A stretch of 64,000 nt of DNA from Pseudomonas sp. S35 (GTDB taxonomy: Bacteria > Pseudomonadota > Gammaproteobacteria > Pseudomonadales > Pseudomonadaceae). The notes beneath the pieces were generated by a model. It saw only the letters and a list, made by a program, of their open reading frames with translations. It did no database searches and had not been told where the DNA came from. Positions 1-64,000 of this stretch are shown in pieces. The translations under genes and the position numbers were made by a program. Each line of letters opens with the position of its first letter. Position 1 is the first letter of the stretch. The stretch spans positions 2,976,001 through 3,040,000 of the forward strand of contig NZ_CP019431.1 of NCBI RefSeq assembly GCF_009866765.1, written 5' to 3'.

Positions 1-1
1 G

Positions 2-850
2 GTGGGCTGGGTGGAAGAGGGCGTGAAGACCTTTCGCGTCGACAACCCCCACACCAAGCCGTTGCCCTTTTGGCAATGGCTGATCAGCGATGTTCGCGCC
101 AAGCACCCCGACGTGATCTTCCTCGCCGAGGCCTTCACCACGCCGGCGATGATGGCGCGGTTGGGCAAGGTCGGTTATTCCCAGAGCTACACCTATTTCA
201 CCTGGCGCAACACCAAGGCCGAGCTGAGCGAATACTTCACTCAATTGAACCAGTCGCCGTGGCGCGAGTGCTACCGGCCGAATTTTTTCGTCAATACCCC
301 GGACATCAACCCAGGCTTTTTGCACGAATCCGGCCGCCCTGGCTTTCTGATCCGTGCCGCGCTGGCGACTATGGGCTCGGGCCTGTGGGGTATGTATTCC
401 GGCTTTGAACTGTGCGAAGCCGCACCGGTGCCGGGCAAAGAGGAATACCTGGACTCGGAGAAATACGAGATCCGCCCTCGGGACTTCACCGCGCCGGGCA
501 ACATCATTGCCGAAATCGCCCAGCTCAACCGCATCCGCCGGCAAAACCCGGCGTTGCAGACTCACCTGGGGTTCAAGCTCTACACCGCGTGGAACGACAA
601 CATCCTGTACTTCGGCAAGCGCAGCGAGGATGGCAGCAACTTCATCCTGGTCGCCATCAACCTCGACCCGTTCAATGCCCAGCAAGCGCACTTTGAGTTG
701 CCGCTGTGGGAGTTGGGCCTGCCCGATGATGCGCAGACCCAAGGTGAAGATTTGATGAACGGCCATCGCTGGACCTGGTATGGCAAGACCCAGTGGACGC
801 GCCTTGATCCGCAGATGCCGTTCGGGATCTGGCGCATCACTTTGACCTGA
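2..850 (+). CDS. glgE: Alpha-1,4-glucan:maltose-1-phosphate maltosyltransferase, C-terminal part
   Basis: This is the 3' part of a GH13 enzyme that transfers maltosyl units from maltose 1-phosphate onto a growing alpha-1,4-glucan in the cytoplasm. The visible 282 residues open just before the catalytic aspartate ([12 protein letters not shown]). They then carry the acid/base glutamate in FLAEAF, the [16 protein letters not shown] segment typical of GlgE, and the C-terminal beta domain. The real start lies left of the window. The next genes are treS-maltokinase and glgB in the same direction, the GlgE-pathway order known in Pseudomonas, which makes the assignment firm. A 224-base gap holding a REP doublet separates it from treS, so the two may not be strictly co-transcribed. 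Confidence 0.95.
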
Positions 851-866
851 GGTGTATGAGTTCTCT

Positions 867-1032
867 TGTGGTGAGCAAGCTCGTGCAGTGAGCGGGCTTG
901 TCGAATCGTCGCCCCGCCCGCACCGGGCTGCGCAGCAGCCCTCAAGTTTGGCACCGAGCGCTATCTGAAAGAACTCACTGGCTTCAATAGAGCCGCTTCG
1001 CAGCCCAGCGCGGGGCGAGCCCGCTCACCACA
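867..1032. repeat. Long REP-doublet (copy 1 of a three-copy family)
   Basis: The element starts with TGTGGTGAGC and ends with the complementary GCTCACCACA. Inside are two mirrored halves, one with CCGGGCTGCGCAGCAGCC and the other with CCGCTTCGCAGCCCAGCGC. Related elements lie at 14297–14431 and 47041–47173. This copy is the longest because its left half carries extra sequence (an added GAGCAAGCTCGTGCAGT and a degenerate arm). It fills most of the glgE–treS gap. It resembles Pseudomonas REP/BIME hairpins that sit between genes and are mobilised by RayT-type transposases encoded elsewhere. Confidence 0.75.
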
Positions 1033-1074
1033 GACGCGTGCTTAGCATGGCTGTTTATTTTTCAGGAGTTTCCA

Positions 1075-4000
1075 ATGGCGAAGAAACCCAAGGCTGCCAC
1101 CTTCATCAAGGACCCGCTCTGGTACAAGGATGCGGTGATCTATCAGGTTCACGTCAAATCCTTCTTCGACTCCAATAACGACGGCATCGGTGATTTTCCC
1201 GGGCTGATCGCCAAGCTCGACTACATCGCCGACCTCGGCGTGAACACTATCTGGCTGCTGCCGTTCTACCCCTCGCCACGTCGCGATGACGGGTATGACA
1301 TCGCCGAATACCGTGGCGTACACAGCGACTACGGCACCCTGGCCGACGCCAAGCGTTTTATCGCCGAGGCCCACAAGCGTGGGTTGCGGGTGATTACCGA
1401 ACTGGTGATCAACCACACCTCCGACCAGCATCCGTGGTTCCAGCGCGCGCGCAAGGCCAAGCCGGGCTCGGCGGCGCGGGACTTCTACGTGTGGTCCGAC
1501 GACGACCAGAAGTACGACGGCACGCGCATCATCTTCCTCGACACCGAGAAGTCCAACTGGACCTGGGACCCGGTCGCCGGCCAGTATTTCTGGCACCGCT
1601 TCTACTCCCACCAGCCCGATCTCAATTTCGACAACCCGCAAGTCATGAAGGCCGTGCTGTCGGTGATGCGTTATTGGCTGGACATGGGCATCGACGGCCT
1701 GCGCCTGGACGCCATCCCTTACCTGATCGAGCGCGACGGCACGAATAACGAAAACCTTCCCGAAACCCACGACGTGCTCAAGCAGATCCGCGCCGAAATC
1801 GACGCCAACTACCCGGATCGCATGCTGCTCGCCGAAGCCAACCAATGGCCGGAAGACACTCAGTTGTACTTTGGCGACAAACACGGCGATGACGGTGATG
1901 AATGCCATATGGCGTTTCACTTCCCGCTGATGCCGCGCATGTACATGGCGCTGGCCCAGGAAGATCGCTTCCCCATCACCGATATTCTGCGCCAGACCCC
2001 GGAGATTCCCGCCAACTGCCAATGGGCGATCTTCCTGCGCAACCACGATGAGCTGACCCTGGAAATGGTCACCGACAAAGAGCGCGACTACCTGTGGAAT
2101 TACTACGCTGCCGACCGCCGCGCCCGCATCAACCTGGGCATTCGCCGACGCCTGGCGCCGTTGCTCGAGCGTGATCGCCGCCGCGTGGAGCTGCTCAACA
2201 GCCTGCTGCTGTCGATGCCGGGCACGCCGACCCTATATTACGGTGACGAAATCGGCATGGGCGACAACATCTACCTCGGCGATCGTGACGGTGTGCGCAC
2301 GCCGATGCAGTGGTCCATCGACCGCAACGGCGGCTTCTCACGCGCCGACCCGGCCAGCCTGGTGTTGCCGCCGATCATGGACCCGCTGTACGGCTACCAG
2401 TCGGTCAACGTCGAAACCCAGACCCAAGACCCGCACTCGCTGCTCAACTGGAACCGGCGCATGCTCGCCGTGCGCAAGCAATCCAAGGCCTTTGGCCGGG
2501 GTAGTTTGAAAATGCTCTCGCCAAGCAATCGCCGCATCCTGGCCTACACCCGCGAATACACCGGGGAAGATGGGCGCACGGAAATCATCCTGTGTGTGGC
2601 CAACGTGTCGCGCAGTGCCCAGGCGGCTGAGTTGGACCTGTCTGCATTTGCCGGCATGGTGCCGGTGGAGATGCTCGGCGGGAACGCTTTTCCGCCCATC
2701 GGCCAGTTGAATTTCCTGTTGACCCTGGCGCCCTATGGCTTCTATTGGTTTGTATTGGCGGCGGAGAATCAGATGCCCAGTTGGCACGTGGAACCGGCGC
2801 AGAGCATTCCCGACTTCACCACCTTGGTACTGAAAAAGCGCATGGAAGAATTGCTCGAAGACCCTTGTCGCACCACCCTGGAGCAGACCTCTTTACCGGC
2901 CTGGCTGCCCAAGCGGCGCTGGTTCGCGGGTAAGGACGCTGCTATCGACAACGTGCACATCGCCTACGGCGTACGCTTTGGCGACCCGCAGCATCCGGTG
3001 TTGCTCAGTGAGATTGATGTCACCAGCGGTGGCCAAGTCAGTCGCTATCAATTGCCCTTCGGCTTCCTGGGTGAGGACCAGTTCACCAGCGCCTTGCCCC
3101 AGCAATTGGCGTTGGCCCGCGTAAGGCGTACCCGTCAGGTGGGGTTGGTCACCGATGCGTTCAGCCTGGAGCATTTTATCCGCGCGGTGATCCAGGGCCT
3201 GCAGGCCGGTACGGTACTCACGTCCAGCGAAGGCGACCTGCGCTTTGAAGCGACGCCGCACCTGGCGCCGTTGCAACTGACCGATGACGCCCAGGTGCGC
3301 TACTTGTCGGCCGAGCAGTCCAACAGTTCGGTGGTGGTGGGCGAGAGCCTGGTGCTCAAGCTGATCCGCAAAGTCAGCGCCGGCGTGCACCCGGAGCTGG
3401 AAATGAGTGCCTACCTGACCGCCGCCGATTACCCGAACATCTCGCCGCTGCTGGGTTCGATGATTCGCCGCGACGGCGACGGCCAGGACAACCTGTTGAT
3501 GATTGCCCAGGGCTACCTGAGCAACCAGGGCGATGCCTGGAGCTGGACCCAGAACAACCTGGAACGCGCGATTCGTGACGAACTGGCGCAGGCGATCTCC
3601 GAGCAGGAACAACACTACAACGCGTTGGGCGAACTGGCGGACTTTGCCGGCCTGCTCGGCCAGCGTCTGGGGGAAATGCACCTGGTGCTGGGCGCGAAGA
3701 CCCTCAACGAGGACTTCAAGCCCGAGGTCACCACGGCCAAGGACACACACGCCTGGGCCAAGGACGTCGGTGCGCAGATCGAACGTGCGCTGCAATTGCT
3801 CAAGCTCCATCAAACCCAATTGAACCCGGCGGATCAGGCGTTGGTCAGTGATTTGCTGGCGCAGAAAAAAACCATCGCTGCCCATGTCCAGGCGTTGGCG
3901 AAGGCCACCGTGGGCGGGCTGCGCATTCGGGTCCACGGCGATTTGCACCTGGGCCAGGTGCTGGTGGTGAAGGGCGATGCCTACCTGATCGACTTTGAAG

Positions 4001-4422
4001 GCGAGCCCGCCAGGCCGCTGCATGAGCGACGGGGCAAGCACAGCCCGTATAAAGATGTGAGCGGCGTGCTGCGTTCGTTTGATTACGCGGCCGCTATGGC
4101 CCTGAATGTGCAAGGAGTGGATCACTCGCCGCAAGCCGATCAGGCCCGCAGGCGTGTGACCGAACGCTACCTGAATGAAGCACGCGAGGCATTTATCCAG
4201 GCTTATCAGGCAGCTACGTCTACACTGGCGCATGACTGGCAGGATGCCAAGGGCCAGGACGCCGCGCTGACATTGTTCAGCTTGGAGAAGGCCGCGTACG
4301 AAGTGGCTTACGAAGCGGAAAACCGCCCGACCTGGCTGCCGGTGCCCCTGCAAGGGCTGCACGGTTTGCTCAGCGGGCTAGCACCTCTATCTAACACTGC
4401 ACGCGGTGGGGAGACGTCATGA
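1075..4422 (+). CDS. treS: Trehalose synthase / maltokinase fusion (TreS-Pep2)
   Basis: This bifunctional cytoplasmic enzyme of 1115 residues interconverts trehalose and maltose and phosphorylates maltose to maltose 1-phosphate, the GlgE substrate. The N-terminal GH13 domain (about 15–560) shows the nucleophile Asp212 in GLRLDAIP, acid/base Glu254 in LLAEANQW and Asp325 in RNHDE. The C-terminal half (about 575–1115) is a maltokinase with the kinase-like motif HGDLHLGQ around Asp956 and the DFEGEP metal loop. Stand-alone TreS is about 600 residues, so the extra half is a real fusion and is common in pseudomonads. A CAGGAG ribosome site precedes the ATG. Its stop overlaps the glgB start (ATGA), giving translational coupling. 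Confidence 0.96.
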
Positions 4423-6656
4423 ATTACACGCATAAAGAACCGCTGCAGCCCACGTTGACTGCCATGCCGGCGTCCAAGGACGTCGAAGCGCTGGTGCGCG
4501 CCGAGCACCATGACCCGTTTTCGATCCTTGGGCCGCACGATGACGAGCAGGGCGGGCAGTTTATCCGCGCGTTCCTGCCGGAAGCCCTGAGTGTCCAGGT
4601 ATTGGCGCAGGACAGTGGCGAGCCCATCGGCAGCCTGGGTGCGACCCAGGTGCCAGGCTTGTTTGTCGGGCACTTCACCACACGCCAGCCCTATCTGTTG
4701 AAGGTCCAGTGGGCGGGCGGTGAGCAGATTACCGAAGACCCCTACAGCTTCAGTCAGCTGTTGCTTGGTGAAATGGACCTGTACCTGTTTGCCGAAGGCA
4801 ATCACCGCGACCTCAGCAGTTGCCTGGGCGCCCAGGTGACCAGCGTCGATGGCGTGCAGGGCGTGCGCTTTGCCGTGTGGGCGCCAAATGCGCGACGCGT
4901 GTCAGTGGTGGGCGACTTCAATATCTGGGACGGCCGTCGCCACCCAATGCGCCTGCGCCATCCTTCGGGTGTATGGGAAATTTTCATCCCGCGCCTGCAA
5001 CCGGGGGCTGCCTACAAGTACGAGATACTCGGCGCCAATGGGATCCTGCCGCTCAAGGCCGATCCGATGGCCCTGGCCACCCAGTTGCCGCCGGACACTG
5101 CTTCGAAAGTCGCGCCGCCGTTGCAGGTGGACTGGCAAGACCACGACTGGATGCAGTCGCGGACCGACAAGCATAAATCCAGCGCACCGCTGTCGATCTA
5201 TGAATTGCACGTAGGGTCGTGGCAATGCGAGCTGGACGAGGCTGGTGAAGTCGCCCGTCAATATGGCTGGCGTGAGCTGGCTGAGCGGCTGATCCCGTAT
5301 GTGCAGCAATTGGGCTTCACCCACATTGAACTGATGCCGATCATGGAACATCCGTTTGGCGGTTCCTGGGGTTATCAGGCCTTGTCGCAGTTCGCCCCGA
5401 GTGCGCGTTTTGGCTCGCCGGAAGATTTCGCTTATTTCGTCAACGCCCTGCACCAGGCCGATATCGGCGTGATTCTTGACTGGGTGCCGGCGCATTTCCC
5501 CACCGATACCCACGGTCTTGCGCAGTTCGACGGCACCGCGCTTTACGAGTACGCCAACCCGCTGGAAGGCTTCCACCAGGACTGGGACACGCTGATCTAT
5601 AACCTGGGGCGCACCGAAGTGCACGGCTTTATGCTGGCCTCGGCGCTGCACTGGCTCAAGCATTTCCACATCGACGGGCTGCGCGTGGACGCAGTGGCGT
5701 CGATGCTGTACCGCGACTATTCGCGCAAGGCCGGTGAATGGGTGCCTAACCGTCACGGCGGCCGCGAGAACCTGGAAGCCATCGACTTCCTGCGCCACTT
5801 GAACGACGTGGTGGCCCTGGAAGCGCCCGGCGCGCTAGTGATCGCCGAAGAATCCACGGCCTGGCCCGGCGTTAGCCAGCCGACCCAACAGGGCGGCCTG
5901 GGTTTCAACTACAAATGGAACATGGGCTGGATGCACGATTCGCTGCACTACATCCAGCAAGACCCGGTGTACCGCGCCCATCACCACAACGAGCTGAGCT
6001 TCGGCCTGGTGTATGCGTGGTCCGAGCGCTTTATCCTGCCGATCTCCCACGATGAAGTGGTGCACGGCAAGCATTCGCTGATCGACAAGATGCCCGGCGA
6101 CCGCTGGCAGAAGTTCGCCAACCTGCGCGCCTACCTGGCGTTCATGTGGATGCACCCCGGCAAGAAGCTGCTGTTCATGGGCTGCGAGTTCGGCCAGTGG
6201 CGCGAATGGAACCACGACCAGCAACTGGACTGGTACCTGTTGCAGTACGCGGAACACAAAGGCGTGCAAAAGCTGGTGGGGGACTTGAACCGTCTCTACC
6301 GCCAAGAGCCTGCCTTGCACGAGCAGGACGATGCGCCCCAAGGCTTCCAATGGTTGATCGGCGATGATGCGATCAACAGCGTCTACGCCTGGTTGCGCTG
6401 GAGCAAGGACGGCGCGCCGGTGCTGGTCGTGGCCAACTTTACCCCCGTGCCCCGCGAAGCCTACGCTGTGGGCGTGCCGTTTGCCGGGCGCTGGAGCGAG
6501 GTGATCAATACCGATGCGGATACCTATGCCGGTTCCAATTTCGGTAACGGCGGCGCGGTGTTCACCCAGGACGAGCCGCGTCATGGCCAGCCGGTGTCGC
6601 TGTCACTGAATTTGCCGCCATTGGGCGTGCTGATTCTGCGGCCCGAAACGAGTTAA
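4419..6656 (+). CDS. glgB: 1,4-alpha-glucan branching enzyme
   Basis: GlgB introduces alpha-1,6 branches into linear alpha-glucan and completes the GlgE route from trehalose to branched glucan. At 745 residues it is near the 728 of E. coli GlgB. The N-terminal region holds the CBM48 module ([18 protein letters not shown]). The GH13 core shows the nucleophile Asp424 in GLRVDAVAS, acid/base Glu477 in VIAEES, and the HDEVVHGK loop. The C-terminal beta domain ends in GVLILRPE. The start overlaps the treS stop by four bases. No terminator hairpin is obvious after the stop. Confidence 0.97.
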
Positions 6657-6707
6657 GGGCTCTGGGGTGCGGTATTCAGTTGTCCGCGGTGCTGGCAGGG
6701 TGCCACA

Positions 6708-7874
6708 ATGGCACCTTTGTCGCGGCAGTCGGATCAGGCGGATTTCATGAATGGCCTTGGGCGTGGGCAGGAGCAGGATTGCGTTATAGAAGAGCAGGTG
6801 CGGACAGACCGTCTACACCAGCTGTTCCGGCAGTCGTTTGCCGCTATCTTCGGCAGTTACATGGCGGCTGCCATGCTGTGCTGGTTGTGCTGGGACCGCT
6901 TTGACCACAACGTCATGCGGGTGTGGCTGGTGCTGCTGGCGGTGTCTTCGCTATTGCGGGTCAAGATGTTCATGGACTGGTTTCGCTGCCCCATCAGCGA
7001 GCGCACGCCAGACCGTTGGGAGCGCCGCTACTGGTTCACGCTGACGCTCTCCGCGGCGGTCTGGGGCGCCGGTGCCTGGGCGGTGATGCCGCCGGATGAC
7101 CGTCTGTCCCAGGTGCTGGTGATGCTGTTCACCGTCGGCATGTCGGTCAGCGCGGTCTCATGCTATTCGGCCTATCGCTACATGACGCTGGTGTCCATTG
7201 CCCTGGTGTTGCTGCCGTGCACGTTGTGGTTGTTGTTTCAGCCGTCGCCGATGCAGGTGGGCGTGGCCATCGCCGTACTGGTGTTCTCCACCTTTGTGGT
7301 CAGCGCCACGCGCAAATTGTCCGATGCACTGGAAAAAGCCTTTCGCCTGACCCGGCAAATGGAACGTGCCCATAACATTTCCAACCGCGCCGCACAGACC
7401 GACGAACTGACCGGCCTGATGAACCGCCGCGCATTTTTCGAACACGCCCAGTTGCTGTACGCGCAGTGCCGGCATCACCAGCAGCCGCTGTGTGCGTTGA
7501 TGATGGACATGGATCACTTCAAGCAAATCAACGACACCTATGGCCATCAGGCGGGCGACCAGGTATTGCGCCAGATTGGCGGGGTGATCAGCGCGTCGTT
7601 CCGCCAGGCCGATGTATACGGCCGCTTGGGGGGCGAGGAGTTTGCGGTGTTGCTGCCCAATACTTCGGTGGAAACGGCGCGGCATATCGCCGAGCAGTTG
7701 ATCAAGGCCATCTCTGGTTTGGCAGCCGAGCCGGTCAAGGGGCTTTCCGCCAGCCTCGGGGTGGCCTCCACCCATGCCCAGGACGAGGACTTGCACGGTT
7801 TGATGAACACTGCCGACAAAGCGCTGTACCTGGCCAAGGCGCGTGGGCGCAATCAAGTGGTGGTGGCGGAGTAG
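6708..7874 (+). CDS. Membrane-anchored diguanylate cyclase (GGEEF)
   Basis: Predicted to make cyclic di-GMP from two GTP at the inner membrane. The first ~215 residues contain about six hydrophobic helices and match no sensor domain I can name. A short linker leads to a full GGDEF domain with the active-site GGEEF at residues 308–312. An RQAD motif sits exactly five residues upstream of it, the usual inhibitory I-site, so product feedback is likely. The chosen ATG has an AGGG ribosome site seven bases upstream; a later ATG at 6747 is possible. It converges on the hybrid kinase gene with only eight bases between stops, which does not prove a functional link. Confidence 0.9.
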   Translation: MAPLSRQSDQADFMNGLGRGQEQDCVIEEQVRTDRLHQLFRQSFAAIFGSYMAAAMLCWLCWDRFDHNVMRVWLVLLAVSSLLRVKMFMDWFRCPISERTPDRWERRYWFTLTLSAAVWGAGAWAVMPPDDRLSQVLVMLFTVGMSVSAVSCYSAYRYMTLVSIALVLLPCTLWLLFQPSPMQVGVAIAVLVFSTFVVSATRKLSDALEKAFRLTRQMERAHNISNRAAQTDELTGLMNRRAFFEHAQLLYAQCRHHQQPLCALMMDMDHFKQINDTYGHQAGDQVLRQIGGVISASFRQADVYGRLGGEEFAVLLPNTSVETARHIAEQLIKAISGLAAEPVKGLSASLGVASTHAQDEDLHGLMNTADKALYLAKARGRNQVVVAE

Positions 7875-7882
7875 GGCGTGGC

Positions 7883-10069
7883 TCAGTGCCTGAGCATCGC
7901 CTTCAGCAGCACGCGTGAGACCTGGTCCGCGGAGTAGGGCTTGGCCAGGAACTCGAAGCCTTCGTAGCCGTCGTCTGCGAGTTCGTCGCTGTATCCCGAG
8001 GTCAGCACCACCGGCAGGTCAGCCCGCCGTTGGCGCAGCACTTTGGCCATGACCACGCCCGTGATGCCGGGCATGATCACGTCAGAAAACACCACGTCGA
8101 ACCCCATTGCATCCTCGCCCGCGACGCTCAGCGCCTGTTCGGCATCCGTCACCCAGGTGGTCTGGTAGCCCAGGTCTTGAAGAATCTGGTTGGCGAAACG
8201 CCCCACTTCCAGATTGTCTTCCACGATCAGCACATGACACTGGGTCGTGTCATGGTCCGCAATCCGGGCTTCCTGGGGGGGCTGTGACGGCATGTCCTGG
8301 GCTTCGACCTGTGGCAGGTACAGGGTGAACACGCTCCCTTGGCCAGGCGCGCTGACCACATCGACATTGCCCCCTGACTGCTTGGCAAACCCGAACACTT
8401 GCGACAGGCCCAGGCCCGTGCCTTTGCCGACCGCCTTAGTGGTGAAAAACGGCTCGAAAATCCGCTCGACCGCATCCGCCGCAATCCCGGGGCCAGTATC
8501 GGCGAGTGAGATCGCGATATAGGGCTGGTGGGAACCGGCATCCCCACGGATACGCGGCAAGGCCTGCAGGCCGGTGACCCGAAGCGTCAGCGTGCCCTGG
8601 CCGTCCATCGCATCCCTGGCGTTGAGGGCGATGTTGATCGTTGCGGTTTCAAACTGGCTGGGGTCGATGCGCGCGAAGCACGCTTGCGAGGGCAGTTCGA
8701 CCTGCACATGTATGCGCGCGCCTGTAACGCTTTCGAGCATCTCGCCAATATTCTGCACGCGCAGCCCTACATCGAAGACCTCCGGGCTCAACGGCTGGCG
8801 GCGGGCGAAGGCGAGCAACTGGCTGGTCAGCTTGCTGGCCCGCTCCACGGTATCGGAGACCGCGCGCATATAGCGCTCACGGCGTTCTTCCGACAGGCCC
8901 GGTTGGCGCAGGAAATCCACCGACGAGCGAATGATCGTCAGCAGGTTGTTGAAGTCATGGGCCACGCCGCCGGTCAATTGGCCGATGGCTTCAAGCTTCT
9001 GCGACTGATGCAGCGCCGCCTCGGCCTGGGCCAGCGCTAGGGTGCGTTCTTCGACCCGCTGCTCCAGGCTGGCGTTCAACTCGGCGTAGGCGGCCAGACC
9101 TTCACGCACATCGGCGTCGGCGCGCACCCGTTCGATATGGGCCCAGGAACGCTCGGTGACTTCCCGCAGCAACGCCAGGTCATAGGGCGACCACGGTCGC
9201 GCAGATTTATCGTGCACGGCCATCAGGGCAGTCAGGCGGCCATTCTTGATCAACGGCATGCAAATCGTGGAGGTCACGCCAAGCGCTTGGAAGCTTGCAG
9301 ATTCCTCGGGCGCAAGCTCGCGCAGGTTATCGTGAATCACCAAGGGCTCGCCGGCGCGCAGGCAGTTGACAGCCATTGCGCCGAACGCCGCCAGGCTGTA
9401 GCGGCCGATGATGCTGGGCGAGCCGGGCGCAGTCCAATTGTCGCGAATGGTGAAGCCGTCTTCATCGGCATCCATGTCGGCGTAGGCGCAGTTGCTCACC
9501 TGCAGGTGCTCGGCCAGTAGCCGGGTGGTGCTGGTCATGATGGCTTCGGCATCGGCGGCATTGGTCACGGCGAGTCCAATGGCATCCAGCACGGCCAGGC
9601 GGCGGGCGAGGAATACTGTGGCAGTGGTTTCGGACACGGTGTCGAGGATGCCGACCACCTTGCCGTCGGGATCACGGATCGGGCTGTAGCAGAAAGTGAA
9701 GTACGCCTGCTCGCGTGAATGGCCGCGTTCGATCACCAAGGGGAAGTTTTCGATATACGTCGCGTGGCCTTGGAAGGCCGCGTCAGAGATGGGGCTGATG
9801 TCTTCCCACACCTCACTCCAGATTTCGTTGAAAGGCCGTCCCAACGCGTACGCCTTATTCCCCAGGATCGGAATAAACGCGTCGTTGTACAGCGTGATCA
9901 ACTGCGGTCCCCAGACAATGGCCTGGGGGAAGCTCGAAGCGAAACACAGTGCGACGGTGGTTTTGAGCACATCCGGCCAGTGCTCCAGCGGACCGAGGGG
10001 CGTGCTGGCCCAATCATGCTCACGCACCCGTTCGGCCATATCGCTGCTGCTTTGCAGCCAATTCATCAT
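7883..10069 (-). CDS. Hybrid sensor histidine kinase / response regulator (PAS-GAF-HisKA-HATPase-REC)
   Basis: A soluble hybrid kinase of 728 residues with no membrane helix, so it should sense a cytoplasmic cue. Residues ~25–150 form a PAS-like fold (ALCFASSFPQAIVWGP), as in the family often annotated as light or stress sensors. Residues ~160–310 are GAF-like. A coiled coil (ERTLALAQAEAALHQSQ) leads to the phospho-acceptor His371 in GGVAHDFNNLL. The ATPase domain has NALNARDAM and DTGPGI. A C-terminal receiver carries the phospho-acceptor Asp663 in FSDVIMPG. No separate regulator gene lies next to it, and the output partner cannot be named. The PAS/GAF region lacks a Cys that would mark a bilin or LOV chromophore with confidence. 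Confidence 0.9.
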   Translation of the reverse strand: MMNWLQSSSDMAERVREHDWASTPLGPLEHWPDVLKTTVALCFASSFPQAIVWGPQLITLYNDAFIPILGNKAYALGRPFNEIWSEVWEDISPISDAAFQGHATYIENFPLVIERGHSREQAYFTFCYSPIRDPDGKVVGILDTVSETTATVFLARRLAVLDAIGLAVTNAADAEAIMTSTTRLLAEHLQVSNCAYADMDADEDGFTIRDNWTAPGSPSIIGRYSLAAFGAMAVNCLRAGEPLVIHDNLRELAPEESASFQALGVTSTICMPLIKNGRLTALMAVHDKSARPWSPYDLALLREVTERSWAHIERVRADADVREGLAAYAELNASLEQRVEERTLALAQAEAALHQSQKLEAIGQLTGGVAHDFNNLLTIIRSSVDFLRQPGLSEERRERYMRAVSDTVERASKLTSQLLAFARRQPLSPEVFDVGLRVQNIGEMLESVTGARIHVQVELPSQACFARIDPSQFETATINIALNARDAMDGQGTLTLRVTGLQALPRIRGDAGSHQPYIAISLADTGPGIAADAVERIFEPFFTTKAVGKGTGLGLSQVFGFAKQSGGNVDVVSAPGQGSVFTLYLPQVEAQDMPSQPPQEARIADHDTTQCHVLIVEDNLEVGRFANQILQDLGYQTTWVTDAEQALSVAGEDAMGFDVVFSDVIMPGITGVVMAKVLRQRRADLPVVLTSGYSDELADDGYEGFEFLAKPYSADQVSRVLLKAMLRH

Positions 10070-10239
10070 TGGGAGAACACCTTGTTTGCCAGAGTCTGCA
10101 ATGCACCTGGAATTTCTGGCGCAAAGCTACAGACCCGCTTGAGCGCTGCCGGTTCAGCGTAATTATCCGCTAGATGGCAATTTGATGCTCTATTCGTTTG
10201 GATAGGTTGATTCGGCGGGGTCGGGCGCATGCCCAACCC

Positions 10240-11091
10240 TCATTGCGTGCCGAACAAACCGGTCCAGTAAATGCCCGCGTCACTCTTTGGGTCCATGGCA
10301 TAGGCCGCGCCCACTTCACGAAATTGCGGGTTCATCAGGTTGGCGCAATGGCCGGGGCTGGCGAGCCAGCCGTCGACCACCTTGCGCGGCGTGTCCAGGC
10401 CGGCAGCGATGTTTTCGCCGATGTTCTTCGCAATATAACCGGCCAGTTCAGCACGGTCGCCGGGGGTACGGCCGTCATGGTCCAGATGGTCGAAAAAGTT
10501 GCCGTTGGCCATGTTGCGTGTATGGCTGTTGGCGGCGCTGGCCAGGGTGTCGTTCCACGACAGCGCAGTGGTCGCGGTAAACGCCTGGGTGCCGCATTGG
10601 CGCGCTTGGGTGCGGGCGGCATTGATCAGGTCCAGCAGTTTCCGGCCTTCGGTCTGCCAATCGCCGAGGCCGCTGGAGAGCAGTGGGCGGGCCAGCACGA
10701 TGCGCCAGTCCTGGCCACTGTTGCTCACCCCGATGTCAACGAATTGGGGGTCCAGCACCACTCGGCAGAAGCTTTCACGCACGGCCTTCATCGCGGCCTG
10801 GGCATCCTTGGGACCGGACAGGCTGATGGCCTGCACGTTCACCATCGGGTACGCCGCCCGAGCCAGTGCCTGCTGCAAATCACCGACATTGGTGGCCGGC
10901 AGCACCAGCCGTGTGTCGCTGGCCAGCGGTGGCAGTTCCTGGGAACCCTGGTCGCCGCAGCGTTGCACCTGGCTGCGGTACTCGTTGATCTGTTGCACTA
11001 GCTGACTTTCTTCATTCGCCATCGCGCTGGCGCAGAACACCGTACTGGCGGCCAGCGTCGTAAGACCCATCATCAATGACAGAACGCGCAT
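10240..11091 (-). CDS. Secreted CAP-domain (SCP/PR1-like) protein
   Basis: A 283-residue exported protein of unknown function. The first ~26 residues look like a Sec signal peptide (MRVLSLMMG then SAMANEES). The C-terminal half is a CAP/cysteine-rich secretory domain with HTRNMANGNFFDHLDHDG, GENIAAG and a final GIYWTGLFG, preceded by a less conserved ~100-residue region. I chose the ATG at 11091 rather than an upstream GTG at 11151, because the signal peptide then begins at residue 1 and AAGGG lies about 11 bases upstream. Bacterial CAP proteins have been linked to the cell wall or to secreted hydrolytic roles, but nothing here sets a substrate. Confidence 0.85.
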   Translation of the reverse strand: MRVLSLMMGLTTLAASTVFCASAMANEESQLVQQINEYRSQVQRCGDQGSQELPPLASDTRLVLPATNVGDLQQALARAAYPMVNVQAISLSGPKDAQAAMKAVRESFCRVVLDPQFVDIGVSNSGQDWRIVLARPLLSSGLGDWQTEGRKLLDLINAARTQARQCGTQAFTATTALSWNDTLASAANSHTRNMANGNFFDHLDHDGRTPGDRAELAGYIAKNIGENIAAGLDTPRKVVDGWLASPGHCANLMNPQFREVGAAYAMDPKSDAGIYWTGLFGTQ

Positions 11092-11172
11092 GGACGTTAC
11101 CCTTGAGCTTGAAAGTGCCCATGATGCGCGATGTAACCCGGTCTGGCGCAACGCCTTTTTTGTTTTTTTGGC

Positions 11173-12393
11173 TCAACGGAGGTTGTGATGGCCGTTCACG
11201 GCACGGTTGCGGCCCCATGCCATCATTCCGGCGAGGAGGATCAGGCCGCATGCCACGGCGAAGGTTGTGTGCAGGCCATCTGCCACGGATTGCGCGGTGG
11301 CGTAGGTCACATCGGGGGTTGCCCAGGCGAATACCGCACCCAGTGCCGAGGTGCCGAAAATCAGGCCGAGGTTGCGGGACAGGTTCAACAGTCCCGAAAC
11401 CGTGCCGCGTCGTTGTGCATCGACATCGCGCATCACGGCCGTGTTGTTGGCGGCCTGGAACAGGCTGTAGCCCGTCGTCAGCACAATCAGCGCGCCCAGA
11501 TAGACGACCAGCCCCGAGGCGAGCGACAGCAGCAGGGCGCCGCACAGCAAAACGCCCAGCCCGGCGTGTGTCACACGTTGGCTGCCAAGGCGGTCGGTGA
11601 GGCGGCCGGCCGGCACCCCTGTGAGCGCCGCAACACACGGCCCGACGGCCATGGCCAGGCCCATCCACTGCGCATTGAGCCCCAGGCCACGGGACAGATA
11701 AAACGGGCCGACCACAAAGGTGGCCATGATTACGGCGGCGATCAAGGCGCTCATGGCCAGGCCTGCGCGTAACGACGCGTCGGTCAGGGGTGACCAGAAG
11801 CTCAACCGCCCGGCGACCGGCGTATAGCGTTGATCCAGTGGCAGGTAGCGCCAGGCGAGAACCAGCGCCAGCACCCCCAGCGGCATGCCCACCAGAAACA
11901 ATGCCTGCCAGCCCCACAGGCTCAGCAGCAAGCCGCCGACGCTGGGCCCCATGGCCGTGCCTACCGCCGATAGGGTGCCGAGCAACCCCATCGTGCGGCC
12001 CGTGCGTGCCGCGGGTACAGTGTCGCCGACCATGCCCAAGGCCATGGCCATCATGCTGGCCGCACCCAGTCCTTGCAGGACACGGGCGGCGATCAATCCA
12101 TTGAGTGACGGTGCGAGGGCGCACAATCCGCAAGCCAGCGTGAACAACAGCAAGCCGCCAAGCAACAGGCGCCGACGTCCCAGGCGGTCTCCCAGGCGCC
12201 CCGCGCTGACGATCACCAGCGTGATCGCCAGCAGGTAGGCGAGCACCACCCACTGCACGGCATCAAAGGCTGCATCGAACGCCAGTGCGAGGCTGGGCAG
12301 GCCGACATTGGCGATGCTGGTGCCGAGGGACGCCAGCAGCATGGACAACGACAGGCTGACGAGGCCGCCGCGTGGGGAGGAGGGCATGGGCAA
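11173..12393 (-). CDS. MFS multidrug-type transporter
   Basis: A 406-residue inner-membrane transporter with about 12 hydrophobic helices. The MFS loop 2–3 signature appears as GRLGDRLGRRRLLLGG. Motif-C-like glycines in helix 5 (TLSAVGTAMGPSVGGLL) point to a proton-coupled antiporter of the drug-efflux kind. It is divergent from a LysR gene, with a palindrome in the shared 100-base gap, so it is probably the regulator's target. The substrate is unknown. A T-rich stretch lies between its stop and the CAP-domain gene. Confidence 0.87.
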   Translation of the reverse strand: MPMPSSPRGGLVSLSLSMLLASLGTSIANVGLPSLALAFDAAFDAVQWVVLAYLLAITLVIVSAGRLGDRLGRRRLLLGGLLLFTLACGLCALAPSLNGLIAARVLQGLGAASMMAMALGMVGDTVPAARTGRTMGLLGTLSAVGTAMGPSVGGLLLSLWGWQALFLVGMPLGVLALVLAWRYLPLDQRYTPVAGRLSFWSPLTDASLRAGLAMSALIAAVIMATFVVGPFYLSRGLGLNAQWMGLAMAVGPCVAALTGVPAGRLTDRLGSQRVTHAGLGVLLCGALLLSLASGLVVYLGALIVLTTGYSLFQAANNTAVMRDVDAQRRGTVSGLLNLSRNLGLIFGTSALGAVFAWATPDVTYATAQSVADGLHTTFAVACGLILLAGMMAWGRNRAVNGHHNLR

Positions 12394-12461
12394 TTTCCTT
12401 GAATGAATGCAGCTGTCCCAACTCTACGGCGTCGCCTAGTATGGCGGAAGACGCATGGATT

Positions 12462-12476
12462 GCAGGTGATACCTGC
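12462..12476. promoter_or_regulatory. Candidate LysR operator between MFS and LysR genes
   Basis: A perfect inverted repeat GCAGGT-GAT-ACCTGC sits inside ATTGCAGGTGATACCTGCGT. It fits the loose LysR-type T-N11-A pattern and lies 25–40 bases upstream of the LysR start and about 70 bases upstream of the divergent MFS start. Binding by the adjacent LysR protein is inferred. Confidence 0.55.
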
Positions 12477-12501
12477 GTATAACGCCTGATAAGGAGTGCG
12501 G

Positions 12502-13383
12502 ATGCCCGATCTCAATTTGTTGATCACCCTCGATGTGTTGCTCGCCGAAGGCAGCGTCGCAGGTGCAGCCCGACGCCTTGGCCTGAGCGCCTCAGCCATG
12601 AGTCGTGCCCTGGCGCGCCTGCGAGAAACCACCGGCGACCCGCTGCTGGTGCGCGCCGGACGCGGGCTGGTGCCCACGCCACGGGCAATGGCCTTGCGCG
12701 AACAGGTCAGTTGCCTGGTGCAGGACGCTCACGCGGTACTGCGCCCGGCACGGTCCCTGGACATGGCAGGGGTGGTGCGCACGTTCACCCTGCGCACCAG
12801 CGAGGAGTTCGTTGAACGCTTCGCCCCGGCCTTGCTGGTGCGCATCGCCCGAGAGGCCCCCGGCGTGCGCCTGCGGTTCGTGAACAAAACCGACAAGGAC
12901 AGCACACTGCTGCGCGAAGGCAGGGTTGATCTGGAAACCGGCGTGGTTGACCCCGCCACCAGCCCCGAAATCCTGACCCAGGCGCTGTTCCGCGACCGTT
13001 TGGTTGGCGTGGTGCGCCGCGGGCACCCCCTGAGCAAGGGCGACATCGGCGCAGCGCGGTTTGCCCAAGGCCAGCACGTCTACGTCTCGCGGCGCGGGCA
13101 AGACCGTGGCCAGATCGATGAGGCGCTTGAAACCGTTGGCTTCACGCGGCAGATCACCAGTATCGTCGCCGGTTTCTCCACAGCCATGGCCCTGGCCCGC
13201 GACACTGACCTGATCGCCAGCGTTCCCGAGTGCTACACCGTCAACCGGCGCGACCTGTTCTGTTTTGCCCTGCCGCTGACGTTGCCGACCTTCACCGTGG
13301 CGATGCTCTGGCACCCTCGATTGGACGCGGATCTGGCCCACCGCTGGCTGCGTGGCTGTTTGCGTGAGGTGTGTGGGCAATAA
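12502..13383 (+). CDS. LysR-family transcriptional regulator
   Basis: A DNA-binding regulator of 293 residues. The N-terminal winged helix (about 1–62) has the NodD/LysR-like pattern GAARRLGLSASAMSRALARLRE and DPLLVRAGRGLVPTPRA. The rest is a periplasmic-binding-like effector domain. An AAGGAG ribosome site five bases before the ATG at 12502 makes that start clear over a GTG two codons earlier. It is divergent from an MFS exporter and probably controls it through the palindrome in the shared gap. The effector is unknown. Confidence 0.9.
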   Translation: MPDLNLLITLDVLLAEGSVAGAARRLGLSASAMSRALARLRETTGDPLLVRAGRGLVPTPRAMALREQVSCLVQDAHAVLRPARSLDMAGVVRTFTLRTSEEFVERFAPALLVRIAREAPGVRLRFVNKTDKDSTLLREGRVDLETGVVDPATSPEILTQALFRDRLVGVVRRGHPLSKGDIGAARFAQGQHVYVSRRGQDRGQIDEALETVGFTRQITSIVAGFSTAMALARDTDLIASVPECYTVNRRDLFCFALPLTLPTFTVAMLWHPRLDADLAHRWLRGCLREVCGQ

Positions 13384-13438
13384 CTCGCGTGCAACAGGTA
13401 CAATCCGCGCAGCCTTAATGCAAAACCCAGGAATGTGC

Positions 13439-14116
13439 ATGTTCAGCCTTACCCGCTACACCACGCCGTGCCCCGAGCCCATCAATGGCCAGATCCTGCA
13501 GATGGTGGTGGACAACCTCACTGACATCAGCAGCGTGGCACTGGCGCCGAGCAACCTGCTCTACAACATCTACCAGTACGCGATCGGCTTTGAGGTGCAC
13601 CTGTACCTTGAAGCACTCAATGGCGAGAAGGGGATTGCCGTTGAGCTGGTCGTCGCCACCGATGCACAGGATGCCGACAAGGTCATCGGCTTCTTGCTGT
13701 GCCTGCCGGTTAAGGACGATCCCGAGGCCTGCGGCATCGCCTTCATGGCCGTGCAAGCCGGCTTGCGCCGCCAGGGCGTGGCGCGGGCAATGATGGCGGA
13801 CGTGCTGGCGCGCTACCCCCATGCCGAACTGGCGTGTGCGGTAGAGAAGGTGCCCGCGTTCGAGGCACTGGGCTTTCAAGTGCGCGGTGCACGCGGCACC
13901 CAGGTGCTGATGAACACCCGGGACTACGGCACCGATGGCTTGATGGGCGTGCTCGATGTGGCGGCGATCTACAGCTCCCTGGAGGTGCGGCAGATCCACA
14001 CCTACCTGCTGCAAAAACACGGCAAGCGGGCGATGGTCGACGCGGAGAAGCAGCGTGATCGACATCTGGACCAACTGACGCGCAAAGCCCGGCTGTTCGT
14101 GCAGGCGCGGGGCTGA
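13439..14116 (+). CDS. GNAT-family N-acetyltransferase with C-terminal extension
   Basis: A 225-residue protein. The central part (about residues 60–150) looks like a GNAT fold, with the acetyl-CoA loop seen as VQAGLRRQGVARAMM. The ~70 residues after it (from DVAAIYSSLEV to the end) are outside the usual fold, rich in charge and probably helical. I chose the ATG at 13439, which has CCAGGA about six bases upstream, over an upstream start overlapping the LysR gene. The gene follows the LysR gene in the same direction with a short gap. Its substrate cannot be read from the sequence. Confidence 0.75.
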   Translation: MFSLTRYTTPCPEPINGQILQMVVDNLTDISSVALAPSNLLYNIYQYAIGFEVHLYLEALNGEKGIAVELVVATDAQDADKVIGFLLCLPVKDDPEACGIAFMAVQAGLRRQGVARAMMADVLARYPHAELACAVEKVPAFEALGFQVRGARGTQVLMNTRDYGTDGLMGVLDVAAIYSSLEVRQIHTYLLQKHGKRAMVDAEKQRDRHLDQLTRKARLFVQARG

Positions 14117-14141
14117 AACACAGCGCCAACCATCGACCCCT

Positions 14142-14185
14142 CGTAGGAGCTGTCGCGCTCTAGCGAGGCGGCGATGCCGGTGGTT
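14142..14185. repeat. Single degenerate REP
   Basis: GTAGGAGCTGTCGCG followed by CTAGCGAGGCGGCGAT resembles the common Pseudomonas GTAGGAGCGAGCTTGCTCGCGA hairpin family in degenerate form. It lies in the ~390-base gene-free gap between the GNAT and TetR genes. The rest of that gap holds the long REP doublet at 14297–14431 and no gene I can support. Confidence 0.5.
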
Positions 14186-14296
14186 CAGGCAATCAAAAGG
14201 TTGGCCTTGCCGCCCATGTGGAAGGGAGGTTGCCCCGATGGACATGGGTATCTACACAACGTCCAATGGATGCTGAACCCCTGCCAAACAAGCTGT

Positions 14297-14431
14297 TGTG
14301 GTGAGCGGGCTTGCCCCGCGCCGGGCTGCGCAGCAGCCCCAAAACCAGGGCGCTGAGTTCTAACAGAAAAATCCCGTTGCCTTTATGGGGGCCGCTGCGC
14401 AGCCCAGCGCGGGGCAAGCCCGCTCACCACA
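14297..14431. repeat. Long REP-doublet (copy 2)
   Basis: The 135-base element has mirrored ends TGTGGTGAGCGGGCTTGCCC and GGGCAAGCCCGCTCACCACA. CCGGGCTGCGCAGCAGCCCC in the left half mirrors GCCGCTGCGCAGCCCAGCGC in the right. The whole element could fold as two hairpins or one long cruciform. It is the best-preserved of three copies in the window. Short reading frames across it (MPRAGLRSS...) arise from the repeat and are not genes. Confidence 0.8.
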
Positions 14432-14506
14432 GAAAAAAACGCGCTCACCGCAGAGTTATGTGTACAAAAAAGCCCCCTTCCACCGTTGAGTGAATTTTGT
14501 CGCGCG

Positions 14507-15136
14507 TCAACGAGGCTGCGATGGCTGAGGCAGCAACACGGGCGCGCGGTTAACCATCGCCAATATCGTCGCCAGCAGTTCGTGCTGGGCTTCTTCGCGG
14601 CTGATTTCACCGTCGGCCGCTGCATGGGACAAGGCTTCCGCCGCGCCCAGCATGGCCCGCAGGCTGGCCTGGGACAGCGTGCCGGTGGGGGTGAACGGCA
14701 CCAGTGCGGCGCGGCATTTGTCGAGGAAGATTGCCTCGTATTTGCGCTTCAGAGCGTCCAGTTCCGGTGAGCCGCTCAACGCGGCGGTCACGCCCGGAAT
14801 TTCCCGGCCCTGCAATAACACGCAATCGACATAGGACGCGGCGATCACCCAGGCGCGGTCTGCCAGGGTCGCGCTGCTGGCTTCGATGGCGTCGGCAAAT
14901 ACCTGGTTCTGGCGTCCGTCGAAATCCTCGTACAACGCGGCCAACAAACCCGAACGAGTGACGAAATGGTCGTAGACCACCGGCTTGGTCACGCCCGCCA
15001 GTTCTGCCAGGCGGCCCAGGGTCAGGGCGTCGGTGCCTTCCTCGCGCACCAGTTGCCAGGCCATTTCCAACAATTGCCTCATACGATCTTCACGGGACAA
15101 ACGGCGACGTGGGGCAGGGGATTCACTGCTTGACAT
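14507..15136 (-). CDS. TetR-family transcriptional repressor
   Basis: A 209-residue regulator. The N-terminal helix-turn-helix is clear (LGRLAELAGVTKPVVYDHF, residues ~42–60) and the rest is an all-helical ligand-binding domain. It is divergent from a quinone-reductase-like flavoprotein gene. The 70-base gap holds repeated GTAACTTA sites, so it probably represses that gene and itself until an inducer (plausibly a quinone or electrophile) binds. The inducer is inferred from the neighbour only. Confidence 0.9.
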   Translation of the reverse strand: MSSSESPAPRRRLSREDRMRQLLEMAWQLVREEGTDALTLGRLAELAGVTKPVVYDHFVTRSGLLAALYEDFDGRQNQVFADAIEASSATLADRAWVIAASYVDCVLLQGREIPGVTAALSGSPELDALKRKYEAIFLDKCRAALVPFTPTGTLSQASLRAMLGAAEALSHAAADGEISREEAQHELLATILAMVNRAPVLLPQPSQPR

Positions 15137-15151
15137 GCTTATATACCAAAA

Positions 15152-15174
15152 GTAACTTACTATTCGTAACTTAA
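15152..15174. promoter_or_regulatory. Candidate TetR operator (GTAACTTA repeats)
   Basis: Two direct GTAACTTA copies (15152–15159 and 15166–15173) start 14 bases apart. The first sits in GTAACTTAC, itself a near palindrome. They lie between the divergent TetR and flavoprotein starts. Regulation by the adjacent TetR is inferred. Confidence 0.5.
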
Positions 15175-15206
15175 GCCCAGCCTAAACCGAAAAGGGAGTC
15201 CATGTC

Positions 15207-15806
15207 ATGCACGCATTGATCGTTGTTGCTCATCACGACCCGCAATCCCTCACCCACGGCATCGCCACGCAAGTCGCCGCTGGCCTGCGCGCCTGCGGCC
15301 ACACCTACGAAATCGCTGACCTCTGCGCTGAAGGGTTTGACCCACGCTACACCGCCGCCGACCATCTGGTGCACCGCACACGCGCCACGCCGCCCGCCGA
15401 TGTGCTGGCCGAGCAGGCGCGCCTGGACCGCGCCGACGCCCTGGTGCTGGCGTTTCCTATCTACTGGTGGTCGCTGCCGGGCCTGCTCAAGGGCTGGGTC
15501 GACCGCGTGTTCGTCAACGGTTGGGCAATCGATTACGCCCCGGATACCCCGGTGGTGAAAAAACTGCGGCACCTGCAGGTGCACCTGCTGGCACTGGGCG
15601 GCGCGGACGACAGCGCGTTTGACCGCCACGGCTATGCCAAGGCAATGCGTACACAAATCGACTACGGCATCTTTGATTACTGTGGGGCGAAGGTAGTGAC
15701 GTCCGAGCTGCTGTTGGATTCGGAAGGCGGCGCGGCCGAGGCGCATCTGAAAACCGCGAAAGCCGTGGGGCAGCGACTGTTCGAGGCCGAGACGGTCACC
15801 GGTTGA
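15207..15806 (+). CDS. NAD(P)H quinone oxidoreductase, flavodoxin-like fold (KefF/MdaB type)
   Basis: A 199-residue cytosolic flavoprotein predicted to reduce quinones or related electrophiles by two electrons using NAD(P)H and bound FMN or FAD. The N-terminal strand-loop (ALIVVAHHDPQSLTHG) and the FPIYWWSLPGLLKGWVDRVF block are typical of the NQO/KefF family. The ATG is preceded by GGGAG-like sequence. It is divergent from a TetR repressor with likely operators between, suggesting induction by its own substrate class. It converges on the next hypothetical gene with one base between stops. Confidence 0.85.
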   Translation: MHALIVVAHHDPQSLTHGIATQVAAGLRACGHTYEIADLCAEGFDPRYTAADHLVHRTRATPPADVLAEQARLDRADALVLAFPIYWWSLPGLLKGWVDRVFVNGWAIDYAPDTPVVKKLRHLQVHLLALGGADDSAFDRHGYAKAMRTQIDYGIFDYCGAKVVTSELLLDSEGGAAEAHLKTAKAVGQRLFEAETVTG

Positions 15807-15807
15807 G

Positions 15808-16197
15808 TCAACCCTCGCGAAACAGGTCGTGGGCATCCAACAGGCGGTAGGCAATTTCCGGGCGTTTCTCCATCCCTCGGCGAATCGCTGCCGGGATCGA
15901 TTGCCGGGTCTTGCGGCACAGCCCGGGCAGTTCGTCGATGACGATCTGGATCCCGCGCATGCTCTTGACCTCGGTGTGCCCCGGCGCAACCTGCACGCGA
16001 ATGCCCAATTGCTGGTACATCAGCTGCTGCATGCGTTCCAGGTCCTGCAGGCTCTTGAGGTCTTCGAGGCGTTCCAGCAGGCGTTTTTCTTCCTGGCGCG
16101 TGAGGTTGAGGATACGCAGGTCGGCGCCAGGGGCTTCCAGCAATTGCTCGCGGTTGCAGTCACAGGCGCCGGGTGGGCAGGGTTGGCGAATGGTCAT
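15808..16197 (-). CDS. Hypothetical protein with N-terminal Cys cluster
   Basis: I do not recognise this 129-residue protein. The N-terminus has three close cysteines (CPPGACDC, residues 7–14), which could bind a metal or cluster. Residues ~30–60 form a charged, probably coiled-coil helix (NLTRQEEKRLLERLEDLKS). The C-terminal half is basic with IPAAIRRGMEKRPEI. It lacks a signal peptide and membrane helices. It lies 32 bases downstream of aroA on the same strand and could be co-transcribed with it. Composition and codon use match the surroundings, so it is likely a real gene. Confidence 0.7.
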   Translation of the reverse strand: MTIRQPCPPGACDCNREQLLEAPGADLRILNLTRQEEKRLLERLEDLKSLQDLERMQQLMYQQLGIRVQVAPGHTEVKSMRGIQIVIDELPGLCRKTRQSIPAAIRRGMEKRPEIAYRLLDAHDLFREG

Positions 16198-16229
16198 GTG
16201 CTTGCCCTCCCCAAACCGACGCGGCTGAC

Positions 16230-17486
16230 TCAGTAGCTGAGCGCGACCCCAAGACTGCCCAGGGCCTTCCAGTACTCAGGATAGGTCTTGGCCACGCAGT
16301 CTGGGTCTTGAATGCGGATCCCCGAGACTTTCAGCCCGGCCAAGGCAAAGCACATGGCGATGCGGTGGTCGGCGTGGGTGTCGATCAGTGCATTGCACGA
16401 GCTGCCCGCCAGCCCTGGGTCAGCGGCCACCAACAGGTCGTCGCCTTCGATGGTGGCCAGGCCTGGACGGATTTCATTGAGGCCATCGTGCAGCGCCTGG
16501 ACGCGATCACACTCCTTGACCCGCAGGTTGGCCAGTTCGGTGAAACGCACCGGGGTGTTATTGAACGCAGCCAGCACGGCAAGGGTCGGGATCGCGTCCT
16601 GCATCTGCGAGCCCACCACCGTGGCCTGCATGTTGGGGAACTGCGCGATCACGGCCTGGGCCTTGGCGTCGGGCTGGGTGAAGGCCTGCGCGGCGACGCC
16701 GATGTCGATACGGCCACCGGTCAGCACTTCGGCGGCCCACAGGTAGGTGGCGGCAGATGCGTCCGGTTCGATCAGGTAGTCATGGGCGCTGTAGCCGGTG
16801 GCGGCCACGCGCCAGGTGGTGTCGTTGACGGCGTCAACCTGTGCGCCGAACGCACGCATGCAATCGAGGGTCAGGTCCACGTAGCCACGGGCACCGATGT
16901 CCTTGCCGGTCAACGCCACTTCAATCGGGGCTTCACCGCACGCGGCCAGCATCAACAGGGCCGAGACGTATTGGCTGGACAAGCCGCCGTCAATCTCAAA
17001 GCGCTTGGCCTGGACCTTGCCCACGCCGTGCACCGTCACCGGTGGGCAACCGGTCGGGCTGTCGACCTGGATGCCGTTCTGGCCGAGGGTGGCGAGCAGC
17101 GGGCCGATCGGGCGCTTTTGCATATACTCGTCGCCATCGAGCACCACGGTGCCTTCGACGGTGGCGACGGCGGCGGTGAGAAAACGCATCGCCGTGCCGG
17201 CATTGCCGAGGAACAGCGGCTGCGCAGGCAATTGCAGCTTGCCGCTGCCTGTGACGACAAAGGTGGTGTCATCTGGCTCATCGATGGTCACGCCCATCTG
17301 GCGTAGGGCCACCGACATGTGGCGGGTGTCGTCGCTTTTCAGCGCACCGCTGAGGCGGCTGGTGCCCTTGGCCAGCGCGGCCAGCAGCAGCGCGCGGTTG
17401 GTAATGGACTTGGAGCCGGGCGGTGCGACCTTGCCGTTCAGGGGGAAGTTGGGCGGTGTAACGGTCACGGTTTTCTGCGAACTCAA
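16230..17486 (-). CDS. aroA: 3-phosphoshikimate 1-carboxyvinyltransferase (EPSP synthase), stand-alone
   Basis: Catalyses the sixth step of the shikimate pathway, joining PEP and shikimate 3-phosphate. Catalytic residues known from E. coli AroA are visible: GSKSITNR (Lys22, Arg27), SSQY, the Asp in QDAIP, RVKECDR, DHRIAMCF and the C-terminal AKTYP lysine. The PEP/glyphosate loop reads NAGTAMRFL, so the usual Pro101 is Phe. I place the start at a TTG (17486), giving 418 residues. AGGAG lies nine bases upstream, and the upstream in-frame ATG at 17555 would add 23 unconserved residues. Pseudomonads usually also carry AroA fused to TyrA elsewhere, so this is likely a second copy. Confidence 0.93.
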   Translation of the reverse strand: MSSQKTVTVTPPNFPLNGKVAPPGSKSITNRALLLAALAKGTSRLSGALKSDDTRHMSVALRQMGVTIDEPDDTTFVVTGSGKLQLPAQPLFLGNAGTAMRFLTAAVATVEGTVVLDGDEYMQKRPIGPLLATLGQNGIQVDSPTGCPPVTVHGVGKVQAKRFEIDGGLSSQYVSALLMLAACGEAPIEVALTGKDIGARGYVDLTLDCMRAFGAQVDAVNDTTWRVAATGYSAHDYLIEPDASAATYLWAAEVLTGGRIDIGVAAQAFTQPDAKAQAVIAQFPNMQATVVGSQMQDAIPTLAVLAAFNNTPVRFTELANLRVKECDRVQALHDGLNEIRPGLATIEGDDLLVAADPGLAGSSCNALIDTHADHRIAMCFALAGLKVSGIRIQDPDCVAKTYPEYWKALGSLGVALSY

Positions 17487-17576
17487 GGTACAAGGCTCCT
17501 GATCAAGGCAAGGTGGTACGGAGTGGCCGACGGGCGGACCCGAATAATCGGCCAAAGGTGCGGTGCTTGTCGAGGT

Positions 17577-18131
17577 TTAGCGCTGGCTCAACCAGTAATC
17601 ATGCAGGGCGCGCGCCGCCGGCTCGATCGCGCTGACGCGTTGCTGATGGGCCGGTATGTCCAGGTCGGCCGGCAACTCGAAGTTGTCCTGCTCGGCGCAC
17701 CAGGAGATCTTCTCCAGCAACGCGGCCTGTGCGGCGGGCAGTTCTGGCCAGTTGCCGATCGCTGCGCCACGGATATAACCAAAGCACCATTCTTCGGCGA
17801 GGGTCACGGCCTGGCCTTGATGTTCAGTGTCGTCGAAACGTGCCTTGAAGCCTTGCGCATCGGTCGCCAGTTGGGCGGCCAGGGTGTTGCTGTGGCGAAC
17901 GCACAATTGCAGGAAACGTTGGGCGTCCTCCATGCTGTCCCACTGCGGGTTCTGCCCACCCCAGATCGCCGGGAACCATTCGGCGACATCCACCTGCACC
18001 GGGCTGGACACCAAGGCGGTGAAGTAGCCGTCGAGCTCGGCCAGGTTCAGCACCGAATGGTCATCGCCGTACTTGAGCAGGGTTTCTTCGATGAAGTCCA
18101 AATCGGCGGCGGCGAGGGGATGGGCGTGCAT
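17577..18131 (-). CDS. UPF0149 (YgfB/YecA) family protein
   Basis: A 184-residue cytosolic protein of the UPF0149 family, helical proteins of mostly unresolved role. The family pattern appears near the N-terminus (LNLAELDGYFTALVSSP, then WFPAIWGG) and in the middle (EEWCFGYIRGA). It lacks the C-terminal SEC-C zinc motif that some YecA proteins carry. It sits 90 bases upstream of aroA in the same direction, so shared transcription is possible but no functional tie is evident. Confidence 0.8.
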   Translation of the reverse strand: MHAHPLAAADLDFIEETLLKYGDDHSVLNLAELDGYFTALVSSPVQVDVAEWFPAIWGGQNPQWDSMEDAQRFLQLCVRHSNTLAAQLATDAQGFKARFDDTEHQGQAVTLAEEWCFGYIRGAAIGNWPELPAAQAALLEKISWCAEQDNFELPADLDIPAHQQRVSAIEPAARALHDYWLSQR

Positions 18132-18291
18132 GGCATTTCCTTAAAACGTCGAGCGCCGCGGGTAGGGCGGCTTAAAGCGCCAAGGATGGCGCCTGGCACG
18201 GTTTTTTGCCAGTCCCGCTTTTGGCCGATGCGCCGTGGTGCACCCTTGATATAGTTCGGGCCTTATCACTCGCCAGTCAGGGATCACTGCC

Positions 18292-19104
18292 ATGTCCGAA
18301 TACCAAGCGTTCGTCGTCGAAGTCATTGGCAACGTTGCCCATGTGCAGATCAACCGTCCGGAAAAGATCAACGCGATGAACGCGGCGTTCTGGACCGAGA
18401 TCATCGATATCTTCCAATGGGTCGACGACACCGACGCCGTGCGCGCCGTGGTTCTCAGCGGCGCCGGCAAGCATTTCTCGTCGGGTATCGACCTGATGAT
18501 GCTGGCTTCGGTGGCCAATGCCTTTGGCAAGGACGTCGGCCGTAACGCGCGCCTGTTGCGCCGCAAGATCCTGGAACTGCAAGCCTCGTTCAACGCGGTC
18601 GATAATTGCCGTAAACCGGTGTTGGCGGCGATCCACGGCTACTGCATCGGCGGTGCCATCGACCTGATCAGCGCCTGCGACATGCGCTACGCCGCCGAGG
18701 ACGCGCAGTTTTCGATCAAGGAAATCGACATCGGCATGGCCGCCGACGTTGGCACTCTGCAACGCCTGCCGCGCATTATCGGCGACGGCATGCTGCGTGA
18801 GTTGGCCTATACCGGCCGCCAGTTCGGCGCCGAGGAAGCGCGCAGCATCGGCCTGGTCAATCGGGTCTATCCCGATCACGCGCAATTGCTGGCCGGTGTG
18901 TTGGAAATCGCCCATCAGATCGCCGCCAAGTCGCCGATTGCCGTGACTGGCACCAAGGCCATGATCAGCTACATGCGTGACCACACGGTCAATGACGGTC
19001 TGGAATACGTTGCCACCTGGAACTCGGCTATGTTGCAATCCAACGACCTGCGCGTGGCCATCGCGGCCCATATGAGTAAGCAGACACCCGAATTCGTGGA
19101 TTGA
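18292..19104 (+). CDS. Crotonase-family protein, dienoyl-CoA isomerase-like
   Basis: A 270-residue enoyl-CoA hydratase/isomerase-fold enzyme. The oxyanion-hole loops are present ([10 protein letters not shown] and [11 protein letters not shown]). The [18 protein letters not shown] segment matches the delta3,5-delta2,4-dienoyl-CoA isomerases, which use acidic residues there, better than the hydratases. It would act in beta-oxidation of unsaturated fatty acids. A hydratase or other crotonase activity cannot be excluded. The nudC start follows five bases after the stop, so the two may share a transcript. Confidence 0.85.
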
Positions 19105-19109
19105 CTGAC

Positions 19110-19943
19110 ATGACCCCAGGCTGGATCACTACAACGCTGCTAGACAACGACGCCCCCGGCGGCTGGGCCGTTGCCCGCAGCCGCGACGGCTTTTTGCATG
19201 ACACCAACGGCCCGCTGTTCCCTCGGGAGTGGCTCAAGCGCCAGGACCTGTCGGTGTTCGCCGAACATGGCATTGGCCACCTCGACGGTGAGCCGGTGTA
19301 CTTGCTGGAACTCAACTCGGCGGGCGAAGTACCCGGCTGCAGCTGGCAGGGCCTGCGCGGCTTCATGCTGCAAGGCGATCACACGCTGTACAAAGTGCTC
19401 GGGTACGCCGCCCAAGTCGGCACCTGGGCGCGCGAGCATCGGTTTTGCGGCAGTTGCGGCCAAGCGATGGTCCAGGTGCCACGGGAGCGGGCGATGTTCT
19501 GCCAGGCCTGTGACCTGCGCAGTTACCCGCGGATCTCGCCGAGCATGATCGTGCTGGTGACCCGTGGCGACGAGATCCTGCTCGCCCGTTCGCCGCGCTT
19601 TGTCACCGGCGTGTACAGCACGTTGGCCGGGTTTGCCGAGCCGGGCGAGTCGGCCGAAGACTGCCTGATTCGCGAGGTGCGCGAAGAGGTGCAGGTGGAG
19701 GTCAAGAACATCCAGTACATGGGCAGCCAGTGCTGGCCGTTCCCCCATTCGATGATGCTGGGTTTCCACGCTGAATATGCCGGCGGGGATATCGTGCCCC
19801 AGGCCGACGAAATCGAGGATGCGCAGTGGTTCAACATCCACGACCTGCCGCCGTTGCCGGCGTCCCGTTCGATTGCGCGCTACCTGATCGACCTGTACCT
19901 GGCCCGTCGCTTAGGCCACGCTGAACCAGTGCTGCCAGGCTAG
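19110..19943 (+). CDS. nudC: NAD+/NADH diphosphatase (NADH pyrophosphatase)
   Basis: A Nudix hydrolase of 277 residues that cleaves NAD(H) to NMN(H) and AMP and can act on NAD-capped RNA. The Nudix box is [20 protein letters not shown]. Upstream is the zinc-ribbon CGSCG...CQACD. Downstream is the NudC specificity motif, here SQCWPFPHS, with Cys where E. coli has Pro. I chose the ATG at 19110 over a TTG at 19101, because GTGGA is well spaced and the protein then begins MTPGWIT. Its 3' end overlaps the convergent TSUP gene by 33 bases. Confidence 0.93.
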
Positions 19944-20690
19944 GCGCACTGTCAGGCCGAGGACCACGGTGATAAACACCGGACGAATGAATTTGGCGCC
20001 GCCGCTGATTGCGCTGCGTGCGCCAAAGAACGCGCCACACATCACCGACACGCCCATCGCCAGGCCGACGATCCAGTCCACCGAACCGTTGAAAATAAAC
20101 ACCGACAGCGCCGCCGCGTTGCTGACGAAGTTCATGCTGCGCGCCACGCCGCTGGCCTTCACCAGGTCGATGGGGTGCAGCAGCATGGTGCTGACGGTCC
20201 AGAACGCGCCGGTGCCGGGGCCGGCCACGCCATCGTAGAACCCCAGGCCGAAGCCTTGGGTGGACTGCCATTTCTTCTTGATCGGCGCGTCGTTATCCAG
20301 CGCCGCCTTGGGCGTGCCGCCAAACAGCAGGTACAAGCCGCAGCCGAAGACGATCACCGGGAGCATCTTGTTCAGGGTTTCGGCGGGCAGGTAATGGGCG
20401 ACCACCGCACCGGTCAACGCACCGATCAACGTGCCAACGATGGCATGCACCCACTGGCGCGGATGGAACAGCTTGCGGCGGTAGAAGGTAAAGCTGGCGG
20501 TGGCCGAGCCGAACGTGGAACTGAGCTTGTTGGTGCCCAGCACCAGGTGCGGCGGCATGCCGGCGGTGAGCAGGGCGGGCGTGGTGAGCAGGCCGCCGCC
20601 GCCGGCGATGGCGTCGATAAAGCCGGCGACAAAGGCCACGGCGGCGAGAATGGCGAGGGTGGTGAGGTCAACGCTGAGTTCGAAGGGCAT
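19911..20690 (-). CDS. TSUP-family (TauE/SafE, DUF81) membrane transporter
   Basis: A 259-residue inner-membrane protein with about eight hydrophobic helices in two repeats. The first opens with the family signature [18 protein letters not shown], and the second repeat contains [19 protein letters not shown] members export sulfite, sulfoacetate or related organic anions, but the substrate cannot be read here. It is similar in layout to YfcA of E. coli. It overlaps the 3' end of nudC on the opposite strand. Confidence 0.88.
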
Positions 20691-20777
20691 GGGCAGGGCT
20701 TATTGTTGGCGGGGCGCTATGCGAAAGGCCGCCATCTTACTGCCAGATGTACAGAGTTCCAAATGTATGCAGCTCTC

Positions 20778-20808
20778 AATGTGGGAGGGGCCAAGCCTCT
20801 CCCACATT
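20778..20808. repeat. REP hairpin between pcs and the TSUP gene
   Basis: AATGTGGGAG and CTCCCACATT are perfect complements around GGGCCAAGCCT, the common Pseudomonas REP form. It lies 19 bases after the pcs stop (minus strand), where it could act as a terminator or mRNA stabiliser. Confidence 0.75.
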
Positions 20809-20826
20809 TGTGCTGTGTTGACCGGA

Positions 20827-21543
20827 TTATTTGTGGGTTCCCAGCCACTCCAGCGCGGTGCGCCAGATGCAAATCCCCAGGAAATACGCCGACATCAGCG
20901 ACCACAACCCAAACGTCCACGGGTTGGTATTCGGGTAGTCCACCACCATCAAAAAGCTGCACAGTAACCAGATCGTGGTCACGGCGATGTTGATCGGCAT
21001 GAAGCGCTTGACCCGGAACGGGTGCAGGAACTTCATGGGCGTGATGGTCAGCAATGCCAGGCCGATCACGGTCAGCAGTGTCACCCAGGCGTCCGGCTGG
21101 ATGATGTACACGCACAAGGCAACCACGTTCCAGGCGGCGGGGAAGCCGACGAAGTAGTTGTCCTTGCTCTTCATGTTGACGTTGCAGAAGCAGAACAACG
21201 ACGAGACCAGGATCACCGACACCGTAAACAGGTGGGTAAATTCCGGCAGGTCGATGTAGCGATAGATAAACAATGCCGGAATGAACACATAGGTGAGGTA
21301 GTCGATCACCAAGTCCAGTACCGAGCCGTCAAAGCTGGGCAAGACCGTGCTGACATTCACTCGGCGCGCCAGGGAGCCGTCGACGCCGTCTACCACGAGT
21401 GCCAGGCCCAGCCACAACAGGCAGGCCTTGGGTGAGTTCTCCAGCAGCGCCAGGGTGGCCAGGAATGCCAGGACTACGCCCGTGGCGGTAAAGCCGTGGG
21501 CGCCCCAGGCTTTTATTCTGGCTACATGCAGGGTCGATATCAC
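20827..21543 (-). CDS. pcs: Phosphatidylcholine synthase
   Basis: A 238-residue membrane enzyme that condenses CDP-diacylglycerol directly with choline to make phosphatidylcholine. The CDP-alcohol phosphotransferase motif D-G-x2-A-R-x8-G-x3-D-x3-D is seen as DGSLARRVNVSTVLPSFDGSV followed by LDLVID. About seven membrane helices follow the family pattern. The start is a GTG with GGAG nine bases upstream. Pcs depends on external choline, so this points to life with eukaryotic hosts or plant residues. Confidence 0.9.
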   Translation of the reverse strand: MISTLHVARIKAWGAHGFTATGVVLAFLATLALLENSPKACLLWLGLALVVDGVDGSLARRVNVSTVLPSFDGSVLDLVIDYLTYVFIPALFIYRYIDLPEFTHLFTVSVILVSSLFCFCNVNMKSKDNYFVGFPAAWNVVALCVYIIQPDAWVTLLTVIGLALLTITPMKFLHPFRVKRFMPINIAVTTIWLLCSFLMVVDYPNTNPWTFGLWSLMSAYFLGICIWRTALEWLGTHK

Positions 21544-21692
21544 GGGCGGTTCTCCAAAGGGTGAAACGGGGCAGCCGACAACGTGACGCCGTCGAGTCTG
21601 GCCGGGGAATGCAGGTATCGACCGGGAAGTGGGGGATAAGGTTCACCGCCCCGGTGTATGACTAATCGTAGCAAGGGTAGGACGTTTCAGCA

Positions 21693-22613
21693 TCAGCCCT
21701 GGCGGAACACCAAGGCCTTCAAGCCACTTTGCGGGTCAATATCCGGAAATTCCGCTGGGTTTTCCAGGCGTTCCACAAAGCGCAGGCCTGGCGCCTCGCG
21801 GGTGACGCCGTCGATCAGGAAGTCTTCGCCAAAGGCCGGGTCGTTCATGCACGCCAATACCGTGCCCTGTGACGTGAGCAAGTCCGGCAAGCGACGTAGG
21901 ACGCGCTGATAGTCCTTGGTCAGCAGGAAGCTGCCTTTCTGGAAGGACGGTGGGTCGATGATCACAAGGTCGTAGGGGCCGCTGTTTGTCACTTTGGCCC
22001 ACGACTTGAACAGGTCATGGCCCAGGAACGTCACTTTGCCCAGGTCATGGCCATTCAGCCGATGGTTGTCGCGGCCACGGCTCAGGGCGCCCCGGGCCAT
22101 GTCCAGGTTCACCACGTGCTCGGCGCCGCCTTCGATGGCCGCCACCGAGAACCCGCAGGTATAGGCAAACAGGTTGAGCACGCGCTGGCCCTTGGCCTGT
22201 TCGCGCACCCAGTTGCGGCCGTAGCGCATGTCGAGGAACAGCCCGCTGTTCTGTTTTTTACCCAGATCAATCAGGAAACGCAGGCCGCCTTCGGTGATGG
22301 TCAGCTCATCGATGGGCTCGCCCACCAACCACTCGGTGGTGCTTTGCGGCAGGTAGCGATGTTGCAGCGCCACGGTGTGGGCGCCGAACTGCGCCCAGTC
22401 GATCTGCAACAACTGCTGCTTCAAGGCGTCCAGGTATTCGGTTTCCTTGAACAAGGCCACCAGCACCACGCCTTGCAACCAATCCACGGTCAGTTGCTCC
22501 AGGCCCGGCCAGCAGCGGCCACGGCCGTGAAACAGGCGGCGGGTTTCAGCGGGGGCGCTGGCCAGGGCGGTGAGCAGGTGAGCGTGCAGGGTAGCGAGTG
22601 CGTCTGGGTTCAT
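21693..22613 (-). CDS. Class I SAM-dependent methyltransferase (RlmI/RlmK-like domain)
   Basis: A 306-residue Rossmann-fold methyltransferase. Motif I is NLFAYTCGFSVAAIEGGAEH, the acidic loop is NLDMARGAL, and motif IV is IIDPPSFQKGSF. This DPPSF form is typical of the 23S rRNA cytosine-C5/guanine-N7 methyltransferases RlmI and RlmK. It lacks the N-terminal PUA or THUMP domains of those enzymes, so the RNA target is uncertain. I used the ATG at 22613; an upstream in-frame ATG at 22724 would add 37 unlikely residues. It is divergent from the mdeB gene. Confidence 0.82.
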   Translation of the reverse strand: MNPDALATLHAHLLTALASAPAETRRLFHGRGRCWPGLEQLTVDWLQGVVLVALFKETEYLDALKQQLLQIDWAQFGAHTVALQHRYLPQSTTEWLVGEPIDELTITEGGLRFLIDLGKKQNSGLFLDMRYGRNWVREQAKGQRVLNLFAYTCGFSVAAIEGGAEHVVNLDMARGALSRGRDNHRLNGHDLGKVTFLGHDLFKSWAKVTNSGPYDLVIIDPPSFQKGSFLLTKDYQRVLRRLPDLLTSQGTVLACMNDPAFGEDFLIDGVTREAPGLRFVERLENPAEFPDIDPQSGLKALVFRQG

Positions 22614-22750
22614 CGTTGAGCGTCGGTCGTTGAGCGGGCGGCATTTTAAACACACTGACAGGGTTTGCGGGGGTTTGAGCACAACGTGCTGAGAAACGTC
22701 TGATTGGCAGCGATACATGCTCAAAATACTGTTACAGCCGCCATAAAACA

Positions 22751-22771
22751 GGCAATAAATCCTTTATTGCC
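22751..22771. promoter_or_regulatory. Perfect palindrome upstream of the MdeB-type gene
   Basis: GGCAATAAA-TCC-TTTATTGCC is a perfect nine-base inverted repeat ending 32 bases before the ATG of the E1 gene. The AT-rich core and position suggest an operator. By analogy with the P. putida mde locus an Lrp-type regulator (MdeR) could bind, but no such gene is in the window. Confidence 0.55.
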
Positions 22772-22803
22772 GACATAAACTGGAAAAAAGCCCAGAGGTT
22801 GCC

Positions 22804-25479
22804 ATGAACGGTTTCGCGAATGCAGTGAATCACACAGTCTTGGACCAGCCCGAGCTGGACGAGTGGCGCGACGCCCTGGCCTCGCTGGTGGCCAACGCCG
22901 GCCCTGAGCGCGCGCGCCAAGTCCTTGACCTGCTGGCCCGTGAGGGCAGCGCCGCGCACATCGACTGGAAACCGCGCCACGGCACGCCCTATATCAATAG
23001 CATCAGCGTCGCGCAGCAGCCGGCCTTTCCCGGCGACCTGGCCACCGAAGAACGCCTGGCCTCGCTGGTGCGCTGGAACGCCTTGGCTATGGTGGTGCGC
23101 GCCAACCAAGCCTATGGCGAACTCGGCGGCCATATCGCCAGCTACGCCAGTGCCGCGGATTTGTTTGAAGTGGGCTTCAACCATTTTTTCCGTGCGCGCA
23201 ATGACGGCAATGGCGGCGACCTGGTGTTCTACCAACCCCATTGCGCGCCTGGCATTTACGCAAGGGCCTTCCTGGAAGGGCGCTTGAGTGAAGACGACCT
23301 GGCTCACTATCGCCAGGAACTCGGCGGTCCCAAGGCCGGCGCGCGCGGGCTGTCGAGCTACCCGCACCCCTGGCTGATGCCGGACTTCTGGCAGTTCCCC
23401 ACCGGTTCAATGGGTATCGGTCCCATCAGCTCGATTTTCCAGGCGCGCTTTATGCGTTACCTGCAGCATCGCGGCCTGCAGGACACCACCGAGCGTCACG
23501 TGTGGGGCGTGTTCGGCGACGGTGAAATGGACGAGCCGGAAAGCATGTCAGCCCTCACCCTGGCAGCCCGCGAAGGCCTGGACAACCTGACCTGGGTGGT
23601 CAACTGCAACCTGCAACGCCTCGACGGCCCAGTGCGTGGCAATGGGCGCATCATCGACGAACTGGAGGCATTGTTCGTCGGCGCCGGCTGGAACGTGATC
23701 AAGCTGGTATGGGGCTCGGACTGGGATGCGTTGCTGGCCAAAGACACCGACGGGTCGCTGGTCAACACCTTGTCGAACACCGTGGACGGGCAATTCCAGA
23801 CCTTCGCTGCCAAGGACGGCGCCTATAACCGTGAGCACTTCTTCGGCCAGAGCGAGTCACTGGCGCGGCTGGTCGAGGGCATGAGCGATGAGCAGATCGA
23901 CCGACTCAAACGCGGTGGTCACGACATGGTCAAGATTCACGCCGCCTACCACGCGGCTCGCGGGGTCAAGGGCAAGCCCACGGTGATCCTGGCCCAGACC
24001 AAGAAGGGTTTCGGTATGGGGGAAGCCGGGCAGGGCAAGATGACCACTCACCAACAGAAGAAACTGGATCGTGACGCGTTGATCGCCTTTCGCAATCGTT
24101 TCCAGCTGCCGCTGTCGGATGAGCAGACCCAATCCCTGAGTTTCTTCAAACCGGACGAAGCCAGCCTGGAGTTGCGCTACCTGCACCAGCGGCGTCAGGC
24201 GCTGGGTGGTTATGTGCCGAGCCGTAGCCAGGCGGCTGCGCCCGTCAGCGTGCCAGCGGTGGCGGGCTACGCCGGGTTTGCCACGCACGCGGCGGGCAAG
24301 GAAATGTCCACCACAATGGCCTTCGTGCGCATGCTCACCCACCTGCTCAAGGACAAGGCGCTGGGCCCGCGCATCGTGCCCATCGTCGCAGACGAGGCGC
24401 GTACCTTCGGCATGGCCAACCTGTTCAAGCAGATAGGCATCTATTCCAGCGTCGGCCAGCGCTATGAGCCGGAAGACATCGGCTCGATCCTTAGCTACCG
24501 CGAAGCCACCGACGGGCAGATCCTCGAAGAAGGTATCAGCGAGGCCAGCGCCATCAGCAGCTGGGTTGCGGCGGCGACGAGTTATTCGGTACATGGCCTG
24601 CGCATGTTGCCGTTCTACATCTATTACTCGATGTTCGGCTTCCAGCGTGTCGGCGACCTGATCTGGGCCGCCGCCGACCAGCGCGCCCGCGGCTTCCTAC
24701 TGGGCGCCACCGCCGGGCGCACCACCCTGGGCGGCGAAGGATTGCAGCATCAGGACGGCAGCAGCCATCTCACGGCCGCCACGGTGCCGAACTGCCGGGC
24801 CTACGATCCGGCGTTTGCCGGCGAGTTCGCGGTGATCCTCGACCACGGTATGCGCCAGATGCTGGAACACGATGTGGACGAGTTCTACTACGTGACCCTG
24901 ATGAACGAAAACTACCCGCAGCCGAGCCTGCCTGAGGGTGTGGAAGCAGCAATTATCAAAGGTATGTACCGCCTGGAAGGTGCGCCTGAGGCCAAGGTGC
25001 GCTTGCTCGGCTCAGGCACCCTGGTGCGTGAAGCCCAGGCGGCCGCGCAGCTGCTGGCAGAGGATTGGCAGGTGGCGAGCGAGGTGTACAGCGTCACCAG
25101 CTTCAGCGAACTGGCGCGGGAGGCGCGGGACGTGGAGCGGTGGAACCGCTTGCACCCAGGGGCCGGCAAGCGCGTCAGTCACCTCAATAACTGTTTGCCG
25201 AGCGGTACGCCAGTGGTTGCCGTGTCCGACTACGTACGTGCAGTGCCGCAGATGATCGCGTCCTATCTGGGCGACAGCTATACCGTGCTCGGCACCGACG
25301 GTTTTGGACGCAGTGATACGCGGGCGGCGTTGCGCGATTTCTTTGAGGTGGATCGTTACCACATCGTATTGGCAGCGCTGACGGCGTTGGTGGAGCAGGG
25401 GGGATTGGACAGGCAGGTTTGCCAAGAGGCGATTGAGCGGTACGCGTTGCAGAGCGATCGCGAGCCGTCCTGGACCTGA
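22804..25479 (+). CDS. mdeB: Homodimeric 2-oxoacid dehydrogenase E1 (AceE-like, MdeB type)
   Basis: An 891-residue thiamine-diphosphate enzyme, close to the 887 of E. coli AceE. The ThDP motif is GDGEMDEPES leading to VVNCNLQRLDGP. The transketolase-like central region has SDLIWAAADQRARGF-type sequence. It would decarboxylate pyruvate or 2-oxobutyrate and pass the acyl group to a lipoyl E2 supplied elsewhere. It stands alone with no E2 or E3 gene beside it. That matches MdeB, the AceE homologue linked to methionine gamma-lyase in P. putida, rather than the housekeeping aceEF operon. However, no mdeA gene is adjacent here, so the substrate assignment is inference. Confidence 0.82.
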   Translation: MNGFANAVNHTVLDQPELDEWRDALASLVANAGPERARQVLDLLAREGSAAHIDWKPRHGTPYINSISVAQQPAFPGDLATEERLASLVRWNALAMVVRANQAYGELGGHIASYASAADLFEVGFNHFFRARNDGNGGDLVFYQPHCAPGIYARAFLEGRLSEDDLAHYRQELGGPKAGARGLSSYPHPWLMPDFWQFPTGSMGIGPISSIFQARFMRYLQHRGLQDTTERHVWGVFGDGEMDEPESMSALTLAAREGLDNLTWVVNCNLQRLDGPVRGNGRIIDELEALFVGAGWNVIKLVWGSDWDALLAKDTDGSLVNTLSNTVDGQFQTFAAKDGAYNREHFFGQSESLARLVEGMSDEQIDRLKRGGHDMVKIHAAYHAARGVKGKPTVILAQTKKGFGMGEAGQGKMTTHQQKKLDRDALIAFRNRFQLPLSDEQTQSLSFFKPDEASLELRYLHQRRQALGGYVPSRSQAAAPVSVPAVAGYAGFATHAAGKEMSTTMAFVRMLTHLLKDKALGPRIVPIVADEARTFGMANLFKQIGIYSSVGQRYEPEDIGSILSYREATDGQILEEGISEASAISSWVAAATSYSVHGLRMLPFYIYYSMFGFQRVGDLIWAAADQRARGFLLGATAGRTTLGGEGLQHQDGSSHLTAATVPNCRAYDPAFAGEFAVILDHGMRQMLEHDVDEFYYVTLMNENYPQPSLPEGVEAAIIKGMYRLEGAPEAKVRLLGSGTLVREAQAAAQLLAEDWQVASEVYSVTSFSELAREARDVERWNRLHPGAGKRVSHLNNCLPSGTPVVAVSDYVRAVPQMIASYLGDSYTVLGTDGFGRSDTRAALRDFFEVDRYHIVLAALTALVEQGGLDRQVCQEAIERYALQSDREPSWT

Positions 25480-25496
25480 TGACCGAAGAAAATCAA

Positions 25497-25524
25497 AATG
25501 TGGGAGCGGGCTTGCTCCCACATT
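25497..25524. terminator. REP hairpin between convergent mdeB and nrdB
   Basis: AATGTGGGAGC and GCTCCCACATT are perfect complements around a six-base loop, followed by GGTTTTG. It is a canonical Pseudomonas REP placed between two converging stops, where it can serve as a bidirectional terminator. Confidence 0.7.
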
Positions 25525-25572
25525 GGTTTTGCAGTGTGCTTTAAAGGGTAGCGATTGGATCTGTGTTGTTAA

Positions 25573-26823
25573 TCAGTCCCAGCTCAGCGCGCCGCCGGTC
25601 TGGTACTCGATCACACGGGTCTCAAAGAAGTTCTTCTCTTTCTTCAAGTCCATGATCTCGCTCATCCAAGGGAACGGGTTGGTCGTGCCTGGATACTCTT
25701 CTTTCAAGCCAATCTGCGACAGGCGACGGTTGGCGATGAACTTGAGGTAGTCCTCCATCATCGCCGCGTTCATGCCCAGCACGCCGCGCGGCATGGTATC
25801 GCGAGCGTATTCAATCTCCAGCTGGGTCCCTTGCAGGATCATCTGGGTCGCTTCTTCCTTCATCTCGGCATCCCACAGGTGTGGGTTTTCGATTTTGATC
25901 TGGTTGATCACGTCGATACCGAAGTTCAGGTGCATCGACTCGTCGCGCAGGATGTACTGGAACTGCTCGGCCACGCCGGTCATTTTGTTGCGGCGGCCCA
26001 TGGACAGGATCTGGGTGAAGCCGCAATAGAAGAAGATGCCTTCCAGGACGCAGTAGTAGGCGACCAGGTTGCGCAGCAGCTCTTTATCAGTCTCGACGGT
26101 GCCGGTTTCGAACTTCGGATCGGAGATGGAGCGGGTGTACTTCAGGCCCCACGCAGCTTTCTTAGCGACCGACGGGATCTCGTGGTACATGTTGAAGATC
26201 TCGCCTTCATCCATGGCCAGCGATTCGATGCAGTACTGGTAGGCGTGGGTGTGGATCGCCTCTTCGAAGGCCTGGCGCAGGATGTACTGGCGGCATTCCG
26301 GGTTGGTGATCAGGCGGTACACGGCCAGCACCAGGTTGTTGGCAACCAGGGAGTCGGCGGTGGAGAAGAAGCCGAGGTTGCGCATGACGATGCGGCGCTC
26401 GTCGTCGGTCAGGCCTTCGGGGTTTTTCCACAGGGCGATGTCGGCGGTCATGTTGACCTCTTGCGGCATCCAGTGGTTGGCGCAGCCGTCGAGGTACTTC
26501 TGCCAGGCCCAGTCGTACTTGAAGGGCACGAGTTGGTTGAGGTCGGCGCGGCAGTTGATCATGCGCTTTTCGTCAACGGCGACACGGGCGGCGGAGCCTT
26601 CCAGCTCGGCGAGGCCTTCGGCGACGTCGAGTTTGTCGAGGGCGGCCTTGGCGCGGATGATGGCAGCGGAGTCGTTGGCGGTCACGTTGCGTGCTTCCAG
26701 CGCGGCGGCGGCCCCGGCACCGTCGAGACGGTCCATGTTGGCTTCGCTGGCGTGGCCTGCGTTGGCGCCCTTGATCACCGCTGCACCGGTGTCTTCGTTG
26801 TCGACTTCATCCCAACTCAGCAT
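25573..26823 (-). CDS. nrdB: Class Ia ribonucleotide reductase, beta subunit
   Basis: The R2 subunit holds the diiron-tyrosyl radical needed to reduce ribonucleotides to deoxyribonucleotides. At 416 residues it has the ~80-residue N-terminal extension usual in pseudomonads. Metal ligands are visible: Asp in MTADIALW, Glu and His in [10 protein letters not shown], Glu in VLEGIFF, and Glu/His in RDESMHL. The Tyr four residues after the first ligand His matches radical Tyr122. The ATG at 26823 has GGGAG eight bases upstream. No nrdA is adjacent. Two NrdR boxes upstream give it its own control by the ATP/dATP-sensing repressor NrdR. Confidence 0.96.
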
Positions 26824-26942
26824 TGAAATACTCCCTTCTGTTCTGGTCTGACGGCGTATGAAACCGTCCAAAAATATGCGGTTTGCAGGCTATTAGGCAT
26901 TGAAATAGTGCGCGTAGTGTGGTCGGTAAATACCGATGCTGC

Positions 26943-26990
26943 ACACTATGTAGTGGTCTGTTCTGTTTGTGGGCACACTATATGGTGTGT
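26943..26990. promoter_or_regulatory. Pair of NrdR boxes upstream of nrdB
   Basis: The second box (26975–26990, ACACTATATGGTGTGT) matches the NrdR consensus acaCwAtATaTwGtgt at 14 of 16 positions. The first (26943–26958, starting ACACTATGTAGTG) matches at 11. Their starts are 32 bases apart, three helical turns, as NrdR requires. They lie 120–170 bases upstream of nrdB, in a 336-base gap whose other side leads to the oxygenase operon. I saw no gene in this gap. Confidence 0.85.
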
Positions 26991-27159
26991 AACAACGATG
27001 GTCAACGAACAAGAACGGATCGACTGTCGCAGGGGGCAGTGCCTACGCAGCGCCTTTGCCGTGCGCCTAAGCTAATTCTAAAAAGATATTTATTGGAGGT
27101 TTTTAAGATCGTTTAGCTTGGACGCTTCTAGAGGATTCTGTTCAAGGAGCGAGCCACCG

Positions 27160-28197
27160 ATGGCCCACGTGCAGTCAATCACCACCTTGCCGTTGCTGGA
27201 CCTGTCGCAACTCGATGGCACCGCGCAGCAACGCCAGCAGTTTCTCGACGAACTGCGCCTGGCGGCGCGGCATATCGGGTTTTTCTACCTCACCGGCCAC
27301 GGCATCGACGCGGCGCTGCTGGCCGAGGTGCAGCAACAGGCGCGGGCATTTTTTGCCTTGCCCGAGGCCGACAAGCTGGCGGTGGGCATGCTCAACTCGC
27401 CGCATTTTCGCGGCTACAACCGTGCAGCGTCAGAGATCACCCGCGGCCAGCCGGACCTGCGCGAGCAGTTCGACGTCGGCGCAGAGCGCGAGCCCCTAGC
27501 TGTGGCCGGGCACCCGGCCGCCTGGGCACGGCTGCAAGGTCCCAACCAATGGCCGGCGGCTTTGCCTCAACTCAAGCCCTTGGTGCTCGGTTGGCAGCAA
27601 GCGATGACGCAGATGGCCCTGCGCCTGCTGCGCGCCTTCGCCCAGGCCTTGTCCCTGCCGGAAAATGCCTTCGACGCGCTGTACGGCGACAAACCCAACG
27701 AACATATCAAGCTGATCCGCTACCCCGGCCGTCACGCCCAGCAAAGCCGCCAAGGCGTCGGTGCGCACAAGGATTCCGGTTTCCTCAGCTTTTTGCTGCA
27801 AGACCAGCAGGCCGGTTTGCAGGTGGAAGTGGAAGAGGGCCGCTGGATCGATGCGTCACCGCGCCCCGACACGTTGGTGGTGAACATCGGCGAACTGCTC
27901 GAACTGGCCAGCAACGGTTATCTGCGCGCCACCGTGCACCGCGTAGTGTCGCCACCAGTGGGCAGCGAGCGCTTGTCCCTGGCATTTTTCCTCGGTGCGC
28001 AACTGGATGCGGTGGTGCCGGTGTACCAACTGGCGCCCCAGCTGTTGCGCGATGCCCACGGCCCCGAGAGCGATCCGCGCAACCCGTTGCTGCGTGACGT
28101 GGGCTGGAACTACCTCAAGGGCCGCCTGCGCTCGCACCCCGATGTCGCCCAACGTTTCTATGCCGACGCCACGCTACCCCAAGCACTGTCCGCCTGA
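27160..28197 (+). CDS. 2-oxoglutarate/Fe(II)-dependent oxygenase, isopenicillin N synthase family
   Basis: A 345-residue non-haem iron oxygenase. An N-terminal DIOX_N region (LDLSQLDGTAQQ, IGFFYLTGHGI) is followed by the double-stranded beta helix. The iron triad is the HKD in GAHKDSGFLSF and the His in ATVHRVVSPP, with the RLSLAFF motif (Arg-x-Ser) that binds 2-oxoglutarate. I chose the ATG at 27160, which has AAGGAG ten bases upstream. It is followed 14 bases later by a MetQ-like ABC operon, so its substrate is probably the solute that system imports, perhaps a modified amino acid. Confidence 0.9.
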   Translation: MAHVQSITTLPLLDLSQLDGTAQQRQQFLDELRLAARHIGFFYLTGHGIDAALLAEVQQQARAFFALPEADKLAVGMLNSPHFRGYNRAASEITRGQPDLREQFDVGAEREPLAVAGHPAAWARLQGPNQWPAALPQLKPLVLGWQQAMTQMALRLLRAFAQALSLPENAFDALYGDKPNEHIKLIRYPGRHAQQSRQGVGAHKDSGFLSFLLQDQQAGLQVEVEEGRWIDASPRPDTLVVNIGELLELASNGYLRATVHRVVSPPVGSERLSLAFFLGAQLDAVVPVYQLAPQLLRDAHGPESDPRNPLLRDVGWNYLKGRLRSHPDVAQRFYADATLPQALSA

Positions 28198-28211
28198 TCA
28201 GGAGATCACTT

Positions 28212-29006
28212 ATGTTGAAAACAACCGCACTTACCCTGGCGGCCTTGCTGGCCTCACTCAGTGTCTCGGCCGCCGATGCATTGCGCGTGGCCGCCGACCC
28301 TATCCCCCACGCGCAGATCCTTGAGTACGTGCAAAAGCTCGACCCGAGCCTGAAGCTGAAGATCATCGAAATCCCCAGCGGCGTGAACTCCAACGAGCTG
28401 TTGGCCCATGGCGATGTCGACGCCAACTACTTCCAGCACCTGCCGTACCTCAACTCCCAGGAGCAGGCCCTCGGCCAGAAGTTCGCCGTGGCCGCTACGG
28501 TGCATATCGAGCCGCTGGGCATCTACTCCCGCCGTCACACCCGCTTTGACCAAGTGCCGGACAAGGGCACGGTCGCCGTCCCCAATAACGTCACCAACCT
28601 CAGCCGTGCGCTGTACCTGTTGCAAGCCAACGGCTTGATCACACTCAAGCCCGGCTTCAACGATGCCGCCAAGGACCAGGCCACGCCCAAGGACATTGCC
28701 GAAAACCCCAAGCACCTGAAGATCCTGGAGATTGAGTCGCCGCAAATTCCTCGCGCCCTGGATGATGTAGACCTGGCCGTGATCAACGGCAACTTCGCCC
28801 TGGAAGCCGGACTGGAGCCGTCCAAGGATGCGCTGGGGCTGGAGCAGGCCAAGGGCAACCCGTACGCAAATATCCTGGTCACCACGCCCAAGCTGGCGCA
28901 AGACCCGCGCATCCAGCAACTGGCCAACGACCTGCGCTCGCCAGCGGTGGCCAAGTTCATTACCGAGAAGTACGCCGGCTCGGTGATCCCGGTGGCGGTC
29001 GAATGA
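28212..29006 (+). CDS. MetQ/NlpA-family substrate-binding protein
   Basis: The periplasmic receptor of a MetNIQ-type ABC importer, 264 residues. A Sec signal peptide ends near SVSAADAL. There is no lipobox cysteine, whereas MetQ is normally a lipoprotein, so this one is probably soluble. The family fold is clear in [30 protein letters not shown] and the [14 protein letters not shown] hinge region (shown here in parts: [29 protein letters not shown]). It overlaps the ATPase gene start (ATGA). The ligand could be methionine, its sulfoxide or another amino acid. Confidence 0.88.
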
Positions 29007-29749
29007 TCGTTGTCGAGGGCATCAGCAAAACCTACGGCGGTGGCCAGCCGGCGGCGCTGGATAACGTCTCGTTGCAGATTGCCGATGGCGCGATTTTCGG
29101 CATTGTCGGGCGCAGCGGTGCGGGTAAAAGCACCTTGCTGCGTTGCCTGAACCTGCTTGAGCGGCCCACCAGCGGGCGCATCCTGCTCGATGGCCAGGAC
29201 CTGACCCTGCTCAACGACAAGCAACTGCGCCAGCAACGCCAACGCATCGGCATGATCTTCCAGGGCTTCAACCTGCTGCATTCGCGCAACGTAGCGGATA
29301 ACGTCGCGGTGCCGCTGGAAATCGCCAACGTGCCGAAGGCCGAGCGCGCCGCGCGGGTCGCAGAGCTGTTGGCCTTGGTGGGGTTGAGCGACAAGGCCCA
29401 GGCATTTGCGTCACAGTTGTCCGGCGGGCAGAAGCAGCGCGTCGGCATTGCCCGTGCCTTGGCGGCGCGGCCGGCGTACCTGCTGTCGGATGAAGCCACC
29501 AGCGCCCTCGACCCGGAAACCACCGCGTCGATTCTTGAATTGTTGCGCGACATCAACCGGCAACTGGGCGTGACCATCGTGCTGATCACCCACGAACTGG
29601 ACGTGGTCAAGGCGATCTGCGACAGCGCGGTGTCCCTGGCCGATGGCCGCGTGGTGGAAAGCGGCACGCTGTTGCAACTGCAAGCGGACCCGTCCTCGCG
29701 CCTGGGTCGTTCGCTGGCGCCAAGCCTGCAAGTGGTGAGGGCCGTATGA
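29003..29749 (+). CDS. MetN-like ABC transporter ATPase lacking the NIL domain
   Basis: The ATP-hydrolysing subunit of the importer, 248 residues. Walker A is GRSGAGKST, the signature is LSGGQKQRV, Walker B is [13 protein letters not shown], and the switch His is in LITHELD. The MetN hallmark [14 protein letters not shown] follows. Methionine-type MetN is about 340 residues with a C-terminal NIL domain for feedback inhibition by methionine. This protein stops before that domain, so it may escape such inhibition or serve another ligand. Both ends overlap neighbours by four bases. Confidence 0.92.
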
Positions 29750-30411
29750 AAACCGATTGGAACGACATCCTGCAGTTGCTGCTCAACGCCACCGGTGAAA
29801 CCCTCTACATGGTATTGCTGGCCGGGCTGTTTACGCTGTTGATCGGCCTGCCCCTGGGGGTGTTGCTGTTCATCAGCCGGCGCGACGGCCTGCTGCCGTT
29901 GCCGCGCCTCAACCGGGCGCTGGGCGGGGTGATCAACCTGGGACGCTCATTGCCGTTCGTGGTGATGTTGATCGCGCTGATCCCGCTCACGCGGCTGATC
30001 GTCGGCACCACCTTGGGCAGCACTGCCGCGGTGGTGCCGATCACCATTGGTGCTTTTCCGTTCTTTGCGCGCATTGTCGAAACCGCCCTGGATGAAGTGG
30101 ACAAGGGCCGTATCGAAGCCATCGTGGCGATGGGTGGCGATATTCGCCATGTGATCCTCAAGGTGCTGCTGCCCGAAGCCTTGCCGGCGCTGGTGGCCGG
30201 GGTGACCTTGACCCTGGTGATGCTGATCGGTTTTTCGTCCATGGCCGGGGTGATCGGCGGTGGCGGGTTGGGCGATCTCGCTATCCGTTATGGCTACCAG
30301 CGCTTCAACAACCAGATCATGGTGGTGACGGTGATCGTGCTGGTGCTGCTGGTGCAGGGCGTACAAAGCCTGGGGGACCGTTGCGTGCGCTCCCTCGCCC
30401 ATCGCCGCTAA
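29746..30411 (+). CDS. MetI-like ABC transporter permease
   Basis: The membrane subunit of the importer, 221 residues with five to six helices, usual for MetI (217 in E. coli). It has the family sequence [13 protein letters not shown] and the EAA loop that contacts the ATPase ([20 protein letters not shown]). It is the last gene of the oxygenase–binding protein–ATPase–permease operon. Its stop overlaps the convergent MocR gene by four bases. Confidence 0.93.
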
Positions 30412-31820
30412 GGCGCGCGCCCGGCCTTGAGCAGCAAGGCCTCAAACACCCGCTGCACCCGCGGCTCATCCGTATGGGCCACGTTGAAGCGCATCGAATC
30501 GCGATGGGCCGGGTCGTAGCCAAACAGCGCGCCAGGCGCCAGCACCATGCTGCGTTTCAACGCCTCTTGGGCCAACAGTTCGCCGTTTACCCCCGGTGGC
30601 AGGCGCGCCCAGATAAACATCCCGCCTTCATAGGCCATCGGCAACTCACACCCGCAACGCTTGAGCCACTGCTCGACGCGCCCGCCGGCTTCCATCAGGC
30701 GTTGGACCATGCGCTTGCGGTGCTTGGCGTAGCTGCCCTCGCTGAGCATGCGGTAGACGATCTGCTCGAACAGCTCCGAGGTTACGCCGCCGCTCATCAA
30801 CTTCATGTTGGTCAGGTTGGCCGCCAGTTGCGGCGCGGCCACCACGAAGCTGACGCGGGTGTTGGCGCTGAGAATCTTGGAGAACCCCGACAGGTAAGTG
30901 ACCTGATCCAAACCGGCGACGGCCGCCAGGCGCGGTGGCGGGCTGGGGTGCAAGTCGCCGTAGAGGTCGTCTTCGACGATATGGCACTGGTACTGCTGGG
31001 TCAGTTGCAACAGCCGAAACGCCTGGCTGGGGCTGAAGGAATGGCCTGTAGGGTTATGCAGCACGCTGGTGGTCAGGTACAGGCTGGGGCGGTGTTCGGC
31101 CAATAGCTGTTCGAGGGCGACGAAATCGAAGCCATCCGAGCGGCGTTGGATCGTGACCACCTTGACCCCGTGCAGGGCCAGGTTGGCGTGGAAGTTGAAG
31201 TAGCACGGCGCGTCGAGCAGCACCGTGTCGCCGGGCCGGGCGAGCAGGCGCATCAACATGTCCAGGCCTTGCACGGTGTTGGGGGTGGTGATGATCTGCT
31301 CCACCGGCACCGACAAACCTTCGCCGTGCAGCTTCTGTTGCAGGGCCTGGCGCAACGGCAGTAAACCGGCCGGCGTGCCCAACCCCGCGATGCGCAGCGA
31401 CGGTGCGCGTACCACGCTGCGCATGGCCTGGCGGATGGCGTCGGCGTCCAGCCATTCTTCCGGCAGGTGGCCGCCGCCGGGGCGCAACTCGCCGCTGGCG
31501 GTGACCAAGGGGCGACGCAACACGCTGAGCAGGTCCTGGGGTAGCAGGTCGACCCAGGCCACCGAGGCCGGGCGTGCGCTGTCCATCGCCACAAAGTAGC
31601 CACGGCCCTGGCTGGACGTGAGCAGGTGGCGCCCGCGCAGGCGGTCCAGGGCTTCATTGAGGGTGAACTTGCTCACACCCAGGGTTTGGGTCAGTTCGCG
31701 CACTGATGGCAATTTGCTGCCAGGCGCCCATTCACCGTTCTCGATGGCCTGGCTGAACGCCTCGACGATCTGCTGCACCTTTGGCGTGCCGTCCACAAAG
31801 GCGATGGCGGATACAAACAT
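30408..31820 (-). CDS. MocR-type transcriptional regulator (GntR HTH–aminotransferase fusion)
   Basis: A 470-residue regulator. Residues ~10–75 are a GntR winged helix (KLPSVRELTQTLGVSKFTLNEAL). Residues ~110–470 are a fold-type I aminotransferase-like domain with the PLP lysine expected in the YLSGFSKILSANTRV segment. PLP or a PLP–amino acid adduct usually controls such proteins. It is convergent with the metI-like gene and divergent from the rubredoxin–TIM barrel–LysE operon. The paired CCGGTGA repeats in that gap suggest it controls that operon and itself. LysE exporters are common MocR targets. Confidence 0.92.
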   Translation of the reverse strand: MFVSAIAFVDGTPKVQQIVEAFSQAIENGEWAPGSKLPSVRELTQTLGVSKFTLNEALDRLRGRHLLTSSQGRGYFVAMDSARPASVAWVDLLPQDLLSVLRRPLVTASGELRPGGGHLPEEWLDADAIRQAMRSVVRAPSLRIAGLGTPAGLLPLRQALQQKLHGEGLSVPVEQIITTPNTVQGLDMLMRLLARPGDTVLLDAPCYFNFHANLALHGVKVVTIQRRSDGFDFVALEQLLAEHRPSLYLTTSVLHNPTGHSFSPSQAFRLLQLTQQYQCHIVEDDLYGDLHPSPPPRLAAVAGLDQVTYLSGFSKILSANTRVSFVVAAPQLAANLTNMKLMSGGVTSELFEQIVYRMLSEGSYAKHRKRMVQRLMEAGGRVEQWLKRCGCELPMAYEGGMFIWARLPPGVNGELLAQEALKRSMVLAPGALFGYDPAHRDSMRFNVAHTDEPRVQRVFEALLLKAGRAP

Positions 31821-31838
31821 AAACCTTCCTTGTGTTTG

Positions 31839-31857
31839 CCGGTGATTTTACCGGTGA
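31839..31857. promoter_or_regulatory. Candidate MocR site (CCGGTGA direct repeat)
   Basis: CCGGTGA-TTTTA-CCGGTGA is an exact direct repeat 19 bases upstream of the MocR start. Its inner CCGGT...ACCGG also forms an inverted repeat. Direct-repeat sites near the start are usual for MocR proteins. A second, looser repeat TTAGGC...TTAGGC follows at about 31860–31876. Confidence 0.55.
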
Positions 31858-31978
31858 AGTTAGGCCGGATTAGGCATTACTTTACCTGCCTTGTGCAATG
31901 CCAGTCCCCTAGACTGCGCGCCATCTCGCCTGGAAGCGGCGAACTTTCCTATACGCGAGCAATGGATTGTGCATTCTC

Positions 31979-32143
31979 ATGAAGACTTATATGTGTGCGC
32001 CCTGCGGATTTATGTATGTAGAAGAATTGGGCATTCCCGAGGACGGAATCCCGGCAGGCACCCCTTGGGAAGAGGTGCCAGAAGACTGGACATGCCCGGA
32101 TTGCGGCGTGACCAAGGCTGATTTCATGGCCATTGAACTGTAA
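31979..32143 (+). CDS. Rubredoxin
   Basis: A 54-residue one-iron electron carrier. Two CxxCG knuckles coordinate the iron (YMCAPCGF at residues 5–12 and WTCPDCGV at 37–44). The intervening GIPAGTPWEEVPEDW is the rubredoxin signature. The ribosome site is weak (a GGA about 13 bases upstream), yet the protein is complete and canonical. It is the first gene of an operon with a TIM-barrel protein 26 bases downstream. Rubredoxins usually feed oxygenases or peroxide reductases, so its presence here hints that redox chemistry is part of this pathway. Confidence 0.9.
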   Translation: MKTYMCAPCGFMYVEELGIPEDGIPAGTPWEEVPEDWTCPDCGVTKADFMAIEL

Positions 32144-32169
32144 CCCTCCATCACGAAAGGAATCGCTCC

Positions 32170-33039
32170 ATGGAAAGCAAACTGATCAACGCTAGCGTGC
32201 CGTTCTGTACCGGCGTAGCCCACCAGAAATACCTGGCCGCTGAAAAAGGCCTGCACACCGCCATCGAAGGCGGCTGCACCCACTGGTACATCGACGGCAG
32301 CCTGTTCGGCGAGATGGTCGATGACTGGACCGACGAGCGCATCGCCAGCCTGCAGGAGCAGATCGCGGCCACGGGTGTGAAACCGGTGTACCACGGCAAC
32401 TTCAAGGCGCCCTTGGGCAGTGATGTGGAAGCCTTTCGCGCAGCGGCCGTGGAGTACGTTAAAAAGGAAGTGGACATCGCCAGCCGCCTGGGTGCGCCGT
32501 TGATCATCCACGGTGGCTGCATCGTCGAGCCAAAAATGGTGCTGATGGCCAAGAAGGTCGCCCTGGAGCACTACCTCAAGTCGGTGCAGGAACTGGCGCG
32601 CTACGCCGAGGCCAAGGGCGTGGATATCTACCTGGAAAACCTGTCCAACTACGTCAACTATCGGCCGTTCCACTACATCTTTACCCATGAAGCGGAATAC
32701 GCCTTTGTGTTCGAGCGCCTGCAGGAACACCGCAATGTGTACTTCTTCCTCGACGCCGGCCACGCCAACATTGAAAACGGCCTGCCGGCCGAGGTGGTGC
32801 GCAAGTATCACCACCTGATCAAGGGCATTTCCTTCAGCAACAACAATGGCGTGCAGGACCAGCACTTCGGCATTCACGACGGCAATTGCGACTACGCCGA
32901 TGTGGTGCAGGCCATCGTTGAAACCAACTGGAAAGGCCTGGTGGCGTTCGAAACCCGCAACCAGACCGCCAAGGCCGCCCTCGGTGAACTGGCGGTGATG
33001 TATCGCGAATCCCTGACCACCGAGATCGCGGTGGCCTGA
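32170..33039 (+). CDS. Xylose-isomerase-like TIM barrel protein (AP endonuclease 2 superfamily)
   Basis: A 289-residue TIM barrel of the sugar-phosphate isomerase/epimerase superfamily. Likely metal ligands sit at strand ends: His in VYHGN, His in LIIHGGC, Glu in IYLENL, Asp and His in FFLDAGHAN, His in DQHFGIHDG, and Glu in AFETRN. The substrate cannot be named. It is translated from a good AAGGAA site and lies between rubredoxin and a LysE exporter. Some relatives of this fold are oxidative di-iron enzymes rather than isomerases, which would fit the rubredoxin neighbour. Confidence 0.8.
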   Translation: MESKLINASVPFCTGVAHQKYLAAEKGLHTAIEGGCTHWYIDGSLFGEMVDDWTDERIASLQEQIAATGVKPVYHGNFKAPLGSDVEAFRAAAVEYVKKEVDIASRLGAPLIIHGGCIVEPKMVLMAKKVALEHYLKSVQELARYAEAKGVDIYLENLSNYVNYRPFHYIFTHEAEYAFVFERLQEHRNVYFFLDAGHANIENGLPAEVVRKYHHLIKGISFSNNNGVQDQHFGIHDGNCDYADVVQAIVETNWKGLVAFETRNQTAKAALGELAVMYRESLTTEIAVA

Positions 33040-33109
33040 TGGATGCCGGGACGGGCGCTGGCGTGTCCGTCCTACGGTTGTCGTTTTTACTTATTCAAGG
33101 CCCAGGCCC

Positions 33110-33742
33110 ATGACCACTGCGTTAACGCTGTCTTCGTTTCTCTACTTCCTGCTGTTCTGCGCCACCATGACCTTTAGCCCTGGCCCCATGACCTTGCTGC
33201 TGCTGAGCCTGGGCCTGAAGGACGGCTTGCGCAGTTCGATCCCGGCGCAGATCGGCGCCAGCGTGTCGTACCTGATTTCGATCCTGATCTTTGCCGTCGG
33301 CTTCTCGGAACTGATCAAGGGCAACCTCGCCATCACCCAGGCCATCCAGTTTGTCGGCGTGGCCTATATCCTCTACCTGGCCTACAAGCAGTGGACCAGC
33401 AGCGGCGTGGCGATCGGCAAGGCCGGCGCCGTGGAAGGCTCGCGCAGCCTGTTCGGCAAAGGGCTGCTGACCGGGTTTTCCAACCCCAAGACCATCATCA
33501 TGTTCAGCGCCGTGTTCCCGCAGTTTGCCGGGGCAGGGCAGCACAGTTCGGCGGCAGATATCGCCATCCTCGGCGCGACCTTCCTGTTGCTGCAATTTGC
33601 CAGCGGCTGCCTGTATTGCTACTTCGGCCAGCGCATCAAGCACGTACTGGAAAACCCCAAGCGCCGCGTGTTGTTGCAGCGCGTCACTGCGGTGCTGTTG
33701 TTGGGTGTGGCGTTGATGCTGGCCCGGGGCTTTTCCCACTAA
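33110..33742 (+). CDS. LysE-family amino acid exporter
   Basis: A 210-residue inner-membrane protein with about six helices. The family signature TFSPGPMTLLLLSLGLKDG is near the N-terminus and GFSNPKTIIMF in the middle. LysE/RhtB members export amino acids or their derivatives. It is the third gene of the rubredoxin–TIM barrel operon, which suggests that the TIM-barrel product or substrate is a small amino-acid-like compound that is pumped out. Confidence 0.88.
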   Translation: MTTALTLSSFLYFLLFCATMTFSPGPMTLLLLSLGLKDGLRSSIPAQIGASVSYLISILIFAVGFSELIKGNLAITQAIQFVGVAYILYLAYKQWTSSGVAIGKAGAVEGSRSLFGKGLLTGFSNPKTIIMFSAVFPQFAGAGQHSSAADIAILGATFLLLQFASGCLYCYFGQRIKHVLENPKRRVLLQRVTAVLLLGVALMLARGFSH

Positions 33743-33847
33743 GCGCTTTGGATCGGGCATTTGGCGGGTGATGAGCTTATGAATGGTAGTGGCGAATTGC
33801 TGGCGCCCTGATAGACTCCAGGCATTCATCCAGGATTACATCCGACC

Positions 33848-34906
33848 ATGCCAGCCGACGGAGGAAAGGGACTTCCGCTCGCTACCCGCTTGTACAAATC
33901 CCGTACCTTGGGGCTGACGCTCGGTTTGGTATGCGTGGTGTTTGGCATGTACCCACTGGACCCACCGCTGTGGGTGTGGGCCTGGATGCTGATCAACGCG
34001 TTTGTCTGGCCGCACCTGGCGTTCCAACTGTCTTCGCGAACTGCAAACTCGCTGCGCAGCGAGCGCCGCAACTTGTTGTTCGATTCGTTCTGCGGCGGGT
34101 TCTGGGTCGGGGCCATGCACTTCAATCCGCTCCCTAGCGTGACCACCCTGTCGATGATGACCATGAACAACGTGGCCATCGGCGGCCCGCGCTTCATGTT
34201 GGCCGGGTGGGTGGCGCAGGCGCTGGGCATTGGCGCCTCGTTGTTGATCTTTACGCCAGCCTTCCTGGCCGTGACCACCCAGGCCCAACTCTATGCGTGC
34301 CTGCCGATCCTGATGCTGTATCCGCTGGCGCTGGGCTGGATCTGCTACCGCCAGGCGGTGACCCTGGCCCGGCACAAACGCGAATTGCTTGCCCTGAGCC
34401 GCACCGACAGCCTGACCGGTCTGCTCAATCATGGCGCGTGGAAAGACCACCTCGAAATCGAATTCCAACGCTGCCGCCGCGAACAACAGGGCGCCGCGAT
34501 TGCGCTTATCGACATCGACCACTTCAAGACCATCAACGACACCTACGGCCACGTCACGGGCGATATCGTTTTGCGCCAACTCGGTAAAATACTGCGCCAG
34601 AACCTGCGCGCCACCGACCTGGCCGGACGCTACGGCGGCGACGAGTTCTGCGTGATCCTGCCGGGGATGCCCCTCAACCGCGCCACGGAGGTGATGGACG
34701 CCTTGCGTGACCGCTTCAACGCGTTGGCCTACGCCCAGGACCCGGCCCTGCGCGCCAGCTTGAGCATCGGCCTGGCGCCGTATCAACCAGAACATGCTGA
34801 CTCTATCGGTTGGCTCAACGATGCCGACCTGGCGCTGTACGAAGCCAAGAGCAGTGGGCGCAACCGGGTGAGTGCGGTGCAGGGGAGTTGGTTACGGTCC
34901 GTTTAG
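33848..34906 (+). CDS. Diguanylate cyclase with MASE2 membrane sensor
   Basis: A 352-residue inner-membrane protein resembling AdrA/DgcC. Residues ~15–160 form a MASE2 domain (YPLDPPLWVWAWMLINAFVW, LLFDSFCGGFWVGAM). A GGDEF domain follows with an intact RYGGDEFCVILP active site. An RATD I-site lies five residues upstream. It should make cyclic di-GMP and probably promotes exopolysaccharide or biofilm formation. It stands alone as a transcription unit between the LysE operon and a carboxypeptidase gene. Confidence 0.92.
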   Translation: MPADGGKGLPLATRLYKSRTLGLTLGLVCVVFGMYPLDPPLWVWAWMLINAFVWPHLAFQLSSRTANSLRSERRNLLFDSFCGGFWVGAMHFNPLPSVTTLSMMTMNNVAIGGPRFMLAGWVAQALGIGASLLIFTPAFLAVTTQAQLYACLPILMLYPLALGWICYRQAVTLARHKRELLALSRTDSLTGLLNHGAWKDHLEIEFQRCRREQQGAAIALIDIDHFKTINDTYGHVTGDIVLRQLGKILRQNLRATDLAGRYGGDEFCVILPGMPLNRATEVMDALRDRFNALAYAQDPALRASLSIGLAPYQPEHADSIGWLNDADLALYEAKSSGRNRVSAVQGSWLRSV

Positions 34907-34954
34907 TGGGGTAGGGTGGGGCCGCCCCTCCCAACAAAAAACAAGGATCGGTTT

Positions 34955-36184
34955 ATGCTTTTCACCTTCCCCCGTACCCTCCTGGCCGCCACGCTGGCCT
35001 TGTCCTTCGCACTCCCGGCCTACAGCGCCGAACCCCACAAGCAGATCCAGGCGGATGCCGAACAGTACAAGGCCGAGGCGCTGAAACTGCTGGAGCGCTT
35101 GGTGAACATCGACTCGGGCTCCGGCTACGGGCCCGGCTTGACCCAGGTTAGTGACATCGCCGTCGATGAACTCAAGCAACTGGGCTTCAGCATCCAACGG
35201 GTGCCGGATGCGGCCGCCAACAGCAGCCATGTGATCGCCACCCTCAAGGGCAGCGGCAAGGCCAAGATCTTGCTGATGGCCCATATGGACACCGTGTTCA
35301 AGGAAGGCTCCGCCGCCGAGCGCCCGTTCCACATCAAGGACGGCCGCGCCTATGGCCCAGGCGTGATGGATGACAAGGGCGGCATCGTCGCCGGTATCTA
35401 CGCACTCAAAGTCCTCAAAAACCAAGGCTTCAAGGATTATGCGCAGATCACCTTCCTGCTCGACGCCAGCGAAGAAACCGGCTCCGACATCGCCTCCGAC
35501 CTGATCCGCACCACCGCCAAGGCCCACGACGTGACGCTGAACCTTGAGCCAGGGCGCCCAGCCGACGGCCTGGTGGTCTGGCGCAAAGGCAGCGCCACCG
35601 CCGTGGTCGAAGTCAAAGGTAAAGCCGCCCACGCCGGCGTCGCCCCGGAACTGGGCCGCAACGCCGCCATGGAAGCCGCGCACCAGATCCTGCAACTGGG
35701 CAAGTTGGGCGATGAAGAGAAGAAAACCACCATCAACTTCACCGTGATCAACGCCGGCGACCGCACCAACGTGATTCCTGACCAAGCCACCGCCAAGGCG
35801 GATGTGCGCGCGGCACTGCCGGAGGAGTTCGATCGGATCGAGAAAGACCTGGTGCGGGTTTCCGCGAACAAACTGATCCCGGAAACCGAAGTGACCACCA
35901 CCCTCAAACGCGGCCTGCCGCCGATGCCGCAAACGGCGGAGTCGGACAAATTGGTGGCGATTGCCCAGGGGATTTATGGCGAGTTGGGTAAGACATTGAC
36001 CATTGAAGGCAGCGGTGGGGCGGCGGATGCGAGCTTATCGGCCGGGGTGGGCACACCGACCTTGGATGGGTTTGGGATTGTGGGCGGCAATATCCATACG
36101 GCGCAGGAGTATGCGCAGGTGGAGAGTGTCGCGCCTCGGGTCTACTTGCTGAGTCGGATGATCATGGAGCTGTCGAAGCGGTGA
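34955..36184 (+). CDS. Exported M20-family metallopeptidase, glutamate carboxypeptidase (CPG2)-like
   Basis: A 409-residue zinc hydrolase with a Sec signal peptide (ATLALSFALPAYSAEP). The di-zinc ligands of the family are visible: His in LLMAHMDTVF, Asp in GPGVMDDKGG, Glu-Glu in DASEETGS, Asp/Glu in NLEPGRP, and a C-terminal His in GGNIHTAQEY. Length and exported state match Pseudomonas carboxypeptidase G2, which cleaves C-terminal glutamate from folates and related N-acyl glutamates. I chose the ATG at 34955, which follows AAGGA and starts the signal peptide cleanly. A strong terminator follows the stop. Confidence 0.88.
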   Translation: MLFTFPRTLLAATLALSFALPAYSAEPHKQIQADAEQYKAEALKLLERLVNIDSGSGYGPGLTQVSDIAVDELKQLGFSIQRVPDAAANSSHVIATLKGSGKAKILLMAHMDTVFKEGSAAERPFHIKDGRAYGPGVMDDKGGIVAGIYALKVLKNQGFKDYAQITFLLDASEETGSDIASDLIRTTAKAHDVTLNLEPGRPADGLVVWRKGSATAVVEVKGKAAHAGVAPELGRNAAMEAAHQILQLGKLGDEEKKTTINFTVINAGDRTNVIPDQATAKADVRAALPEEFDRIEKDLVRVSANKLIPETEVTTTLKRGLPPMPQTAESDKLVAIAQGIYGELGKTLTIEGSGGAADASLSAGVGTPTLDGFGIVGGNIHTAQEYAQVESVAPRVYLLSRMIMELSKR

Positions 36185-36188
36185 TTGG

Positions 36189-36224
36189 CAGGCTCACTCA
36201 TGCACCATGAGTGAGCCTGTTTTT
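36189..36224 (+). terminator. Rho-independent terminator after the M20 peptidase gene
   Basis: CAGGCTCACTCAT and ATGAGTGAGCCTG are perfect 13-base complements around GCACC. TTTTTC follows immediately on the plus strand. It ends the peptidase transcript before the convergent RND gene. Confidence 0.93.
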
Positions 36225-36292
36225 CTGGCCGATGCTTGTTATGTCGCTTTGCAGCTCGACGTATTGGCCTGGCACGCGTCGTGGGCTGCAGC

Positions 36293-39200
36293 TTATCCGG
36301 CGCTTGCGTGGGAAGGTTCAACAACCTTCGTCTTCTGCCGCCCCAGCACCAAACTGCACAGCGCCGGCAAGAACAACAGCGTCAACAGCGTGCCCACCAG
36401 CACCCCTCCGATCAGCACGTAGGCCAGGGACGACCAGAACACCGACAACGTCAGCGGAATAAACGCCAGCGCCGCTGCCAGCGCGGTCAAGATCACCGGC
36501 CTGGCGCGCCGCACCGTGGCTTCGACGATGGCCTCGCGTATCGCCATGCCGTGCTCCTGGTTCTGGCGGATCTGGTCGGTAAAGATCAGCGTGTTGCGCA
36601 TCAGAATGCCGCCGATGCCGATCAGCCCCAATATCGCGTTGAAGCCGAACGGCTGGTTGAACAGCAGCAGCGTCGGCACCGCACCGATCAAGCCCAAGGG
36701 CGCGGTGGCAAACACCATGAACATCACCCCGAAGGAGCGCACCTGGAACATGATCACCGTGAGCGTCAGCAGGATCATGATCGGGAACAGCGCGGCCAGG
36801 GCGACGTTGGCCTTGGCGCTTTCTTCCACCGGGCCGCCGATGTCGATCCGGTAGCCGACGGGCAGCTTGGCGATCAGCGGTTGCAGGTCTTTGTACACGG
36901 CCATTTCCACGTCCGGCGGTTGGACGCCGTCGATGATATCGGCGCGCACTTCCACGGTGCTTGCCCGGTTACGACGCTTGAGGATCGGTTCTTCCATCAC
37001 CGCCTGGAAATGCCCGACCTGGGCCAGGGGCACCGACGTGCCGGCGCTGTTGGTCAGGGTCATGTTGTTGAGGTTGCCCAGGTTCTCGCGCTGGTTGCCC
37101 TGGGCCCGGGCCACCACGGATACCGTGCGGTTGCCTTCGCGCACCTCGGTAATCGGGTTGCCACTGAGCAGGGCGTTGAGCTGGGATTTGACCTCGTTGG
37201 GCGTGAAGCCCAGCAGGCGCAGGCGGTCCTGGTCGAGCACCAGGCGGTAACCGCTGGTGCGCTCGCCCCAATCAAGGAAGGCGTCCTTGGTCAGCGCGTT
37301 GGCGGCGACGACTGTGCGCACGTCTTCGGACAGGCCGCGCAGCACCTCCAGATTCGGGCCGGACACACGGAACACCACCGGGAAGGGCACCGGCGGACCG
37401 AATAGCAATTGCGTGACGCGCACCCGCGCCGCCGGGAATTCGCCCGCCGCGATACGCTCACGCATGCGCAGCTTCAGCGCGTCGCGGGCATGGGCATTCG
37501 GGGTTTGCACGATCAGTTTGGCGAACGCCGGGTCCGGCAGTTCAGGGTTCAGCGACAGGAAAAAACGTGGCGCGCCGCCGCCCACATAGGTGTCGACCAT
37601 GCTCGTCTGGGGTTCTTGCAGCAGCGCCTTTTCCAGTTGCGCCGCCACCGCCTCAGTGCTTTTGAAGGCGCTGCCGGGCGGCATATACACCTCCAGAATC
37701 AGCTCGGAGCGGTCGGAATCGGGAAAGAACTGCTTCTTCACCACCCCCATGCCCAGCCCGCACAGCACAAATGCAGCCACTACCAGCCCCGTCACCAGCC
37801 AGCGCCTGCGCACACAGAGTTCCACCACGGTGCGCAGTTTCTGGTAGTGGCGGCCGGCGTAGATGGCGTCGTGGCCACCGGGTACCGGTTTGATGTTCGG
37901 CAGCAGCTTGACGCCCAGGTACGGGGTGAACACCACCGCCACCAACCACGACGAGATCAACGCGAAGCCGACGATCCAGAAGATATTGCCGGCGTATTCC
38001 CCAGCGCCCGAGCGTGCAAAGCCCACCGGCAGGAAACCGATGATGGTCACCAGGGTGCCGGTCAGCATCGGCGCGGCGGTGGAACTCCAGGCGTAGGTGG
38101 CGGCGTGAATGCGGTCAAACCCCTCTTCGAGTTTGACCACCATCATCTCGATGGCGATGATCGCGTCGTCCACCAGCAGGCCAAGGGAGATGATCAACGC
38201 GCCGAGGGTAACGCGGTCGAATTCACGCCCGGTGACCAGCATGATCACGAACACCACGGACAGCGTCAGCGGCACCGCAGCGGCCACCACCAGGCCCACG
38301 CGAAAACCCAATGCCAACAGGCTGATGATCATCACCACCGCCAAGGCAACGAAGAATTTCAGCATGAATTCATTCACCGCCAGGCTGATGTTTTTTGCCT
38401 GGTCGGAGACCTTGGCGAAATTCACCCCCAGCGGCAGGTCGGCGTGGATCCGCGCTTCCTCGGCCTTGAGGCGCTTGTCCAGTTCCAGGCCGTTCCAGTG
38501 TTTCTCCATGATCACCCCGAGCATCAGCGCCGGGTCGCCCTGATGGCGGATGCGGTAGCTGGGCGGGTCTTCATAACCGCGGCTGACGGTCGCCACATCG
38601 GCAATGCGCAGCAACCGGCCATTGCCTTCCAGCGGTACGTTTTCGATCAGCGCCAGGCTGTCGAAGGCCCCGTCGATACGGATATAGGCACGGGCACCGG
38701 CGGTTTCCACAAAGCCTGACGGTGCCACCGCGTTTTGTGCGGCAAGGGCGGCGAAGATCTGCTCGGGCTTGATGCCCAGGGTCGCCAGGCGCTCATAGGA
38801 AAACTCGACAAAAATCCGCTGGGGCTGTTCGCCGAGGATATTGACCTTCTTCACCCCCGGCAGATTGAGGAAGCCCTGGCGCAGTTCCTCGGCCATCTGC
38901 ACCTGCTGGCGATGGGGCATGTGCTCGGCTTCCAAGGCGTACAACGCAAAGTACACATCTGAATATTCATCGTTGAAGAACGGCCCGATCACCCCGTTGG
39001 GCAGCCTCGACGCTTCATCGCTGAGCTTTTTGCGGGTCTGGTAGAACAGGTCCTGGATCTCGCTGGGGCGGGTGGACTCCAGAAACGTCATGCGCATCGA
39101 CACAAAACCCGGCTGGGCGATGGTCTCGACGCGGTCGTAGTAGTCCAACTCCTGCAGGCGTTTTTCCAGGCGATCGGCGATTTGCTCCTGCATTTCCTGG

Positions 39201-39382
39201 GCTGTGGCGCCGGGCCAGGCGGCGGTGATGGTCATCACCTTGACGGTGAAGGAGGGGTCTTCGGCGCGCCCCAGTTTGCCGAACGAGAAAATCCCGGCGG
39301 CAAGGATCGCGATGATCAGGAACAACGTGACGGCGCGGTGCTTGACCGCCAGTTCGGAGAGGTTGATGCCGCGCATGCTCAT
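36293..39382 (-). CDS. RND-family efflux pump, inner-membrane transporter (HAE-1 type)
   Basis: A 1029-residue proton-driven pump with the usual 12 helices and two large periplasmic loops. The proton-relay aspartates in helix 4 are visible in LGLLVDDAIIAIEM. N-terminal GAGIFSFGKLGRAEDPSFTVKV-type sequence (KLGRAEDPSF) places it closer to the TriC/VmeI-like branch than to MexB. Its ATG overlaps the adaptor stop by four bases. No outer-membrane channel gene is adjacent, so it must borrow one (TolC/OprM type). The substrate is unknown. Confidence 0.92.
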   Translation of the reverse strand: MSMRGINLSELAVKHRAVTLFLIIAILAAGIFSFGKLGRAEDPSFTVKVMTITAAWPGATAQEMQEQIADRLEKRLQELDYYDRVETIAQPGFVSMRMTFLESTRPSEIQDLFYQTRKKLSDEASRLPNGVIGPFFNDEYSDVYFALYALEAEHMPHRQQVQMAEELRQGFLNLPGVKKVNILGEQPQRIFVEFSYERLATLGIKPEQIFAALAAQNAVAPSGFVETAGARAYIRIDGAFDSLALIENVPLEGNGRLLRIADVATVSRGYEDPPSYRIRHQGDPALMLGVIMEKHWNGLELDKRLKAEEARIHADLPLGVNFAKVSDQAKNISLAVNEFMLKFFVALAVVMIISLLALGFRVGLVVAAAVPLTLSVVFVIMLVTGREFDRVTLGALIISLGLLVDDAIIAIEMMVVKLEEGFDRIHAATYAWSSTAAPMLTGTLVTIIGFLPVGFARSGAGEYAGNIFWIVGFALISSWLVAVVFTPYLGVKLLPNIKPVPGGHDAIYAGRHYQKLRTVVELCVRRRWLVTGLVVAAFVLCGLGMGVVKKQFFPDSDRSELILEVYMPPGSAFKSTEAVAAQLEKALLQEPQTSMVDTYVGGGAPRFFLSLNPELPDPAFAKLIVQTPNAHARDALKLRMRERIAAGEFPAARVRVTQLLFGPPVPFPVVFRVSGPNLEVLRGLSEDVRTVVAANALTKDAFLDWGERTSGYRLVLDQDRLRLLGFTPNEVKSQLNALLSGNPITEVREGNRTVSVVARAQGNQRENLGNLNNMTLTNSAGTSVPLAQVGHFQAVMEEPILKRRNRASTVEVRADIIDGVQPPDVEMAVYKDLQPLIAKLPVGYRIDIGGPVEESAKANVALAALFPIMILLTLTVIMFQVRSFGVMFMVFATAPLGLIGAVPTLLLFNQPFGFNAILGLIGIGGILMRNTLIFTDQIRQNQEHGMAIREAIVEATVRRARPVILTALAAALAFIPLTLSVFWSSLAYVLIGGVLVGTLLTLLFLPALCSLVLGRQKTKVVEPSHASAG

Positions 39383-40485
39383 TGGTCCTGTTTGCGGTTG
39401 AGGGCCAGTGCCTGGGCGGGCAGCAGACGCACGGCATCACAGCTGTGCAGCAGGTGCGCGCCGAGAGCGACGATGACCGTGCCTGGGCTCACGCCGCTGT
39501 CGAGCAAGGCATCTTCCTGGCCGAGGCTGACGACGTTGACGGGGGTAAACGCGACTTTATTATCCGCGCCGATCACCCACACCCCGGTGCCTTGCCCGGC
39601 ATCGTGCAACGCGCCGATAGGCACACGGGTCTGCGGCGCCTGGCCGTTGCCTTGCAGGCGCACGGTAATGGTCGAGCCGAGGGCGAAGCGGTCGACGGCG
39701 CCGTGCAGTACGTAGCGGGCGCGGTAGGTGCGGGTGGTGGGATCGGCACTGGCGGAGAGTTCGCGCAGGGTGGCCGTGACAGCCTGGTCGGGGGCGCCGA
39801 ACGGCGAGGCCAAGGCTTTCTGCGAGGCTTGGTCGCGCTGGTTTTCCGGCAGGTTGACGAGGGCTTCGCGGGCGCCATCACGGGCCAGGCGTGCAACGAT
39901 CTGCCCTTCGGCGACCACTTGGCCACGGTCGACGCGCACGTCGGTGATGATGCCGTCGCCGTCGGCCTTGAGCACCGAATAGGTACGACGGTTCTCGATC
40001 TGGCTGGCGTCCGATTGCGCCGAGGCCAACTCCGCTTCGGCAACGCGCAGGTTGGTCGCCGACTGGTCGAAGATCTGCCGCGACACGGCGCCGGTACTGG
40101 CCAGGCGCTGGTAGCGGTTGGCATCATCGCGACGTTGGCGCAGTTGGGCCTGAGCGGCATTGACGCGGTTTTTGGCCGAGCGCAGGGCCAGTTCGAAGTC
40201 GCCGATATCCAGCACCAGCAAGGTGTCGCCACGGGACACATGCTGGCCGGGATCGACCTTGCGTTCGATCACTTTACCGCTGACCCGAAAGCCCAAATCG
40301 CTTTCTGTACGGGCTGCGACCACACCGGTGTAGGCGCTTTGTTGCGTGCCGCCAGCTTCGACCCTGGCGGCGAGCACCGGGCGCGGTTGGGGCGTTTGGG
40401 CGGCGGTGTCGGCCTCGCTGTTGCAACCGCTGAGGGCCATCAGCAAGGCCAGGGGCTTGAGAAGACGTAGGGGGAGAGGGTTCAT
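39379..40485 (-). CDS. RND efflux periplasmic adaptor lipoprotein
   Basis: The membrane-fusion subunit of the pump, 368 residues. The signal peptide ends in a lipobox (LLMALSGC), so it is a lipoprotein from the ATG at 40485; an upstream in-frame ATG at 40515 would put ten residues before it. The barrel-sandwich sequence (RVSGKVIERKVDPGQHVSRGD), the coiled-coil hairpin and beta-barrel domains follow in order. It is the first gene of the operon. Its promoter region carries a perfect 26-base palindrome shared with the divergent MFS gene. Confidence 0.92.
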   Translation of the reverse strand: MNPLPLRLLKPLALLMALSGCNSEADTAAQTPQPRPVLAARVEAGGTQQSAYTGVVAARTESDLGFRVSGKVIERKVDPGQHVSRGDTLLVLDIGDFELALRSAKNRVNAAQAQLRQRRDDANRYQRLASTGAVSRQIFDQSATNLRVAEAELASAQSDASQIENRRTYSVLKADGDGIITDVRVDRGQVVAEGQIVARLARDGAREALVNLPENQRDQASQKALASPFGAPDQAVTATLRELSASADPTTRTYRARYVLHGAVDRFALGSTITVRLQGNGQAPQTRVPIGALHDAGQGTGVWVIGADNKVAFTPVNVVSLGQEDALLDSGVSPGTVIVALGAHLLHSCDAVRLLPAQALALNRKQDQ

Positions 40486-40512
40486 GTCGGGCTCCAGGGG
40501 ATGGCCAATGGA

Positions 40513-40538
40513 CAAAAAATTATGGACATAATTTTTTG
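40513..40538. promoter_or_regulatory. Perfect AT-rich palindrome between two efflux genes
   Basis: CAAAAAATTATG-GA-CATAATTTTTTG is a perfect 12-base inverted repeat with a 2-base centre. It lies 28 bases upstream of the adaptor start and 50 upstream of the divergent MFS start. ATTATGG recurs at 40544–40550. It is likely an operator for a TetR- or MarR-type dimer controlling both pumps; no such regulator gene is adjacent. Confidence 0.75.
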
Positions 40539-40587
40539 CTCATATTATGGTCGAAATATAAATTAATCCAGCCCCCGGATAATCCCC

Positions 40588-41806
40588 ATGTCGAATGCCC
40601 CGGTCCCGTCGCGAAGCTTGTTGTTGCTGCTGGTGGCCCTTACGGCACTTGGCGAAGTCTCGACCCAATTGATCATCCCCGGCCTTGGCGCCATCGAGCA
40701 GGCGCTGGTGGCGCCGCCGGGCTCGGCGTTGATTGCGCTGTCTGCGTTTGTCGCGGCGTTTGGCCTGGGGCAATTGTTGTTTGGGCCATTGTCGGACCGT
40801 ATCGGCCGGCGTCCGGTGTTGATCGGTGGGTTGCTGCTGTATGTGCTGGCGACCTTGTCGATGCTGCTGGTCAGCGACATGCATCAATTTATCGCCGCCC
40901 GTGTACTGCAAGGCCTTGGCGCCTGCGCGGCGCTGGTGTTGGCACGCACGGTGGTGCGCGATGTATGGAAGGCCGAAGCGGGGCCCGCGCTGGCCCTGAC
41001 GATGATCGGCATGCTCTACGCCATCGTCCTCGCGCCGATGGTGGGCGGCCTGCTGATCAAGTTGTTCGGCTGGCATGCACCGATCCTTCTGGCATTGGTG
41101 ATCGGCAGCGTGGTGTTGTTGCTGGCACTGTTGTTCTTCCGCGAGAGCAACCTTTACCTCGACCCCAAGGCCGGCCACTGGCGCACCCTGGGTGGGCAGT
41201 ACCTGGACTTGCTCAAGGGCCGTCCATACCGCGCGTTCGCTGTGGCCTTGGCCTGCACCTATGGCGCGATGTTCGCGGTGATTGCCGGTTCATCGGCGGT
41301 GTTTATCAACCTGCTGGGCTTGAGCAGCCTGGAGTACGGCATCAACTTTGGCGTGATCGTGTCGATGTTGATCGTCGGTTCCACGTACACCCGGCGCAAT
41401 ATCCTGCGCCTGGGTCCGCAGCGGATTGTCACGATGGGGGTCACGCTGGTGGCCCTTGGCGGGGTTTCGGCGGCGGTGATTTATGGCGTGTTCGGCCTGT
41501 CGGTGCTGGGGTTGGATATTCCCATCGCCTTGGCGACGTTGGGCGGCGGCCTGGTATTGCCGGGCTCGGTCACGGGCGCCGTGATGCCCAACGCGCACCG
41601 CGCACCGCGCAGGCTTGGCGGCAGGCTTGATGGGCTTTGCGCAGATGTTCGGCGCCACCTGCAGCGGCCTGCTGCTGAGCCAACTGCGTGATGGCAGCGC
41701 CACACCGATGATCATGATCCAGGCGGGTTTTGCGGTGATGGCCTTTGTGGCGTTTCATCTGTTGCGTGAACGGCGTGTGGCGCCGGTACTTGTGGGAGAT
41801 GTCTAG
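40588..41806 (+). pseudogene. Bcr/CflA-type MFS drug transporter, frameshifted by a 7-bp duplication
   Basis: The gene encodes a 12-helix drug:proton antiporter with the loop motif GPLSDRIGRRPVLIGG. Reading runs normally to about residue 338. A tandem copy of GCGCACC (41593–41599 and 41600–41606) then shifts the frame, and the remaining ORF ends early at 41691 with an arginine-rich tail. The true continuation (AGLAAGLMGFAQMFGATC...) is in another frame and stops at 41806. Removing one 7-base unit restores 403 residues, the usual length. It could be a real mutation, a phase-variable tract or a sequencing error. It is divergent from the RND operon. Confidence 0.85.
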
Positions 41807-41903
41807 CTTTGGCAAGGCTTCGATGGCGGCGGCACGGGCGACACATAGCCCCCTGAAGCGACGCACCGGTTGTCACACTTTGTCCAAGTTATTCAGGGCT
41901 AGA

Positions 41904-41918
41904 TGATTACGATTCTCT
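41904..41918. promoter_or_regulatory. Candidate Fur box upstream of the TonB receptor
   Basis: TGATTACGATTCTCT matches the Fur 7-1-7 pattern TGATAATGATTATCA at 11 of 15 positions. It lies 29 bases before the receptor start, consistent with iron repression. Confidence 0.6.
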
Positions 41919-41946
41919 TTTGAGTCTAATCCTAAGGTCCACGCCC

Positions 41947-43884
41947 ATGCTTCCTGCTTTTCGCTTTACGCCCCTGGCCCTGTTGGTCGCCGGCAGCTTC
42001 AGCGCCCATGCCGACGAACCCGTTGCCCTGGAACTCAACGATGTGGTGGTGACGGCAGCCGGTTATGCCCAAAGCGTGGAAGACGCGCCAGCTTCGGTCA
42101 CGGTAATCGACGGCGAAGCGCTGCGCCGCAAGTCCTACCGCGACCTCGGCGACGCAGTGCGGGATGTGGAAGGCGTGACGGTCAATGGCGGGGCGAATGA
42201 AACCGATATCTCCATCCGTGGCATGCCGGCTGACTACACCTTGATCATGGTCGACGGCAAACGCCAGAGTGCGCGGGAGTCGCGGGTCAACGGCAACAGC
42301 GGCTACGAGCAAAGCTTTGTGCCTCCGGCCGCCGCCATCGAGCGGATCGAAGTGGTGCGCGGCCCGATGTCGTCGCTGTACGGCTCGGACGCTATCGGCG
42401 GGGTGATCAACGTGATCACACGCAAAGTCTCGCCGACCTGGGGCGGCTCCATCGGCTACGACTACTCGGCGCGCCAGCACAGCGACCAGGGCAATGCGCG
42501 CCAGACCCAGTTCTACCTCAGCGGCCCGCTCAAGGAAGATTTCCTCGGCTTGCAGGTATGGGGCCGTTACCTCGACCGCCAGGCCGACGATGACATCGAA
42601 CAAACCAATGGCTTCAGCAAGGCCGACCACCGCGACCTCACCGCGCGCTTGGCCTTCACCCCGACCATCGACCACGACATCCTGCTGGAAGCCGGCGCCA
42701 CGCGCCTGAAGAACGGCGACGGCATGAGCGCCAACTGGGCCACCCGCGAGCAAGAAAACAACCGCGATCATTGGTCGCTGTCCCATCAAGGCCGCTGGGG
42801 CTGGGCGACCTCGGACATCGCCCTGTCCCAGGAAACCTCGACCCGCGAAGGCAAGGCCACCCCGGCCCAAACCGATATCTACGGGCGCAAGCCCGAGATC
42901 AAGAACACCGTGTTCGACGCCAAGCTGGTGGTGCCCACCGCCTATAACGTCAGCACCGTCGGCGTGCAGTGGAATGAAAGCGAGTTGACCGACTGGAACC
43001 AGGGCCTGGGTGATCGCGTCGACTATAAATTCTCGGTGGTGCAAAAAGCCCTGTTCGGCGAAAACGAATGGTCAGTCACCGACAGCTTCGCCCTGACCAC
43101 CGGCCTGCGCTTGGATGAGCACGAAGAGTACGGCGCGCACCTCAGCCCACGCGTCTATGGCGTATGGCGCGCCACCGACCAGTGGACCTTCAAGGGCGGC
43201 ATCGCCCGTGGCTTCAAGGCGCCGGAACTGCGCGCCGTGGTCGAGGACTACGCCTACCTGCGCCGCAACCGCTTCGTGATGTTCGGCAACCCGGATCTCA
43301 AGCCCGAAACCAGCACCAACTACGAAGTCTCCGCACTGTGGAGCAACCGCGACAACCTGTCGGGCGGCGTGACGCTGTTCTACAACGACTTCCAGGACAA
43401 GCTCTCCACCGTCACCACCGACCGGCGCTGGAACGGCTACACCATCATGGAACGGGTCAACGTCGACAAGGCGATCATCCAAGGCGTGGAGCTCAACGGC
43501 CAATGGGATATCAGCCCGAGCGTGCTGCTCAAGGCCAACTACACCTACACCGATTCCGAGCAGAAAAGCGGCGCCAACAAAGGCGCACCGCTGGCCCTCA
43601 CACCCGAGCAAAAAGCCAACGTGCGCACCGAGTGGAGCATCAACGACCGTACCCAGGCCTGGGCGTCGCTGAGTTACTACGGCGAAGAAACCGGCAACAC
43701 CATTACTGACGAACCGGCGCCGGGCTACACCACCGCCGACCTGGGCGGCTCCTACGATGTAAACGATGCGCTGACTCTCAACGCCTCACTCAACAACCTC
43801 ACCGACAAGCGCCTGGACGATGAAACCTACGGCACGGTGAACTACGGCCGCACCCTGTGGATGGGCGCCACGTACAACTTCTAA
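41947..43884 (+). CDS. TonB-dependent outer-membrane receptor (CirA/FepA type)
   Basis: A 645-residue siderophore-type receptor. A signal peptide ends near SAHADEP and is followed by a TonB-box-like VVVTAAG. The plug domain (residues ~40–160) has IRGMPADYTLIMVDGKRQ and RIEVVRGPMSSLYGSDAIGG-type sequence (RIEVVRGPMSSLYG). The 22-stranded barrel ends in the terminal Phe of MGATYNF. Size and the long plug fit the catecholate receptors PirA/CirA. A Fur-like box precedes it, and it converges with a two-component system, the arrangement seen at pfeRS/pirRS loci. The exact siderophore is not certain. Confidence 0.9.
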   Translation: MLPAFRFTPLALLVAGSFSAHADEPVALELNDVVVTAAGYAQSVEDAPASVTVIDGEALRRKSYRDLGDAVRDVEGVTVNGGANETDISIRGMPADYTLIMVDGKRQSARESRVNGNSGYEQSFVPPAAAIERIEVVRGPMSSLYGSDAIGGVINVITRKVSPTWGGSIGYDYSARQHSDQGNARQTQFYLSGPLKEDFLGLQVWGRYLDRQADDDIEQTNGFSKADHRDLTARLAFTPTIDHDILLEAGATRLKNGDGMSANWATREQENNRDHWSLSHQGRWGWATSDIALSQETSTREGKATPAQTDIYGRKPEIKNTVFDAKLVVPTAYNVSTVGVQWNESELTDWNQGLGDRVDYKFSVVQKALFGENEWSVTDSFALTTGLRLDEHEEYGAHLSPRVYGVWRATDQWTFKGGIARGFKAPELRAVVEDYAYLRRNRFVMFGNPDLKPETSTNYEVSALWSNRDNLSGGVTLFYNDFQDKLSTVTTDRRWNGYTIMERVNVDKAIIQGVELNGQWDISPSVLLKANYTYTDSEQKSGANKGAPLALTPEQKANVRTEWSINDRTQAWASLSYYGEETGNTITDEPAPGYTTADLGGSYDVNDALTLNASLNNLTDKRLDDETYGTVNYGRTLWMGATYNF

Positions 43885-45233
43885 AGCGCTGCGGGCAATC
43901 GCACCACCGCGCATAGGCCGGCCGGTGGGCGATTGTGCAACATCAGCTCCCCGCCGTGGGCCTGGATGCACGAGCGTGCAATCGCCAGGCCCAACCCTAC
44001 GCCTGCATCGCTGACGCCGCGCTGCACGAACGGTTCGAAGACTTTGTCCAGCCAGTCTTCGGGCAAGCCTTGGCCGTGGTCGAGAATCTCGATGCGCAGC
44101 CAGCCGTTGTCTTCCCGAGTCAGGCTTAGGTGGGCATCGCCGGCATGGTGCAGGGCGTTGTCGATCAGGTTGGTCAAGGCGCGTTTGAGCGCCAGTGGGC
44201 GGCAGGTCAGCGCCAGAGCTGGTGCGCCGTTCCAGATCACGGGCTGTTGCAAGCGCTGATAACGCTTGGCCAGGTCATCCAGCAAGCTGCTCAACGATAG
44301 TGTGGCGCTTGCCTCCTGCACTGCGTCATCGCGCACGAAGCTCAAGGTTTCGCGGACCATTGCGTTCAGCTCGGCGAGGCTTTCGAGCATGTCATCGCGC
44401 ATGTCGCCGGGCTCCAGCAATTCCACTTGCAAGCGCAGTTCGGTGATCGGCGTGTTCAGGTCGTGGCTGACCGCCGCCAACATCCGCGTGCGGCCTTCGA
44501 CGTGCCGGGCAAGATGGACCTGCATGGTGTTGAAGGCGGCAGTGAGATCGCGGGCTTCCTGGGGGCCGGTTTCCGGCAGCGGAGCGATCCATTCACCACG
44601 GCTGACGCGCTCCGTGGCCTGGGCCAGGGTCTTGATCGGGCGCACCACGCGGGCGATGAAAAACATCACGATCAGCAGCACCGGCAGCGTCGTCACCGGC
44701 AGGCTGTAGGCCAGGACACGGCCCCATTCATACGCGCCGGCGGGGTATTGCACGGCATTGAGGTAGGTGCCGTTGGGCAGCGGCACGCTGGTGCGCAGGC
44801 GCAACGGTGCCCAACCGGCGGGGCTGAACACGTGGGTGCGGGCGTCGGCGCCGCTGATGCGTTCCAACTGCATACCGATGGCGGCCGCGTCATCCAGGTG
44901 TAATTGGCGGCGCAGTTCGTTGGCCAGCCGCTGTTCTTCCGGGCGCAGTTCAAACGGCGCTACCTCTGGCGTTGGGGCGATCCAGAAGCGTGTGTCGTCG
45001 TGGCTCATCCCGGCCAGCAGGTGCTCGGTTTCCGTCGGCGTCAGGTCGATTGCCGTGTGGTGCGCAATCCCCAGGCGCTCCAGGCTGAAACTGCGTGACA
45101 GCGGGTGGATCAGGCTGCCGGTGCGTTGCAAAAACAGCATCGCGATGGCATTGGAGGCGAGCAATGCCAGCAGCAGCAACAGGCTCAACTGACGCGCCAG
45201 GGTGCGCGGCCACAGCCGGCTCAGGGCGCGCAT
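43881..45233 (-). CDS. Sensor histidine kinase, OmpR/EnvZ class
   Basis: A 450-residue membrane kinase. Two helices (LLLLLALLASNAIAMLFL near residue 20 and TLPVLLIVMFFIARVV near 165) bracket a periplasmic sensor of ~130 residues. A HAMP region, the phospho-acceptor His in AAVSHDLNTPITEL, and an ATPase with NLIDNAL and DHGQGLP follow. The start overlaps the response-regulator stop by 13 bases, so the two are one operon. It lies tail to tail with the TonB receptor (4-base overlap). With the Fur-like box upstream, this suggests that it senses an iron–siderophore signal. Confidence 0.9.
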   Translation of the reverse strand: MRALSRLWPRTLARQLSLLLLLALLASNAIAMLFLQRTGSLIHPLSRSFSLERLGIAHHTAIDLTPTETEHLLAGMSHDDTRFWIAPTPEVAPFELRPEEQRLANELRRQLHLDDAAAIGMQLERISGADARTHVFSPAGWAPLRLRTSVPLPNGTYLNAVQYPAGAYEWGRVLAYSLPVTTLPVLLIVMFFIARVVRPIKTLAQATERVSRGEWIAPLPETGPQEARDLTAAFNTMQVHLARHVEGRTRMLAAVSHDLNTPITELRLQVELLEPGDMRDDMLESLAELNAMVRETLSFVRDDAVQEASATLSLSSLLDDLAKRYQRLQQPVIWNGAPALALTCRPLALKRALTNLIDNALHHAGDAHLSLTREDNGWLRIEILDHGQGLPEDWLDKVFEPFVQRGVSDAGVGLGLAIARSCIQAHGGELMLHNRPPAGLCAVVRLPAAL

Positions 45234-45964
45234 TCGTTGACGTCGGCCGCCAGAAGGTAGCCGCCACCCCAGATGGTGCGCAGCAGGTCTGGCGCCGTAT
45301 TGTCCTGGGCCAGTTTGCGGCGCAAGCGGCTCACCTGGCGGTCGATGGCGCGGTCGCTCACGTCGCTGTCGGCAGCGGCGGTAAGGTCGATCAAACGTTC
45401 GCGGGGCAGCAAGGTGTTGGGGTGGGTAAGGAATACCTGCAACAAGCGGCTTTCCGCTGTGCTGAGCTGGATCGGCGGGCAGGCCTCGCGCTGCAAGATG
45501 GCGTTGGCCACGCTGAATTGCCAACCGGCAAACCGATAGGCGCGCGCGCCACTGCTGGGTGCGGCAGGCCCGGTGTTGCGGCCTTGGCGGCGCAGCACAC
45601 TGTTGATGCGTGCCACCAATTCGCGGGGCTCGAAGGGCTTGGTCACGTAGTCGTCTGCGCCCAGGTCCAGGCCACGGATACGGTCGGCGGCGGTATCGCG
45701 GGCGGTCAACAGGATCACAGGGGTATTGCTGCGCCGATGCAACTGGTTGCACAGCTCGAAACCGTCGCCGTCCGGCAGCAGCACGTCGAGCACTACGACG
45801 TCGAACGCCTGGGTCTTGAGCAATTGCCACATACCGGTCGCGTCTTCGGCGGTGCGCACATCGAAGGTGTGTCGACGCAGGTAAGTGGCCAAGGGTTCGC
45901 GGATTTTGCGGTGGTCATCCACCACCAGCACACGCGGTGCGACAGGCGCAGGGGCAAACGGCAT
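45221..45964 (-). CDS. OmpR/PhoB-family response regulator
   Basis: A 247-residue DNA-binding regulator. The receiver has acidic residues in VVDDHRK, the phospho-acceptor Asp in VVLDVLLPDGDGF, and the Lys in YVTKPF. The C-terminal winged helix ends in LRTIWGGGYLL. I chose the ATG at 45964 (GAGGG five bases upstream), which puts the receiver near residue 11; another start at 46021 is possible and would overlap the Fur-like box. Its gene is the promoter-proximal member of the operon with the sensor kinase. It likely activates the convergent TonB receptor. Confidence 0.92.
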   Translation of the reverse strand: MPFAPAPVAPRVLVVDDHRKIREPLATYLRRHTFDVRTAEDATGMWQLLKTQAFDVVVLDVLLPDGDGFELCNQLHRRSNTPVILLTARDTAADRIRGLDLGADDYVTKPFEPRELVARINSVLRRQGRNTGPAAPSSGARAYRFAGWQFSVANAILQREACPPIQLSTAESRLLQVFLTHPNTLLPRERLIDLTAAADSDVSDRAIDRQVSRLRRKLAQDNTAPDLLRTIWGGGYLLAADVNECAP

Positions 45965-46006
45965 TGCAGCCCTCGGAAGGTTGAGCGGGAGAGGGCGGAT
46001 ATTACT

Positions 46007-46025
46007 ACGAGTCATTATCATTAAC
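46007..46025. promoter_or_regulatory. Candidate Fur box upstream of the two-component operon
   Basis: Read on the minus strand the region gives GTTAATGATAATGACTCGT, which contains the core AATGATAAT of the Fur consensus GATAATGATAATCATTATC. It lies about 43–61 bases before the regulator start. It would place the two-component system itself under iron control. Confidence 0.65.
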
Positions 46026-46143
46026 GCGGTTTTATGGCTAAGTGCTGGCTTGTCGTTCTATCAGTAGGACGCTCTAAGGTGTTTTAGCCGTCTAGCGCTC
46101 GATTGATATCGGTTTTAAGGTGTATGCACTTTGGAGGACCACC

Positions 46144-47010
46144 ATGAAAAAACTCATCGGCATCTACACCAGCCCTCGCGCCCATTGGGTCGGCGACGGT
46201 TTCCCGGTGCGCACACTGTTTTCCTACGACAACCTGGGCAAACACATCAGCCCCTTCCTGCTGCTGGACCACGCGGGCCCGGCCGAATTTACCCCGACCG
46301 AACAACGACGCGGCGTCGGCCAGCACCCCCATCGAGGGTTTGAAACCGTCACCATCGTCTACGACGGCGAAGTCGAACACCGCGACTCCACCGGCGCTGG
46401 CGGCACCATCGGCCCAGGCGATGTGCAATGGATGACGGCCGCAAAAGGCATTCTCCACGAGGAGTTCCACTCCCAAGCGTTTGCCCGCAAAGGCGGCGCG
46501 ATGGAGATGGTTCAGCTGTGGGTCAACTTGCCGGCCAAGGACAAAATGGCCGACGCCGGTTACCAGACCATTGTCGACGGTGATATTCCCGTGCTGCCGT
46601 TGGCCGATGAAGCCGGGCACCTGCGCCTGATCGCCGGAGAGTTCGCCGGCGCCAAAGGCCCTGCGCGCACCTTCACACCGATTGACGTGTGGGACCTGCG
46701 CCTCAACGCCGCAAAGCCAGTGACCCTGGACCTGCACGCCGGGCGCAACACTGCCCTGGTGATCCTGCGCGGCACCGTGCTGGTCAACGGCGAGGAAGTG
46801 GCGCGCCAAGGCCAATTGGCACTGTTCGAGCGCGACGGCACGCAACTGGTCCTGGAGGCAAACGACGATGCTATGGTGCTGCTGCTCAGCGGCGAGCCGA
46901 TCGACGAGCCCATCGTTGGCCATGGCCCGTTTGTGATGAACACCGAGCAGGAGATTCACCAGGCGTTTGCGGATTTTCAGTCGGGTCAATTCGGGCGGAT
47001 GCACGCCTGA
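46144..47010 (+). CDS. Pirin-family protein
   Basis: A 288-residue bicupin. The metal ligands in the N-terminal cupin are visible as QHPHRGFETVT and the later HEEFHS (His/Glu). Pirins bind iron; some are quercetinases and others modulate metabolic enzymes, and the role here is open. GGAGGA six bases upstream fixes the ATG at 46144. It is divergent from the iron-linked two-component system, which is suggestive but not proof of a shared role. A REP doublet follows the gene. Confidence 0.9.
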   Translation: MKKLIGIYTSPRAHWVGDGFPVRTLFSYDNLGKHISPFLLLDHAGPAEFTPTEQRRGVGQHPHRGFETVTIVYDGEVEHRDSTGAGGTIGPGDVQWMTAAKGILHEEFHSQAFARKGGAMEMVQLWVNLPAKDKMADAGYQTIVDGDIPVLPLADEAGHLRLIAGEFAGAKGPARTFTPIDVWDLRLNAAKPVTLDLHAGRNTALVILRGTVLVNGEEVARQGQLALFERDGTQLVLEANDDAMVLLLSGEPIDEPIVGHGPFVMNTEQEIHQAFADFQSGQFGRMHA

Positions 47011-47040
47011 CCGGCGATCTCCCAAATTCCGCGTGCCTAT

Positions 47041-47173
47041 TGTAGTGAACGGGCTTGCCCCGCGCCGGGCTGCGCAGCAGCCCCACTACTTTCACCGCGT
47101 TTCTTCAGATAAAACCACACAGCCGGTTTAGGGCCGCTTCGCGCCCCAGCGCAGGGCAAGCCTGCTCACTACA
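47041..47173. repeat. Long REP-doublet (copy 3)
   Basis: TGTAGTGAACGGGCTTGCCC at the left mirrors GGGCAAGCCTGCTCACTACA at the right, with CCGGGCTGCGCAGCAGCCCC inside the left half. It is the third copy of the family at 867–1032 and 14297–14431, more diverged in its right arm. It sits directly left of the AT-rich island. Confidence 0.8.
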
Positions 47174-47186
47174 AAAGTTAGCGTTG

Positions 47187-47253
47187 CTATACCCGCCAGC
47201 TCCATTTCATGCAGTCATTCGCGCTGGAGTCGCGTCAACGTCCTTGCTTTATC
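47187..47253 (+). repeat. Left direct repeat flanking the AT-rich operon
   Basis: CTATACCCGC...CCATTTCATGC...TCATTCGCGCTGGAGTCGC and the following ...CTTTATC match, with a small gap and substitutions, the leader and first codons of mscS at 51276–51349. Both copies read in the same direction. The copy ends exactly at the 3' end of the flavoenzyme gene. It looks like a boundary duplication. Confidence 0.75.
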
Positions 47254-48418
47254 AACTATTCATAGTTGTGTTAAATCTATCGACTGAAAAAGCTGAAAGT
47301 GAAAAGTTTGCCTGTCGACCAGTAGCCATATTGGCCAACGCATCACCAATAGCCGGTGCAAACTTAAAACCGTGTCCTGAGCAAGCAGATGCAAAATAAG
47401 TTGAGTTCATAGCTTTAGATTTTCCTATCAAGAAAGAATCATCAGGGCTCATCGTATAGAAACAGTTCTTTGCTTGTGTCGGAATAGGCTCAAGCCTCGG
47501 GAATAGAGAGTCAATAATTGGGGCTATTTCCTTTATATGGCGCCGTTGCACACGGGTATTTTTCCAGTCGGGAAGCGATGGGATTTGCTGCCTGTTATGA
47601 AAGCCAATTTTTACACCGGGCTCGCTACTAACAATTGATGGGGCGCCGTAGAGAAGGCCGCCATCTTCTCGCTCGTAAAGAAAAATGGGGAATTGCTCTT
47701 GGGAAAATAGAGTTTCGGAACCCGTTTTTGGTTTGAACCAATAAATGGGGACTCTACGCGGCTCCAAGAGGCTAGAGATCTCAGGCATAAGGTTGCTGGC
47801 CATCCAAGGCCCTGTAGTGATGACTGCAGAGCCAGCAAAGTAAACACGTCCGCTCTTGGACGTCACACGCACACCCGTGCCATGATTCTCGAGCTTTACG
47901 ACAGTGTCACCGAATTCGGTTTTTGCGCCATTGAGAACGGCCTCATCCAACATTGCTAACCTCGCGTCGGTGGCCGAAATTGCATACGCGCCAGGCTCGT
48001 ATACGGCCTGCATCTCCTCCGGCATGTTGAATGTCGGCATCCATTTTCTAGCCTCTGAACTGTTCCAGACTTCATGTCCAATTCCTCCTTGTTTAGCAGT
48101 TTGAATGCTTCCGTCCACTATGCGACTGGATTGAGTTCCGACGAAAACGCCCCCTGTGTGAAACAATAGATGTTTCTGAGTAACGTGCTCCAGTTCGTTC
48201 CACAATAAATCAGCATGGTTAAGCAGTTGAAGGTATTTATTTCCCTCCCAGTAGGCGCGCCGAAATATTCTGGAGGCCCCATGGGATGAACCATAGTCAT
48301 GGGTGGGGCTGGAGGCGTCTATTCCTAATGATTTAGTGCATTTTGGTGCGACTCTCCATAGAGCCGCTGCACCCATAATTCCAAGGCCGATAACGATAAC
48401 GTCATAATGAGATTTCAT
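47252..48418 (-). CDS. FAD-dependent amine oxidase, sarcosine oxidase/SolA family
   Basis: A 388-residue flavoprotein of the monomeric sarcosine oxidase family, which oxidises secondary or N-methyl amino acids to imines. The N-terminal FAD fold has VIGLGIMGAAAL. The KNCFYTMSPDDSF segment carries the Cys that aligns with the covalent-FAD Cys315 of sarcosine oxidase. SACSGHGFKFAP near the C-terminus is also typical. Relatives include N-methyltryptophan oxidase, pipecolate oxidase and NikD, which aromatises a cyclic imine. It is the last gene of a four-gene AT-rich operon and its start overlaps the exporter stop by four bases. The substrate is unknown. Confidence 0.85.
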   Translation of the reverse strand: MKSHYDVIVIGLGIMGAAALWRVAPKCTKSLGIDASSPTHDYGSSHGASRIFRRAYWEGNKYLQLLNHADLLWNELEHVTQKHLLFHTGGVFVGTQSSRIVDGSIQTAKQGGIGHEVWNSSEARKWMPTFNMPEEMQAVYEPGAYAISATDARLAMLDEAVLNGAKTEFGDTVVKLENHGTGVRVTSKSGRVYFAGSAVITTGPWMASNLMPEISSLLEPRRVPIYWFKPKTGSETLFSQEQFPIFLYEREDGGLLYGAPSIVSSEPGVKIGFHNRQQIPSLPDWKNTRVQRRHIKEIAPIIDSLFPRLEPIPTQAKNCFYTMSPDDSFLIGKSKAMNSTYFASACSGHGFKFAPAIGDALANMATGRQANFSLSAFSVDRFNTTMNS

Positions 48419-49326
48419 TTGTTGGCTCTCTTTTTAGCTGATTGGTTATTTGCTGTGTCGTAAATCCCCAGAATGATTAATATGCCAATGATTATGAAGG
48501 TGGGTGCGAGCGGTGCGTCTGATATTTGTTGTTTTTGTGTATATATTGAGATTGATATTAGCGTTATAGGTAGTATAAATTGTATCAGCCCTGTTAAGGA
48601 CAGTGGTATTTTCCCTGCTGAGTAAGATAGCATTAATAACGGTGTGGTGGAGACTGCGCCTGCTAAAAAAATTAGTATGTTTGATGGGTTGTCGAGTTCG
48701 TTGGGATACATAATTGGAATGCTGAATACTAACTTGGCTAGTGTTAGGCATAGTGCTAGGAATAGCGTTTCTATAAATAGCCCGCTTACAGCGTCTAAAG
48801 AGGTGTATTTTTTTATGTAAATGTAAGCTCCCCATGTTCCAGAAATCATGAGATACGTAAAGTGGTTTAAATTCTTGGATGATATAATCAGGGCAATGAT
48901 GGAGCTGAATGTTATTAGTAGTGTGACGGCTTTTTGGGGGCTGATTTTTTCATGGTAAATTACTAATCCGATTGCAATGCAAAAGAAAGGGGCAATTAAA
49001 TAGCCAAGTCCGCTTTCTAGAAAGTTTTCATTTATAGAAGCCCAGATGAAGGTTCCCCAGTTCGCTGCGATGAGTAACGAAGCAATACAATGCAAGCCAA
49101 TCGAATTTTTCGTAATTTTTTTTATCTGACTTATTTTTCGAAAAATACATACGAACACAGCGAGAATGGCAGTTGATAGGAAAATTCGATAAGCGATCAA
49201 TGTGATGGGCGAAACATCACTGAGTGATCTCCAGTAAAGGGACGATAATCCTAGAAAGATATTTGCCAGCCCAGACAAAATTATTGGAAGGGCATGTGTC
49301 GAGATGGGTGTTTGGAATGAGTTCAT
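48415..49326 (-). CDS. EamA/DMT-family transporter
   Basis: A 303-residue inner-membrane protein with about ten helices in two EamA repeats (SGLANIFLGLSSLYWRSLS at the N-terminus; a second repeat begins near ISGTWGAYIYIKKY). EamA proteins mostly export amino acids and metabolites. Base composition is extreme for this genome: 18 of 60 bases are G or C in 48541–48600, against 43 of 60 in 57841–57900. It is packed between the methyltransferase (6-base gap) and the flavoenzyme (4-base overlap). That suggests it exports the pathway product or protects the producer. Confidence 0.85.
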   Translation of the reverse strand: MNSFQTPISTHALPIILSGLANIFLGLSSLYWRSLSDVSPITLIAYRIFLSTAILAVFVCIFRKISQIKKITKNSIGLHCIASLLIAANWGTFIWASINENFLESGLGYLIAPFFCIAIGLVIYHEKISPQKAVTLLITFSSIIALIISSKNLNHFTYLMISGTWGAYIYIKKYTSLDAVSGLFIETLFLALCLTLAKLVFSIPIMYPNELDNPSNILIFLAGAVSTTPLLMLSYSAGKIPLSLTGLIQFILPITLISISIYTQKQQISDAPLAPTFIIIGILIILGIYDTANNQSAKKRANK

Positions 49327-49332
49327 AATTGG

Positions 49333-50190
49333 TCACGTCTTACGATGTGAAAATTCTATTATTTCATATGACCAATAAATATTTCCGTTTTGATCGGTGG
49401 AGTAGGCGGCTAGATCTAGATTGTTCCAGTTTTCAAATTCGAGCTTCAAGTATCTGTCTAGGGCTTTCCATTGGGCGCTGTAGTGAATGAGCGGGAACGT
49501 ATGTCGTTCAACTAACTTATAGGCGAGTGGAGGTTTTTTGTTGTATTTTTGATCGTACCTGTGCAGCACGTCCCGTATTCCCATTAGCGAATTTAGCCCA
49601 ACAATTGCCACGCCCGTAGGTGCAAGGTATCTCGGAAGGTCCTCAAGAAAACGACTAATAACCTCCTCGCCAAAAAACATAGCACGCAGGGGTAATTGGC
49701 CTGTCTGAGTAGATGCGACCAATCGCCGGATAAATGATTGAGATGGCGTTCTCCAGCCAGGAGGATTAAAAACTACCGTATGGAATTGTTTTTCAGGAAT
49801 GCCATCGAATAGGTCACTTGCAAGAAAGGAGATAGCATGCTGTTTAAAATTGATGTGTTCGTTTGTCCTGGCCTGCGCGATTGATTTTTCGCAGACGTCA
49901 GTAGCGGTAATATCGTTACCGCCAAGCTTACGTGCCAAGAAAGCATGGACGCCACTTCCTGTGCCGATATCCAAAAAGCTACGATCTGAATCCCTTAAAT
50001 AGGATGATTGCAGTAGGTAGCTTCCAAGTCTTACGCCTGCGAGGCTGACGTTGAATACTCCAGGTGCATGAGTTAGGTTTACGCTTTGACCTAGTCCGAA
50101 GTAAACGCTATAGACGCCTTCGAGACAATTCTGGTGATCGATCTTCAAGTGAAACTGTCCAGCTATGCCGTGATCAATTAAACCTTGCAT
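49333..50190 (-). CDS. SAM-dependent methyltransferase-fold protein with NPPG motif
   Basis: A 285-residue class I methyltransferase-like protein. Motif I is FLDIGTGSGVHAFLARKLGG, the acidic loop is ATDVCEKSI, and motif IV is VVFNPPGWRTPSQ. NPPY/F is typical of N-methyltransferases of the HemK/PrmC and N6-adenine group. Gly in the aromatic position suggests a changed acceptor. An ~60-residue N-terminal part and a ~100-residue C-terminal part are not recognised. GGAG lies nine bases before the ATG. It starts two bases after the proC-like stop. It probably methylates a small amino-acid-like substrate of this operon. Some such folds cyclise SAM instead of methylating, which cannot be excluded. 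Confidence 0.75.
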   Translation of the reverse strand: MQGLIDHGIAGQFHLKIDHQNCLEGVYSVYFGLGQSVNLTHAPGVFNVSLAGVRLGSYLLQSSYLRDSDRSFLDIGTGSGVHAFLARKLGGNDITATDVCEKSIAQARTNEHINFKQHAISFLASDLFDGIPEKQFHTVVFNPPGWRTPSQSFIRRLVASTQTGQLPLRAMFFGEEVISRFLEDLPRYLAPTGVAIVGLNSLMGIRDVLHRYDQKYNKKPPLAYKLVERHTFPLIHYSAQWKALDRYLKLEFENWNNLDLAAYSTDQNGNIYWSYEIIEFSHRKT

Positions 50191-50192
50191 AT

Positions 50193-50999
50193 CTAAAGTC
50201 TCCTTCCCAGTTCTTTTGAGCGCGCGCAGGCGTGTTCAAGACCCTCTATGATTACTGCTTTCATTTTTTTGTTGTTAAATAGTTTTATCGCTTGTTCGGT
50301 TGTGCCGTTTTGCGTCATGACTTTTTCACACAGTTTTTCTGGTGTCTCTTGGTGGGCGTCAAGCAGAGCGGAGGAGCCGCGCAGAGTTTGGACTACGATG
50401 GCGCGTGCGGCACGTTCATCAAAGCCCGCCAACAAAGCATACTCAATAAGAGCTTGTGCAAAGTAGGCTACATAAGCCGGCCCCCCACCGACCAGAGCTG
50501 TGGCATGATCAATGAGGGATTCTTCTTGTACGATGAGTAATCTGCCGAGCTTGGAGAACAGCCCATTAACCAGAGACCTATTTCTTTGAGTGGTGTGTGG
50601 GGTGTATGCCAATACGGACATGCCCTCGTTGATGGCCGATGGAAGATTTGGAATTGCTCTGCAGACTTGTAAGGTTTTTAAATGGTTCGCCAGCTCGGAA
50701 AGATTGACCCCCGCCATAACGGAAACCGTCATGTCGGTAAGCAGCTTATGCTGCAAATTGCTTTCTGCGAACGTCGCAAAAGCTTGGGGGGGAATGGCCA
50801 AGATCGTAATTTTTGAGGTTGAATGGTTTGGCAGGTTACTGATTACCTTAATTCCTGCGTTTTTCATTTCTTTATCGTAAGTGTGGCTGAGGTCGACAGC
50901 TGCGATGGATAGAGTTTGGGATGATCGCCTTAAGCCTAAGGCGATTGCATATCCCATATGACCTGCGCCAATAATGACAATGTCTTTCGCAAGGGTCAT
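50193..50999 (-). CDS. Pyrroline-5-carboxylate reductase-like protein
   Basis: A 268-residue imino-acid reductase, close to ProC in length. The NAD(P) site is VIIGAGHMGYAIALGL. The family signature in the C-terminal helical domain is GGGPAYVAYFAQALIEYALLAG-like (GGGPAYVAYFAQAL, then RGSSALL). It would reduce a cyclic imine such as pyrroline-5-carboxylate or a homologue with NAD(P)H. AGGAGG lies eight bases before the ATG. It is the first gene of the AT-rich four-gene operon, next to an imine-forming flavoenzyme. It is therefore more likely a dedicated pathway enzyme than the housekeeping proline copy, which in pseudomonads lies beside yggS/pilT genes. Confidence 0.83.
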   Translation of the reverse strand: MTLAKDIVIIGAGHMGYAIALGLRRSSQTLSIAAVDLSHTYDKEMKNAGIKVISNLPNHSTSKITILAIPPQAFATFAESNLQHKLLTDMTVSVMAGVNLSELANHLKTLQVCRAIPNLPSAINEGMSVLAYTPHTTQRNRSLVNGLFSKLGRLLIVQEESLIDHATALVGGGPAYVAYFAQALIEYALLAGFDERAARAIVVQTLRGSSALLDAHQETPEKLCEKVMTQNGTTEQAIKLFNNKKMKAVIIEGLEHACARSKELGRRL

Positions 51000-51170
51000 G
51001 AATTAGCCTCCTGTTAAAATTGTTATAAGCTTCGTACCGATTGTAGATTTTTCAAATTTATTGCGTCCTAAAAGCGTGTAGTACATTTCTTGTCATATCT
51101 TTGGTTGTTAGGGTGTTGAAGGTTGGCTTTTAGGTGCCTCCGAGATATTTGAGATGTACCTGGATGCCTA

Positions 51171-51186
51171 TTCAGAACTGTCTGAA
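51171..51186. promoter_or_regulatory. Inverted repeat in the 335-base gap between the proC-like and mscS genes
   Basis: TTCAGA-ACTG-TCTGAA is a perfect six-base inverted repeat about 175 bases upstream of the proC-like start. The gap from 51000 to 51334 is AT-rich, holds the divergent promoters and the right direct repeat, and shows no gene. Its role as an operator is a guess. Confidence 0.35.
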
Positions 51187-51275
51187 GAAAGTTTTTCGTG
51201 ACACTCTTGAACTAAAGAACTTTGCCTGGGAGATAATTTGAATCTCTGTGTAATCACCCGAATATTTTTCCTGCC

Positions 51276-51349
51276 CTATACCCGCAACCCCCATTTCATG
51301 CGATCTTCCCGTCATTCGCCCTGGAGTCGCCTGGATGCCCTCATTTATC
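51276..51349 (+). repeat. Right direct repeat flanking the AT-rich operon (mscS leader)
   Basis: CTATACCCGC...CCATTTCATGC...GTCATTCGCCCTGGAGTCGC, running into the mscS start codon and ...CATTTATC, pairs with the copy at 47187–47253. The right copy has about eight extra bases (near GATCTTCCC). This copy carries the working ribosome site and start of mscS, so it is probably the original and the left one the duplicate. Confidence 0.75.
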
Positions 51350-52780
51350 TCCGATCACCCAATGTTGTGCGCCCTGGCGCTGATACTCATCGACATCGCC
51401 GTATGGCGGCTTATCTCCGCCAACCTGGCCAACTGGAAACTCGCGGCGCGGTTGGTGATCTTTGCGGTGTTCAGCGCCGTGCTGTTCAACGACGGTATGA
51501 ACCCCATGCTCGTCGCGCCCTACGCCGACAACACCGCATTGCACATGGCCGCCACGGCGTTGCAGATCGGGTGGTGGCTGTTCGCGGCGCGTACGCTGAC
51601 GGTGTTGCTCGGGGCGTTAATGATGCAGCGGGTCGGGCATACCGGGCGGTTGTTGCAGGATTTGATGGGCGCGGTGATTTTCCTGATTGCGATCATCGCG
51701 GCGCTGGCCTACGTGCTCGACCTGCCAGTCAAAGGCGTGCTCGCGACGTCCGGTGCGGTGGCGATCATTGTCGGCCTAGCGCTGCAAAGCACCTTGAGCG
51801 ATGTGTTCTCCGGGATCGTGCTCAATACCACCAAGCCTTATCAGTTGGATGACTGGATTTCCATCGACGGCACCGAAGGCCGGGTCACCGATATCGACTG
51901 GCGCGCCACGCGGCTGCAAACCTCCCAGGGCAGCATGGCGGTGATTCCCAACTCCCTGGCGGCCAAGGCCAAGATCATCAATTTTTCGCGCCCGGCGGAT
52001 ATGTTCGGCCTGGCGGTCAGCCTGCAGGTCAGCCCCCATGCGCGGCCGCAAACCGTGATTGAAGCGCTGGAGCGCGCGATGCAGGGCTGCCGGCCGTTGC
52101 TGGCCAAGCCGGCGCCGAGCGTGGCGTTCAAGACCTCGGCCAGTGGCGGCGTGGAATACGAAATCAGTGGGTTCGTGCCGGCCATGCCCCTCAAGCGCGA
52201 GGTGCGCAACCAGCTTTATGACCTGGCGTTCCGGCACCTGCAAGCCGCTGGTGTGAGCCTGTTGTCTGCCGTCGAAACCGCGACGCCAGTGCCCACGTCC
52301 CCGGCGCGGGCGCTGTTGGACAGTTCGTCGATTTTCTCCACCTTGCGCCAGGAGGAAAAAGACACCTTCAGCCAGAACATGACCCTGCACACCTACCGCC
52401 CCGGCGAGATGATCTTGCCGGCGGGAGAGGTCAGCGATCATCTATTTATCGTCGAGTCGGGTGTGGTCTCGGTGATGCTGATCAAGGGCGGTCACACCTT
52501 CGAAGCGGGACGCATGGGCCCCGGCGAGGTGATCGGCGAAGCGGGGATTCTGACCGAGCAGGCCGCCTTGGCGGACTTCACCGCCAAGACGTTCTGCACG
52601 CTGTACCGCATTGAGAAGGCGTACCTGACGCCGTGCCTGGATGCACGACACGACATCGCCGACGCCATGAAAACCCTGCTGGACTTCCGCCTGCACGCGG
52701 CCCAGGCCCTGACCCAGGACGCACCCGTGGTGCCGGTCAAGAAGGGCTTTCTACAGTGGCTGCGCAAGCGCGGTCTTTGA
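51335..52780 (+). CDS. MscS-family mechanosensitive channel with cyclic-nucleotide-binding domain
   Basis: A 481-residue inner-membrane protein. The N-terminal part has about four helices. The MscS pore helix and beta domain are visible in GAVAIIVGLALQSTLSDVFSGI and the DWISIDGTEGRVTDI loop. Residues ~330–450 form a cNMP-binding fold (YRPGEMILPAGEVSDHLFIVESG, GPGEVIGEAGILTEQ). This bCNG architecture binds cAMP-type ligands and is poorly or not gated by tension in tested members. GGAG eight bases before the ATG supports the start. Its leader is duplicated on the far side of the AT-rich operon. Confidence 0.92.
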   Translation: MPSFISDHPMLCALALILIDIAVWRLISANLANWKLAARLVIFAVFSAVLFNDGMNPMLVAPYADNTALHMAATALQIGWWLFAARTLTVLLGALMMQRVGHTGRLLQDLMGAVIFLIAIIAALAYVLDLPVKGVLATSGAVAIIVGLALQSTLSDVFSGIVLNTTKPYQLDDWISIDGTEGRVTDIDWRATRLQTSQGSMAVIPNSLAAKAKIINFSRPADMFGLAVSLQVSPHARPQTVIEALERAMQGCRPLLAKPAPSVAFKTSASGGVEYEISGFVPAMPLKREVRNQLYDLAFRHLQAAGVSLLSAVETATPVPTSPARALLDSSSIFSTLRQEEKDTFSQNMTLHTYRPGEMILPAGEVSDHLFIVESGVVSVMLIKGGHTFEAGRMGPGEVIGEAGILTEQAALADFTAKTFCTLYRIEKAYLTPCLDARHDIADAMKTLLDFRLHAAQALTQDAPVVPVKKGFLQWLRKRGL

Positions 52781-52802
52781 CAGGCTGCGCAGGCGCACAG
52801 GG

Positions 52803-54104
52803 CTAGAAATCGGCAATGAACTGCACGCCACCGACCACCGCGCCGTTGGTTTGCGTGAGCCCGCCAGGGTATTTCACGTATTGCAGGTTGGGCCGCACCA
52901 TCAGCCATTGGGTCGCCTGCACGCCATAGTTGATCTCGTAGCTGTATTCGCGGCGTTGTTCAGGCACGTACAGCGGGTCATCGATGTCGCTTACACCATT
53001 GGCCGCATTGAGCATTTGCGTATTGCGGGTATAGCGGTCGCTGACCTGCAACTTCGAGGCGCCGAGACCGAAGGTGTCGTCTGGACGTGAATCGAACGGG
53101 CCACGGTAGATCAGGCCGACCTGGATCAGGTTTTTGATCACGCTTTTGTCCGGGTCATTCACCGTCAGGTTGGCGAACACATTGAGCCCACGTTTGTTAT
53201 TGCCGTCGACCGTGGTCAGCTGTTGCTGGCCCGACAACCACCAGCCGCTGTTGCTGGAGTACATCCGGTAAGGCTTTTGCGAGCTGGCGGCGTAGTTGCC
53301 GTCGGCATCCTTGAGCATGTCCTTGGTATCGGCGTTGGCGTAGTAGTAACCGGCGTGGTACTCCGAATTCAGGCCTTGGATCTGGCCTTTCCAGATGGCT
53401 TCGATGGGGAAACTGGTGCCTTGGGAACCGCTGATAAACGGCTTGAAGCCATTGCTGGCTTCGGCGTTGCCAGGGTTTTTGTCGTAGGCGCCGACCTGCA
53501 TGGCGAACTCATCGGTGAACTGGTATTTGGCACGCACCGCCCACTGGCTGATCGGGAAGCTGTTCCACACGCCGTTCCAGTTGCCTTCCTGGGAGCCGCA
53601 CAGGGTGACGTTCTGGAACTCGCAGGGGAACTGATCGAAGTCTTCGCCGTGGCCGAACCGCCCCAGTTTCAGCGCGAACTTGCGTTCGAAGAATTTCTGT
53701 TCATACCACAACTGCGACAGTCGCCAGGCATTGCCGCCGCCGAATACTTCCATGGTGGAGGTCAGCCCGGTGGCATTGGGCTGGTGCACGCGGTCATTGG
53801 TGATGTCCTTGCCATGGCGCTCGCCGATGCCGATGCGAAAGGTCGCGTCCTGCCAGCCCAGCAGTTTTTGCAGGTCCATATTCACGCCGAGGATCAACTG
53901 GTCGCTCCAGCGCGCCGTGGTGTGGGAGTTGTAGCCGCCGCCAAGATTGGAGCCGACTTCGCCGACGTATTTGAGGGTGAAGTCGTAGCCTTGCTCGGCC
54001 AACTGCGTACGCAGGCCGTTCCAGTCGCCGAGCATGGCGGGGGCGCTGAAGGCGCAGGGGGACAGGACGCTGCACAGCAGGGCCAGGGGATAGGTGATGC
54101 GCAT
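52803..54104 (-). CDS. OprB-type carbohydrate-selective porin
   Basis: A 433-residue outer-membrane protein. A signal peptide ends near CAFSAPAM. The mature start LGDWNGLRTQLAEQGYDFTLKYVGE is the OprB hallmark (seen as GDWNGLRTQLAEQGYDF). A beta barrel follows and ends in an aromatic terminal residue (QFIADF). OprB porins admit glucose and other sugars. It lies downstream of the L-rhamnose operon on the same strand, separated by a 185-base gap with a REP doublet. It may supply rhamnose uptake, but it could be transcribed on its own. Confidence 0.88.
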   Translation of the reverse strand: MRITYPLALLCSVLSPCAFSAPAMLGDWNGLRTQLAEQGYDFTLKYVGEVGSNLGGGYNSHTTARWSDQLILGVNMDLQKLLGWQDATFRIGIGERHGKDITNDRVHQPNATGLTSTMEVFGGGNAWRLSQLWYEQKFFERKFALKLGRFGHGEDFDQFPCEFQNVTLCGSQEGNWNGVWNSFPISQWAVRAKYQFTDEFAMQVGAYDKNPGNAEASNGFKPFISGSQGTSFPIEAIWKGQIQGLNSEYHAGYYYANADTKDMLKDADGNYAASSQKPYRMYSSNSGWWLSGQQQLTTVDGNNKRGLNVFANLTVNDPDKSVIKNLIQVGLIYRGPFDSRPDDTFGLGASKLQVSDRYTRNTQMLNAANGVSDIDDPLYVPEQRREYSYEINYGVQATQWLMVRPNLQYVKYPGGLTQTNGAVVGGVQFIADF

Positions 54105-54170
54105 GAAAAGCTCCTTGGATTGTTGTTTTTATTAGGTACTGCACAAATCACAGGCACACACAGATCCCCT

Positions 54171-54256
54171 GTGGGAGGGGGCTTGCCCCGATGGCGGTGT
54201 ATCAGCCACAACTGTGCTGACTGACACTCTGCTATCGGGGGGCAAGCCCCTCCCAC
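54171..54256. repeat. REP doublet between the rhamnose operon and oprB-like gene
   Basis: GTGGGAGGGGGCTTGCCCCG at the left mirrors GGGGGGCAAGCCCCTCCCAC at the right, with an imperfect pair of CCACAACTGTG type sequence between. It is the common P. fluorescens REP pair and may attenuate read-through into the porin gene. Confidence 0.85.
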
Positions 54257-54289
54257 AATGGAACTGTGGTGATTGAGGGTGAGCGGGGG

Positions 54290-55060
54290 TTACTGCAGGT
54301 TTACGTAGAGGCCACCATCGACGAGCAACGACGCGCCGGTGATATAGCGCGCCATGTCCGAGGCCAGGAACACAATCGGCCCAGCCACATCATCCGGCTC
54401 ACCCAAACGCCCCAACGGCGTGCGCGAGGTCATGTAGGCGAGTTTTTCCTCGTCGGCCAGGTCGTCCTTGTTGATGTCGGTGGCGATGGTGCCTGGCAGT
54501 ACCGAGTTGCAACGAATGCCATACGGCCCCAGTGCAATGGCGCAGGACTGCATCAACGAATGCAACCCGGCCTTGGTTGGCGTGTAATGGGTTTGCATGC
54601 CGCCGCCTACCAGGGCGCTGATGGAGCTGACCGCGATGATCGCGCCGCCGCGGCCCTGGTTTTTCATCTGGTTGGCCGCCGCCTGCACGGCGAAGTAGGC
54701 GCCGTTGAGGTTGGTGTTGACGGTTTTCAGGTAGACCTCGCGGGGCATGTCGAGGAACGAATGGAACGGGCAGATCCCAGCGTTGTTGACGAACACGTCG
54801 ACACTGCCGAACGCCTTGACCGCGCCGGCCACCAGCTTGTCGCCGGTGTCCGGGTCGGCGGCATCGCCACCCACTTCGATGGCCTGGCCACCGAAGGCCT
54901 TGATCTCTTCGATCAGCGAATGCGCCGCCTCGGTGCCCTGGCCGCTGCCACTGTGGCCGATCACCACGCGCGCGCCCTGGCGTGCACATTCACGGGCGGC
55001 GGCGCGGCCGATGCCACGGGAGGCGCCGGTGATGATCACGGTTTTGTCTGCAAGCAACAT
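54290..55060 (-). CDS. L-rhamnose 1-dehydrogenase (SDR family)
   Basis: A 256-residue short-chain dehydrogenase that oxidises L-rhamnose to L-rhamnonolactone with NAD(P)+. The cofactor loop is TGASRGIGRAAA. The catalytic Ser is in AVSSISALVGG, and the Tyr/Lys pair is in HYTPTKAGLH. Length and N-terminus agree with the Azotobacter vinelandii enzyme. It is the last gene of the rhamnose operon (28 bases after rhaT). Another sugar, such as L-fucose or L-lyxose, is possible as substrate, but rhaM and the dehydratase next door favour L-rhamnose. Confidence 0.85.
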   Translation of the reverse strand: MLLADKTVIITGASRGIGRAAARECARQGARVVIGHSGSGQGTEAAHSLIEEIKAFGGQAIEVGGDAADPDTGDKLVAGAVKAFGSVDVFVNNAGICPFHSFLDMPREVYLKTVNTNLNGAYFAVQAAANQMKNQGRGGAIIAVSSISALVGGGMQTHYTPTKAGLHSLMQSCAIALGPYGIRCNSVLPGTIATDINKDDLADEEKLAYMTSRTPLGRLGEPDDVAGPIVFLASDMARYITGASLLVDGGLYVNLQ

Positions 55061-55088
55061 AAAAACACTCCTTCAAAAATAAGCGGCA

Positions 55089-56147
55089 TCAGCCGAGGTA
55101 ATTGCCGTAGCCGACCATGGCGATAGCGCCGAGGATCACCGCGATGCCGGCCACCAGCACGCCCTTGTTGGCGGCGCTGGTGCCGTGCCATTCTCGGAAA
55201 TACAGGCCCCAGCAGTTGGACACAATGATGATGAATGACATGTGCAGCACCCAGGAACTGGCGTCGTTCTGCAAGCGGCTTTCGCCCATGCCGTAGAAAA
55301 AGAACTGCAAGAACCACAGCGTGCCGGCGATGGCCACCAGCAGGTAGTTGCCCAACAGCGGCGTGCTGCGATCGGTGTAGTTATGGAACGTACGGTTGCG
55401 CCAGTTCAGCCACAGGCACCAGATGCCGTTGGTGGTCAGGCCGCCCCACATGATCACCATGAAGGTCACGTTGTTCTGGAACAGGCTGTTGGCGCCATGC
55501 TCCACCGCCGCAGCGGCGAGCGGGCGGCCGGCGGAAATGCCGTAGCTGAAACACGCACTCAGCACCCCGGAAATCACCGCCACCAGCATGCCCTTGCCCA
55601 GGGAAAACTCGCTGACACTGGCGAACTTCACGGCTTCGGACACTTCCCGTTCCTTGATCAACCCGGCCTTGCCGCACACCGCAATACCCACCAGCGACAC
55701 CGCCACGCCCCACAGCACCCAATGCCCGCCCTGAGAGGCCAGCATCGAGGTCAGGGTGCCTTCGGTGGCATCGGTGAACAGGTCGCGGTACAGCGCCGGC
55801 ATCAGGGCGCCGAGGGCGGAGGTAAGGCCCATGATCAGCGACATGCCCAATGACAGGCCGAGGTAGCGCATGGTCAGGCCGAAGGTCAGCCCGCCGATGC
55901 CCCACAACACGCCGAACAGATAGGTCCAGAGCAGGGTGCTGGTGTCGGCATTGCGCAGGATGTCCACCCAGCCCGGCACCGTCAGTTGCGCCGCGATCAA
56001 CGGCACGATCAGCCAGGACACCAGGCCGCCGGTGATCCAATAACTTTCCCAGGCCCAGCCGCGGACCTTCTTGTAAGGGATGTAGAAACTGCCGGAGGCG
56101 AAGCCGCCGATGAAGTGCAGAATCACACCAAGGAGAATGATTTCCAC
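55089..56147 (-). CDS. rhaT: L-rhamnose/H+ symporter
   Basis: A 352-residue inner-membrane transporter with about ten helices, RhaT family (344 in E. coli). The family pattern GGFASGSFYIPYKKVRGWAWES (seen as SFYIPYKKVRGWAWE) is at the N-terminus. The start appears to be a GTG with AAGGA nine bases upstream. It would bring L-rhamnose across the inner membrane for the oxidative pathway encoded by its neighbours, and it follows the mutarotase gene by 40 bases. Confidence 0.92.
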   Translation of the reverse strand: MEIILLGVILHFIGGFASGSFYIPYKKVRGWAWESYWITGGLVSWLIVPLIAAQLTVPGWVDILRNADTSTLLWTYLFGVLWGIGGLTFGLTMRYLGLSLGMSLIMGLTSALGALMPALYRDLFTDATEGTLTSMLASQGGHWVLWGVAVSLVGIAVCGKAGLIKEREVSEAVKFASVSEFSLGKGMLVAVISGVLSACFSYGISAGRPLAAAAVEHGANSLFQNNVTFMVIMWGGLTTNGIWCLWLNWRNRTFHNYTDRSTPLLGNYLLVAIAGTLWFLQFFFYGMGESRLQNDASSWVLHMSFIIIVSNCWGLYFREWHGTSAANKGVLVAGIAVILGAIAMVGYGNYLG

Positions 56148-56187
56148 GTAGTCGAATCCTTTTTATTGTTGTTGTGCATCGGTTAAT

Positions 56188-56508
56188 TCAGGGGCGGGAC
56201 AGATGGAACATGGGCAGCAAGTCGACACTGATCGGCGAGGCATCGGCATGGCTGGGCATGATGTCCTGCATGTAGGCCCACCAACGTTGCATCAGCGCCG
56301 TGCCAGGCAGTTCATCCAGGCCGTGGGCGTCTTCATGGGTGAGCACGGCGAACAGTGCGTTGGCGGGTTCGTCGAGAAAAATCCGATAGTCCACCACGCC
56401 CGCGTCCAACAATACCTGGGCCAGTTCGGGCCAGATCTCGTCGTGACGCCGGCGATATTCATCCGCCTGCGCGGGGTTGAGGTTCATGCGAAAGGCACGG
56501 GTCTGCAT
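56188..56508 (-). CDS. rhaM: L-rhamnose mutarotase
   Basis: A 106-residue enzyme that speeds interconversion of the alpha and beta anomers of L-rhamnose. The family patterns YRRRHDEIWPEL and MQRWWAYMQDIMPSHAD are clear, and size matches E. coli RhaM (104). I take the ATG at 56508, which overlaps the lactonase stop by one base. A GTG one codon earlier is the only alternative. It is strong evidence that the operon acts on L-rhamnose. Confidence 0.93.
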   Translation of the reverse strand: MQTRAFRMNLNPAQADEYRRRHDEIWPELAQVLLDAGVVDYRIFLDEPANALFAVLTHEDAHGLDELPGTALMQRWWAYMQDIMPSHADASPISVDLLPMFHLSRP

Positions 56509-57383
56509 CACTGCGCTCCATGAGTCGGGGTGTAGATACGCACTGCGTTGTGCAGGAAAAACTGCGCTTGCACGGCCTCGGGTTTGCCTGCCATGCAGCG
56601 TTTCACGAGCCCCAGGGTGCAGGCGAAATCAGCGAGGTGATCGCTGTTGGGCCAGTCGCTGCCGAAGAAGCAGCGCTCATCGCCAAAGGCTTCCCACAAC
56701 ACGGCCAGGCGGTCGTTGTAGAACGCCGTATCGACGATCAGGCCGTGCGGGCCGACCTGGGGGATTTCCGCCAGTTTGGCGAACACATTGGGCCGCTCTG
56801 CCAGGCGCAGCAGGTCGGCGTGGTAAGCGGCCTCTTCACCGGCTGGTACGTGGGCGTTGGGCAAGTGGTCGACGATAATGCGCAGCTCGGGCAAGGCATC
56901 GCTGAGTGTCAACAAACCCTTGATCAAGCGCGGGTTCGGGTTGGCACTGTCCAGGCTGCGACCGCAGGCGGCCAGTTGGCGCAAACCGTCGATAAAGCCG
57001 GGGCGCGTCTGGTCGAGCAGCAGGTCGCGGTCCCACAGGTTGCCGTAGCGCAGGCCGAGGAACAGCGGCGCTTGCGCCAAGGCATCGAGGTCGGCGGCGA
57101 AGTCGGCGTGCAGCGGGTCCAGGTTGCCGACAAAGCCCAGCATGCGTGGGTCGCTGCGCAGGGTCTCAAGCAACCAACGGTTGTCGTCCCGCCACGGGCT
57201 GGCTTCCACCGCGATGGCGCCGACCACATTGTGCGGGCTGGCGACGGCCCAGTAATCGTTGGGCAAATGCGCGGCATGCAAGCGATTGCCCGGCTCGGGC
57301 CACGGGATACCCTGGGGGCGGCGCGGGTCGAACAGGTGCACATGACTGTCGATGATAGGGCCGGTATAGAGCGTCTGGGGCAT
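56508..57383 (-). CDS. Amidohydrolase-family L-rhamnonolactonase
   Basis: A 291-residue TIM-barrel hydrolase of the Amidohydro_2 group. It shows IDSHVHLFDP near the N-terminus and GSDWPN near the C-terminus, both metal-site motifs. Its role is inferred to be opening L-rhamnono-lactone to L-rhamnonate, the step between the SDR and the dehydratase in this operon. Related L-fuconolactonases look alike. I chose the ATG at 57383, because the upstream in-frame start at 57443 adds 20 residues before the conserved region. A 69-base gap separates it from aldA. Confidence 0.85.
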   Translation of the reverse strand: MPQTLYTGPIIDSHVHLFDPRRPQGIPWPEPGNRLHAAHLPNDYWAVASPHNVVGAIAVEASPWRDDNRWLLETLRSDPRMLGFVGNLDPLHADFAADLDALAQAPLFLGLRYGNLWDRDLLLDQTRPGFIDGLRQLAACGRSLDSANPNPRLIKGLLTLSDALPELRIIVDHLPNAHVPAGEEAAYHADLLRLAERPNVFAKLAEIPQVGPHGLIVDTAFYNDRLAVLWEAFGDERCFFGSDWPNSDHLADFACTLGLVKRCMAGKPEAVQAQFFLHNAVRIYTPTHGAQ

Positions 57384-57452
57384 TACGCAATCCTTGTGGG
57401 ACTCTGTCAGGAAGGGCCCGCACGCTACCGCGCACCGGCCCATTTCACCACC

Positions 57453-58886
57453 TCAGCTTTGCAGGTACACCACATGGGTATGGGTGTACTCGTAAAGGCC
57501 GTGCTTACCGTCGGCGCCACCGATCCCGGATTTACGCACGCCAGCGTGGAAACCCTGCATGGCCTCGAAGTTTTCGCGGTTGACGTAGGTTTCGCCAAAG
57601 TCGATCTCACGCACCGCGTGCATCGCCTTGCCCAAGTCGCGGGTGTAGATCGACGAGGTCAGGCCGTAGTCGCAGTCATTGGCCAGGGCGATGGCTTCGT
57701 CGAGGTCGTCGACAATCTGGATCGGCAACACCGGGCCGAAGATCTCTTCGCGCATGATCTCCATGTCGGCGCGGCAGCCGGCCAATACCGTGGGCTGGAA
57801 GTGAAAGCCCGCGCCCAGGTCGGCGATCTGCCCGCCGCTGACCAGCGTCGCGCCCTGGCTCAGCGCGGTGCGCACCTTGCGGTTGACGTTGTCCAGGCCC
57901 TGGCGGTTGATCAGCGGACCCATTTCCGCACCGGCCATGGCCAGCGGGTCGCCGTAGCGCGTGGCCGACATGGCCGCGCTGATGCGCTCGATAAATTGGT
58001 CGGCAACCTTGCGCTCCACGTACACCCGCTCGGCGCAGTTGCACACTTGCCCGGTGTTGATGATGCGCGAGTCGCGAATGGCTTTGATGGCCAGTTCCAG
58101 GTCGGCATCCGCCAGCACAATGGCCGGCGCCTTGCCGCCCAGCTCCAGATTGAGCTTGGTGATGTTCGGCGCAGCGGCGGCCATGATGCGTGAGCCGGTG
58201 GCGACGCTGCCGGTGAAGCTGATCATGTCCACGCCTTTGTGGGCGGTGAGTGCACCGCCGACCTGGCCGTCACCACACACCACGTTGAATACACCAGCGG
58301 GCAGGTCGGTCTCGGCGACCAGCTTGGCGAATTCAAAGCAGTTGTTTGGGGTTTCTTCGCTGGGCTTGATCACGATGGTATTGCCGGTGAGCAGCGCCGG
58401 CGCCAATTTGCGCGCAATCAAGAAGAACGGGAAGTTCCACGGCAGGATACCGGCCACGACGCCCAAGGGTTTGCGGAACAGAAAGATGTTTTCGTTGGGG
58501 CGGTCGCTGGTGATGATCTCGCCTTCGATGCGGCGCGCCCATTCGGCCATGTAGTCGAGGTAGTCGGCGGTGAAATTCACTTCGACTTCGGCCAGCCCGC
58601 TGACCTTGCCCTGTTCCAGGGTGATGGTGCGCGCCAGGTGCGCGACGTTTTCCCGCAGCTTGGCGGCGATGCGGCGCAAGTGCCCGGCGCGTTCGATGGC
58701 CGGTTTGCGTGCCCACTCTTTTTGCGCACCGCGCGCAGCGGCGAGGGCCTGGTCGACGTCAGCGGCGGTGGAGGCGGGCACCTTGGAGAGCAAGGCGCCG
58801 GTGGCCGGGTTGAGCACATCGAGATGGGCTTCGCTGGGGACGAAGCGGCCGTTGATGAAGTTCTGGTACACGGGAACGGATGACAT
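57453..58886 (-). CDS. aldA: L-lactaldehyde dehydrogenase
   Basis: A 477-residue aldehyde dehydrogenase closely resembling E. coli AldA (479). Shared blocks include TADYLDYMAEWARRIEGEII, the cofactor/Glu region NLELGGKAPAIVLADADLEL, the catalytic Cys in GQVCNCAERVYV, and FGETYVNRENFEAMQGFHAG. It oxidises L-lactaldehyde from the aldolase to L-lactate with NAD+. The ATG at 58886 is ten bases after the rhmA stop and has GGAGC upstream. A longer in-frame reading upstream overlaps rhmA and is not a real extension. Confidence 0.94.
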   Translation of the reverse strand: MSSVPVYQNFINGRFVPSEAHLDVLNPATGALLSKVPASTAADVDQALAAARGAQKEWARKPAIERAGHLRRIAAKLRENVAHLARTITLEQGKVSGLAEVEVNFTADYLDYMAEWARRIEGEIITSDRPNENIFLFRKPLGVVAGILPWNFPFFLIARKLAPALLTGNTIVIKPSEETPNNCFEFAKLVAETDLPAGVFNVVCGDGQVGGALTAHKGVDMISFTGSVATGSRIMAAAAPNITKLNLELGGKAPAIVLADADLELAIKAIRDSRIINTGQVCNCAERVYVERKVADQFIERISAAMSATRYGDPLAMAGAEMGPLINRQGLDNVNRKVRTALSQGATLVSGGQIADLGAGFHFQPTVLAGCRADMEIMREEIFGPVLPIQIVDDLDEAIALANDCDYGLTSSIYTRDLGKAMHAVREIDFGETYVNRENFEAMQGFHAGVRKSGIGGADGKHGLYEYTHTHVVYLQS

Positions 58887-58896
58887 GAGCAGCTCC

Positions 58897-59697
58897 TTAG
58901 TAAGTGCGCGACGGCGCTGTGGCGTCGGCAACCGGGCGATAGCGGGCGAGGGTGGCCAGGGCGCTTTGGCGCAGCAGGCTAATGTCGATGGCCACGGCGA
59001 TAAAGCGGCAACCCCAGGCCTGGTAGCGGCGTGCGTCGTCTTCGTTGGGCGCCAGGATGCCGCTGACTTTGCCGGCGGCGAGGGTAGCGTCCACCGCGTA
59101 CTTGATGCGCTCCTGCACCTCGGGGTGGCCGGGGTTGCCCGCGTGGCCAAGGCCGATGGACAGGTCGGCGGGGCCGATGAATACCGCATCCACGCCTTCG
59201 ACGGCGGCAATCGCCGCGACGTTTTCCACACCCAGGCGCGACTCCACCTGCACGATCAGGCACAGCTCTTGATGGGCGGTATGCAGGTAGTTCGCCACAC
59301 CGTCCCAGCGGGTGGCGCGGGTCAAACCGCCGCCGACGCCACGAATGCCGTGGGGCGGGTAACGCATGGCGCGCACCAGGGCCTGGGCCTGTTCGGCGGT
59401 TTCGACCATGGGGATCATCAGTGTCTGGGCACCGACGTCGAGCAGTTGCTTGATCAGGCTGGCGTCGCCATTCACCGCACGCACCACCGGCGCGGTGGCG
59501 TAGGGCGCCACTGTCTGCAATTGGTTGAGTACGCTGGGCACGGTGTTGGGCGCGTGTTCGCCGTCGATCAGCATCCAGTCGTAACCGAGGCCGGCGACGA
59601 TCTCGGCGGCGTAGCCGGTGGCGAAACCGGCCCAGATACCGTATTGGGTGGCGTCTTGCGCCAGGGCGGCCTTGAAGCCATTGCGGGGCATGTTCAT
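58897..59697 (-). CDS. rhmA: 2-keto-3-deoxy-L-rhamnonate aldolase (HpcH/HpaI family)
   Basis: A 266-residue class II pyruvate aldolase that cleaves 2-keto-3-deoxy-L-rhamnonate to pyruvate and L-lactaldehyde. The family marks are the base His in LIDGEHAPNT, LIKQLLDVGAQTLMIPMV, the metal ligands Glu in VQVESRLGV and Asp in FIGPADLS. Sequence blocks align closely with E. coli RhmA/YfaU. It lies 11 bases after rhmD and 10 before aldA, in metabolic order. Confidence 0.94.
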   Translation of the reverse strand: MNMPRNGFKAALAQDATQYGIWAGFATGYAAEIVAGLGYDWMLIDGEHAPNTVPSVLNQLQTVAPYATAPVVRAVNGDASLIKQLLDVGAQTLMIPMVETAEQAQALVRAMRYPPHGIRGVGGGLTRATRWDGVANYLHTAHQELCLIVQVESRLGVENVAAIAAVEGVDAVFIGPADLSIGLGHAGNPGHPEVQERIKYAVDATLAAGKVSGILAPNEDDARRYQAWGCRFIAVAIDISLLRQSALATLARYRPVADATAPSRTY

Positions 59698-59708
59698 GGC
59701 AGGTTCCC

Positions 59709-60893
59709 TTAGCGGTTATATGGACGGTGCAGTTGGCAATCCGGGTTCAGGTCAACGCCGAAGCCGGGTTTGTCGAGTGCCGACAGACGCATGCGGCCAT
59801 TGACCGGCACGGGTTCGCCGAGCAGTTGCGGGTGGAACATCGGCACCACTTCATCGGCCTTGGGCGCCATCATCAGGAATTCGGCGAACGGGCTGTTTTG
59901 GCGCGTGGCGACAAAGTGGTAGCTGTACACCGACGAGCCGTGGGGCACGACCATCGCGTTGTGGGCATCGGCCAGGGCCGAGATTTTCACCAGTTCGGTA
60001 AGGCCGCCGCACCAGCCGACATCCGGCTGGATAATGTCGCAGCAACCCATTTCCAGGAGCATGCGGAAACCCCAGCGCGTGGCTTCGTGTTCGCCGGTGG
60101 TCACCAGCATGCCTTTGGGCACGTTGTTGCGCAGGGCCGCGTAGCCCCAGTAATCGTCCGGGCTCAGGGCTTCTTCGATCCACTTGAGCCCGTGTTCATG
60201 GGCGCCGATCGCCAGTTTGGTGGCGTAGTTGAGGTCCAGGCTCATCCAGCAATCGAGCATCAGCCAGAAGTCCGGGCCGACCCGTTCGCGCATGGTGGCC
60301 AGTTCTTCAAGGTTTTTGCGCAGGCCTTCTTCGCCTTCGCTGGGGCCGTGGTGCAGGGGCATCTTGCCGCCGATAAAGCCCATCTTCTGGGCCAGGTCCG
60401 GGCGGGCGCCGGTGGCGTAGAACTGCAATTCGTCACGCACCGCACCGCCGAGCAACTGGTGCACGGGTTCCTGGCGGATCTTGCCGAGCAAATCCCACAG
60501 CGCCAGGTCAACGCCGGAAATGGTGTTGATCACCAGGCCTTTGCGGCCGTAGTAGAGGGTGGACTGGTACATCTGGTCCCAGATCTTTTCGATATCGGTG
60601 ACGCGGGCGCCTTCGATAAAGCGCGCCAGGTGTTTTTCGACGATATACGCCGCCGGTTCGCCGCCGGTGGTCACGGCAAACCCGATGGTGCCGTCGCTGG
60701 CTTCGATCTCCACCACCAGGGTACCGAGCACGTTGATGCCGAAGCTGCGGCGGCTCTGGCGGTACTCGGGGTATTTGCTCATGGGGGTCGAGATGTGATC
60801 GTCGATCCAATGGCCGTCGGCCTGATCGTGGTAATCGGCGCCGCCGCCTCGCAGTACAAAGGCGCGCACGTGTTTGATGGTGAGATGACCCAT
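59709..60893 (-). CDS. rhmD: L-rhamnonate dehydratase (enolase superfamily)
   Basis: A 394-residue enolase-superfamily enzyme that dehydrates L-rhamnonate to 2-keto-3-deoxy-L-rhamnonate. Close matches to E. coli RhmD include [13 protein letters not shown], the metal ligands in [14 protein letters not shown] and TTGEHEA, and the catalytic His in [10 protein letters not shown]. The start at 60893 (MGHLTIKHV) follows an AAGGAG site. Longer upstream reading runs into the transporter gene and is not supported. It lies 16 bases after rhmT. Confidence 0.96.
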
Positions 60894-60909
60894 GGTAAGA
60901 CTCCTTGCG

Positions 60910-62205
60910 TTAAACAGTGGCCGGCGTGTTCGATGCAGTGCGGCCGGGTGAATGGATGCCCAGTACCAGCAACGCAGCCAGTACCGTGGTGGCGGACAGC
61001 AGGTACAGACCGGCTGCCGGGGAATGGAAGGCGCCTTCGGCCCAGTGCTTGATGACCGGCGCGATAAAGCCGCCGAGGGCACCGAAGGAGTTGATCAGCG
61101 CAATGCCCGCAGCGGCAGCACTGCCGGCCAGGTAGCTGGACGGAAAGGTCCAGAACACCGGCTGCGCCGCGATAAAGCCCGAGGCGGCAAAACACAGGGC
61201 GAGCATGCCCAGCAGCGGGTTGGCGAACGTCACCGAGCAGGCGATGCCGGCGGCGGCCATCAATAAGGTCAGGCAGGCGGTGCGGCGGCGTTCGCCAGTG
61301 CGGTCGCAATAGCCGGGGATCCACCAGGCGGCAAACAATGCGCAGACCCACGGAATCGCCGAGACCAGCCCGACCATCAGGCCGACCTTGGTGCCGAGCA
61401 GGCCAGCCACTTGGCTGGGCAGGTAAAACACCACGCCGTACACACTGGCCTGGATCAGCAGGTACACCAGGCACAGGTACAGCACCGACGGCTGGCACAG
61501 CACATTCAGCAGGCTACGGCCATGGGAGGTTTTGTGTTGGTCTTCGCTGTCTAGCAAGGTCTGGATCTGCTCGCGCTCATCTGCGCTCAGCCACTTGGCG
61601 TCGGCGGGGCGGTTGTCCAGGTACCAATAGGCCCAGACCCCCACAGCGGTGGCCATCAAGCCTTCCACGGCGAACAGCCATTGCCAGCCGTGAATGCCGC
61701 CGAAACCGTCCATCTCCAGCAGCAGGCCGGACAGCGGGCTGCCGAAGATGAATGCCAGGGGCGCTCCGAAGTAGAAGAAACCCATAGCCTTGCCACGCAC
61801 GGCCTGGGGGAACCAGTAGGTGAGGTAGAGGATCACGCCGGGGAAGAAACCAGCCTCGGCCACACCGAGCAAAAAACGCAGCACGTAGAAGCTGGTTTCG
61901 TTATGGGCGAACACCATCGCCGCTGAGATCAAGCCCCAGCTGACCATGATGCGGCACATCCACAGACGGGCGCCGACGCGGTGCAAGATCAGGTTGCTTG
62001 GCACTTCCAGCAGCGCGTAGCCGACAAAGAACACACCGGCGCCAAAGGCAAACGCGGCATCGCTCAAACCGGTGTCGGCCTGGAAGGCTTGCTTGGCGAA
62101 CCCGACATTGGCGCGGTCGAGAAAGGCCATGATGTACATCAGCAGCAGGAACGGCAGCAGCCGCCAGGAAATCTTGGCGAGCAGGGGCGCGGGCAGGGTT
62201 TTCAT
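60910..62205 (-). CDS. rhmT: L-rhamnonate/sugar-acid MFS transporter (ACS family)
   Basis: A 431-residue, 12-helix transporter of the anion:cation symporter family, close in length to E. coli RhmT/YfaV. The N-terminal [16 protein letters not shown] and the [20 protein letters not shown] loop are typical. It would take up L-rhamnonate directly, while rhaT imports the sugar. It is the first gene of the operon and is divergent from a LysR gene, with a palindrome in the gap. Confidence 0.88.
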
Positions 62206-62288
62206 AATGCAGTCCGTCGTTTTGTTCTTATGGGCCGGACTGTACGGCGGGCGAGCAATGCGCTACAAATCGAATCTCGCTTACAAGT

Positions 62289-62305
62289 GATAACCTCAGG
62301 GTATC
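62289..62305. promoter_or_regulatory. Candidate operator between rhmT and its LysR gene
   Basis: GATAACC-TCA-GGGTATC is an inverted repeat with one mismatch per arm. GATAAC recurs just after it. It ends 16 bases before the LysR ATG and fits autoregulation plus control of the divergent rhamnose operon. Confidence 0.5.
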
Positions 62306-62321
62306 GATAACAAGGAGCCGC

Positions 62322-63263
62322 ATGAGTAGTCCCGTCATCTCCCGCAGCCTGTTCAACCGCCTGCGCTACAAGCATCTGCATATGCTGGTGGCGCTCAGTA
62401 CCAGCCAGAACCTGCACCGTGCCTCGCAAGCGCTGAACATGTCACAGCCGGCGGCCACGCGCATGCTGCGCGAAATCGAAGACATGTTTGCCTGCGACCT
62501 GTTCGAACGCCTGCCACGGGGCATGCGGCCGACGGCGCTGGGCCAGGAGTTGATCCGTTTTGCCGAATCGGCCCTGAGCGGCCTGGACCGCTGCGCCGAG
62601 GATTTGATGGCGCGCCAGCAGGGCGGCTATGGCTACTTGTCCATCGGCACCATCATGGGCGCCGCGCCGGATCTGGTGATGGACTCGATCGCGCAGATCA
62701 AATCGCTCAACCCGCAACTGCGTATCCGCATCATGGGCGACACCAGCGACCAAGTGATCCAATTGCTTGAACAAGGGCGCATCGACTTGGCGATCTCCCG
62801 GCGCAACGCGGCCACCGACAGCGAGCATTACAGCTTCGAACCCTTGGGCAACGAACGCTTGCTGGTGGTGGTGCATGCAGGCCATCCATTGGCGCAGCGT
62901 GAGCAGCTATCGCTTGCCGAGTTGGTGCGTGACTGGCCGTGGATCCTGCAACCGCAGACCAGCCCGGCGCGTATCGGCATCGACCAGGCCCTGCAGGACC
63001 TGGCACTGCCCAGCCCGGCGGACATCATCGAATGCAGCTCGGTGTATTCGATGCAGCAGTTGATACAGCTGACCGACGCGGTGATGGTGCTGTCCGAAAG
63101 CGCGCTGCGCGATTACCTGAAAATGGGCTTGGTGGTGGCGCTGCCGGTGGCCCTGGATGTGCGCCTGGCACCTTTCGGCATGTTGTTGCGCAAGGGCGAG
63201 GGGGTGAGTCGGGAATTGGGCTTGTTTATGGACTTGCTGCGGCAGAAAGCGGCGATGCTCTAA
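62322..63263 (+). CDS. LysR-family regulator of the rhamnose operon
   Basis: A 313-residue regulator. The helix-turn-helix is seen in NLHRASQALNMSQPAATRMLREIE. The remainder is an effector domain of the GbpR/sugar-acid kind. AAGGAG lies five bases before the ATG. Its divergent position makes it the likely activator of rhmT–rhaT. The effector may be L-rhamnonate or a keto-deoxy acid. Rhamnose loci in other bacteria use AraC (RhaRS), DeoR or IclR-type regulators, so a LysR here is a variant. Confidence 0.88.
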   Translation: MSSPVISRSLFNRLRYKHLHMLVALSTSQNLHRASQALNMSQPAATRMLREIEDMFACDLFERLPRGMRPTALGQELIRFAESALSGLDRCAEDLMARQQGGYGYLSIGTIMGAAPDLVMDSIAQIKSLNPQLRIRIMGDTSDQVIQLLEQGRIDLAISRRNAATDSEHYSFEPLGNERLLVVVHAGHPLAQREQLSLAELVRDWPWILQPQTSPARIGIDQALQDLALPSPADIIECSSVYSMQQLIQLTDAVMVLSESALRDYLKMGLVVALPVALDVRLAPFGMLLRKGEGVSRELGLFMDLLRQKAAML

Positions 63264-63303
63264 ACGCAATGTTGTAAAGATCATGGTGTCGCGGCAGGAT
63301 ATT

Positions 63304-63325
63304 AAATAGAATGAATCTCATTTGA
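63304..63325. promoter_or_regulatory. Candidate Fur box upstream of the sigma factor gene
   Basis: AATGA-ATC-TCATT (63310–63322) is a perfect palindrome inside TAGAATGAATCTCATTTGAG, matching the Fur-box pattern. It lies about 34 bases before the sigma factor start and so would repress it when iron is plentiful. Confidence 0.7.
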
Positions 63326-63355
63326 GACTCACTCGCGCCGTGCAGGTTGCTTGCC

Positions 63356-63874
63356 ATGAATGATGCTGTTGTCCCGACGCACGCCCCTGAACTGACGCTG
63401 TCGAGCTTGTACCGTGACCATCGCAGCTGGCTGGAAAGCTGGCTGCGCCGGCGCCTGGGCAATGCCTGGGATGCGGCGGACCTGAGCCAGGACACGTTCC
63501 TGCGTGTACTCGCCAGTGCCCAGCCCATTGCGCAGATGCAGGAGCCACGGGCGTACCTGGTGACGGTGGGCAAGCGCCTGTTGGTCAACTTTCATCAGCG
63601 CCGCAGCCTGGAACAAGCGTATTTGAGCGCCCTGGCGCACTTGCCTGAAGCCTGCGTGCCGTCCCCCGAACAGCGCTGGCTTATGCTGGAAACCCTGCAA
63701 GCCCTGGACGAGTTGCTCGATGGTTTACCGGTGCTGGTGCGGCGGGCTTTTCTGTGGAGCCAACTGGAGGGCCTGGGCTATCGCGAGATTGCCGAGCGGC
63801 TGGAGGTTTCAGAGCGCACTGTAAAACGCTACATGGCCCAGGCCTACGAGCACTGCCTGCTGGTGGACCTGTGA
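63356..63874 (+). CDS. ECF RNA polymerase sigma factor, FecI type
   Basis: A 172-residue ECF sigma factor. Region 2 has HRSWLESWLRRRLGNAWDAADLSQDTF (seen as DAADLSQDTFLRV) and region 4 has GLGYREIAERLEVSERTVKRYMAQAY (seen as IAERLEVSERTVKRYM). FecI-type factors answer to ferric-siderophore binding through a FecR anti-sigma factor and a TonB receptor. The next gene starts inside its stop codon and is such a FecR. The ATG at 63356 is preferred over a TTG three codons upstream. A Fur-like palindrome precedes it. Confidence 0.93.
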   Translation: MNDAVVPTHAPELTLSSLYRDHRSWLESWLRRRLGNAWDAADLSQDTFLRVLASAQPIAQMQEPRAYLVTVGKRLLVNFHQRRSLEQAYLSALAHLPEACVPSPEQRWLMLETLQALDELLDGLPVLVRRAFLWSQLEGLGYREIAERLEVSERTVKRYMAQAYEHCLLVDL

Positions 63875-64000
63875 GCCGCGACGTCGCCCGCGCTGCCGCC
63901 CAATGGCTGGCGCTGCTGGAGTCCGGTGCGGCCACCGAGCGCGATCACGCCGCCTTGCAGCACTGGCGCGACAGCCATCCGCAGCACGAACAGACCTGGC
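63871..64000 (+). CDS. FecR-type anti-sigma factor, N-terminal fragment
   Basis: Only 43 codons are in the window. They read from a GTG that overlaps the sigma factor stop (GTGA). The visible part, with AAAQWLALLESG and HAALQHWRDSHPQHEQTW, is the DUF4880 cytoplasmic domain that opens FecR/PupR regulators. It should hold the sigma factor and transmit the signal from a TonB receptor, whose gene is expected just beyond the right edge. Confidence 0.9.
   Translation, partial: MSRDVARAAAQWLALLESGAATERDHAALQHWRDSHPQHEQTW

Follow-up and report, generated by a model that had tools for sequence, protein, structure and literature searches.

ProC enzymes act on P5C by reducing its C5=N bond, and MSOX-type flavoenzymes oxidise L-proline slowly, yielding a C2=N imine. 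Other described proteins that bear on the locus presented here are the methyltransferases HemK, PrmC and N6AMT1, Asc-Orf2 (carbamoyl N-methylation) and AerE (aeronamide N-methylation), to all of which its own methyltransferase is 15-22% identical, and the EamA exporter RarD. Relatives of these proteins are encoded side by side in a four-gene cassette of Pseudomonas sp. S35, which we analysed within a window of 64,000 nucleotides (the whole stretch of DNA under study; contig NZ_CP019431.1, positions 2,976,001 to 3,040,000). Judging from sequence comparison, we propose with a probability of roughly 45% that this cassette is a horizontally acquired minimal biosynthetic unit that would make and export a small methylated proline-like (cyclic or N-substituted) alpha-imino acid.

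Layout of the locus and families of its products

The four genes are co-directional on the minus strand, running from 50999 to 47252 with intergenic gaps of 2, 6 and -4 bases in the ORF list of the window (Table 1). The compact one-direction operon of the preliminary description is thereby reproduced, and the G/C counts given there (18 of 60 in 48541–48600, 43 of 60 in 57841–57900) are exact. The G+C content of the cassette as a whole is 44.9%, far below the 62.6% (SD 1.0) averaged over 520 overlapping, equally long stretches from the rest of the window (z = -17), and its individual genes range from 38.6 to 48.1%. The genes on either side, for pirin and an MscS-type channel, are both ordinary Pseudomonas genes. 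A search for riboswitches and other structured RNAs gave no Rfam match in 45500-52500, and a scan for promoters and terminators found no excess of promoter-like sites (4, with 7.2 expected) and seven terminator-like sites, with 4.0 (SD 2.4) expected. Between the pirin and oxidase genes, at 47037-47177, lies an inverted repeat with 47-nt arms that are 81% complementary; it resembles a REP-type element, and similar copies occur in other Pseudomonas loci.

Table 1. Features of the cassette and its flanks in the window
Feature	Position	Strand	Remarks
ProC-like imino-acid reductase, first gene	50193..50999	-	268 aa
HemK/N6AMT1-fold methyltransferase	49333..50190	-	285 aa; NPPGW motif at residues 142-146
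EamA transporter, RarD-like	48415..49326	-	303 aa
SolA/MSOX-type flavin amine oxidase	47252..48418	-	388 aa; 4-base overlap with the EamA gene
Pirin gene, host flank, outside the cassette	46120..47010	+	Pfam; comparison with relatives
MscS-type channel with cyclic-nucleotide domain, host flank, outside the cassette	51335..52780	+	
MscS-leader repeat copy adjoining the MscS gene	51276..51330	+	Single in relatives without the cassette
Decayed second MscS-leader copy, opposite end of the cassette	47187..47233	+	76% over 55 columns

Pfam assigns the four proteins, in gene order, P5CR_dimer with F420_oxidored, MTS methyltransferase, EamA and DAO domains. The reductase thus has both the NAD(P)-binding and the P5CR dimerisation domain, and in NCBIfam it scores 194.3 bits against the proC model TIGR00112, just under the cut-off of 196.75. 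Ligand contacts of E. coli ProC include V229, S231, T235 and T236 (PMC12899673). All 34 cassette reductases compared have V or I, T, T and T at these positions, so that the hydroxyl of S231 is kept and, as in ProC, the substrate (proline-carboxylate) loop is retained. They nevertheless differ from ProC in the S231 to T replacement itself (34/34), in T230 to M or Q (33/34) and in GSGPA to GGGPA (32/34), and the other ProC of the same genome is 28% identical to the cassette enzyme.

The oxidase scores 334.9 bits against the N-methyl-L-tryptophan oxidase model NF008425 (cut-off 257). It had been described as SolA/NikD-type; the SolA half of this assignment stands and the NikD half is not supported, since the protein is closer to MSOX/SolA chains (E 1e-60 to 4e-39) than to NikD chains (7e-18 or weaker). 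On the same ground we rejected a NikD-type formation of picolinate. MSOX residues C315, K265, H269, R52 and K348, which we take to be its flavin cysteine, carboxylate-site and oxygen-site positions, correspond to C319, K270, H274, R53 and K352 of the window oxidase, all kept. Unlike MSOX, all 26 cassette oxidases have L or V in place of M245 and A, V, L, T, M, I or C in place of F256, which suggests a substrate pocket other than that of MSOX. Elsewhere in the genome there is no second close oxidase, one match reaching 30% over 60 residues. With the catalytic residues of both ProC and MSOX kept, proline-like or N-substituted alpha-amino acids are the probable substrates of the two redox enzymes, in keeping with the N-methyl or cyclic substrate chemistry suggested earlier.

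The transporter passes the gathering cut-off of EamA (PF00892, 30.2 bits against 28.2). Like RarD, it has TIGR00688 as its top model; unlike RarD, it stays under the cut-off of that model (110.8 bits against 130.15). Other EamA relatives in the genome are weak, at most 23% identical to it.

The methyltransferase, a class I enzyme, combines a HemK/N6AMT1-type fold with an NPP-aromatic motif (NPPGW), and falls below the cut-offs of PrmC (49.9 against 199.1) and the other named HemK equivalogs (best NF011529, 78.6 against 162). Y237, W241, Y275 and E276 are invariant in 35/35 of the cassette methyltransferases, which form a family of their own; a 443-aa ligase-methyltransferase protein (P0120) was left out as a possible chimera. 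In fold the window's methyltransferase lies nearest to enzymes that methylate planar nitrogens. PrmA and other classes are also among the fold matches, and sharing a fold leaves the substrate unfixed; taken together, motif and fold favour nitrogen as the methylated atom, with carbon a less favoured possibility. No chain named as an AzeJ/VioH-like azetidine-2-carboxylate synthase was among the matches listed (best 60 of 62; best 60 of 104), nor was any azetidine-2-carboxylate synthase so named among the listed fold matches of the methyltransferase.

Recurrence, loss and distribution of the gene set

An alignment of 26 methyltransferases, used to scan a collection of species genomes, retrieved 30 loci. 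The order ProC-methyltransferase-EamA-oxidase recurs in 21 of these 30 (L013-L029 and L031-L034), in Pseudomonas, Bordetella, Collimonas, Polyangium and Streptomyces; the synteny check proposed in the preliminary description thus finds the genes travelling as a unit in relatives. The nine departures are of several kinds. One locus is cut by a contig end (L030) and one has no recognisable ProC (L035); Couchioplanes, Nocardia and Mycolicibacterium (L036, L039, L042) have ProC, methyltransferase and oxidase without EamA; in Micromonospora (L037, L038) ProC and oxidase are adjacent but lie about 11-12 kb from the methyltransferase; and in Azospirillum (L040, L041) ProC and methyltransferase occur without an MSOX-type oxidase. 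ProC stands upstream of the methyltransferase on the same strand in 27/30 loci, with a DDE_3 transposase-like gene between the two in L027. In P. serbica (L031, 9170-10834) they form a single ORF of 554 codons, and because of this fusion in one relative the methyltransferase probably acts next to the reductase. Furthermore, in the 19 loci where all four proteins are close to full length (171 pairs), their pairwise identities vary together, with correlations of 0.85-0.93, although linkage alone, without joint function, could give part of this correlation.

Every gene of the set comes from a common family, as would be expected if ordinary metabolic genes (a spare proC, solA and others) had been gathered by chance. 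Such an origin is hardly credible: the set recurs in the same order over several phyla, which contradicts it, and the fusion of ProC with the methyltransferase, the joint variation of the four proteins and the lack of a second close oxidase copy in the genome also speak against it.

The set is sparsely distributed. Strong matches occur in 21/398 genomes sampled from the genus Pseudomonas and in 2/398 sampled from the phylum, both of them Pseudomonas; the Nocardia order (1/397) and the Azospirillum order (2/82) returned the loci already known. Among 57 relatives of the window's genome, a strong match is present in that genome and one other. One or more genes are broken in L019, L021, L024 and L026, which points to frequent loss, and L020 is shortened; intact copies are present in other species. 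With several copies broken, the product of the cassette is dispensable.

Insertion sites and terminal repeats

The pirin gene lies at most 1.5 kb from MscS in 21 of the 24 relatives from which the MscS gene was retrieved, a distance at which the full cassette is absent and the site therefore empty; two of these relatives (G004, G061) carry the cassette elsewhere in the genome. The MscS leader is single in the aligned empty sites. In the window it is doubled at the cassette ends (55 columns, 76%), as it is in L013, there with 79 columns at 90% and 42 perfect bases. Three sites harbour the cassette across Pseudomonas: between pirin and MscS, between HglS and transketolase (nine loci: L016, L017, L019-L024 and L030), and beside FlhB-like and FliK-like genes (L029, L031, L032). 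HglS at the second site is the 2-oxoadipate dioxygenase of lysine breakdown. One of the loci at that site, L019 of P. orientalis, has a pirin gene of its own (15786-16679) about 3.7 kb from the cassette.

In 8/23 loci (the window, L013, L016, L017, L021, L029, L031 and L032) both ends bear direct repeats, 36-357 bp long. The repeats of P. marginalis PgKB35 are near-perfect. Under the rule applied to controls (at least 40 bp and at least 75% identity) they are found in 7/23 loci, compared with 0/321 control spans of the same size within the same loci. No end repeats were found in L014, L015 and L018, which occupy the window's own site. The cassette of L032 is flanked at each end by an FlhB-like ORF contained in its 357-bp repeat (94%, 8452-8806 and 12983-13339). 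Between the flanking repeats we found no recombinase gene, the four cassette genes being the only ones among operon-fitting ORFs of at least 90 aa. A phage origin was rejected, as the phage collection yielded no matching DNA.

At the window's site, the cassette proteins of five loci (10 pairs) are 47-78% identical while the flanking proteins are 90-96% identical, a gap that repeated acquisition, exchange or fast evolution could produce. The tree, on which 2 changes are counted and the least forced is 1, does not decide between these, nor for or against a single origin at this pirin-MscS site. Low G+C is shared by the Pseudomonas loci except L033 and by Collimonas, and is absent in Bordetella, Polyangium and Streptomyces. 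In line with the preliminary description, which had taken the cassette for acquired DNA, its composition, the empty site in relatives, the repeat at both ends and the patchy spread all argue for acquisition.

Variants of the core and a proposed pathway

In Azospirillum (L040, 7276-17327) the genes run LuxR, LuxI, ProC, methyltransferase, sarcosine oxidase beta, alpha and gamma (SoxG), and methionine adenosyltransferase, those for the sarcosine oxidase and the methionine adenosyltransferase following the methyltransferase on the same strand. Its beta and alpha subunits match the solved heterotetrameric enzyme 2gag (E 5e-150 and 4e-228), and the methionine adenosyltransferase, a SAM synthetase, scores 486 bits (cut-off 309); the delta subunit was not confirmed in this gene row. 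Both Azospirillum genomes have a second alpha subunit elsewhere (48% and 51% identical), and one of them also has a clear second SAM synthetase (85%), of which the other shows fragments only. The row, shared by L041, is probably a quorum-sensing-linked operon. In these two Azospirillum loci the heterotetrameric enzyme stands behind ProC and methyltransferase as the window oxidase does, although it differs in its folate and NAD domains and its architecture, which are absent from the window. With either type of enzyme at the same place, sarcosine-oxidase activity appears to accompany ProC and the methyltransferase, and we infer from the exchange that oxidation of a secondary or tertiary amine would be the constant step.

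These variants bear on two other routes to a product. In one, the oxidase would form a cyclic imine or enamine from L-proline or pipecolate, the methyltransferase would methylate a nucleophilic ring carbon, and the ProC-like enzyme would reduce the imine again to a C-methyl proline or pipecolate for export. This cycle gives each of the three enzymes a sensible step, starting from a primary metabolite, and is consistent with the retained proline-carboxylate loop, the ProC-methyltransferase fusion and the slow oxidation of L-proline by MSOX-type enzymes. We nonetheless consider it unlikely, as the NPPGW motif and nearest folds indicate methylation of a planar nitrogen, the C5=N bond reduced by ProC does not match the C2=N imine made by MSOX, and the folate-domain sarcosine oxidase of Azospirillum is better suited to N-methyl chemistry. 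In the other route, methylation of an amino-acid amine would be followed by oxidation of N-CH3 to N=CH2, closure of a ring by an internal nucleophile, and reduction of a further imine by ProC. The monomeric and folate-domain sarcosine oxidases at the same place, the extra SAM synthetase in the Azospirillum gene row and the retained MSOX-type residues would all fit. It is very unlikely, however: it requires a substrate with a suitable nucleophile, of which none is known, and leaves the ProC step unexplained.

Larger actinobacterial clusters with varying gene sets also hold the core (L036-L039, L042 and L078-L087). PaaK-like ligase and thioester-reductase-like genes were recognised by profile in L036, L037/L038 and Mycolicibacterium (for L037 the ligase only was scanned) and by eye in the Nocardia cluster. 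Some of these clusters add genes, recognised partly by eye, for a TPP enzyme, a PRK06108 aminotransferase, an O-succinylhomoserine sulfhydrylase, TauD, PIG-L, a cytidylyltransferase and an M20 peptidase, and an MFS gene lies near the core. Among plasmids, one record matched, Methylobacterium nodulans pMNOD02 (L067), with ProC and methyltransferase and an oxidase split into two ORFs. This locus also has an MFS gene resembling one downstream of the Azospirillum operon. An isonitrile-synthase-like gene adjoining it was set aside, as it has only a short PF05141 stretch and no counterpart at the other loci viewed.

A cassette that is patchy, mobile and easily broken, is carried by so few of the Pseudomonas genomes and includes an EamA/RarD-type transporter could also serve resistance, its enzymes inactivating and its transporter expelling an amine or imino-acid toxin from plants or microbes. 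This is quite unlikely, since three modifying enzymes of opposite redox sense exceed what detoxification needs, and since the core is embedded in larger clusters that also hold biosynthetic genes such as those for AMP-ligase, thioester reductase and aminotransferase and, in Azospirillum, lies behind LuxR and LuxI genes. Its place inside the actinobacterial clusters favours making rather than detoxifying.

We return to the synthesis of a methylated proline-like imino acid. The operon, its folds and catalytic residues, its co-inheritance, the exchange of oxidase and transporter, and the insertion at an empty site are observed directly; for substrate, product, order of reactions, methylated atom, direction of transport and role we infer the following scheme. 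The ProC-like reductase would convert a cyclic imine to a proline-like secondary amine, and the methyltransferase would use SAM to methylate this product or its planar imine or enamine form, most likely on nitrogen. With O2, the SolA/MSOX-type flavoenzyme would then oxidise the resulting alpha-amino acid to an imine and H2O2, and the EamA protein would export the product. An oxidase that removed the methyl group just added would make the route futile, so the order of reactions may differ from that proposed. Three enzymes and a transporter should suffice to reach the product from a primary metabolite.

All the enzyme families are known ones; their combination, exchangeable parts and repeats seem undescribed, and no description of the four-gene cluster was found in the one open-access library searched. 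Tentatively, ProC, methyltransferase and sarcosine oxidase may constitute an undescribed three-enzyme core for an unusual imino acid, coupling SAM methylation with the oxidation of an N-methyl or cyclic amine, and deployed as a free-standing, mobile, recombinase-less cassette in Pseudomonas, as a quorum-sensing-adjacent operon in Azospirillum and as a precursor module in actinobacterial clusters. If so, it would be a very small natural-product unit, three enzymes and an exporter, that a laboratory strain could express in its entirety and that could be quickly solved, and the answer would explain a building block of the large actinobacterial clusters that share the core. The exchanges between monomeric and heterotetrameric sarcosine oxidase and between EamA and MFS transporters offer direct tests of which activity matters, and the repeats at three chromosomal sites a way into how cassettes without a recombinase move. 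We know of no small antimetabolite cluster with this set of families, the 3-methylarginine, AMB and rhizobitoxine clusters included. Set beside these by description, the cassette is alike in that a few enzymes and an exporter modify a primary amino acid.
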